From: a virus | Strand: one strand, 5' to 3' | DNA length: 33,872 nucleotides | IMG/VR virus record: IMGVR_UViG_3300037042_001714 | Coordinates: 1 to 33,872 of that record | In this document: in pieces, positions 1 to 33,872 of the stretch | How positions within the stretch are numbered: the first letter of the stretch is position 1 | Layout: every line of letters begins with the position of its first letter | The notes under the pieces: generated by a model | Seen by the model: only the letters and a program-made list of their open reading frames with translations | The model's database searches: none | What the model was told of the DNA's origin: nothing | Translations under genes and position numbers: made by a program

Positions 1-702
1 ATAACAGGTAATACTCAAATGTATGGTAATAGTGAATTTCCTTTAACTGTTTTTGGAACTATAAACTCAAAGAGATTACATTTTACATCTAATCCATTTA
101 ATAGTAACCCATCATCTAATTTAGCAGCAATAAGATATGAAGGTAATAACGAAACATTTTATTCAACCAATTATGATACCGCACAGATTACAACACAATC
201 ACAGGTATTTCAAACAGTTATTACAGGTAGTGGTTTAGTTGAGACAGGATTACAATCAAACAATATGGGTTCTGATTACTCATTAACTTTAAAAAATCAG
301 TCAGGTACAGGTTCATTAATTACTAATGCTAATGTTATTGTAACAGGTTCATTAAATGTGAATGGTTCAGCATTAATAACAGGTTCAGTTCAAGGTAATG
401 TTTTACCATTAACTGTAGCTTCAAATACTGCATCATTAAACTTAAATAATGGTAACTTCTTTGTCTTAGCACTTACAGGTTCTCAAGATATTAGAATTGA
501 ACCATCAAACATTAAACCAGGTCAAACTGTTAACCTTAAATTGAATACAACAGGTTCAGGTACAGTATCATTCCCAACATCGGTATTACAACAATCAGGG
601 TCAGCATACGTACCAACAACAACAGTAGGAACAGATATAATAACAATGGTAAGTTTTGATAATACAAACTTATACTTGGCAAACATAAAGAATTTACTAT
701 AA
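1..702 (+). CDS. Tail fibre protein, C-terminal fragment (5' end outside window)
   Basis: The reading frame is open from base 1 (I-T-G-N-T-Q-M), so the first ATG at 19 is probably internal and this is the end of a longer gene. The product is rich in Gly, Ser, Thr and Asn, with repeated TGS tripeptides (for example VTGSLNVNGS and ITGSVQGN), the same signature as the open gene that runs off the right edge from 31066. The last ~90 residues lose the repeat and look like a compact C-terminal domain ending in NLYLANIKNLL. Such proteins usually form trimeric beta-structured fibre shafts that bind the host surface; this is inferred from composition and context, not from a catalytic motif. The stop codon overlaps the next gene's ATG by one base (TAATG), which suggests translational coupling. 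Confidence is high for a fibre-type virion protein and lower for its exact role. Confidence 0.82.
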   Translation: MTGNTQMYGNSEFPLTVFGTINSKRLHFTSNPFNSNPSSNLAAIRYEGNNETFYSTNYDTAQITTQSQVFQTVITGSGLVETGLQSNNMGSDYSLTLKNQSGTGSLITNANVIVTGSLNVNGSALITGSVQGNVLPLTVASNTASLNLNNGNFFVLALTGSQDIRIEPSNIKPGQTVNLKLNTTGSGTVSFPTSVLQQSGSAYVPTTTVGTDIITMVSFDNTNLYLANIKNLL

Positions 703-1496
703 TGATATTTGCACCATTTGGTTTTAGAAAAGGACAAGTAAGTGTTGGACCAACTCCAACACCTAGTCCGACGCCTACTCCAACACCTACCCCTACTCCT
801 GCACCACTATACCCAACAAATGGATTAGCGTTAGCTTTAGATGCGGGTGATAGTTCATCTTATCCTGGTACAGGAACAACGTGGACAGATTTAAGTGGTA
901 ATGCAAATACAGGAACATTAACAAATGGTCCAACATATGGTGGTAGTGGAAGTGGTGGATATATTGATTTTGATGGAACAAATGATTATGTGAATATAGC
1001 AGACGCATCTTCAATAAATCCAACAACAGGTATTACATTCGTTACTTGGTTTAGAATGGATAGTCCACTTACAGCAAATCAAAACATTATCTCAAAAGGA
1101 TTTACAAGTGTATCACCACCTTATGTTCAATATTCATTTAAAATGTTTGACAACTCACCATATAATACACCACAATTCAACCTTGCGTTAGGTGGTACAT
1201 TAAGAACATTAAATGGTTCAACGACAATGTCAGCTTCAACGTGGTATATGGTTGCTTGTACATATGATAAAACAAGTATGAAGATATACGTTAATAACGT
1301 ACAAGATGCTAACACAAGTTCACAAACGGCTAACATAAGCACATACGCAACATCTTTAAGTTTAGCAAGATGGCCAACAGGTAATTCACAATTCCTAAAT
1401 GGTCAAATAGCGATGACATTAATTTATAACAGAGCATTATCAGCTACAGAAGTGGGTGATATATGGACAGCAACAAAATCAAGATACGGATATTAA
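702..1496 (+). CDS. Adhesin with Pro-Thr linker and LamG/concanavalin-like domain
   Basis: The 264-residue product starts with a short N-terminal stretch (MIFAPFGFRKGQVSVG). A (TP)n linker at about residues 17-35 follows, then one globular domain to the end. The globular part shows the typical order of LamG/concanavalin A-like lectin folds: GLALALDAGDSSSYPGTGTT near the start, WTDLSGNANTGTLTNGP, IDFDGTNDYV, a central TWFRMDS strand, TWYMVACTYD, MKIYVNN, and a closing strand IAMTLIYNRALSATEV. Such domains bind glycans or act as fibre tips in phage tails. It is translationally coupled to the fibre fragment upstream and precedes a tail-completion gene, so a virion receptor-binding accessory protein is likely. 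The linker is encoded by degenerate hexamers shared with two other genes in this window. The carbohydrate ligand cannot be read from sequence. Confidence 0.8.
   Translation: MIFAPFGFRKGQVSVGPTPTPSPTPTPTPTPTPAPLYPTNGLALALDAGDSSSYPGTGTTWTDLSGNANTGTLTNGPTYGGSGSGGYIDFDGTNDYVNIADASSINPTTGITFVTWFRMDSPLTANQNIISKGFTSVSPPYVQYSFKMFDNSPYNTPQFNLALGGTLRTLNGSTTMSASTWYMVACTYDKTSMKIYVNNVQDANTSSQTANISTYATSLSLARWPTGNSQFLNGQIAMTLIYNRALSATEVGDIWTATKSRYGY
750..806 (+). repeat. (TP)n linker microsatellite, copy 1
   Basis: Degenerate CCnACn hexamers encode alternating Pro-Thr. The same low-complexity DNA recurs at 7337-7383, 8391-8430, 8881-8957, 9388-9447 and 10380-10427. Confidence 0.85.
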
Positions 1497-1497
1497 T

Positions 1498-1983
1498 ATG
1501 GACGTAGAAAAGATAGCACCAATTATTGAATCAATACTTAAGAAAACTCTAGAACAGAAGAAATACCCATTTGGGTTCTCTAAGTTCAAAGGAGTTGGAA
1601 ATAAGGTAGCTTCAGGTAAGTTGAGGGATAGTATTCAAGTAACCACTAAAAGAAGTGGTAATGAGACTATCATTCAAGTTCTAGCTGAACAGTATTCACA
1701 ATGGGTGCAATCAGGAAGATTACCAGGAAAGAAAGGTGTACCTATTAGTGTGTTGGAAAAGTGGATTAAGGAAAGAGGATTAACAGGTAGAGATAAAAAA
1801 GGAAGATTTATAAAACGTGAATCATTTGCGTTTGCAATACAAAATAATATAAAGAAATTTGGAATAAGACCCTCCAACTTCTTAGACGTGGCACTAGAAA
1901 CTATTGCCGAGGATGAACAGATAATGAGTCTAATAGAAGAAGGTTCTTTTGAAGAATTAATAAATTTAATAGAAGGAATATGA
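1498..1983 (+). CDS. Tail completion / neck protein, HK97 gp10-like
   Basis: I start this gene at the ATG at 1498, one base after the upstream stop. The longer frame from 1456 would add 14 residues that merely shadow the end of the LamG gene. The product (161 residues) has the pattern of the HK97 gp10/virion-morphogenesis family: an N-terminal helix, then SGKLRDSIQV and a beta strand, QYSQWVQSGRLPGKKGVP, a WIKERGL helix, GRDKKGRFIKRESFAFAI and a C-terminal GIRPSNFLDVAL segment. Members sit at the head-tail joint and are needed for tail attachment or completion. The last four bases overlap the next ORF (ATGA). The family call rests on motif order and context and is fairly secure; the precise position in the neck is inferred. 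Confidence 0.72.
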   Translation: MDVEKIAPIIESILKKTLEQKKYPFGFSKFKGVGNKVASGKLRDSIQVTTKRSGNETIIQVLAEQYSQWVQSGRLPGKKGVPISVLEKWIKERGLTGRDKKGRFIKRESFAFAIQNNIKKFGIRPSNFLDVALETIAEDEQIMSLIEEGSFEELINLIEGI

Positions 1984-3560
1984 GTTTCGGATATCCACAA
2001 TTATACGCTAATGGTGTAAACAATAATACTCAATTGAGAAGATCCACAGATATGATATATCAACGTGGTGACACTTATGATGTTGTATTAACTGGTAGCA
2101 CCTATCAACCATCAATGGTATTACAGGTTAAAATGTATCTAGATAGTGAATATTACTTAAATTATCTCTTAGGTGGTTCATTAATAGGTAATATGTCAAT
2201 TGTTCCATATCAGATTACACAATCTGGTGCAACATATACATATAGATTTGGTATTAGACCATATGAATATCTATCAAATTATATTCAAACAGAACACTAT
2301 CAATACTATTGGTTAAACGATTGGTATCACACAGATGAGACAATCAATAAGAATAATCCATATCCAAATATACTTAGAGCAAACTTTAAGTATGGTTGGT
2401 TATATATGAATGGTAATATACCTGTATATGAAAACGATAGTGGCTTATTAAATGATGTAGTTCATTATACAGACATTCCATTCTGTGCAACTAGTACAGG
2501 TTTTACCGCTTCTGACTTTTCTAATACAGGAGCAATTTTTGATTATGTTGGAGGTGTATGGCAAATGAATGATAAGTTCTACTTACCAAACTTTGACCAA
2601 GAATTAGGAACTGTAGTGGGTACAGGAATTACAATTAACACAATTGATGTTAATAGAAGATTGTCACCAATGTCACAATTCTTAATGGACTATTCAACTG
2701 TACCTGAGTATAGTGAGACATCAAGATTTTTAACGGAAGCACCACGTATTCAGTATATACAAGATACAGAAAATTACGTATTATATTACTTAGCAGGAAT
2801 AACAGGAGACTACCAAAAGATTGAAGCAGACTTTGCGGTATTTGAGTTCTATGATGAAAACAACAATCAGATAGATTACTTTGAACAAATATTAACAAAC
2901 TTCCCAATGACAACATTAGGAGTTTATGCGGTTCCTTGTGGACCCAAAGATATTGATAATATATATGCAGCAATTGATTGGAGTAGTGTAGCTTATTACA
3001 GAGTACAACTATTCTATTCTTGGCCAACAGAACCAAACAAATCAACAATAGGTCCAATAGGTCCAATATCTGAAATATTCTATTTCTATGTTGGTGATAA
3101 CTGTGGTCCTGAAGATACTAGATTGGCATTCTTAAATAGTAGAGGTGGATATGATTATTTCACGTTCACATCGTACAGACAAGACACAAAGAAGATAACA
3201 AGACAAACATTTGATAACCGATACTACGCAACAAATTTAGCATCACCTGATAGAAATATGGGTAGAACAGTTAAGACCTTTGATAGTGATGTTAATCAGG
3301 AAATTGTATTGGAATCAGATTACCTATCAATAGGATATGGTAAGTGGTTACAAGAACTATTCTTATCACCACAGGTTTACATAATGAGACCAGATTATAT
3401 ATCACCACTTGACAGACAAGATAAAGTTTATAAGGATTTAATCCCTGTTCAAGTATTATCAACTGAGGTTGAAACGATAACTAAAAAACACAGAAAACTA
3501 AACAAATATAGAATTACCCTGAAAACAGCGGATACATTCTTTACAAATAAAGGATTCTAA
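1980..3560 (+). CDS. Tail/baseplate structural protein (unassigned family)
   Basis: This 526-residue protein is rich in Tyr, Asn, Asp and beta-prone segments, with no signal peptide or membrane span. It begins MSFGYPQLYANG and overlaps the preceding tail-completion gene by four bases. The next gene follows after one base, so the three are co-translated. The C-terminal ~100 residues (SYRQDTKKITRQTFDNRYYA, then a strand-rich end) resemble the closing domain of distal tail or baseplate proteins in Bacteroidota phages, but I cannot name a family. Its location between a tail-completion protein and a 1130-residue tail-tip candidate supports a distal-tail or baseplate hub role. It has no enzymatic motif that I can see. 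Confidence 0.65.
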   Translation: MSFGYPQLYANGVNNNTQLRRSTDMIYQRGDTYDVVLTGSTYQPSMVLQVKMYLDSEYYLNYLLGGSLIGNMSIVPYQITQSGATYTYRFGIRPYEYLSNYIQTEHYQYYWLNDWYHTDETINKNNPYPNILRANFKYGWLYMNGNIPVYENDSGLLNDVVHYTDIPFCATSTGFTASDFSNTGAIFDYVGGVWQMNDKFYLPNFDQELGTVVGTGITINTIDVNRRLSPMSQFLMDYSTVPEYSETSRFLTEAPRIQYIQDTENYVLYYLAGITGDYQKIEADFAVFEFYDENNNQIDYFEQILTNFPMTTLGVYAVPCGPKDIDNIYAAIDWSSVAYYRVQLFYSWPTEPNKSTIGPIGPISEIFYFYVGDNCGPEDTRLAFLNSRGGYDYFTFTSYRQDTKKITRQTFDNRYYATNLASPDRNMGRTVKTFDSDVNQEIVLESDYLSIGYGKWLQELFLSPQVYIMRPDYISPLDRQDKVYKDLIPVQVLSTEVETITKKHRKLNKYRITLKTADTFFTNKGF

Positions 3561-3561
3561 T

Positions 3562-6500
3562 ATGTCTCAACAACAACAGACCGTACTTAAAGTACAGACT
3601 AATAAACCAAACTTTCAGATTGATTTACCTCAAGGTACTTGTACTGTTTCCGCAGGTACAACTATGACAATTACAGGTGGATTCGGCGGAAATGGTACAC
3701 AACTAGATCCTTTTATTGGTTCACAACCTACATCAACTAGTGCTAATGCTTATTTTGATATTAACAATGCTAGTGGAACAGTTTATTATGTTGTAAGTGG
3801 TCAAACAGAATATGGTATTTGGGACCCATCAACAGTTTATTTAATACGTGATTCAGTTTCATATGTATCAAGAAGAACTACAATAGAAAATCCTGTTATG
3901 TTTGGTAGTATTGATGTTCTTCCAGGTGATATAATTCGTGTACAAATTTTAAATAGTGGTCCAGGAAATACTAGTATGCCGTATTTCTATTTTGTTCCAA
4001 ACGAAAATTCAACCACAGCTTATGAAGATTTGGTATTAGATTTATATGGAGATATTCCAATTAAGATTAATAGGTCATTTGCGGAGTTACAAGATATAGC
4101 AAAGAAAAATTCAGATTATTCTATAGGATTAACATTACCAGGTTCAAAAAGAAACAATCAATTCTTTGAGAGTTTTTTTAATGTTGATGTAGATACATTA
4201 TATTTCAATCCATTATTAAGAACACCTGCAAGAGTATTAATTGATGATGAAGTTTATTTTACAGGTTATTTAAAATTAAATAAGATATCGGTTTTAGATT
4301 CAAAAGTAGAATACGATGTAACATTATTTTCAAACATATCTGATTTATTTGGTAAGATTGGTAACAACTTATTAAAAGATTTACCATACGGTGACCCAAC
4401 TAGAAATTTTAATCATAATTTTAATACTTTTACAATTCTTGGTAGTTGGAACGAAATAGGATTTTCTTATGTTGGTGACCCAAATGCTTATATATATCCA
4501 ATCGTTCACAATGGTTACAATTATACGGGTGACACGGTTAACTTAAGTGGTACTACGGTTTCTAACCCCATTGCTAACCAAACAAGGCTATATACAACCT
4601 CATCACCAATTAGTCAATTTCCAACTGAAGCGGCAATGTATGCTGCGGGTGTAAAACCATATAGACTTAATACAAGAGGAACATCGGTATTAGATAACCA
4701 ATTAAAACCTGCATTGAATCTGTGGTCTATTATGCAATTATTATTCAAGACATATGGTTATACTATAAAGTCTGATTTTATGAATACACCGTGGATGAAA
4801 GGTTTATATATGTATGGTTATTTTAATAGTGATACAACCAAATTCTCATATACAACAGATATTAGTTCATATTCAAATAACACTGAAGCGTTTAGATTAA
4901 CTGAAGTATCAGGATCAACCTATAATGCTCCTTGTGGTCAATATGATAATTATAACACATATACTTTTACGCCTGTAAATTCACAAACAGGTGAACCCAT
5001 CGGCAGTTACCATAAACCGTTTACAATTGCGTGGAATTTCGTATATACACCTTGTGATTATCCAACATCACCAATTGAATATAGAACGGAATATATTAAT
5101 ATTATGCCAGGTGAATTAGATAAATCATTTACTTGGTATTTTAAAAAATATGTTCCTTGTCCATCAGCTTGTCAATATGAATTATTACAACAGAATGGTC
5201 AGAATCTTTCCAATTCAAATTTATTCCAATTTAATACAAGTAATGCACCACAAACTGTTTTTATTAATGATGGTGATTATGTAGATTTTAGTTTAATCAT
5301 TAACAATACAATTAAACAAATTGATATCCTTGCATCTATTGCAAAGAAATTTAATTTAGTATTTGTTCCTGACCCTGAAGTTCCAAATCAAATTATTGTG
5401 GAACCATATCAATATTATGTTGGTACAGGTTCAATATATGATTGGACAGATAAATTATCATACGATAAAGGATGGTCAGTTCAACCAGCATTAAACTTCG
5501 TTGAGAGTGAATTAATCTTTACAGACTTAGAAGATGGTGATGATGGTAACAAACAGTTCAAAGATAAGAATAGTAGAATATACGGTCAAAATTATGTATT
5601 CAATCAAACAGATTTTAAATCTCAAACAAAAAAGATTGAAACCATATTTTCACCACAGATTACAAGAAAGTGGGATAACAACGTTGCAATACCATTGGGG
5701 ATTAATTATGTTAGTGCTAATACACCAGGTGAAACAGCAGCAGTTGAATCAGTTATATGGACATATAAAGGTATTAAAACTAAACCAAAGATTTTCTATT
5801 ACTTAGGTAATAAAAGTATATTCTTAAATACATTGGGTGAAGTTTATGACACAACATATATATGGGCAACAAATTTAATATATATAAGTAAATCAGATGG
5901 TACAAATTCACTTGCTTCTACCGAAGCTCCTGTAATTTCCAATACAATGCCATTGGGTAACCCTGATAGTAATAAGATAAACAATGATAGTATCTGTATC
6001 CTATTCAATAGTGAATTACCAACAGATGTTGGTGTTGAAACATTTGATGCGGTAAACGCATATACAGACCGTGATATGTACAATTTATTCTATGAGAATA
6101 GAATTAATAATCTATATAATTCAAATACTCGTTTCTTAGAAGGATATTTTTGGTTGAAGTTAAGTGATATCAAGAATCTTAAAGCCAATGATATTATTAA
6201 AATTAAAGAACAATATTTCACGTGGAATAAGATTAATCAATATAATCTAACAGATAGAGAATTAACTAAAGTAGAATTAGTTCAAGTTGATAATAATCCA
6301 AGTGTATACCCAACTAGATATTTCCAATACAATTATTGTGCTGATACAGGGACAACATATAATATTAAAACAGATTTTACAAATCCAGAAATGATTAAAA
6401 CCCATTTCTATATTAGTAATTGGTATGATTATTATGTTGGATTATTAGGAGGTTCAGTATCAAGTATTACAAGTTCATTTAGACTAGGTATTTCAACACC

Positions 6501-6954
6501 TCAAATGTTACCATTTACAATGCGTGAAGTAACTGAAGATACATATAATACTACTGGTAATGATTGGACAAATGACCCAAATTATAATTGGGATCTTGGT
6601 GGAGGTGATTTAGATTCATATTGGAGAAATTCAGGTAGTACCGAACAAGGTATTAATCTTTGGGCTAATTGTACTGATTTTTACACTACAGCAGCGGCTA
6701 ATGGTATTTCAGTTGCAATACCTTCAGGTGGAACACCAACTTCAATCTATAATCAAAATGTAACAATCAATGTAACCAATACAGGATGGATTAAATATAA
6801 TACCCCTACGTACCCTGATGGAACCTATACTTTCTTTGGTTCATTAGGTGTACAAGATATTCCTGGTTGTGTTGACTGTACAAGTATAAGGTTTGCTTAT
6901 CCATTTGCTGACTTAGGTTATTGGACCGTGGTTGACTGTGGTATTCCTTGTTAA
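3562..6954 (+). CDS. Large tail-tip / baseplate hub protein (Tal-like)
   Basis: The 1130-residue product has three visible parts. Residues 1-~150 are beta-rich and Gly/Thr-heavy. Residues ~155-270 contain LYGDIPIKINRSFAELQDIA, followed by a conserved-looking block with FNVDVDTLYFNPLLRTPA and VYFTGYLKLNKI. I associate this block with tail-associated proteins of Bacteroidota phages that resemble the gp27/Tal hub. The long C-terminal part is Asn/Tyr-rich and contains several Cys residues near the end (GCVDCTSIRF, VDCGIPC). Tal-type proteins form the tail tip and often open the host envelope, but no peptidase or lysozyme motif is evident. It follows the preceding tail gene by one base and is followed by a multidomain adhesin, which fits tail-tip assembly order. 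Confidence 0.68.
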   Translation: MSQQQQTVLKVQTNKPNFQIDLPQGTCTVSAGTTMTITGGFGGNGTQLDPFIGSQPTSTSANAYFDINNASGTVYYVVSGQTEYGIWDPSTVYLIRDSVSYVSRRTTIENPVMFGSIDVLPGDIIRVQILNSGPGNTSMPYFYFVPNENSTTAYEDLVLDLYGDIPIKINRSFAELQDIAKKNSDYSIGLTLPGSKRNNQFFESFFNVDVDTLYFNPLLRTPARVLIDDEVYFTGYLKLNKISVLDSKVEYDVTLFSNISDLFGKIGNNLLKDLPYGDPTRNFNHNFNTFTILGSWNEIGFSYVGDPNAYIYPIVHNGYNYTGDTVNLSGTTVSNPIANQTRLYTTSSPISQFPTEAAMYAAGVKPYRLNTRGTSVLDNQLKPALNLWSIMQLLFKTYGYTIKSDFMNTPWMKGLYMYGYFNSDTTKFSYTTDISSYSNNTEAFRLTEVSGSTYNAPCGQYDNYNTYTFTPVNSQTGEPIGSYHKPFTIAWNFVYTPCDYPTSPIEYRTEYINIMPGELDKSFTWYFKKYVPCPSACQYELLQQNGQNLSNSNLFQFNTSNAPQTVFINDGDYVDFSLIINNTIKQIDILASIAKKFNLVFVPDPEVPNQIIVEPYQYYVGTGSIYDWTDKLSYDKGWSVQPALNFVESELIFTDLEDGDDGNKQFKDKNSRIYGQNYVFNQTDFKSQTKKIETIFSPQITRKWDNNVAIPLGINYVSANTPGETAAVESVIWTYKGIKTKPKIFYYLGNKSIFLNTLGEVYDTTYIWATNLIYISKSDGTNSLASTEAPVISNTMPLGNPDSNKINNDSICILFNSELPTDVGVETFDAVNAYTDRDMYNLFYENRINNLYNSNTRFLEGYFWLKLSDIKNLKANDIIKIKEQYFTWNKINQYNLTDRELTKVELVQVDNNPSVYPTRYFQYNYCADTGTTYNIKTDFTNPEMIKTHFYISNWYDYYVGLLGGSVSSITSSFRLGISTPQMLPFTMREVTEDTYNTTGNDWTNDPNYNWDLGGGDLDSYWRNSGSTEQGINLWANCTDFYTTAAANGISVAIPSGGTPTSIYNQNVTINVTNTGWIKYNTPTYPDGTYTFFGSLGVQDIPGCVDCTSIRFAYPFADLGYWTVVDCGIPC

Positions 6955-6959
6955 AAAAA

Positions 6960-6970
6960 TTTATATTTAA
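6960..6970 (+). promoter_or_regulatory. TTTATATTTAA element, copy 1
   Basis: An exact TTTATATTTAA lies four bases before the ATG at 6975, immediately after the stop of the tail-tip gene. The flanks (A-run before, AGATATGATA after) closely match copy 2 at 12958. It may be a phage promoter -7 variant (TATATTTA versus TAnnTTTG) or a translation leader. Confidence 0.5.
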
Positions 6971-6974
6971 AGAT

Positions 6975-9881
6975 ATGATAGGATCATTATTAATAACATT
7001 TGATGAAGTAGTAGAAGGAAGAGGTGGAGCATATTTTTGGGTAACCGTAAATGGTGAAGCAAGAAATACACATTATACAGATACCAATAGATTATATACA
7101 ACAGATTTATTCGTTGGTGACGTATGTACAGTTTGTATTTCAGGTCAAACACAATATGTAGAAAGTATTGGTATAATACGTAGAGATTACACAACTGATG
7201 ACCAAGAAGGAGATAAAGGAATTGTTGATAATAATATTACAACTCAACAAGGTGGTCCAGGATTATGTGTAACATTCACAGCAACAACTGTTGCCAATGC
7301 TTACAATTTTGAATATAGATTAGATTTGAGTATGGGACCTACACCTACCCCAACACCTACACCAATGCCAACACCTGTTCCAGATGATGGTAGATATTTG
7401 GTTGTATCAAACAAATATGACGTTGTAAGGTTCTCAAATGATTATGGTAATACGTGGACTAATTTCACAGGTGTAACAACTCCTGAGACATATGGTGCAT
7501 TAATATCAGGAACGGGTAGATATCGTTCTCTAACGGACAGATTTCAACCAGGTGGAGGATTTGACCCAGGATACATTTGGACCTCGTCAGACTCAGGTAA
7601 TACATTCAATGCGTTAACAAATTCAGACCAAATTAATTGGTGGGCTGATATGGATACATCACCAAATGGTTTATATCAATCGGTAGTAGATGAAAGAGGC
7701 GCCTATTATTTATCAACAGATTATGGTTCAAGTTTTCAATTTATCAGTTTATCAAATAAAGAATGGATTAAACCTGTAATTCCAGGAGATACATTATTTC
7801 CATCTTATGGATTAACTTCTGATAAGATATGGAAATTACTACAACGTGCTGGTCCATTTATTGAGATGACAGGATTAACTGTGACAACTGCGTTTACAGA
7901 TATGGCAGTATCACAGAACAATCAATATATAATGGCTACACAAGAGAATTTCGGTGTATCCATTTCAACAAATTCAGGAAGTACATTTAATATAACACAT
8001 TTCTTTGGTAATGAAAAACTTAATCCAACTTGTGCAATGTCTGCCGATGGTAAGTATATGTACGTTGGATTTAATATGGGTTCACCGTTAATATCTGGTG
8101 GTCTATATTATTCGGAAGATTATGGTGTAACATTCAATGAAATATTACGTCCATTAAGTGGAGGAGGAACTGTTGCCTTTGGAAACGTACATAGTATATC
8201 AGTTTCAAGAGATGGTATGTATGTTTATTTTGTTACAGAATTTAGTGCAACAAATAACTATTGGTTGTATCGTTCATCAAACTATGGTGCATCATTTGTT
8301 CAATTACCATCCGCTAGTATTGCGGGAGAAGGTGGAACAGTTTATGATATAACCTATGTTAGACAAAATAAAATGTACTTGGGTGTACAACCAACTCCTG
8401 AACCTACACCTACTCCACCACCAACCCCAATATATGGTCCAAACATTTTAAATATTGAATGGAATTATAGTTGGTCAGGAGCTTCGGCTAATAATATATC
8501 AGTATCACAGTACCAACATTATTATGAGGATTATGGTTTACCATCAATCTATAATTTGTTGGTACAAGGTCCTTATGTGTTATCAACTAGTGCAGGTTCA
8601 ATCACAGGAACGACATTTACAAACAATCCTGATGTGGTTAACTTTTGGTCATATGCCGCAGATAACTTAACAAGAACATTATCACAAACAGGTGTAACAT
8701 ATCAAGTAAATCAAAGAATACGTAAGACATATTATAACGGAGCATTAGTTGATACAAATACTCAAACAGGTCCTTTTCCAATTGGTTATGGTTTTATGGA
8801 TGCAAGTTCTTCATATACAGGAACAACAATTGTATCGGGAGATACTGTTGGGTTTGAATGGATTGATGTTATGGGAATAGCACCAACACCAACACCAACA
8901 CCAACACCTTTACCAACGTCAACACCAACACCTACACCAACACCTACGCCTATACCTGTAACATTCAAAACAGAATATTACGCTAATGGTGATATTGTTG
9001 CACCTACTAATCAAAAAGATGTTGGTATAGCACATTCATATCTTGGAGGAACAATATATAATGAACCGATTGGTCCAAGTTTTAATGAAACACCATATAC
9101 CTTTACAGGTTTTACAAGAACATATTCAAATGGTACGGGTACTGTTTCAATGTCAAGAACACTATATCAACAGGGTTCAAGTTACTCAGGTCAATATATA
9201 ACAGGATTTACTGCTAATTTATTTGTAAATGGTTCAAGTGTATGGTCAACAGGTTATACATATTCACCATCTATTACAATTCCGGTATCACCATCTTATG
9301 ATGATAGGTCAGTAGTTACTTCAGGTATTACATTTAATCCTGGAGATAATGTTGTATTTAGATGGACAGATGCGTTAGATTATATTGCACCAACTCCGAC
9401 TCCTACTCCTACTCCAACACCAACTCCTACACCTACACCATTACCTGCAACGGTAGCTTTTAGAAGTAAAATGCTTGGAGGTACAGGAATAGGTAAACGA
9501 CACGCAAATAGATATGTTAATTTTAATCAATCAGGAATTGACCAAACATTTACATTTTCCGATTATACAACAACTTCAGGTAATGCTACATCAACTAGTG
9601 CGTCTCAAGATAACTTTATTCTTGGTTCATCTGTAATAATAACAATAAGAAGAGATTTGTGTAAAACAACATTAGGTACTTTAACAAGAGATACAACATA
9701 CGCAAAGGTATTTATAAATAATATACAAGTTGGTTCTACTTGTTCAACTGGAACAAACACAACCGTTAATACTTGTCCGACATCAATAAATAATCAATAT
9801 AATACTTGTTTAGGTACATTTACAATAAACACTGGTGATAACGTAATAGTTGAAATTGAAGATCAATTTGTACAACCTTAA
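6975..9881 (+). CDS. Modular receptor-binding adhesin with Asp-box propeller and (TP)n linkers
   Basis: I use the ATG at 6975; an upstream TTG at 6948 would overlap the preceding gene and split the TTTATATTTAA element. The 968-residue product is a string of domains. Residues 1-120 form an N-terminal anchor, then a (TP)n linker at 121-136. Residues ~137-472 contain six Asp-box-like motifs (SNDYGNTW, SSDSGNTF, STDYGSSF, STNSGSTF, SEDYGVTF, SSNYGASF), as in sialidase/BNR beta-propellers. Another linker follows at 473-486, then three domains at ~487-635, 662-804 and 826-968, each closing on a GDxVxFxWxD-like strand and separated by longer linkers. Asp boxes are structural, so they do not prove glycosidase activity. 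The context (tail-tip gene upstream, tape measure downstream) suggests a virion-displayed binding protein. Confidence 0.75.
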   Translation: MIGSLLITFDEVVEGRGGAYFWVTVNGEARNTHYTDTNRLYTTDLFVGDVCTVCISGQTQYVESIGIIRRDYTTDDQEGDKGIVDNNITTQQGGPGLCVTFTATTVANAYNFEYRLDLSMGPTPTPTPTPMPTPVPDDGRYLVVSNKYDVVRFSNDYGNTWTNFTGVTTPETYGALISGTGRYRSLTDRFQPGGGFDPGYIWTSSDSGNTFNALTNSDQINWWADMDTSPNGLYQSVVDERGAYYLSTDYGSSFQFISLSNKEWIKPVIPGDTLFPSYGLTSDKIWKLLQRAGPFIEMTGLTVTTAFTDMAVSQNNQYIMATQENFGVSISTNSGSTFNITHFFGNEKLNPTCAMSADGKYMYVGFNMGSPLISGGLYYSEDYGVTFNEILRPLSGGGTVAFGNVHSISVSRDGMYVYFVTEFSATNNYWLYRSSNYGASFVQLPSASIAGEGGTVYDITYVRQNKMYLGVQPTPEPTPTPPPTPIYGPNILNIEWNYSWSGASANNISVSQYQHYYEDYGLPSIYNLLVQGPYVLSTSAGSITGTTFTNNPDVVNFWSYAADNLTRTLSQTGVTYQVNQRIRKTYYNGALVDTNTQTGPFPIGYGFMDASSSYTGTTIVSGDTVGFEWIDVMGIAPTPTPTPTPLPTSTPTPTPTPTPIPVTFKTEYYANGDIVAPTNQKDVGIAHSYLGGTIYNEPIGPSFNETPYTFTGFTRTYSNGTGTVSMSRTLYQQGSSYSGQYITGFTANLFVNGSSVWSTGYTYSPSITIPVSPSYDDRSVVTSGITFNPGDNVVFRWTDALDYIAPTPTPTPTPTPTPTPTPLPATVAFRSKMLGGTGIGKRHANRYVNFNQSGIDQTFTFSDYTTTSGNATSTSASQDNFILGSSVIITIRRDLCKTTLGTLTRDTTYAKVFINNIQVGSTCSTGTNTTVNTCPTSINNQYNTCLGTFTINTGDNVIVEIEDQFVQP
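7337..7383 (+). repeat. (TP)n linker microsatellite, copy 2
   Basis: CCnACn hexamers separate the N-terminal anchor from the Asp-box domain. One Met interrupts the Pro-Thr run. Confidence 0.8.
8391..8430 (+). repeat. (TP)n linker microsatellite, copy 3
   Basis: A short, imperfect Pro-Thr linker lies between the propeller and the first of the three C-terminal beta domains. Confidence 0.75.
8881..8957 (+). repeat. (TP)n linker microsatellite, copy 4
   Basis: This is the longest copy: about thirteen hexamers, mostly CCAACA, encode alternating Thr-Pro with a few Leu, Ser and Ile substitutions. The antisense frame here (8786-8968) is an artefact of the repeat. Confidence 0.85.
9388..9447 (+). 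repeat. (TP)n linker microsatellite, copy 5
   Basis: Ten hexamers alternating CCTACT and CCAACA precede the last domain of the adhesin. Confidence 0.85.
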
Positions 9882-9892
9882 TAATTAAAAAT

Positions 9893-10429
9893 ATGAGTAG
9901 AAAATATATAAGAGAACAGATAGTTGAGAATTTTATCTATCCAAATAATGACCAACCAGAATATGGATTGGAAATTGTTCACGACATTAATAATAATAGT
10001 GTATCAGGAGATGTGGTAAGTTTCTCTGCTGTTACCGCTTCATATTCAGGTATTACATTCTCAATGGATTATACTTGGTTATTAAATGGTGCAGAACCAT
10101 TTATACGTAATTCAAATCAATTAAGTTTATGTTCTGTTCATATGACGGTACCAGATGCTTTAAATTTTAAACCTTGGATAGTTATTCAAACTCAATCAAC
10201 CAATACAATAGGTTCTGCATTCTTTAATGGTTCAACTACATTTAGTGTAGTACCTGCACAATTTGATGTGCCTGCATTTGAAAATGGAACATATTATTTT
10301 GAGGTTAGATTTATTGGTCATAGAGCAATATATCCGATTTGTCTTACATTAGATATAACAACCGGATATTCACCTATAACACCTGAACCTACACCAACAC
10401 CAACACCAACACCTACACCAACACCTTAA
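9893..10429 (+). CDS. Small tail protein ending in a bare (TP)n linker
   Basis: The 178-residue product has one Thr/Ser/Phe-rich beta domain (residues 1-~160). It terminates abruptly after PEPTPTPTPTPTPTP with no domain beyond the linker. In the other two linker proteins of this window the same repeat always connects to a downstream domain, so this gene looks like a displayed domain whose partner was lost, or an anchor whose linker is the functional end. It starts 11 bases after the large adhesin stop and is followed 25 bases later by the tape measure gene. I do not recognise the globular domain; the closing FENGTYYFEVRFIGH strand suggests a jelly-roll or Ig-like fold. Confidence 0.65.
   Translation: MSRKYIREQIVENFIYPNNDQPEYGLEIVHDINNNSVSGDVVSFSAVTASYSGITFSMDYTWLLNGAEPFIRNSNQLSLCSVHMTVPDALNFKPWIVIQTQSTNTIGSAFFNGSTTFSVVPAQFDVPAFENGTYYFEVRFIGHRAIYPICLTLDITTGYSPITPEPTPTPTPTPTPTP
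10380..10427 (+). repeat. (TP)n linker microsatellite, copy 6 (C-terminal)
   Basis: Eight near-perfect hexamers run directly into the TAA stop of the 9893 gene. Confidence 0.85.
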
Positions 10430-10454
10430 TAAAAAATATATACATATATAGAAT

Positions 10455-12950
10455 ATGGCAAAAGAAATTGTAATTAAAATCAAAGTTGACGGTCAAGAGA
10501 TTGATGTCGCCAAGAAATCCACAATGGAGCTTAATCAGCAGATTGGTGAATTAAGAAGAAAATTAGAGGAAGTTCCAATAGGTTCCAAAGACTTTAAAAA
10601 GATTCAAGGGGATATTGATAATCTTGAGGGTGCTTTCAAGAAAGCCAAACAATCTCAACAAGGGTTTATTCAGAACTTATCTGAGTTACCAGGTATTGCG
10701 GGTCTAGCAGGACAATCAATACAGGGTATTAAAGGAGCTATGGATTTACTTGCTTCAAACCCATTGGTTGCGGTATTCACATTATTAGCAACAGTTGTTC
10801 TAAAGGTTGTGGATAAACTAAAAGAAATGCAGGGTATAATGGACCCATTGGAAAAACTAGCAAAGGTTTTCAGTGGTACATTTGAAGCTTTAGCTAATAT
10901 TATTCTTCCACCAATTGCGTTTGTAATTGAAAAGATAGTTGGAGCAGCAACAGCATTAGCTAACGTATTTTCAAACTTAATAGGATTATCAAGTAAGGTT
11001 GGTGACAATATGAGTTATGTTGCTGACACTATGGACCAATTGGATGATAGTGCAGCAAGGTTTGCATTATCACAAGCTGAGGCCAATAGACAATTACAAG
11101 ATGCGAGAGAGATTGCTGCAGATTCAACTAAGACTGTTGGTGAACGTATTAAAGCATTAAAAGACGCTGAGAAAACAGAAAGACAAATTGCTGCAGCAAG
11201 TAGACAACGTGAATTAGATAGAGCAAGAGCACAAGCGGTTGACTTAGCTTCAACATTAGGATATACCCAATCAAAGATAGATGCCATCAAAAGATATGAT
11301 GGTGCACAACTTAAAAGTTTTGCAATAGAAATTGATAATCTTAAAGGTTTAAACAGAGAGAAATCTAACGCATTATTCCAATCATTAGGTGTAATTGAAG
11401 ATGTATCAGCACGTGAAGCTAAGATTGGTAAGAAGACACAATCTCAGATTACATCAATTGAGAACGAAGAAAGACAGAAAAGAGTTGAAGCAGCTAAACA
11501 AGCAGCACAACAAAAGAAAGACTTTGAAGATAGGTTAGCTACGTTTATGAATGATATCCGTTTATTGGGTATTAAGGACGAACAAGAGAAAGCTAGAACA
11601 TCTTTAGATATAGAAAAAGATAAGACCATCAAAGAGATTAATGCTCTTGAGATGAAGGAAGCAAGAAAGAAACAATTAAGACTTGCTGCCGAACAAGACT
11701 ACGCAGCAAAATCTGCGGCATTACTTGAGAAACAACAATTAGAGAATACCAAATTAATGGATGCCTTCAACCAAAAGGTTAAGGATATTGAGATTGCTGC
11801 AATTGAGGATGAAACACAAAGGAGTATTACCGCAAGAGAAGAGAAGTTAGCAAGAGATAAAGAGGCTATTCAAAAGGATACACAATTCCTTAAGAAGTCA
11901 AAAGAAGAACAAAGTCAAATCTTAGTTAACTTAGAGAAAGCTTCAGCGGTTGAAATTCAAAAGATTAAAGATGATGCAGCTAAGAAGAACGCTGAGTTAA
12001 TCTACAAACAAATTGAATTTGAACGTCAATCTCGTCTTATGTTATTACAGGTTAGATTACAACAAATTGATATATCTAACAAATCTGAAATTGAAAAAAT
12101 TAAGGAGAGAAGAGCGTTATTGGATGAACAGGCTATAATTGATTTTGATAAAGAAATTGAAAATTTAAATAAACTTCACGATGCTAAAGAAGTTAATGAA
12201 ATAGATTATTTAGAAAGAAAGGCAGCATTAGAAGAACAATATAATACAAGGATTGCTGCTAATACGTTCAATACAGAACTTGCACTTACGGAACAACGTA
12301 AAAAGAATAATGCTGCGGTTATGCAATTAGCAGATAGTATTGGTGCAGTGGCTCAAGCAATGGGTCAAGAAACTGTTGCAGGTAGAGCATTAATAAAAAT
12401 ACAACAAGGATTGGCGTTATCGTCTACACTTTTAGCAATTGCCGATTCACTTGCTGGTTTAGGAAAGGATTTGAAAAAAGGTTTCCCAGCTAACATTATC
12501 GCGATTGCATCTACATTATTATTAGCGGGTACTGCAATTAGTCAATTTAAGCAACTATTTGGTAAGGGTCCAAAAGATTTAACAAGTGGTGGTGGTAGTG
12601 GTGGTGAAACACCCGCACCTCCAAACTTAGGTAGAAACTATGCAGATGGTGGTTTAATTGGTGGTAAAAGACACGCAGAGGGTGGAACGTTAATTGAGGC
12701 TGAACAAGGCGAGGCGATAATTTCTAGAGGCGCGGTTACTATGTTTGCACCTTTATTATCAGCACTAAACCAAGCAGGAGGTGGAAAATCATTTGCACCA
12801 AACGCAATGGTTGCATCATACGATAATCCACAATTAAATAACCCAGCTCAAAATCAATCTCCAGTAATAATGAAAACTTATGTTGTTAGTAATGAATTAA
12901 CAACAGAGAGTGAAAAACAAGCAAGGTTAAAAGACCTTTCAACGTTATAA
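10455..12950 (+). CDS. Tape measure protein
   Basis: The 831-residue product has the hallmarks of a tail length tape measure. There is an N-terminal helical region (MELNQQIGELRRKLEEVP), a hydrophobic segment around 94-118 (LLASNPLVAVFTLLATVV), a second hydrophobic stretch at ~132-180, then a long Lys/Glu/Gln/Ala-rich coiled coil (~200-640). A further hydrophobic block follows near 655-700. The C-terminal Gly-rich tail contains ADGGLIGGKRHAEGGTLIEA and GEAIISRGAVTMFAPLL, which is common at the end of tape measures in this phage group. By the usual ~0.15 nm per residue this would set a tail near 125 nm. No lysozyme or peptidase domain is seen. The gene sits directly before the head protease gene, unlike the canonical order in which it lies deep in the tail module downstream of capsid genes. 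Confidence 0.93.
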   Translation: MAKEIVIKIKVDGQEIDVAKKSTMELNQQIGELRRKLEEVPIGSKDFKKIQGDIDNLEGAFKKAKQSQQGFIQNLSELPGIAGLAGQSIQGIKGAMDLLASNPLVAVFTLLATVVLKVVDKLKEMQGIMDPLEKLAKVFSGTFEALANIILPPIAFVIEKIVGAATALANVFSNLIGLSSKVGDNMSYVADTMDQLDDSAARFALSQAEANRQLQDAREIAADSTKTVGERIKALKDAEKTERQIAAASRQRELDRARAQAVDLASTLGYTQSKIDAIKRYDGAQLKSFAIEIDNLKGLNREKSNALFQSLGVIEDVSAREAKIGKKTQSQITSIENEERQKRVEAAKQAAQQKKDFEDRLATFMNDIRLLGIKDEQEKARTSLDIEKDKTIKEINALEMKEARKKQLRLAAEQDYAAKSAALLEKQQLENTKLMDAFNQKVKDIEIAAIEDETQRSITAREEKLARDKEAIQKDTQFLKKSKEEQSQILVNLEKASAVEIQKIKDDAAKKNAELIYKQIEFERQSRLMLLQVRLQQIDISNKSEIEKIKERRALLDEQAIIDFDKEIENLNKLHDAKEVNEIDYLERKAALEEQYNTRIAANTFNTELALTEQRKKNNAAVMQLADSIGAVAQAMGQETVAGRALIKIQQGLALSSTLLAIADSLAGLGKDLKKGFPANIIAIASTLLLAGTAISQFKQLFGKGPKDLTSGGGSGGETPAPPNLGRNYADGGLIGGKRHAEGGTLIEAEQGEAIISRGAVTMFAPLLSALNQAGGGKSFAPNAMVASYDNPQLNNPAQNQSPVIMKTYVVSNELTTESEKQARLKDLSTL

Positions 12951-12957
12951 TTAAAAA

Positions 12958-12968
12958 TTTATATTTAA
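12958..12968 (+). promoter_or_regulatory. TTTATATTTAA element, copy 2
   Basis: An exact copy lies four bases before the ATG at 12973 and follows the tape measure stop. The context AAAAATTTATATTTAA then GAATATGATA is almost identical to copy 1. Confidence 0.5.
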
Positions 12969-12972
12969 GAAT

Positions 12973-14697
12973 ATGATAAAGAATGATAAAGTGTTTGAAC
13001 TTAAAATAGAAGAAGACGATGAATTATCCGGGATTGATAGTATTTCTTTGGTGGATGAACCAGCAATTGAAGTCAATTGGGTTGCGTTTAACAAAACTAA
13101 ACAAGAAGATTTCCACATACCTGACGGAGAAGATGACAAGTATATCCAAAAACTAGTTTCTATTGCTCAGGATGAACAAGAACTATTCAATGAAGGTTGG
13201 GTAATAGATAAGGTAGAAATCGTTGGAGAGGAAGGATTTGCTTCAACTAATCCAAATGGTCCATCTATTGAAGATGAAGAAGAATATAACGTTAGATATA
13301 AGTATATACTAAATCCTCGTGTTACAGGTCAAGGTGCGGTTATTAAGACCACAAGAGATTTCTGTAAGACTTTGCTTGCCAAGAATATGGTTTGGAGGGT
13401 TGAGGATATGGAAGCTACACAGAATGACTTTGGTCAATCTGCAATGGTTTGGAGAGGTGGTTACAATTGCCGTCACGTATGGTCAAGAATCTTATACAAG
13501 AAAGATGCAACCATTATCAACAAAGCTTCAGTTAATAAAGGTAAAGTAGAAGTTGGTGGTTTCCCTAACGATATGAGACCTGACCCAAGAGTATTAGGAT
13601 ATGATGAACCTTCAACCGTAACATCTAAAACAGAAGTGGCCGTAAGAAAAAAAACAGCTGCACCATCAACTGCAAAAAATTTAGGATTATCAAAAGAAAA
13701 GTTTGGATACCCTTTATTTGAGACAAAGGATAGTGCTGAGGCGTATGCAGTATTAATTGGATGTAGTGGTTCACACGAACACAATATCGGTGATAAGGTA
13801 TATTATATGCCTTGTGAGGTACATCCTGAAGATATGGGATATGATGTTGGTGGTTTACCATCTTATGTTGACCAAGTATCTGGTGATACAATATCAAAAT
13901 CTTTGGTTACATTAGAAAGTCATTCAGACTATCCTGATAGTGTTAAGAATAATGCTAAGGCGGTTCTTAAATATGTTGAGGAAAATGGATGGGGTTCTTG
14001 TGGAACAGATGTGGGTAAACAACGTGCTAATCAACTTGCAAAGGGTGAACCTATTTCTGAAGATACAATCCGTAGAATGTATTCATACCTATCAAGACAC
14101 GAAGTTGACTTAGATAGTTCAAAAGGATATGGTGACGGTTGTGGTAAATTGATGTATGATAGTTGGGGTGGTAAGTCAGCACTAAGTTGGGCTGAAAGTA
14201 AAATCAAATCTATTGAAAGAGAGAAAATGTCAAAACAATATTTCCAAATTGACAACGAGGAAAAGAAAATTGTAATTGGACCAGCAATGATTCCTGACTT
14301 TAAAATATTCCGTAAGGATGGTAAAGGTAATCCATATTATGTTTATTTCAGTGCTGAGACAATCAGAATGATTGCTGAGAAGTATATGAGAAACAAATAC
14401 ATTGACAATAATGACGAGAATCACGATGGTACAGCCGTAAAGGATGTATATGTAATTGAGTCTTGGATTAAGGAAGATGAGAATGATAAATCAACAAAAT
14501 ATGGATATGGTGATTTAAGCGTTGGAACCTGGTTTGTCTCAATGAAGATTAAAAATGATGAGGTTTGGAACAAGGTAAAAGAAGGTAAATTAAATGGGTT
14601 TAGTGTATCAGGATACTTTGAACAGGTAGCAGAATTCTGTATGGAAGAGATGTTCCTTCGTCAAGTGGCTGAGATATTAAAGAACATCGAAGATTAA
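12973..14697 (+). CDS. Fused head protein: minor-head-like domain, Cys modules and XkdF-type prohead protease
   Basis: Several normally separate units are fused in 574 residues. Residues 1-40 (VFELKIEE, ISLVDEPAIEVNWVAF) match the start of Bacteroidota phage head proteins. Residues ~108-172 contain TTRDFCKTLLAK and GGYNCRHVWSRIL, the Cys/His pattern found at the end of SPP1 gp7/Mu F minor head proteins. Residues ~244-285 form a small module with GCSGSHEH and YYMPCEVH. Residues ~316-412 form a helical module with NGWGSCGTDVGKQRANQL and SEDTIRRMYSYLSRHE. Residues ~422-552 are the XkdF-like serine protease, with a candidate His484 (DENHDG) and Ser546 (GFSVSGYF). It probably matures the capsid. 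A strong bidirectional terminator follows the stop by two bases. Confidence 0.85.
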   Translation: MIKNDKVFELKIEEDDELSGIDSISLVDEPAIEVNWVAFNKTKQEDFHIPDGEDDKYIQKLVSIAQDEQELFNEGWVIDKVEIVGEEGFASTNPNGPSIEDEEEYNVRYKYILNPRVTGQGAVIKTTRDFCKTLLAKNMVWRVEDMEATQNDFGQSAMVWRGGYNCRHVWSRILYKKDATIINKASVNKGKVEVGGFPNDMRPDPRVLGYDEPSTVTSKTEVAVRKKTAAPSTAKNLGLSKEKFGYPLFETKDSAEAYAVLIGCSGSHEHNIGDKVYYMPCEVHPEDMGYDVGGLPSYVDQVSGDTISKSLVTLESHSDYPDSVKNNAKAVLKYVEENGWGSCGTDVGKQRANQLAKGEPISEDTIRRMYSYLSRHEVDLDSSKGYGDGCGKLMYDSWGGKSALSWAESKIKSIEREKMSKQYFQIDNEEKKIVIGPAMIPDFKIFRKDGKGNPYYVYFSAETIRMIAEKYMRNKYIDNNDENHDGTAVKDVYVIESWIKEDENDKSTKYGYGDLSVGTWFVSMKIKNDEVWNKVKEGKLNGFSVSGYFEQVAEFCMEEMFLRQVAEILKNIED

Positions 14698-14699
14698 AA

Positions 14700-14726
14700 A
14701 AGGGTCCCGTTTGGGACCCTTGTTAT
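14700..14726. terminator. Bidirectional intrinsic terminator
   Basis: A perfect 9-bp stem AAGGGTCCC/GGGACCCTT (14700-14708 and 14713-14721) with GTTT loop lies between two convergent genes. Rightward it is followed by TTGTTATTTTT; leftward it is followed by a run of T from the A-run at 14695-14700. Confidence 0.9.
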
Positions 14727-14728
14727 TT

Positions 14729-15055
14729 TTAATCAAAAAGATTGTAATAAGTTGGTTGATTATCCCAAATATGACATATTGAATAATCGTCTATTTTTAC
14801 ATATTCATAATGTATTGAAGAAGATGTACTTATTTTAATCTTTCTTCTTAATACTTTATCAGTAGATTTTTGTGGAACATCAATTGCGGTTTTTTTACCA
14901 CTACCCGTTTTTTGGTTAAATTCGGTTATTTTATCTTCAATTTGATAAAATTTAGCATAACCATTTTTAACTTCAATTACTTTGTAAAATTCAATAAAGG
15001 TACAATTGTAACCAAAAGAACATTTTAAAATGTCATTTACTTTAATAGTTTCCAT
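14729..15055 (-). CDS. Leftward moron-like gene, unknown function
   Basis: The 108-residue product starts METIKVNDILKCSFGYNCTF and continues with IEFYKVIEVKNGYAKFYQIE. This resembles a small phage/plasmid family with a GY-x-T-x-x-x-FY-x-V core whose function is unknown to me. The middle is basic (KTGSGKKTAIDVPQKSTDKVLRRKIK) and the end is rich in Tyr. It is the only leftward gene inside the structural region. It has its own host-type promoter (15106-15137) and shares a terminator with the convergent protease gene. That autonomous architecture is typical of morons, genes added to phages that are expressed independently of the lytic programme. I do not assign a function. Confidence 0.75.
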   Translation of the reverse strand: METIKVNDILKCSFGYNCTFIEFYKVIEVKNGYAKFYQIEDKITEFNQKTGSGKKTAIDVPQKSTDKVLRRKIKISTSSSIHYEYVKIDDYSICHIWDNQPTYYNLFD

Positions 15056-15105
15056 AATTGTTTCTGTTCAGATTTTGGCCTGTCCCCGCATTTAAATTTA
15101 TTCCA

Positions 15106-15137
15106 CAAAGATATGGCGGGTTTTTGGTTCTGCCAAA
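15106..15137 (-). promoter_or_regulatory. Bacteroidota-type promoter for the 14729-15055 gene
   Basis: On the minus strand TTTG (15137-15134) is followed, after exactly 20 nt, by TATCTTTG (15113-15106), matching the TTTG/TAnnTTTG consensus of the Bacteroidota primary sigma factor. Transcription would begin ~45 nt before the ATG at 15055. Confidence 0.8.
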
Positions 15138-15242
15138 TCTTTTTTAAAAAAAGTTATCCACATTATTTTTAACATAAAATGGTAATATATATGAAAATCC
15201 ATATTTACTATTAGAGATAAACAATAAATAAACAAAAAAAAT

Positions 15243-16001
15243 ATGTCAAAATCAAAAACCGCAATTGCTGAAATCAAAAGATTGATGGTACAGTTTGGTT
15301 TTATGTCTGAAGAAGTATCTTTGAAATCTTTCAAATTGGAAGATAATTCTATTTTAGAAGCTAAGAATTTAGAAGTTGGTGAGGAAATCACCCGTCTAAA
15401 TGATGAGTTTGAAAGAGTAGCATTAGAGAATGGAAAATTCAGTTTAGTTGAAAACTTTGAAATAGAAGTTGAAAACGGTAAAATCGTTTCTGTAAAAGAA
15501 ATCTTTGTAAGCGCAAAACTTGTTGATGGTACAGAAATCAAAGTTGAAGGTGATGTTTTAGGTGAAGGTGCAAAAGTAGTAGTAGTTACTCCTGATGCTG
15601 AGATTCCTGCTCCAGATGGAGTTCACGAATTAGAAGACGGAACCAAAGTAGAAACTAAAGACGGTGTAATCGTTTCTGTTCAAGAAGTGTTACAAGAAGA
15701 AGTAATGCCATCAGGTGAAGGTGAACCTGCTCCAGAAGGAGAAGTTCCTGCACCAGTAGCATCTGAAGACCCAATTGAACCTCAAGATGAAATTATGTCT
15801 CTATTGAAAGAATTCATTGTTAGATGCAGTGAGAAAATTGGTTCAATGGAAAAACAAATGGAATCTATGAAGAACGACTTCAATGCATTCAAAAAAGAAC
15901 CTGCAGCTAAGAAAATAGCTAACGGAAAAACAGATTTCAATAAAATCGAAAATAATGAACTTGACGAGAAGATCGCAATGATTATGTCGTTAAGAAAATA
16001 A
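15243..16001 (+). CDS. Capsid scaffolding protein
   Basis: The 252-residue, acidic protein has an N-terminal helical part. Residues ~70-160 form a beta segment with two similar units (VENGKIVSVKEI and TKDGVIVSVQEV, each near a DGT motif). An Ala/Pro/Glu-rich linker follows (~160-180). The C-terminal part is a predicted coiled coil (MSLLKEFIVRCSEKIGSMEK) with a Lys-rich end. This layout and its place between protease and capsid gene are typical of scaffolds in Bacteroidota phages, which direct shell assembly and are removed by the prohead protease. It has an A-rich leader before the ATG. Because a terminator precedes the leftward insert, it probably needs its own promoter; the leader holds only a weak ATATTTA motif at 15201. 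Confidence 0.75.
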   Translation: MSKSKTAIAEIKRLMVQFGFMSEEVSLKSFKLEDNSILEAKNLEVGEEITRLNDEFERVALENGKFSLVENFEIEVENGKIVSVKEIFVSAKLVDGTEIKVEGDVLGEGAKVVVVTPDAEIPAPDGVHELEDGTKVETKDGVIVSVQEVLQEEVMPSGEGEPAPEGEVPAPVASEDPIEPQDEIMSLLKEFIVRCSEKIGSMEKQMESMKNDFNAFKKEPAAKKIANGKTDFNKIENNELDEKIAMIMSLRK

Positions 16002-16032
16002 AAACTAATTAAAAAAATAAAAAATTAAAATT

Positions 16033-17001
16033 ATGAAAATTTTATCAAGAGAAGAGTTCGCATACAGCGTTGGTTCTATCGGATCATACGTAGACCAAGT
16101 TGGTGGTGAATTATTATCAAAAGCTCTTATCGGAGCAACTACTCCTAAGTACGTAAACGTTCGTTTAGGTATTAAAGGTACTCAAGCTTTGAACCTTTTA
16201 GATTCAAGCGTTACGTTCCAATCAGGAACTTGTGGATGGGACCCAACTGGTAACACTACAACTTACACTCAGAGAAACATCACAACTTGTGCTGAGAAGT
16301 ATAATGAAGCTCTTTGTTACAAAGACTTATATGACACTTACCAATCAATGTTAATGGCTCCAGGTCAAACTCAAGAAACTGTTCCTTTCGAACAACAAAT
16401 CGCTGAGTTGAAAGTTAAACAAATTCAACAAAGAATTGAACAAAAATTATGGCAAGCTAATTCAGGCGGTGATGACTGTTTTGACGGTTTCAAACTTTTA
16501 ATCGCTTCAGGTCAAACAGGTGTTGCTTCTTCAAGTGGTACAACATTTAATCCAGCTGCATCATATGGATCTGCGGGTAACGCGATCACGGAAATTGATA
16601 ACCTAATCAACGTATTAGATGACAATGCAATGAGTCGTGACGATTTGCGAGTGTTCCTTTCTTTTGCAAATTTTAGACTCTATGTCCAGGCTTTAACAAA
16701 AGCTAACTTCTTTGCAAACTATATCGGTTCAACTGATATCACTGCACAAATGGAAGCTGTACATCCAAACACAAACGTTAAGGTTATCCCTACAATTGGT
16801 TTGAATGGTTCTAATCAAATAACAATCGGACCAGCTGAATATATGGTGGTAGGTTTTGACCTCTTGGATGATAGTCAGAAGCTAGTGATCTGGTATTCGA
16901 AGGATTTTGACGAATTGCGCTTAAGAGCGAACTATAATTACGGTGCTCAAATCGCTAAGTTTGGTTCTACCAAATACTTTGCAACAAACGGTTTATCTTA
17001 A
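16033..17001 (+). CDS. Major capsid protein
   Basis: The 322-residue product starts MKILSREEFAYSVGSIGSYV and lies 31 bases after the scaffold gene. It has an N-terminal helix rich in Gly/Ser, a central region containing the long helix EQQIAELKVKQIQQRIEQKL (~122-141), and a beta-rich C-terminal half with IPTIGLNGSNQITIGPAEYM and KLVIWYSKDFDELRLRANYN. This is consistent with an HK97-type fold in Bacteroidota phage capsids. Codons end in C or G noticeably more often than in the neighbouring tail genes, as expected for a highly expressed gene. Residues 18-33 (SYVDQVGGELLSKALI) resemble residues 297-312 of the protease fusion. The family name is inferred from context plus pattern. Confidence 0.88.
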   Translation: MKILSREEFAYSVGSIGSYVDQVGGELLSKALIGATTPKYVNVRLGIKGTQALNLLDSSVTFQSGTCGWDPTGNTTTYTQRNITTCAEKYNEALCYKDLYDTYQSMLMAPGQTQETVPFEQQIAELKVKQIQQRIEQKLWQANSGGDDCFDGFKLLIASGQTGVASSSGTTFNPAASYGSAGNAITEIDNLINVLDDNAMSRDDLRVFLSFANFRLYVQALTKANFFANYIGSTDITAQMEAVHPNTNVKVIPTIGLNGSNQITIGPAEYMVVGFDLLDDSQKLVIWYSKDFDELRLRANYNYGAQIAKFGSTKYFATNGLS

Positions 17002-17023
17002 TTGATATCCAAACACAAATATT

Positions 17024-17045
17024 AAGGGGGAGTAAAATCCCCCTT
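17024..17045 (+). terminator. GC-rich hairpin after the capsid gene (weak terminator)
   Basis: The 8-bp stem AAGGGGGA/TCCCCCTT with GTAAAA loop lies 22 bases after the stop. Only three T residues follow before an A-run, so it may protect or process the capsid mRNA instead of ending it. Confidence 0.5.
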
Positions 17046-17084
17046 TAAAAAAAATAAACAAAAACAAAATTAATATTAAATAAT

Positions 17085-17627
17085 ATGAGCACGTGTTATA
17101 TAAATTCTGGGATAGCCCTTAATTGCAGTGACGGAATCGGCGGCATTAAGAAAATTTACATAGTAGGTGGAGCAACTGGTGAAGTTACTGGTTACACTTA
17201 TAGTGTAGATGGTTCTATTACAGGAGCTACTTCTACTACTGGTACTACTTTATACGGATTTGAATTGAAGAGAAACACTTCTAGCTTATCTCAAAATACT
17301 ACTAAATCTTTCACGAATGGTACTATCTATTGGGAACAAGTTTTAACTGCTATCTTCTTCAAGTACGATCAAGACAAGAGAAACCAATTGAAAATCCTAG
17401 GTCAGAATGACCAAATACAAATCGTAGCAATTGACCAAAACGATACACAATATCTTTTAGGACAAGTTAACGGTATGTACTTATCAGGTGGTAGTGCTGG
17501 TACGGGGGTAAATTTTGGAGATCGAAATGGTTTCGAATTTGTCTTCACAGGCGAGGAAGCGGAACCAGCAAGAGTTATCGTTGGAGCATTAGCTACTGTA
17601 TTTACAGGAGCATCTATTGTAGGATAA
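17085..17627 (+). CDS. Probable major tail tube protein
   Basis: The 180-residue product is beta-rich, with Thr/Gly strands near the start (GATGEVTGYTYSVDGSITGA). A central helix region (YWEQVLTAIFFKYDQDKRNQ) and a block of short strands (QIQIVAIDQNDTQYLLGQVN) follow, then GVNFGDRNGFEFVFTGEEAEP near the C terminus. I associate the last pattern with tail tube-like proteins in Bacteroidota phages. Codon choice resembles the capsid gene (many C-ending codons), as expected for an abundant virion protein. It sits between two GC hairpins, so it may be a separate transcription unit. A head decoration protein is the main alternative. Confidence 0.55.
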   Translation: MSTCYINSGIALNCSDGIGGIKKIYIVGGATGEVTGYTYSVDGSITGATSTTGTTLYGFELKRNTSSLSQNTTKSFTNGTIYWEQVLTAIFFKYDQDKRNQLKILGQNDQIQIVAIDQNDTQYLLGQVNGMYLSGGSAGTGVNFGDRNGFEFVFTGEEAEPARVIVGALATVFTGASIVG

Positions 17628-17677
17628 TAAAAATAGTAGGTCTGTGGACCGAATTTCTATATCTAATCCAATCGGAA

Positions 17678-17702
17678 AGAGGGGCACTAGCCCCTTTTTT
17701 CT
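17678..17702 (+). terminator. Intrinsic terminator
   Basis: GGGGC/GCCCC (17681-17685 and 17690-17694) with ACTA loop, extended by A-T pairs, is followed by TTTTTT. It ends the capsid/tail-tube unit. Confidence 0.9.
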
Positions 17703-17727
17703 TTGCTACCAATTCAACTCAGATTTT

Positions 17728-17738
17728 TTTATATTTAA
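17728..17738 (+). promoter_or_regulatory. TTTATATTTAA element, copy 3
   Basis: An exact copy lies between the terminator at 17678 and the ATG at 17756, so transcription of the portal operon probably begins here. TTTG at 17702 is upstream but spaced 24 nt from TATATTTA. Confidence 0.55.
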
Positions 17739-17755
17739 TGATATAGACAAATAAT

Positions 17756-18136
17756 ATGTTATACTTACAAAAAGGACAACAAAATACTTTGACGATGAAT
17801 ATCAACAATAATACGACTACTTCGTTTAGTACTTATTTATTGGAGTTTACTCATATTATGTCCAAAGAGGTTAAGACTTATTCAATTGATACAACTGACC
17901 CTGCTCAATACGGACAGAATATTAGATATTGTGAAATTGTATTAGAATTACAAAACCCTGGTCAAGACCTAAATTACGAGGGTGAATATCAATTAAACAT
18001 TTACGGTAATGGTGACTTAACAAAAAATGTATTTGTTGGTATTGCTATTTTACAAGGAAATGTGGAAGCTCCTGCGTTTACTGAATATATTTCACCTAAT
18101 GAGGTTAATGAAAATTACATATATATACAAGATTAA
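17756..18136 (+). CDS. Small beta-rich virion-associated protein, unknown
   Basis: The 126-residue protein starts MLYLQKGQQNTLTMNINNNT and consists of alternating strands (TYLLEFTHIMSKEVKTYSID, YCEIVLELQNPG, YEGEYQLNIYGN). It ends in an acidic tail NENYIYIQD. It has no membrane segment or enzymatic motif. It is the first gene after the terminator and the third TTTATATTTAA element, and is followed after two bases by the portal gene. Proteins of this size and fold next to tail or head genes in Bacteroidota phages are usually structural; I do not assign a specific role. Confidence 0.6.
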   Translation: MLYLQKGQQNTLTMNINNNTTTSFSTYLLEFTHIMSKEVKTYSIDTTDPAQYGQNIRYCEIVLELQNPGQDLNYEGEYQLNIYGNGDLTKNVFVGIAILQGNVEAPAFTEYISPNEVNENYIYIQD

Positions 18137-18138
18137 TT

Positions 18139-19485
18139 ATGAGTGAAGAAATAAGAAAGACACAGTTAACATCTATTAAGTTTTCAAGTGCAACTATCCC
18201 TGTATTCTCTGAGGTATTACAACGTAGTCCTTGGGTTTATTATGGTGAGAACAATTTGTTGCCTCAATACTTTATAGACTTATACGACAACTGTGCAATA
18301 CATAAAGCGGTGGTTACTTCAAAAGTAAACCAAATAATGGGTGATGGATTAGTATCCTTAAACAACCCAATGGCAACTGTTAACTTTATCAATCCAAAAG
18401 AAAACGTAGCTGAAGTAATGAGAAAATGTGCTTTGGACTTTATGTTATTTGGAGGGTTTAGTTTAAACGTGGTGTGGACCAAAGATAAAAGACAGATTGC
18501 TGAGATTTATCATTTAGACTTTAGTAGAGTACGTAGTGGTAAATTAAACAAAGATGATGAGATTGATACTTATTTCTATTCAGCTGATTGGAGACAACTT
18601 AAGAAATTCCCACCTGAAGAATACGATGCTTTCAATCAAGAAAAAGGTGGCTCTCAAGTTTACTACTTCAAGTCATATCAACCATCATTAACTTATTATC
18701 CTGTACCAGATTGGTCAGCAGGACAAAGAGCAATTGAGATTGATATAGAGTCTAAGAACTTCCATATGAACAATCTACGTTCAGGAATGGTTCCATCACT
18801 TTGGATTAACTACAACAATGGTATTCCATCTGAGGAAGAACAACGTGACATTGTGAGAGCAATGGAGTCACAATATTCAGGAACTGATAACGCAGGTCAA
18901 GCAATCATTTCATTCAACGAAAGTAAGGAATTAAGTCCTGAAATCGTACAAATACCTCGTAACGATAACGACAGTTATTATCAAACATTAAACGACGACA
19001 TTACAAGAAACATATTATCGGCACATAGAGTATCTAGTGCTGAGTTATTTGGTATTGCAACATCTGGTAAATTAGGTGGTGGTAATGAAATCGTTGAACA
19101 TTCTGAGTATTTCCGTAAGATGGTTATTCAACCATTCCAAAACGAATTACTTCCTACATTCAATAAATTAGTATCATTAAAATTTGATACACCAACTATA
19201 TTTGAAATTAAACCTTTATCATTATTCTTAGGTGGTGACATTAAAGATAATCCAGCGGTTGTTGACAAACCTGTTACATCTGTTGAAGCTGAAGTAACTC
19301 CTGTTAATGAAAATATTAAAGGATTGAAAGGACGTGAATATGGTGCAATGATGAGAATTATCAGAGAATACAATAAAGAAAAAATAACAAGACAACAAGC
19401 GATGCAAATGTTAATGTCAGGATATGGATTGACAGAAGAAGATTGTAATGTTTGGTTAGGAGAAGAAGAATTAAATTATAACTAA
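18139..19485 (+). CDS. Portal protein
   Basis: The 448-residue product has the portal pattern. The N-terminal PWVYYGENNLLPQYFIDLYD is followed by CAIHKAVVTSKVNQIMGDGL, a central wing region with FMLFGGFSLNVVWTKDKRQI and YHLDFSRVR, then IPSEEEQRDIVRAMESQYSG, IISFNESKELSPEIVQIP and a stem/clip helical region with LNDDITRNILSAHRVSSAEL and GKLGGGNEIVEHSEYFRKMV. It forms the dodecameric ring through which TerL threads DNA. In most phages the portal gene precedes protease, scaffold and capsid genes; here it follows them. The C-terminal ~70 residues are a separate helical tail (YNKEKITRQQAMQMLMSGYG). Confidence 0.92.
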   Translation: MSEEIRKTQLTSIKFSSATIPVFSEVLQRSPWVYYGENNLLPQYFIDLYDNCAIHKAVVTSKVNQIMGDGLVSLNNPMATVNFINPKENVAEVMRKCALDFMLFGGFSLNVVWTKDKRQIAEIYHLDFSRVRSGKLNKDDEIDTYFYSADWRQLKKFPPEEYDAFNQEKGGSQVYYFKSYQPSLTYYPVPDWSAGQRAIEIDIESKNFHMNNLRSGMVPSLWINYNNGIPSEEEQRDIVRAMESQYSGTDNAGQAIISFNESKELSPEIVQIPRNDNDSYYQTLNDDITRNILSAHRVSSAELFGIATSGKLGGGNEIVEHSEYFRKMVIQPFQNELLPTFNKLVSLKFDTPTIFEIKPLSLFLGGDIKDNPAVVDKPVTSVEAEVTPVNENIKGLKGREYGAMMRIIREYNKEKITRQQAMQMLMSGYGLTEEDCNVWLGEEELNYN

Positions 19486-19487
19486 AA

Positions 19488-20108
19488 ATGGGAGTATTAT
19501 TAATATCAGAAGTTAAATTAAAAAACTTCACAAACATCAATAAGAACGTCGATATGGATGTTCTTAAGGCAGAAGTACAGATTGCTCAAGATATAGACTT
19601 ACAGACGATTTTAGGTACCAAATTCTACAATCATTTGTTATCTCAAGTTAGTTCAACAGGTAATACATTCAACGCTAATGAAACAACATTGGTAAATGAT
19701 TACATTCAACCATTCTTAATTCAGACAGCATACTTTCAATCTATTCCTCATTTGATGTATAGAACAATGAACAGAGGTATTGTTGAAGGTACAATGGAGA
19801 ACGCAACATCTGTGGATATTGGAACAATGCAATACCTTAGAAACATTCAGAAACAACGTGCTGACTTCTATATGACACGTTTACAAGATTATCTATTAAT
19901 TGGTAAAGGTCAGAACTTATTCCCTGATTACACCTCTCAATCTACAAGAGATGGTATGATACCTGATAGAAGTCAAAAATATAATAATGGTATATACTTA
20001 GCTCATTCATCTCGTAAGGGATATAGTATGAGAAATATCAATCAAAGAGGTGTATCAACGTATTCTGAATTAGAACACGAGAACCCTCCTTGTCAAGATT
20101 GTTATTAA
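19488..20108 (+). CDS. DUF6712-like head-tail connector protein
   Basis: The 206-residue protein starts two bases after the portal stop. Its N-terminal half (ISEVKLKNFTNINKNVD, VQIAQDIDLQTILGTKFYNH) and following helical part (NDYIQPFLIQTAYFQSIPHL, then RTMNRGIVEGT and a long helix QYLRNIQKQRADFYMTRLQD) match the DUF6712 family common next to portal or capsid genes in Bacteroidota phages. These are presumed adaptor proteins of the head completion complex. The end is PPCQDCY, a small Cys motif. The family match is from memory of the pattern and context. Confidence 0.72.
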   Translation: MGVLLISEVKLKNFTNINKNVDMDVLKAEVQIAQDIDLQTILGTKFYNHLLSQVSSTGNTFNANETTLVNDYIQPFLIQTAYFQSIPHLMYRTMNRGIVEGTMENATSVDIGTMQYLRNIQKQRADFYMTRLQDYLLIGKGQNLFPDYTSQSTRDGMIPDRSQKYNNGIYLAHSSRKGYSMRNINQRGVSTYSELEHENPPCQDCY

Positions 20109-20109
20109 T

Positions 20110-20370
20110 ATGAGTACAGAAATATTGTTACTTATATCAAATGGACTAACAGCTCTTGCTGGTTGGTTTGTTGGTAGAAGAAGGTCAAACGCTGAAACTG
20201 ATAATCAAGTACTTAGAAACCTTGAGTTATCTATTGGTCTATATAAGAATATTATTGACGACCTTAAACAGGAGATACACGAACTTAACATTAAGATACA
20301 GACTTTGGAATCCAAGGTTGAAGACTTAATGAATGAGAATAAAAAACTAAAAAGACATAATGGATTATGA
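20110..20370 (+). CDS. Membrane-anchored coiled-coil protein (holin/spanin-like candidate)
   Basis: The 86-residue protein has one N-terminal hydrophobic segment (residues ~4-22, LLLISNGLTALAGWFVG), then RRR. A charged coiled coil follows to the C terminus (LKQEIHELNIKIQTLESKVE, NENKKLKRH). The positive cluster after the hydrophobic part predicts an N-out, C-in topology. Such short membrane/coiled-coil proteins in phages include holin-like and assembly proteins; no lysis neighbour is visible, so a lysis role is only a guess. It starts two bases after the connector gene and overlaps the next ATG by four bases. Confidence 0.6.
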   Translation: MSTEILLLISNGLTALAGWFVGRRRSNAETDNQVLRNLELSIGLYKNIIDDLKQEIHELNIKIQTLESKVEDLMNENKKLKRHNGL

Positions 20371-20582
20371 TTATAGATTACGTATTACCACAACCTACTG
20401 ATGAAGAATTAAACCTCGGTTTTAAGACTGAATACTACTCAAGACTAATTGAGATGGATTTGGAAAAGAAATATAAAATAAGTTCAAATGAATTATATGA
20501 TTGGATACATCACAATTATTCATCAATATTCTTAACGAATGAGGAACTACCTTATAAAAAGTTTAAAAAAATTAGTAAATGA
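20367..20582 (+). CDS. Small hypothetical protein
   Basis: The 71-residue product (MIIDYVLPQPTDEELNLGFK onward) overlaps both neighbours by four bases (ATGA), indicating a translationally coupled operon. It is helical, acidic in the first half and basic at the end (YKKFKKISK). It has no Cys, membrane segment or known motif. I do not recognise it. Confidence 0.6.
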   Translation: MIIDYVLPQPTDEELNLGFKTEYYSRLIEMDLEKKYKISSNELYDWIHHNYSSIFLTNEELPYKKFKKISK

Positions 20583-20896
20583 AATTAGAACAAATTATCA
20601 AATTGAAGTTCAATAACTTTAAGATAGATTTACCAAAAAAATTAGAAGGAGATTTAGAAGGAGCTTGTTGGCCAGGATATGAAGCAATAGGAACTAAAGA
20701 ATTGGATGGTAAGACCGTTCCAAACTGTGTTCCAATCAAAGCATCTAAGGTAGTTAAAGAAGGATTTCCAATTCCATCACCAAGTGGTAGTGAAAAAGAA
20801 GACGAATACATTTCAAGATGTATATCGGCAATTGTGGATGAATATCCTGCAGAAGGACAAGCTTACGCAATTTGTAAGGGTGAGTGGGACAAATAA
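20579..20896 (+). CDS. Small Cys-module protein related to head-maturation mini-domains
   Basis: The 105-residue product joins two short motifs. Residues ~29-54 contain CWPGYEAIGTKELDGKTVPN followed by CVP, a pattern that recurs in many phage virion proteins. Residues ~70-103 contain EDEYISRCISAIVDEYPAEG followed by QAYAICKGEW, the C-terminal motif of many phage head proteases and capsid-associated proteins. Both are the same kind of mini-domain as those inside the 12973 fusion, so a role in head assembly or as an injected internal protein is plausible. The four Cys could form disulphides or bind metal. It is the last gene of the portal operon and is followed by a strong terminator. Confidence 0.65.
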   Translation: MKLEQIIKLKFNNFKIDLPKKLEGDLEGACWPGYEAIGTKELDGKTVPNCVPIKASKVVKEGFPIPSPSGSEKEDEYISRCISAIVDEYPAEGQAYAICKGEWDK

Positions 20897-20919
20897 TAAA
20901 CGTATCTTACCAAAATATA

Positions 20920-20945
20920 AAGGGGACCATTAGGTCCCTTTTTTT
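20920..20945. terminator. Bidirectional intrinsic terminator
   Basis: AAGGGGACC/GGTCCCTTT pairs around an ATTA loop (GGGACC at 20923-20928, GGTCCC at 20933-20938) and is followed by seven T rightward. Leftward the hairpin is followed by CTTTATATTTT. It lies between the rightward portal operon and a leftward small ORF. Confidence 0.88.
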
Positions 20946-21075
20946 ATTTAAACAATTCCAAGAATGACATAAACATTGAATATAGAAGAACTGAGGCCGT
21001 ACTTACCACCAATACACCAACAGCTAAGGTAAATAGATTTACTATGATTTCTATTATGAATTCAAATCGTTTCAT
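20944..21075 (-). CDS. 43-residue single-pass membrane peptide
   Basis: This frame on the minus strand (ATG at 21075-21073, TAA at 20946-20944) encodes MKRFEFIIEIIVNLFTLAVG, then VLVVSTASVLLYSMFMSFLE and LFK. Residues ~7-34 are almost entirely hydrophobic after a basic N terminus, a plausible transmembrane helix. Its stop abuts a bidirectional terminator, as for the leftward gene at 14729, which argues that it is a real gene. It could be co-transcribed with the leftward gene at 21243-21467. Size and topology fit small phage membrane proteins (holin-like, superinfection exclusion), but there is no specific evidence. Confidence 0.55.
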   Translation of the reverse strand: MKRFEFIIEIIVNLFTLAVGVLVVSTASVLLYSMFMSFLELFK

Positions 21076-21219
21076 ATTAAAAAAGGGGAGCCCAAATTAA
21101 CTGAAAAAAAAGATGGCAAATAATGAATATCACAGATGGACTCCCCTCTATTATTAAATATATCAAAGTTTAGTAAAAAAATAAAGGGAGAACAAAACAC
21201 CATTGTCCTCCCATTTAAA

Positions 21220-21238
21220 TTTCCTATGCAACAGGAAA
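21220..21238 (-). terminator. Weak hairpin downstream of the 21243 gene
   Basis: TTTCCT/AGGAAA with a seven-base loop lies just after the leftward stop; the following TTTAAAT is a poor T-tract. It may attenuate read-through into the 43-residue ORF. Confidence 0.35.
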
Positions 21239-21242
21239 AAAT

Positions 21243-21467
21243 CTATAGTTGTTCCTCAAATCTCTTTGAGATATGTTTATCAATTGAATCTAATCTTTTA
21301 CCAATTTCAGCGGAATATCCTTCTTGACAATAATCTGTCAATACGTTTGTAATACCTACAATCTCCTTTAATGTTAAAGGTGTACCAATCATTCTACAAT
21401 ATTCACCAACGAACTTAAGAGTTGACTGACGAACGATACTTTCTTGATTTGATTTGAAATCTGCCAT
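21243..21467 (-). CDS. Small leftward gene with host-type promoter, unknown function
   Basis: The 74-residue product (MADFKSNQESIVRQSTLKFV, GEYCRMIGTPLTLKEIVGIT, then NVLTDYCQEGYSAEIGKRL and an amphipathic helix to the end) looks all-helical and soluble. It has a strong Bacteroidota promoter about 25 nt upstream and is expressed opposite to the structural genes, so it is probably made early or independently. No family is recognised. Small helical proteins in such positions are often regulators or anti-host factors, which is inference only. Confidence 0.72.
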   Translation of the reverse strand: MADFKSNQESIVRQSTLKFVGEYCRMIGTPLTLKEIVGITNVLTDYCQEGYSAEIGKRLDSIDKHISKRFEEQL

Positions 21468-21491
21468 TTTGTTTATGTTTTAAAGTTTACA

Positions 21492-21522
21492 CAAATCTAC
21501 AATTATTTTTTTAATTGACAAA
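21492..21522 (-). promoter_or_regulatory. Bacteroidota-type promoter for the 21243-21467 gene
   Basis: On the minus strand TTTG (21522-21519), a 19-nt spacer and TAGATTTG (21499-21492) match the Bacteroidota primary-sigma consensus. It sits in the 56-base gap between two leftward genes, so this gene does not depend on the endonuclease promoter. Confidence 0.82.
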
Positions 21523-21523
21523 A

Positions 21524-22114
21524 TTATTTTGTACTTTTTTCAAATGGGTTACAAAGAATGTTTAATAGTTTTACACCTTCTGTGGATAACTTGATAATCC
21601 ATTCCTTCTCCCTTTGTTTCATTTCAATACTATTTCCGTTCAACTGGTCAATAACATAACCTGATCTAATCATCTTCTTAACATCCGATAATTCATATTT
21701 AATCAATGCTTGGTGTAATAATGGTAGGTAAGCTGCTCCTGGTCCTTGTTTGATAATCTTTCTAAAGTCATTTACGTGTTGGGTTAATCTTGTATGTAGG
21801 TGACGTTTGGTTGCCCCGATATAACTTCCTTCAGGTAAGTCAATTCGGTATATCTTGGCTGACTTATTGGCTGTGAAGTAATCCTTATTGTAAAGGTCCG
21901 TCTTTTCCCTATTCTTGACAAAGTAACCTTGTTCCCCACCCCAATAGTAATCAGGTCTTAAAACGTCTCTAAAGTACTTAGAATTGGATTTACAACAAGT
22001 CTTACATCTTTGTTGGAGACCATCCTTTGCTGCAGTTCTTTTATTGAATTCGGTTGTTGGTTGTTCAATTTTACATTGAGTACATAATTTTGTTTTTTTC
22101 ATAGTCATATTCAT
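21524..22114 (-). CDS. GIY-YIG endonuclease with N-terminal zinc finger
   Basis: The 196-residue protein begins with a CxxC...CxxC finger (Cys11, Cys14, Cys37, Cys40; CTQCKIEQPTTEF). This is followed by a linker and a GIY-YIG nuclease core: IYRID at 88-92 and GSYIGATKRHLHTRLTQHV at 96-114, with the catalytic Tyr98 and Arg109 candidates. A later acidic residue lies in QREKEWI (~167-173) and Asn in LLNILC. GIY-YIG proteins with this finger are commonly free-standing homing endonucleases in phages. The gene is intact, leftward and located at the junction of late and early regions, a frequent insertion site. A DNA repair or exclusion nuclease is an alternative. Confidence 0.82.
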   Translation of the reverse strand: MNMTMKKTKLCTQCKIEQPTTEFNKRTAAKDGLQQRCKTCCKSNSKYFRDVLRPDYYWGGEQGYFVKNREKTDLYNKDYFTANKSAKIYRIDLPEGSYIGATKRHLHTRLTQHVNDFRKIIKQGPGAAYLPLLHQALIKYELSDVKKMIRSGYVIDQLNGNSIEMKQREKEWIIKLSTEGVKLLNILCNPFEKSTK

Positions 22115-22181
22115 TTATTAATAAATACCACTATATTTGTAAAAAGTAAATAAATATTTAAAATAAATAGAAAATAGTTTG

Positions 22182-22189
22182 TACTTTTG
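22182..22189 (+). promoter_or_regulatory. Candidate -7 element for the early operon
   Basis: TACTTTTG fits TAnnTTTG and lies 130 nt before the replication gene ATG. The -33 region is degenerate (TTTA at 22157-22160, 21-nt spacing). A second TATATTTG lies at 22132-22139. One of the two probably starts rightward early transcription. Confidence 0.45.
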
Positions 22190-22214
22190 TAAAAATTGTG
22201 TATACTTATGAATA

Positions 22215-22310
22215 GTCCCACTTCACAATATAGGACATTAAAGAAATTTAAGGGTTGTTGAAGAAAACTGAGGTGAAGTGCAGTGAGTATTTGATGACCC
22301 TTTTTAAATT
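22215..22310 (+). ncRNA. Structured 5' leader with potential kissing loops
   Basis: Two small hairpins, GTCC/GGAC (22215-22218, 22233-22236) and ACTG/CAGT (22267-22270, 22281-22284), carry loops with perfectly complementary 8-mers CACTTCAC (22219-22226) and GTGAAGTG (22273-22280). A further long-range pairing AAGGGT/ACCCTT (22250-22255, 22297-22302) plus AATTT/AAATT interleaves with it, forming a pseudoknot order. A 17-codon ORF (22208-22261) overlaps the first hairpin. The fold is read by eye, so a regulatory function is an inference. Confidence 0.4.
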
Positions 22311-22318
22311 AAAAAAAG

Positions 22319-22960
22319 ATGGAAAAGAAAAGTTTTAAGTTCTACACAAGTTGGAACGAAGCTATTAAAAGGATGGATGAACAACAAATTCGTACTTTCA
22401 TTAACAATCTTTGCAACTATGCAGAGGGTAAAGAAGTTCATTTGAATGGACTGATGGAAGAAATAATGTGGTCACAGGTTCAACCTCTATTGGATTATAA
22501 TGAACAGATGAGACAAAAGAAAATTGAGAATGGCAGAAAGGGAGGTGTGGCCAAATCAGAAAAAAAGTCTGAAGGTAACCAAGAGTTACCAAATCCTACC
22601 AAAACTACCAAAGGTAACCAAACTTACCAAGACTTACCGATGAAAGAAGATGATGATGTTGAAGATGATGTAGAAGTAGAAGATGATAGTAGAAAGATGA
22701 CAGATGATGTTGAAGGTAGATTATTAAAGATAATGAAGAATGTAATTGATGATGGTAATATTACTAAAGAAGAAGTAATAAATTGGAAAATGAAAGATAC
22801 TAGAGAATTACTTAATTATACTTTATCTGATTATTCTAGTTGGGAAAAGGATTTAATTAATTTAGGTTCTGAATGTTTTTTAAGAAAGCTACCAACTAAA
22901 ACTAGTATTGAAATTAATTATTTGGTTCATTCATTAATTAAGGCGCACGAAATATTATAA
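22319..22960 (+). CDS. DUF6291-like replication protein carrying iteron-like repeats
   Basis: The 213-residue product begins KSFKFYTSWNEAIKRMDEQQ and continues through a helical block to NGRKGG at ~66-71, the pattern of DUF6291 proteins found at the replication locus of Bacteroidota phages. A polar linker (EKKSEGNQELPNPTKTTKGN), an acidic stretch (DDDVEDDVEVEDD) and a C-terminal helical domain follow. The plan (N-terminal putative DNA-binding domain, linker overlying repeats, C-terminal domain) resembles lambda O and other theta initiators. The linker DNA holds seven ~10-bp direct repeats (22574-22641). No polymerase, primase or helicase is in this window, so replication would rely on the host. 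It is the first gene after a structured leader. Confidence 0.65.
   Translation: MEKKSFKFYTSWNEAIKRMDEQQIRTFINNLCNYAEGKEVHLNGLMEEIMWSQVQPLLDYNEQMRQKKIENGRKGGVAKSEKKSEGNQELPNPTKTTKGNQTYQDLPMKEDDDVEDDVEVEDDSRKMTDDVEGRLLKIMKNVIDDGNITKEEVINWKMKDTRELLNYTLSDYSSWEKDLINLGSECFLRKLPTKTSIEINYLVHSLIKAHEIL
22574..22641 (+). repeat. Seven tandem ~10-bp iteron-like repeats (candidate replication origin)
   Basis: Units GGTAACCAAG, AGTTACCAAA, TCCTACCAAA, AACTACCAAA, GGTAACCAAA, ACTTACCAAG and ACTTACCGAT share the core (T/A)ACCAA(A/G). Core spacings are 10, 10, 9, 10, 9 and 10 bases, close to one helical turn and not multiples of three, so the repetition is in the DNA and not in the protein. Confidence 0.65.
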
Positions 22961-23024
22961 TATATTTGATAATATCAATTTAATTACTTATATTTTAATA
23001 TAGAAATTGTTCAATATATAGATT

Positions 23025-23063
23025 AATCCTGCTAATGTGTTTCCATAACTTAGCGGGATTTTT
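23025..23063 (+). terminator. Intrinsic terminator after the replication gene
   Basis: An 11-bp stem, AATCCTGCTAA/TTAGCGGGATT with one T-G pair (23025-23035 and 23050-23060), and a 14-base loop are followed by TTT. The ATG at 23035 falls in this hairpin, so the next gene starts later. Confidence 0.75.
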
Positions 23064-23085
23064 CACGCAAATAAGACTATTTATA

Positions 23086-23751
23086 ATGAGTATATGTACT
23101 AAATGTTTTATTGATAAGCCACCAACTAGATTTTATAGTTATTGGCACTCAACCCAACAAGCTACTAGAACTAGGAAGATTTGTATGGATTGTACTAATG
23201 AGCAGAAGAGACAATACAGACTAAATAAAAAGATGCTAGTACAATTAACAATCAATCCTGACATTATCTATCAAGACAATCCCAACTATAAGAAGTGTGT
23301 TAACTGTAGCACCTGGAAGACACTAGACCAATATTATCAATACAAGAACAAAGCTTTCACTAAATGTATGGAATGTGAAAGAGAACAAAGTAGAAAGGAA
23401 GCAAAAGAAAGACTAGAAGAGAATGGTGGTTCCTTAAGAATAAAAGTTAATCCCAATGAATATGTTGATGAATATCAACGCAAGAATGTATTTGAACTTA
23501 TGACTTTACTTGGATACTTATTTAATGAGGAAAATGGTATTTGGTATAAGGAGCCTTGGAAAACAAAGGATGGTAAATTTCCACTAATAAAACCTCCAAT
23601 AAGGAAACTAGTTAAAACTAATATACCAAGGGAAGTAAAGGAAAAGATAATTGAGTATAGATTAAAGAATTATAGCATAGGTAAGATATCAGCTGTATTA
23701 AACGTAAGTGAAACAAGTGTATGGAAAATATGTCAAAGCATATCAAAGTAG
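23086..23751 (+). CDS. Double zinc-finger protein with C-terminal helix-turn-helix
   Basis: I start at the ATG at 23086 (MSICTKCFIDKPPTRFY). A longer frame from 23035 lies inside a terminator hairpin and adds an unconvincing N terminus. The 221-residue product has two CxxC...CxxC fingers, one from residue 4 (CTKC...CMDC) and one near 69 (CVNCSTWKTLDQYYQYKNKA...CMEC). Both are of the type seen in HNH/GIY endonucleases and in the nuclease at 21524. After a charged helical middle region, the C terminus ends in a helix-turn-helix with IPREVKEKIIEYRLKNYS and GKISAVLNVSETSVWKICQS. No nuclease core is present, so DNA-binding regulation is more likely than cleavage. It leads the operon toward the sigma-like gene. 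Confidence 0.7.
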   Translation: MSICTKCFIDKPPTRFYSYWHSTQQATRTRKICMDCTNEQKRQYRLNKKMLVQLTINPDIIYQDNPNYKKCVNCSTWKTLDQYYQYKNKAFTKCMECEREQSRKEAKERLEENGGSLRIKVNPNEYVDEYQRKNVFELMTLLGYLFNEENGIWYKEPWKTKDGKFPLIKPPIRKLVKTNIPREVKEKIIEYRLKNYSIGKISAVLNVSETSVWKICQSISK

Positions 23752-23987
23752 GAGAACTTGAAGTACCAATAGATTACTTTTCATTTAATAGGAATGAGAA
23801 AGAACAACTATGTTTACAACTGATGGATGCTATGTTACACGTATTAGATAGAGAATTGAATCAAGAATTGGATAGAGTATCGGTACTAGATAGAGTACTT
23901 GAGAGTTCAATCATAACAAATCAAGACGAGGAGAACTACGAAATCTGTGAGGTCTTGAAGGATATTAGAATCCTTATCAATGAATAG
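23730..23987 (+). CDS. Small helical acidic protein, unknown
   Basis: The product (85 residues from the ATG at 23730; an ATG at 23721 would add three residues) begins MSKHIKVGELEVPIDYFSFN and is otherwise helical with many Leu and Glu residues (LDRELNQELDRVSVLDRVL). It overlaps the HTH gene upstream by 22 bases and the sigma-like gene downstream by eight, so the three form a tight operon. No family is recognised. A small partner or modulator of the neighbouring regulators is possible but unproven. Confidence 0.6.
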   Translation: MSKHIKVGELEVPIDYFSFNRNEKEQLCLQLMDAMLHVLDRELNQELDRVSVLDRVLESSIITNQDEENYEICEVLKDIRILINE

Positions 23988-24504
23988 AACAATTGAATCC
24001 TTTATCACAAGGAAGTATTATGAGCTATTGAATATAGCAAAGAAAATAACCAAGACTGATGAGGAAACATCAAGAGAACTATTACACGAAGTAATACTAC
24101 AACTATACCAACGAGATGAAATAAAATTAAAGAGTTATGAAGATGATAGTATCAAATACTATATCACCTCAATAATGAGAGTTAACTATTACTCCTCAAC
24201 ATCACCCTACCATTATAGAATTCGTAAAGAAAGATTGAAGTATTCAGAACTAACAGAAGTAATGAATATGGAACAAGAACAAGAAGTATTTGAATCAGAA
24301 CAATTATTCCAATTACTTGAAGAACAATACTGTGAATTAGATTGGTTTAGAAAATCTTTATTGGATTTATATTTATCATTGAACTCACTCAAGGCAGTAT
24401 CCAGAAAGACAACTATTCCCTTAACCAGTATTTCTCGTTATATTAAGGAAGGCAAAGAACAGATTAAGGCAAACGTAATTACAAAATTAAATAGATATGA
24501 TTAA
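23980..24504 (+). CDS. Sigma-70/ECF-like sigma factor
   Basis: The 174-residue protein resembles a minimal two-domain sigma factor. Region 2-like helices occupy ~10-75 (YELLNIAKKITKTDEETSRE, LLHEVILQLYQRDEIKL, IKYYITSIMRVNYYSSTSPY). A variable acidic linker follows (MEQEQEVFESEQLFQLLEEQ). A region 4-like HTH ends the protein (FRKSLLDLYLSLNSLKAVSR, TTIPLTSISRYIKEGKEQI). Such proteins occur in many Bacteroidota phages near the terminase genes. It may direct host RNA polymerase to phage promoters, for instance the TTTATATTTAA elements. Its end overlaps the methyltransferase gene by eight bases. Confidence 0.68.
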   Translation: MNRTIESFITRKYYELLNIAKKITKTDEETSRELLHEVILQLYQRDEIKLKSYEDDSIKYYITSIMRVNYYSSTSPYHYRIRKERLKYSELTEVMNMEQEQEVFESEQLFQLLEEQYCELDWFRKSLLDLYLSLNSLKAVSRKTTIPLTSISRYIKEGKEQIKANVITKLNRYD

Positions 24505-25054
24505 ACAAATTTACTCGGAAAGTCCATACGACCATTGGAATATGTTACCAGTTAAAGGAAAGGTTGTATTAGATTTAGGTTCAGGACTATGGGATAGTCA
24601 ATTCCCAACACCTGTATACTTTTTAAGACAAGGAGCATCAAAAGTAATTGGAGTGGATGCTTCATTACATTCTTATGAATTTTTTGTAGATAATCTAAAA
24701 GATGATAAGTTTATCCAACATATGGATATGATAGACAGTAAAGGTAAGTTTGAGTTGTTTTTAGGTCATTACAGACCCGATGTTGTTAAATGTGATGTGG
24801 AAGGTGGTGAACTATATTTGGAGTCCTTAAATCCATCCCTATTCGTTTCTGTGATGGATATGGCGATAGAGTACCACGATGAAACAACAAAGTCTGTATG
24901 TGAAAATGTATTATTGAATAATGGATTTACAATGGAGTATTACGAATTCCCAGGGATAGACCCAAATAGACAAGGAGTAATATATGGAACCAAACTTAAA
25001 AAAGAAGAACCAACAGATTTTTTTAATAACCTAGACGAATATCATACAAAGTAA
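24497..25054 (+). CDS. FkbM-type SAM-dependent methyltransferase
   Basis: The 185-residue protein has a Rossmann methyltransferase core: motif I VVLDLGSGLWDSQF (~23-36), motif II VIGVDASLHSYEF (~49-61), and VVKCDVEGGELYLESL (~96-111), the DVEGGE signature of the FkbM family. Later strands include VSVMDMAIEYHD and GVIYGTKLK. FkbM enzymes typically O-methylate sugar hydroxyls. The gene overlaps the sigma-like gene and leads the group that includes TerS, two glycosyltransferases and a second methyltransferase. A role in methylating a glycan on the virion or host surface is likely but not proven. Most FkbM proteins are somewhat longer, so it is a compact version. Confidence 0.82.
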   Translation: MIKQIYSESPYDHWNMLPVKGKVVLDLGSGLWDSQFPTPVYFLRQGASKVIGVDASLHSYEFFVDNLKDDKFIQHMDMIDSKGKFELFLGHYRPDVVKCDVEGGELYLESLNPSLFVSVMDMAIEYHDETTKSVCENVLLNNGFTMEYYEFPGIDPNRQGVIYGTKLKKEEPTDFFNNLDEYHTK

Positions 25055-25055
25055 T

Positions 25056-25250
25056 ATGGCATCAGACTCAAGAAGATATAGAAGAAAACAAGATAGAGAT
25101 TCAAAGAAGTTATTCCTAAAGATTCAACAACAGACATTGAATAAGATTAATAATGAATCACCTGAAGAAAGGGAAAGATTATTATTGTTATACAAACATA
25201 TGTTGGAGGAAAAGGAAAACCAACGTAAAGAAAAAGAAAATCAAATATAA
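25056..25250 (+). CDS. Small charged coiled-coil protein
   Basis: The 64-residue product is extremely rich in Lys, Arg, Glu and Gln (RRYRRKQDRDSKKLFLKIQQ and EERERLLLLYKHMLEEKENQ) with no hydrophobic core other than heptad-like Leu residues. It starts one base after the methyltransferase stop, and its stop overlaps the next ATG (TAATGG). Small proteins of this type just ahead of the terminase genes are usually annotated hypothetical. A nucleic-acid-binding role is suggested only by charge. Confidence 0.6.
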   Translation: MASDSRRYRRKQDRDSKKLFLKIQQQTLNKINNESPEERERLLLLYKHMLEEKENQRKEKENQI

Positions 25251-25570
25251 TGGAAAGATTAGAACAACTAAGAAAGGAAGCTATAGACAATCCAAGTAAA
25301 AAGAAAAGAGGTTGTACATCCTGTAAGAAGAGTAAAGAAGTAACGGAGGTATTACCACCACTTGAGATTAATTTTATCCCAACCCTTCAAGATATTAAAA
25401 CCGTATATAATCTTCTATCCAATGTAAAGGAAGAAGAGAAGAAGTATATCAATGACGTATATATAGCACTATTCAATGAGGAATTTGATTTCAATTGTAA
25501 GAGTTGTGGTAATACACAGTCAAGGAAGTTATACAACTACATAACCAAAACATTAAAAGAAAAACCATAA
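25250..25570 (+). CDS. Zinc-ribbon-like protein
   Basis: The 106-residue protein has two CxxC knuckles, Cys22/Cys25 (GCTSCKK) and Cys83/Cys86 (FNCKSCGNTQ), separated by a helical region. They could jointly bind one zinc. The last part, SRKLYNYITKTLKEK, is basic. It overlaps both neighbours by one base, directly before the small terminase gene. I have seen this arrangement near terminase genes in Bacteroidota phages. A DNA-binding or terminase-accessory role is plausible; the family name is unknown to me. Confidence 0.62.
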   Translation: MERLEQLRKEAIDNPSKKKRGCTSCKKSKEVTEVLPPLEINFIPTLQDIKTVYNLLSNVKEEEKKYINDVYIALFNEEFDFNCKSCGNTQSRKLYNYITKTLKEKP

Positions 25571-25971
25571 TGGAAAAAGAAAATAAAGGTGGAAGAAAGA
25601 CAAACGTAGCAAACTACGAGGAAAGGATTCCTGAAGCGTTTGAAATGATATTATATCAAAAACTGAGTTACAATGAGTTTAGATCAGAAGGGGCAAAGAA
25701 ATGGGGAATTACTGAACGTGCGACTGAGAATATTTGGAAGGACTGTAAGGATAGACTTAAAGCTAGATTTGATGAAAAGACGGAAGAAATCATCTCAGAA
25801 CAATTATCGAGGTATTTTGACTTACTCGCTAGAGCCAGGGAGAGCAACAATAAAAGGGTAGAACGTGAAACACTAGCGGACATTAATAAACTATACGGAT
25901 TGGAACAAAGAAAGATTGATATTACATCTAACGGTGAACCTATATCAATTAATATTAATATTACGGAGTAA
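25570..25971 (+). CDS. terS: Terminase small subunit
   Basis: The 133-residue product has an N-terminal basic start (KGGRKTNV), then a helix-turn-helix region at ~18-50 (RIPEAFEMILYQKLSYNEFR, KKWGITERATENIWKDCKDR). A central oligomerisation helix pair follows (DEKTEEIISEQLSRYFDLLA, RVERETLADINKLYGLEQ) and the tail KIDITSNGEPISININI closes the protein. The LYGLEQxKIDITSNG ending is typical of small terminases that recognise pac/cos DNA. Oddly, TerL does not follow directly; three sugar/methyl-transfer genes lie between them. Confidence 0.85.
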   Translation: MEKENKGGRKTNVANYEERIPEAFEMILYQKLSYNEFRSEGAKKWGITERATENIWKDCKDRLKARFDEKTEEIISEQLSRYFDLLARARESNNKRVERETLADINKLYGLEQRKIDITSNGEPISININITE

Positions 25972-25987
25972 AAAAATTTAACTATAC

Positions 25988-26012
25988 CACGCGTAAAACT
26001 TCGTTTTTAGAT
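25988..26012 (+). terminator. Weak hairpin after terS
   Basis: AAAAC/GTTTT with a three-base TTC loop followed by a short T-run lies in the 50-base gap after terS. It is AT-only except for one pair, so partial termination at best. Confidence 0.25.
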
Positions 26013-26021
26013 TACATATAT

Positions 26022-26603
26022 ATGAAAATAGAATTTATAATACCAACTTACTCAAGAGTCAACCACTTAATCACAATGGTTGCATCACTAACAGCACAAT
26101 CAAATCCAAATTGGAAGGCACATATTGTTGCCGATTGTCCTGATGATGATGTTGTTGAACAGATGAAGACTATGGTTACATTCTTCAACGATGAAAGAAT
26201 TAGATTAACCGTACTAGATAAAAGATATAATGATTGGGGACACACACCTCGTCAATACGGAGTGGATAATGCCACAGAGGAATGGGTGATAATGACAGGA
26301 GAAGATAACTACTATGTCCCAGAGTTTGTGGATATTATGTTAGGTGAGTCAGAAAACCAACACTTCGTTTATTGTGATATGGTCCACAATTGGATTAACA
26401 AAGATTACATTCCATTATTATCCAAACTACAATTAGGTAGAATTGATATTGGAAATTTTATGACAAAGACCAATATGGCTAAGAAGATTAAATTAAGGAT
26501 TGACCAGGAATGGGCTGATTGGTATTTCGTTGAGGAATTTCAAAATAAATATAAGGCAGCAAAATATAAAAAAGTAAACAAAATACTATATGTACATAAT
26601 TAA
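26022..26603 (+). CDS. GT-A family glycosyltransferase (GT2-like)
   Basis: The 193-residue protein starts with MKIEFIIPTYSRVNHLITMV, the classic GT2 nucleotide-binding start. AHIVADCPDDDVVEQM and ERIRLTVLDKRYNDWGHTPR follow, then VMTGEDNYYVPEFVDIML-like residues (here IMTGEDNYYVPEFV), where GEDN occupies the position of the DxD metal motif. It is short for the family, with only a compact catalytic domain. It probably transfers a sugar from an activated nucleotide donor. It begins the run of three modification genes between terS and terL and overlaps the next gene by 14 bases. Confidence 0.8.
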   Translation: MKIEFIIPTYSRVNHLITMVASLTAQSNPNWKAHIVADCPDDDVVEQMKTMVTFFNDERIRLTVLDKRYNDWGHTPRQYGVDNATEEWVIMTGEDNYYVPEFVDIMLGESENQHFVYCDMVHNWINKDYIPLLSKLQLGRIDIGNFMTKTNMAKKIKLRIDQEWADWYFVEEFQNKYKAAKYKKVNKILYVHN

Positions 26604-27132
26604 AAAAGACGAACCCATAATGAGGGACAACACTTCATCAGAAGGATTAAGACAATTAATAAAAGAATTGGGTGATACATCCAAAATGACAATGGTTGAG
26701 ATTGGTTCCTTTATAGGGGAAAGTACAATCATCTTTGCAGAACACTTTAAACAAGTGATTGCAATTGACCCATTCCAACCTGACTATCACAAAGAAGACC
26801 CTACATCTAAATTTAACTTTGATGAGGTGTATGATGAGTATATCAGAAGAACATCACCATTCCCAAATATCAAGACACTACGATTAACATCTGATAGTGC
26901 AGTAGATATATTGAAGGATGAGTTGTTTGACTTTATCTACATTGATGGTATCCACACATACGAACAAGTTAAGATTGATATTGAAAACTATCAACCGTTA
27001 GTTAAATCAGGTGGTGTTATTGGTGGTCACGATTATGGTCCACATTGGCCAACCGTAAACAAAGCTGTGGATGAAAAGTTTGGTAAACCAGATAAAATGT
27101 ATAAAGATACAAGTTGGATTAAACAATTATAA
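26590..27132 (+). CDS. Class I SAM-dependent methyltransferase (Methyltransf_24-like)
   Basis: The 180-residue enzyme shows motif I TMVEIGSFIGESTIIFAE (~34-51), motif II VIAIDPFQPDYH (~56-67), the SDSAVDIL strand and DFIYIDGIHTYEQVKIDI (~116-133), and a final VKSGGVIGGHDYG motif. DGxHxYExVxxDI and GGVIGGHDY are hallmarks of the Methyltransf_24 family, often found in glycan biosynthesis loci. The gene overlaps the glycosyltransferase upstream, and its stop immediately precedes the next glycosyltransferase. It probably methylates a sugar or a small carrier. The exact substrate is unknown. Confidence 0.84.
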   Translation: MYIIKKDEPIMRDNTSSEGLRQLIKELGDTSKMTMVEIGSFIGESTIIFAEHFKQVIAIDPFQPDYHKEDPTSKFNFDEVYDEYIRRTSPFPNIKTLRLTSDSAVDILKDELFDFIYIDGIHTYEQVKIDIENYQPLVKSGGVIGGHDYGPHWPTVNKAVDEKFGKPDKMYKDTSWIKQL

Positions 27133-27852
27133 ATGAAAGTAGCATTAGTATGTGTTGCAAAGTGGGAGGATTATTATTTGGATGAATGGTTAGAGTATAA
27201 CCATAAATTAGGATTTGATAAAATCATAATGTATCAAAATGATTGGAGAACTGATATTGAGAAACCATACCTACAAAAAGAAGTATGTGATGGTAGATCT
27301 ATTCAGGTTCCATTATATAACAACGTATTAAATACCAATACAGAATATGATTGGGTTGCATTCTTTGACTGTGATGAATTTCTTGTGTTAAAGAAACATA
27401 ACAACGTCAAAGAATTTATAAACGACTATAAGGATAAGACCAATGTAATAGGATTGAATTGGTTTATATTTGGTTCGTGGGGAATAAAAACAAGAACATC
27501 TAATTCATTACTTAGAATGTTTCCAAATAGGAATAAGAACATAGACCCACATATTAAGGTTATGGTTAATGCAAGGTCAGGTGAAAGAATGGCATTACCA
27601 CATAATACAATGGGACAAGCAATGGATACCAATGAAAAAGTATTTAATGGACCATTCAATCCAAACGGACCATCAGATGTTGCATATATTAATCACTACC
27701 ATAGTAAAACAAAAGAGGATTGGATGTTAAGATGTCAAAGAGGAAGAGTAGACTGTGAAATACAACACGACCCTAATAGATGGGATAATGAAGTAAATGA
27801 TAATATTGATATTGTAGATTTATCAGCCTTAAGTTTTATGTATGAAAATTGA
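27133..27852 (+). CDS. Glycosyltransferase (Glyco_tranf_2_4 / GT92-like)
   Basis: The 239-residue protein begins MKVALVCVAKWEDYYLDEWL, then EYNHKLGFDKIIMYQNDW. It contains the DxD motif in DWVAFFDCDEFLVLKKHNNV (~75-94) and closes with INHYHSKTKEDWMLRCQRGR. This is the order seen in the Glyco_tranf_2_4 family: an N-terminal VxKxEDxYLxEWLxYHxxLG pattern, FxDxDEF, then HYxxKSxEEW. It is retained in full with no truncation. Starting directly after the methyltransferase stop and overlapping terL by 11 bases, it is part of one transcript with the packaging genes. Confidence 0.86.
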   Translation: MKVALVCVAKWEDYYLDEWLEYNHKLGFDKIIMYQNDWRTDIEKPYLQKEVCDGRSIQVPLYNNVLNTNTEYDWVAFFDCDEFLVLKKHNNVKEFINDYKDKTNVIGLNWFIFGSWGIKTRTSNSLLRMFPNRNKNIDPHIKVMVNARSGERMALPHNTMGQAMDTNEKVFNGPFNPNGPSDVAYINHYHSKTKEDWMLRCQRGRVDCEIQHDPNRWDNEVNDNIDIVDLSALSFMYEN

Positions 27853-29170
27853 TATTAACTTAACAAAGAAACAAGGAGTAGCGTGGAAACTTCTAATGGA
27901 TAATATAACCAACGAAGTATTATACGGAGGTTCAGCTGGAGCAGGTAAGTCTTGGTTGGGATGTCTATGGATTACAACACTATGTCTTCAATATCCTAGT
28001 ATAAGATGTTTGATTGGTAGAACAGTATTAACTCAATTAAGATTAACCACCCTTAATACCTTATTTGAGACCCTACAATCGATGGGATTGAAGTCAGGGG
28101 AACATTATGTATACAACGGACAAAGTAACGTTATAACGTTCACAAATAAGTCTGAGATAATACTCAAAGATTTACAGTATCAACCTAGTGACCCGAACTT
28201 TGATAGTTTAGGAGGATTGGAACTTACGGCTGTATTCGTAGATGAAGCAGCACAGATATCACAACTAGCATACAACATTCTTAAATCACGTATTCGTTTC
28301 AAGTTAGACCAATATGGATTACAACCAAAGATATTGATGACCTGTAACCCAGGACAAGTATGGTTGAAGAAAGTATTCTATCTTCCATATATACAGGAAT
28401 CATTACCACCAACAATGAGATTTGTTCCTGCGTTACCCACAGATAATCCACACTTACCACATTCTTACATAGAGATGTTAAAGACATTACCTCAAGCACA
28501 AAGACGAAGACTACTTGAAGGTGATTGGAACTATATGGATGAGAGTGATGCAATATTTAACTTTGATAGTATATCCAATTCAGTATTCTTAATATCACCA
28601 AATACAACAGATAAGAAATATATCTCAGTTGACGTAGCAAGGTTTGGTAGTGACAGGTCCGTGGCAATCGTTTGGAGTGGGCTGGTGGTCTTAGAAGTGT
28701 TTGTCTATAGTAAGTTATCAACCACAGAATTATCGTCCGAAATAAGGGAACTAATTCAAAAGTACGGAGTACATCCAAACAATGTGATTGTGGATAGTGA
28801 TGGCGTAGGTGGAGGTGTAGCAGATCAGATACGTGGAACAAACTTTGTCAACAATGCTAGACCATTACACGACCAGAACTTCTCCAACCTAAAGTCACAA
28901 TGTTATGTTAAGTTATCAGATTTGTTTAAAGAAGGAATGATAAGTTTAAACATAATGGACCCAACAACCACAGATGAATTAACACAGGAACTATTAGCAG
29001 TAAAATTAAAAGACGTAGATAAAGATAATAAAGTAGCAGTACAGTCTAAAGATGAGATGAAGAAGATATTAGGGAAGTCTCCCGATTTATCTGATGCACT
29101 GATGATGAGGATGTACTTTGAAATTAAAAACCAAAAAACAACAGGGAGGTACGCAATTGCGTTCGCATAG
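27842..29170 (+). CDS. terL: Terminase large subunit
   Basis: The 442-residue product has an ATPase domain with Walker A GGSAGAGKS (29-37), Walker B AVFVDEA (130-136) and the coupling motif CNP (168-170). The C-terminal RNase H-like nuclease carries the acidic triad candidates D264 (ISVDVARFGSD), D318 (VIVDSDGVGGG) and D418 (PDLSDALMMRMYF). It docks at the portal, hydrolyses ATP to pump DNA into the prohead and cuts the concatemer. The length is within the usual range. It is separated from terS by the modification cassette, and the next gene starts one base after its stop. Confidence 0.96.
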   Translation: MKIDINLTKKQGVAWKLLMDNITNEVLYGGSAGAGKSWLGCLWITTLCLQYPSIRCLIGRTVLTQLRLTTLNTLFETLQSMGLKSGEHYVYNGQSNVITFTNKSEIILKDLQYQPSDPNFDSLGGLELTAVFVDEAAQISQLAYNILKSRIRFKLDQYGLQPKILMTCNPGQVWLKKVFYLPYIQESLPPTMRFVPALPTDNPHLPHSYIEMLKTLPQAQRRRLLEGDWNYMDESDAIFNFDSISNSVFLISPNTTDKKYISVDVARFGSDRSVAIVWSGLVVLEVFVYSKLSTTELSSEIRELIQKYGVHPNNVIVDSDGVGGGVADQIRGTNFVNNARPLHDQNFSNLKSQCYVKLSDLFKEGMISLNIMDPTTTDELTQELLAVKLKDVDKDNKVAVQSKDEMKKILGKSPDLSDALMMRMYFEIKNQKTTGRYAIAFA

Positions 29171-29171
29171 T

Positions 29172-30004
29172 ATGAGTAAGATAACATTTGAAATAGAAAA
29201 AGAAGTATACGAATTACCTGAATTCCTTTCCATAGAAGATTATGTGAAAGTCTATAAGGTTAAAGATTTCCTTGGAGAAGAATACTTCCAAGCAAAGTTA
29301 ATCAATTCCATCACAGGAGCAAAGGTCAATAAGATATTAACAAGTAGTCACACAGAGATTAATTACATCTCCAACTACCTATTGTCTTTATTCCCCGATA
29401 CTACCTATCCATTCTACGATACATTTGAATTGGATGGTGTTGAATACGGATTTATCCCAAGTTGGAAGAAGATGTCCTTTGCTGAGTTTGTGGATTTAGA
29501 TACGTTAAGTAACAAGGACCCAAAAGATATTATAGAAAATCTACATATTATCTGTGCAATTATGTACAGACCAATTACCAATAGAAAAGGTAAACACGAG
29601 TTTGAGATTGAGAAGTATGAGGTAGATTCAATGGAACAGAGAGCAGAACTCTTTAAAAAACGATTAGATGTGAAGTATGTGCTTGGTGGCCAATTTTTTT
29701 TTTCACGATTCGCAGAACAATATTCAAACTATTTCCCGCAATCTTTAACACAGAGGAGCAAGAATTTTATGAAAAAAATGGTATTGACGTGGAGGCTGAG
29801 AAAGATAATATGGAAAATTCTTTTGAACAAGCATTCGGATGGTTCGCAGTTATCAATCGATTATGCAATGATGACATTACAAAACATTCAGAAGTCACAA
29901 AGACCTCCATTCTGGAAGCGCTTAACCAACTTCTCTACATTATGGAAAAGGAAAAAGAAATAAATAGAAGACAAAAGGAATCTTTGAGAAAACATAACGG
30001 ATAA
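29172..30004 (+). CDS. Probable tail assembly chaperone with -1 frameshift
   Basis: The start at 29172 follows TerL by one base; an upstream ATG at 29118 would overlap TerL by 53 bases. The zero frame encodes an N-terminal domain (FLSIEDYVKVYKVKDFLGEE, ELDGVEYGFIPSWKKMSFAE, ENLHIICAIMYRPI) up to a T10 tract at 29694-29703. The zero frame then continues to 29963 with a very basic, shadow-like sequence. The -1 frame from the tract to 30004 gives a plausible domain (LFPAIFNTEEQEFYEKNGID, SFEQAFGWFAVINRLCND, EALNQLLYIMEKEKEINR). Slippage by -1 joins both into ~277 residues. Tail assembly chaperones commonly use such a shift; the assignment is an inference because the tape measure gene is elsewhere. 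Confidence 0.6.
29694..29703 (+). other. Poly-T (T10) slippery tract / frameshift site
   Basis: Ten T residues (codons TTT TTT TTT T) mark the point where the convincing reading frame changes from 0 to -1. Eleven T would fuse the frames without slippage, so either programmed slippage or a homopolymer error explains it. Confidence 0.7.
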
Positions 30005-30005
30005 T

Positions 30006-30016
30006 TTTATATTTAA
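30006..30016 (+). promoter_or_regulatory. TTTATATTTAA element, copy 4
   Basis: An exact copy lies in the 19-base gap before the ATG at 30024. TTTG at 29983-29986 is spaced 21 nt from TATATTTA, compatible with a promoter. Confidence 0.5.
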
Positions 30017-30023
30017 AGTTAGG

Positions 30024-31043
30024 ATGAATACAAGTTCAATTAATTATAAACAGATATTAGCCGATTTAGGATCAATCGCTTATCATCACCCACAGATTAA
30101 ATCTTATGGGTTTGGTGACCTTGCACAATGCACAAACGATATAATCACGAAGCAAGAACCCGAATACACAAGAATGTACGTTGTTCCCGGAGAGGTTAAA
30201 TTGAATGAGAACCATCTTAATTATCGTTTCTCTATTATTATTATGGATAGGGTAGACGATGACCAATCCAATCAATCAGACGTAATGTCAGATACATTGA
30301 GAACAGTTATGGATGTTTGGACCATCTTATTACAATCATATACGGCATCTCAAGGAGAGTTTAGTTGGTATTTGGTTGTAGATGAGAACCCAGACATTTT
30401 TCCATTCTTAGAAAGATTTGAAACAATCTTAGGTGGATGGACATTGAACGTATCATTTCAAGTTGCGTTTGATTATAATAGTTGTACACCACCTGTGATA
30501 GGAAACTTCCAATTTCCCGAAGACGAACAATACAATAGTTACAAATTTGTATTAAGTCAATTTGAGGACTTTGCTGATAAACATTTACAGGTTAACTCAT
30601 ATGGATTTGGAGACGTAGAACAATTAACAAACGATATAATAACAAAACAAGAACCAGAATATCCACGTATGTATGTGTTACCTGACAGTACACATTTTCA
30701 TACAGGGAACATCCATTTAGGGTTTAAGGTATTCTTTGTAGATAAGTTAAATAATGACATTTCAAATTTTGGTGAAGTTTTATCTGACCAATTGGAAATT
30801 GTTAAAGACTTTTTTGCCAAACTATATCTTTCAGACTTTGAAGCGGGATGGGATGCAACTGTTCAACCATACTATGAAAAGACTGAAACAATCTTATCAG
30901 GATGGATAATTGACTTTCACTTCATACAGAAGTATAGTTATGATAGATGTGTACTTCCTGAAACTTCATTCGTATTTGGATTGACTTGGGAGGAAGTTGC
31001 GGAATTATGGAAAAACGTTAACACTAAATGGAAAAACGTATAA
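30024..31043 (+). CDS. Tail protein with tandemly duplicated domain
   Basis: The 339-residue product contains two copies of a ~150-residue domain. Repeat 1 (residues ~20-155) includes IKSYGFGDLAQCTNDIITKQ, EPEYTRMYVV, DRVDDDQSNQSDVMSD and FETILGGWTLNVSF. Repeat 2 (~185-318) has VNSYGFGDVEQLTNDIITKQ, EPEYPRMYVL, DKLNNDISNFGEVLSD and TETILSGWIIDFHF. Each ends near a Tyr/Asp-x-Cys pair. The fold of these units is reminiscent of tail terminator or minor tail proteins in Bacteroidota phages, but I cannot name the family with certainty. The gene lies between the putative chaperone and the giant fibre, consistent with a tail-joining role. Confidence 0.65.
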   Translation: MNTSSINYKQILADLGSIAYHHPQIKSYGFGDLAQCTNDIITKQEPEYTRMYVVPGEVKLNENHLNYRFSIIIMDRVDDDQSNQSDVMSDTLRTVMDVWTILLQSYTASQGEFSWYLVVDENPDIFPFLERFETILGGWTLNVSFQVAFDYNSCTPPVIGNFQFPEDEQYNSYKFVLSQFEDFADKHLQVNSYGFGDVEQLTNDIITKQEPEYPRMYVLPDSTHFHTGNIHLGFKVFFVDKLNNDISNFGEVLSDQLEIVKDFFAKLYLSDFEAGWDATVQPYYEKTETILSGWIIDFHFIQKYSYDRCVLPETSFVFGLTWEEVAELWKNVNTKWKNV

Positions 31044-31065
31044 AATACAAATATATAAACAATAT

Positions 31066-33872
31066 ATGGGACAATTAACTAATCAATATGTAAGTAGTTC
31101 TTATCAAGGTCTTTTAAAAATGACCGACAGCACGACAGGTGTAACAGGGACATTACAAACAGTACAAACAGGAGATGGAACAAATACTCCATTACAAATA
31201 AGTCAGACTCAGATAAACATCTCAGGTTCATTAACTATTAATGGTTCACCTGTTTCAAATGTAAATACAGGTTCGTTTGTAACCACTTCGTCATTCAACG
31301 CTTACACATCATCAATGGATACAAGAGTTGATGGTATTGAAGCTAAGACAGGTAGTTACGCAACAACAGGTTCAAATACATTTATTGGGGCACAAATAAT
31401 TGAAGGGAATGTAACATTCCCAAGTAATTCATTTGTATCAACCGACAATGTATCAGGGTCTTTATACTTGTCATCATTAAATCAAGGAACGTTATATCTT
31501 AACGCCGATGGTGGTGAAGGTGATGTAATAGTTGGTTACTCAGCGTGGCAGAATAGTTTAAAAGTAAAAGGTGGTAGTACAGAAATTACAGGTTCATTAG
31601 GAGTAACTAATATAAAAGGTACAGGAAGTTTATTCTTACAACCAAATCAAGGAGACGCAAGATTTGTAGAAGTATATAACACATCACCAACTGATACACA
31701 CATCACAGCAAGTGGTGGTCAAATATTCTTGGGTGATGACCAAACATATGTTAAGGTTGATAATTACGGTTCAGTTGAACGTATTGATATTGTAGCAGGT
31801 AATGAATTAGTAGTCTCATCATCAATAACAAATCTTACAGGTTCTTTACATCAATCAGGTACATTCTATCCTGACCAAGTTGATTGGATTAATAGTTCAA
31901 TAGTACAAAGTACAGGTTCATATATATTAACAACAAACGTATCAGGTGTAACAGAATATGATAGTTACCAAAATGTAGCATCAGCGTTACAACCATTTAT
32001 TAATACAGGTTCATTACCATCAGGATTGGTATCAGGTTCATCTCAAATATCTTATACAGGTATTACAGATGTACCATCAGGAATAGTTTCAGGTTCATCA
32101 CAAATAAGTGGATTAGGATTTGCAACCACAGGTTCGGTTGATGCTTTAACAGGTTCAATCAATAGTTTAAACTCAGCCACTAGTTCTTATATCAATACAG
32201 GTTCAGTTGGTGGTAATCAATCAATCACAGGAAGTTTAGGTATTAGTGGTACACTTACTGCTTTATCTGCATCAATTACTTATTTAGAAACAGTTTACGA
32301 AACTGCATCAATTATATATTCAAGTGGTTCAAACCAATTTGGTGATGCATCAAACGATACACAAACATTATGGGGTACAGTTAATTTACCATCAGGTCCA
32401 TTAGTTGTAACAGGTAGTGTAACAGCAACAAACTTTACAGGTTCTTTACAAGGTACTGCATCTTATGCACTCAATTCATTAAGTAGTTCACATTCTGTAA
32501 ATTCAGATACGTCTATTTCGTCAAGTTATGCACAAACCGCATCATTTGCGTCAAACGGTGGTGTAACACAATTATTAGCGGGACCAAACATTACTATATC
32601 ACCATTAAGTGGTAAAGGACAAGTTACAATTTCTTCAACAGGAACAGGTACAGGTAGTTTCAATACTGCAACAGGTTCATATGGTAGTTTCTACGATACA
32701 ACAACACAAATAAATCCTGTGGCTAATACAGCAAATAGTATGTCGTTTAACGAAACTGCAATTACAAATGGTGTAGCAATATCAGGTAGTATAAGTCCAT
32801 TCAACACTTATATCAAAACAGAAAACGCTGGTGTATATAACCTTCAATTCTCTGCACAAGTAGATAAGACAGATAGTGGTACTGATAGTGTTGATATATG
32901 GATTAGAAAAAATGGTAGCGATTTATTAGATACTGCCACAACAGTAACATTAACAGGTAATAATGATAAATCAGTTGCAGCTTGGAACTGGTTTGTTCAA
33001 TCAGCTGCTAATGATTATTATCAAATTATATGGGCATCAGCTGATACCGATATGAGATTATTAGCTGAAGTATCATCAAGTGTACATCCTGGTGTCCCTT
33101 CAGTTATTGCAACAGCAAATAGAGTTGACCAATTCTTAAGTAACACAGGTTCATTCAATGGTGACTTTAATGGTTCATTCACAGGTTCATTACAAGGTAC
33201 TGCATCATTTGCAACCAACGCATTATCAGCATCATACGCACCAGGTGTTTCAATACCAGCAGGTACAGTATCAGGTTCAGCACAAATAGTTGAATTAGGA
33301 TTTGCAACAACAGGTTCAAACGTATTTAAAGGTAACCAAACAATATCAGGTAGTTTATTAACCAACACATTAAATGATGGTTTAATTAAAATAGTTACAG
33401 AAGCACAAAATTCAAGTTCTTTAGCGGTACCATTTGGTTATATTTCAGCATCTGCAGCAATTTCACAATCAAATTTAATATTTGGTTCAACAACTGGTAT
33501 TGCTGGTGCTGGTCAATTAGCAGCTAATCTAACAGGTTCAATTGTTATATCAGGTTCAAATAATATTATTTTATCTGGTAATAGGGCAAATACTTTAGTT
33601 ACTGCAGGAACATATGGATATATTGGAGCTACTAACTTTGTCAGTACAATTCCAACTATTACTACATCATCTATTCTTAGACCAACAGTATCAAATAATA
33701 ATTTAAATAGTCAAGTATCCTTTGCATTTACAACTAGTTCATTAACTGCACCATCATTTACAGTAAATAATGTTTTAAATAGTGTTACAATAAATCATCA
33801 AAGTGGTTCAATAAATTATAGTAATAATATTAATGTTGGTACTGTTACATCAAACGCAAACAATATAGCGTT
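31066..33872 (+). CDS. Long TGS-repeat tail fibre (3' end outside window)
   Basis: The frame is open from the ATG at 31066 to the end of the window (935 complete codons). The product is rich in Ser, Thr, Gly and Asn, with dozens of TGS tripeptides and recurring phrases: FTGSLQGTAS (twice), VSGSSQI, GFATTGS (twice) and TGSYATTGSNTF. A non-repetitive block at ~560-680 (TENAGVYNLQFSAQVDKTDS, VDIWIRKNGSDLLD, AAWNWFVQSAANDYYQIIWA) looks like a TNF/C1q-type beta-sandwich inserted in the shaft. Such proteins form trimeric tail fibres that recognise the host surface. The C-terminal portion is probably the fragment at bases 1-702. It has an A/T-rich leader and no TTTATATTTAA copy. Confidence 0.82.
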   Translation, partial: MGQLTNQYVSSSYQGLLKMTDSTTGVTGTLQTVQTGDGTNTPLQISQTQINISGSLTINGSPVSNVNTGSFVTTSSFNAYTSSMDTRVDGIEAKTGSYATTGSNTFIGAQIIEGNVTFPSNSFVSTDNVSGSLYLSSLNQGTLYLNADGGEGDVIVGYSAWQNSLKVKGGSTEITGSLGVTNIKGTGSLFLQPNQGDARFVEVYNTSPTDTHITASGGQIFLGDDQTYVKVDNYGSVERIDIVAGNELVVSSSITNLTGSLHQSGTFYPDQVDWINSSIVQSTGSYILTTNVSGVTEYDSYQNVASALQPFINTGSLPSGLVSGSSQISYTGITDVPSGIVSGSSQISGLGFATTGSVDALTGSINSLNSATSSYINTGSVGGNQSITGSLGISGTLTALSASITYLETVYETASIIYSSGSNQFGDASNDTQTLWGTVNLPSGPLVVTGSVTATNFTGSLQGTASYALNSLSSSHSVNSDTSISSSYAQTASFASNGGVTQLLAGPNITISPLSGKGQVTISSTGTGTGSFNTATGSYGSFYDTTTQINPVANTANSMSFNETAITNGVAISGSISPFNTYIKTENAGVYNLQFSAQVDKTDSGTDSVDIWIRKNGSDLLDTATTVTLTGNNDKSVAAWNWFVQSAANDYYQIIWASADTDMRLLAEVSSSVHPGVPSVIATANRVDQFLSNTGSFNGDFNGSFTGSLQGTASFATNALSASYAPGVSIPAGTVSGSAQIVELGFATTGSNVFKGNQTISGSLLTNTLNDGLIKIVTEAQNSSSLAVPFGYISASAAISQSNLIFGSTTGIAGAGQLAANLTGSIVISGSNNIILSGNRANTLVTAGTYGYIGATNFVSTIPTITTSSILRPTVSNNNLNSQVSFAFTTSSLTAPSFTVNNVLNSVTINHQSGSINYSNNINVGTVTSNANNIA

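Follow-up and report, generated by a model that had tools for sequence, protein, structure and literature searches.

In phage lambda the iterons of the origin are found midway along O, the gene of the initiator, and in Stx phages extra iterons add 13 amino acids to the O protein (PMC7466680). Two other phages carry direct repeats within the gene of their origin-binding protein, with loader and helicase genes downstream: SPP1, in gene 38 (gp38, oriL; PMC6316719), and 80alpha, in ORF20 (PMC5499656). In plasmids with RepA_N initiators (pSK41, pPR9) the origin is found within the part of rep that codes for a dispensable linker running from the DNA-binding to the C-terminal domain; in pPR9 a phage HTH domain (pfam13730) has replaced the N-terminal domain together with the origin, and the upstream control region has been kept (PMC5703833). 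Control in the initiator leader is exemplified by repZ of the IncI-alpha plasmid ColIb-P9, whose mRNA leader contains a pseudoknot (Asano and Mizobuchi 1998, as cited in PMC10724649).

The stretch of DNA analysed here (hereafter the window) is the complete IMG/VR virus record IMGVR_UViG_3300037042_001714, which is 33,872 bp long and classed as linear. The genes at its two ends (1–702 and 30997–33870) lie close together in two related phages (L115 and L120), and the linear record is therefore probably a near-complete, circularly permuted genome. An earlier note on this DNA had proposed that a DUF6291-like protein is the replication initiator of the phage and that short repeats inside its gene are the origin. 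We favour the same reading and give it a probability of about 80%: the DUF6291 protein would be the phage replication initiator and the array at 22574–22641 its own in-gene origin. Several observations, set out below, argue for it, among them the keeping of the repeats in homologues with a varying peptide, an 11-bp periodicity in the family that is absent nearby, the presence of replication genes in the neighbourhood and the replacement of the gene in its slot. The features of the locus are listed in Table 1.

Table 1. Coordinates of the leader, the DUF6291 gene and the iteron array in the window
Feature	Position	Strand	Basis or remark
Structured 5' leader RNA with kissing or pseudoknot helix	22208..22312	+	Covariance model R1, 104.6 bits
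Stem P1	22215-22218 with 22233-22236	+	Covariation alignment
Pseudoknot helix, 5' strand CACTTCAC	22219..22226	+	Covariation
Stem P2 (22250-22259 with 22293-22302) enclosing P3 (22267-22270 with 22281-22284), then T-rich tract	22250..22302	+	
Pseudoknot helix, 3' strand GTGAAGTG	22273..22280	+	Covariation
DUF6291 gene, putative replication initiator, 213 aa	22319..22960	+	Pfam PF19808, E=1.2e-12; AlphaFold2 model
N-terminal DUF6291 domain, residues 1-78	22319..22552	+	Pfam match; AlphaFold2 helices 7-17, 21-35, 45-74
Iteron array, six exact WACCAAR and one degenerate site, encoding polar linker	22574..22641	+	Kept in L001, L002, L003
Iteron 1 AACCAAG	22577..22583	+	Motif scan
Iteron 2 TACCAAA	22587..22593	+	Motif scan
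Iteron 3 TACCAAA	22597..22603	+	Motif scan
Iteron 4 TACCAAA	22606..22612	+	Motif scan
Iteron 5 AACCAAA	22616..22622	+	Motif scan
Iteron 6 TACCAAG	22625..22631	+	Motif scan
Degenerate iteron 7 TACCGAT	22635..22641	+	Same sequence in L001 and L002
GATGATG-rich stretch, encodes acidic linker	22642..22701	+	Where other DUF6291 genes have the AT-rich stretch
C-terminal helical domain, residues 129-212	22703..22954	+	pLDDT mostly >90 (AlphaFold2)

That the array is inside a gene for a DUF6291-like protein was confirmed by Pfam: the match of the N-terminal domain to PF19808 scored 48.2 bits against a curated cut-off of 27.2, which makes the protein a member of this family. DUF6291 has no assigned function in Pfam or PHROGs, and no mention of it was found in the open full-text literature searched. 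The AlphaFold2 model consists of two helical domains separated by a linker in which residues 88–123, coinciding with most of the array, are disordered. A fold search found no solved PDB structure similar to the modelled protein and no solved DNA-binding fold matching its N-terminal domain; among viral models it matched DUF6291 proteins and a single protein with a DnaD domain. RepA_N initiators possess a winged helix, whereas the DUF6291 model matched no winged-helix fold in the PDB and the window protein had no Pfam match to the RepA_N domain PF06970, so that it is not placed in that family. Searches of bacterial genomes and of INPHARED with the window protein returned nothing.

The earlier note counted seven copies of (T/A)ACCAA(A/G) in the array. 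Six are exact (starts 22577–22625), whereas the seventh, at 22635, reads TACCGAT. The reported spacings are right, with 10, 10, 9, 10 and 9 bp between the exact copies and 10 bp to the degenerate site. They do not, however, put the repeats on one helical face, as had been claimed: the mean spacing is 9.67 bp, which at 10.5 bp per turn amounts to a phase drift of 189 degrees from the first to the last site, so that a near-common phase holds from one site to the next but not for the array as a whole, which is not on one face. The encoded peptide had been described as non-repetitive, and the six WACCAAR copies do fall in three reading phases (0, 1, 2, 2, 0, 0) and contribute to differing peptides (NQ, LPN, PTK, TTK, NQ and YQ, respectively). 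Partial repeats nevertheless exist (GNQELP ... GNQTYQDLP), and GGTAACCAA is found twice, in frame and 39 bp apart. Similarly, the stretch that follows the array is GATGATG-rich but not A/T-rich, as its first 60 bp are 66.7% AT compared with 69.2% for the gene. Six WACCAAR copies represent the maximum per 60 bp over both strands of the 33.9-kb record, the minus strand reaching at most 2. When synonymous codons were redrawn with the protein held fixed, at least six WACCAAR copies in 60 bp were obtained with P = 5e-5, a value that concerns a motif chosen after being seen; homologues are therefore the better test.

Relatives covering the linker were found in IMG/VR at three loci (L001, L002 and L003), of which L003 is near-identical to L001 over the region; the array is covered by only three independent close sequences. 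A WACCAAR scan of the whole viral collection returned these loci and one unrelated phage contig (L007), in which AAACCAAACCAAACC microsatellites (8060–8098, 8468–8502 and 8852–8874) stand immediately ahead of several start codons. Six exact copies are present in each of L001 and L003 (spacings 10, 9, 10, 9 and 10 bp) and five in L002 (10, 10, 9 and 10 bp); in each case the same degenerate TTACCGA unit follows. In the alignment L001 has an extra 9-bp unit towards the 5' end of its array and the window has one towards the 3' end, and L002 has neither. These two separate gains encode different tripeptides (LPS in L001 versus TYQ in the window) and added the same heptamer. Substitutions are confined to the spacers, the ACCAA cores being spared. 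The earlier note had asked whether homologues lose the repeats and keep the linker peptide; in L001, L002 and L003 the opposite was observed, the repeats being kept and the peptide varying. More distant DUF6291 homologues, L159 (about 43% identity) and L191, have no WACCAAR arrays and contain other ACC-containing repeats instead. The region concerned in L159 is 4740–4860; in L191, where the DUF6291 gene is on the minus strand, the 19-mer AAAAACAAACAAAACAACC occurs twice, 28 bp apart, and hence in two reading frames. The lack of WACCAAR in both homologues and the two-frame repeat of L191 suggest that the array and the N-terminal domain change together.

The family at large was retrieved with a generic DUF6291 consensus as probe, from which DNA patterns were derived; these patterns contained no linker sequence and the composition of the linkers was therefore not selected. 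This search yielded 126 relatives, 80 loci were kept and 63 non-redundant linkers were analysed. Nearly all members share a common plan, in which the DUF6291 domain is followed by NGKKGGRPK, a polar linker, a stretch rich in N, V, D and E and a variable C-terminal domain. In the linker DNA, ACC cores form an array with a spacing of about 11 bp, or of 5 + 6. In the 63 linkers there were 246 pairs of ACC at lag 11 (versus 68 after synonymous shuffling, 14 after codon-order shuffling and 0.6 in control windows), counts which are not independent trials because the sequences share descent, although lag 11 stands out very strongly from lag 9 or 13. The excess persisted at lag 22 (190 versus 50) and lag 33 (140 versus 48), with the same trend at lag 44. 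The best lag was 11 or 22 in 41/63 linkers, and 45/63 were above the synonymous null computed for the linker in question (P < 0.05). Identity at lag 11 was at least 0.5 in 65% of the linkers, compared with 0/4,828 neighbouring control windows of 108 bp. A recurrent 11-residue peptide, e.g. TKPKPNDNQTE, corresponds to 33 bp; since 11 bp, roughly a helical turn, is no multiple of the codon, the peptide represents three 11-bp repeats read across three frames. Some members keep the period with a different core, among them L063, in which seven units follow each other at a spacing of exactly 11 bp, and a few (L018 and L014) have in-frame repeats. AT enrichment of the 60 bp behind the array was seen in 53/61 family genes (71.8% versus 59.8% AT). 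The window subgroup uses the same ACCAA core at a spacing of 9–10 bp against the family norm of 11, and the lag-11 test of the window linker itself was not significant. In-gene tandem repeats conserved as DNA were thus found both in the window and in the family.

Many DUF6291 genes have replication genes beside them. In viral contigs, the next two genes include ones for DnaC-like loaders, DnaB, primase/helicase or, at two loci, a G39P-type loader. In phage PJN03 the DUF6291 gene adjoins those for a bifunctional primase/helicase, ERF and SSB, and dnaB stands beside it in a Bacteroides finegoldii plasmid and in a Vibrio phage. PHROGs matched by several family members are annotated as replisome organizer, replication initiation protein or DnaD-like helicase loader. 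The window proteins scanned include no helicase, primase or loader.

The position of the gene was also compared in 80 related phages retrieved via TerL. In these, the slot, flanked by a small minus-strand gene and an endonuclease-like gene, is occupied by DUF6291 or by other proteins; the occupants in L115, L120, L121 and L096 match replication initiation or DnaD-like families and are taken as O-like or DnaD-like initiators. Several swapped-in genes contain repeats of their own, spaced by one or two helical turns: in L115 at 1300–1395 (spacings 21, 22 and 23 bp) and, in two genes with no convincing family match, at 4786–4828 in L130 (11 and 11 bp) and at 2994–3054 in L165 (11, 11 and 22 bp). 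In the window, the endonuclease-like gene (21524–22114, minus strand; PHROG matches to endonuclease and endonuclease VII) is an insertion with the small minus-strand gene on one side and the leader on the other; it is missing from L001. Another segment that varies among the relatives is 26022–27852, with two glycosyltransferase-like genes and a methyltransferase gene; it separates the putative small terminase gene from TerL.

Upstream of the DUF6291 gene we found a structured leader. In an alignment of 18 sequences, 96.1% of the cells were paired (34–51% in slid controls) and 19 of the 26 pairs changed on both sides. An 8-bp pseudoknot helix links the P1 and P3 loops; it is paired in 18/18 sequences (100% of cells) and 6 of its 8 pairs covary, which makes this initiator leader a pseudoknotted one. 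Folding of single sequences was not significant (z of -0.7 and -0.2) because the pseudoknot was missed, and it was the covariation that decided. No credible match for the leader was found in Rfam. With the covariance model a single copy is detected at each phage locus, and it stands upstream of the slot gene irrespective of the initiator family (e.g. L001:4885–4990, L115:915–1017, L120:5744–5847 and, on the minus strand, L126:2179–2283). Where the slot gene is inverted the leader is inverted with it, being on the minus strand in L126 and L124, and in three short loci (L178, L186 and L187) the ORF after the leader codes for a small protein of unassigned kind. The pseudoknotted leader of about 100 nt is an undescribed RNA standing before unrelated initiator genes, and it probably controls the amount of initiator made.

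Compared with the described systems, the DUF6291 locus is like lambda and Stx O in that added repeats lengthen the protein, the 9-bp units of the window group adding 3 amino acids each. However, lambda has four 18-bp iterons about 20–24 bp apart (starts 39034, 39054, 39078 and 39101) with an AT-rich region, whereas the window has 7-bp cores 9–10 bp apart, shows no local AT enrichment and encodes an unrelated N-terminal domain. The resemblance to SPP1 and 80alpha lies in the downstream neighbours shared by several DUF6291 genes, including the two with a G39P-type loader; in contrast, the scanned proteins of the window phage include neither a loader nor a helicase, the repeats of 80alpha have an in-frame period of 15 bp, and a DUF6291 domain is not reported for gp38. 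The pPR9 pattern is echoed in this phage group by the kept leader RNA and the HTH_36 replacements. For the leader, repZ of IncI-alpha is the closest functional analogy, the common feature being the pseudoknot in the initiator leader. The DUF6291 system would work like lambda O, SPP1 gp38 and RepA_N, but by the tests applied here it belongs to none of these protein families.

A mechanism can be proposed in which initiator molecules would line up on adjacent ACC cores, each roughly a helical turn from the next, so that the bound row winds slowly round the DNA. The bound initiator would distort the DNA and open AT-richer DNA nearby, and it would then bring in helicase machinery, which in the window phage would be that of the host because none of the scanned proteins is a helicase, primase or loader. 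We infer the binding of the array by the DUF6291 protein, the part of the N-terminal domain in that binding, the place of melting and the recruitment from the host.

The array could instead have arisen without any role for the DNA, as a by-product of slippage in a repetitive, disordered linker selected as peptide only. The linker is predicted to be disordered, unit gains are multiples of 3 bp, and in-frame repetition is seen in the GGTAACCAA pair, in L018 and L014 and in the period of 80alpha. Yet the copies in the window are read in three frames to give differing peptides, their clustering exceeds what the protein-fixed null allows, and the dominant spacing in the family, 11 bp, is unobtainable from a codon repeat and far above the synonymous null; we consider such an origin of the array improbable, and readings by slippage alone or as a microsatellite were rejected because of the protein-fixed null and of the 11-bp period running through three frames. 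The array is thus taken as real and selected as DNA, and it is read most economically as an in-gene origin to which the DUF6291 initiator would bind.

The array might also be a DNA-binding site with a regulatory role, bound in autorepression or by another phage or host regulator, with the origin elsewhere. The detrended cumulative GC skew is lowest at 10,450 and not at the array, an outcome that the earlier note had named as refuting its proposal and that formally counts as such, but skew is a poor test here since nearly all genes are co-directional; the structured leader directly upstream suggests that expression of the initiator gene is controlled. A mid-gene position over the linker is, however, typical for in-gene origins and unlike that of operators, and the same pattern recurs in initiator genes of several families in the same slot and beside replication genes, so that a purely regulatory site seems unlikely, if somewhat less so than slippage. 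The leader itself, as RNA or extruded DNA, might be the origin, the in-gene repeats only assisting, given that it is present once per phage and is conserved more widely in the group than any single initiator. Against this, it always precedes the start codon of the slot gene, even when inverted, as an mRNA control element would, and DUF6291 genes outside the phage group have arrays whereas the leader is known here from this group alone; of the alternatives this is the one to which we give the least credence. We therefore retain the DUF6291 protein as the candidate initiator and the array as its candidate origin.

In-gene origins were already known from lambda, SPP1 and RepA_N plasmids, and DUF6291 would add to them a family without an assigned function. 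Little known so far, the family probably represents a large class of replication initiators, each with the start site in its own gene. On balance we also lean, with less assurance than for the window alone, towards a broader picture in which DUF6291 is a large phage initiator family whose linker sequence is dictated by a helically phased array, and in which this phage group swaps the origin-plus-initiator cassette as a unit for unrelated initiators while the pseudoknotted leader that meters the initiator stays. A non-codon periodicity of the DNA near one helical turn in a linker would then serve as a signature for calling origins in uncultured phages, and the arrays would constitute a clear case of protein sequence written by selection at the DNA level. 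The leader RNA, being independent of the initiator, would represent a second and separate element of replication control in phages whose replication is unstudied.
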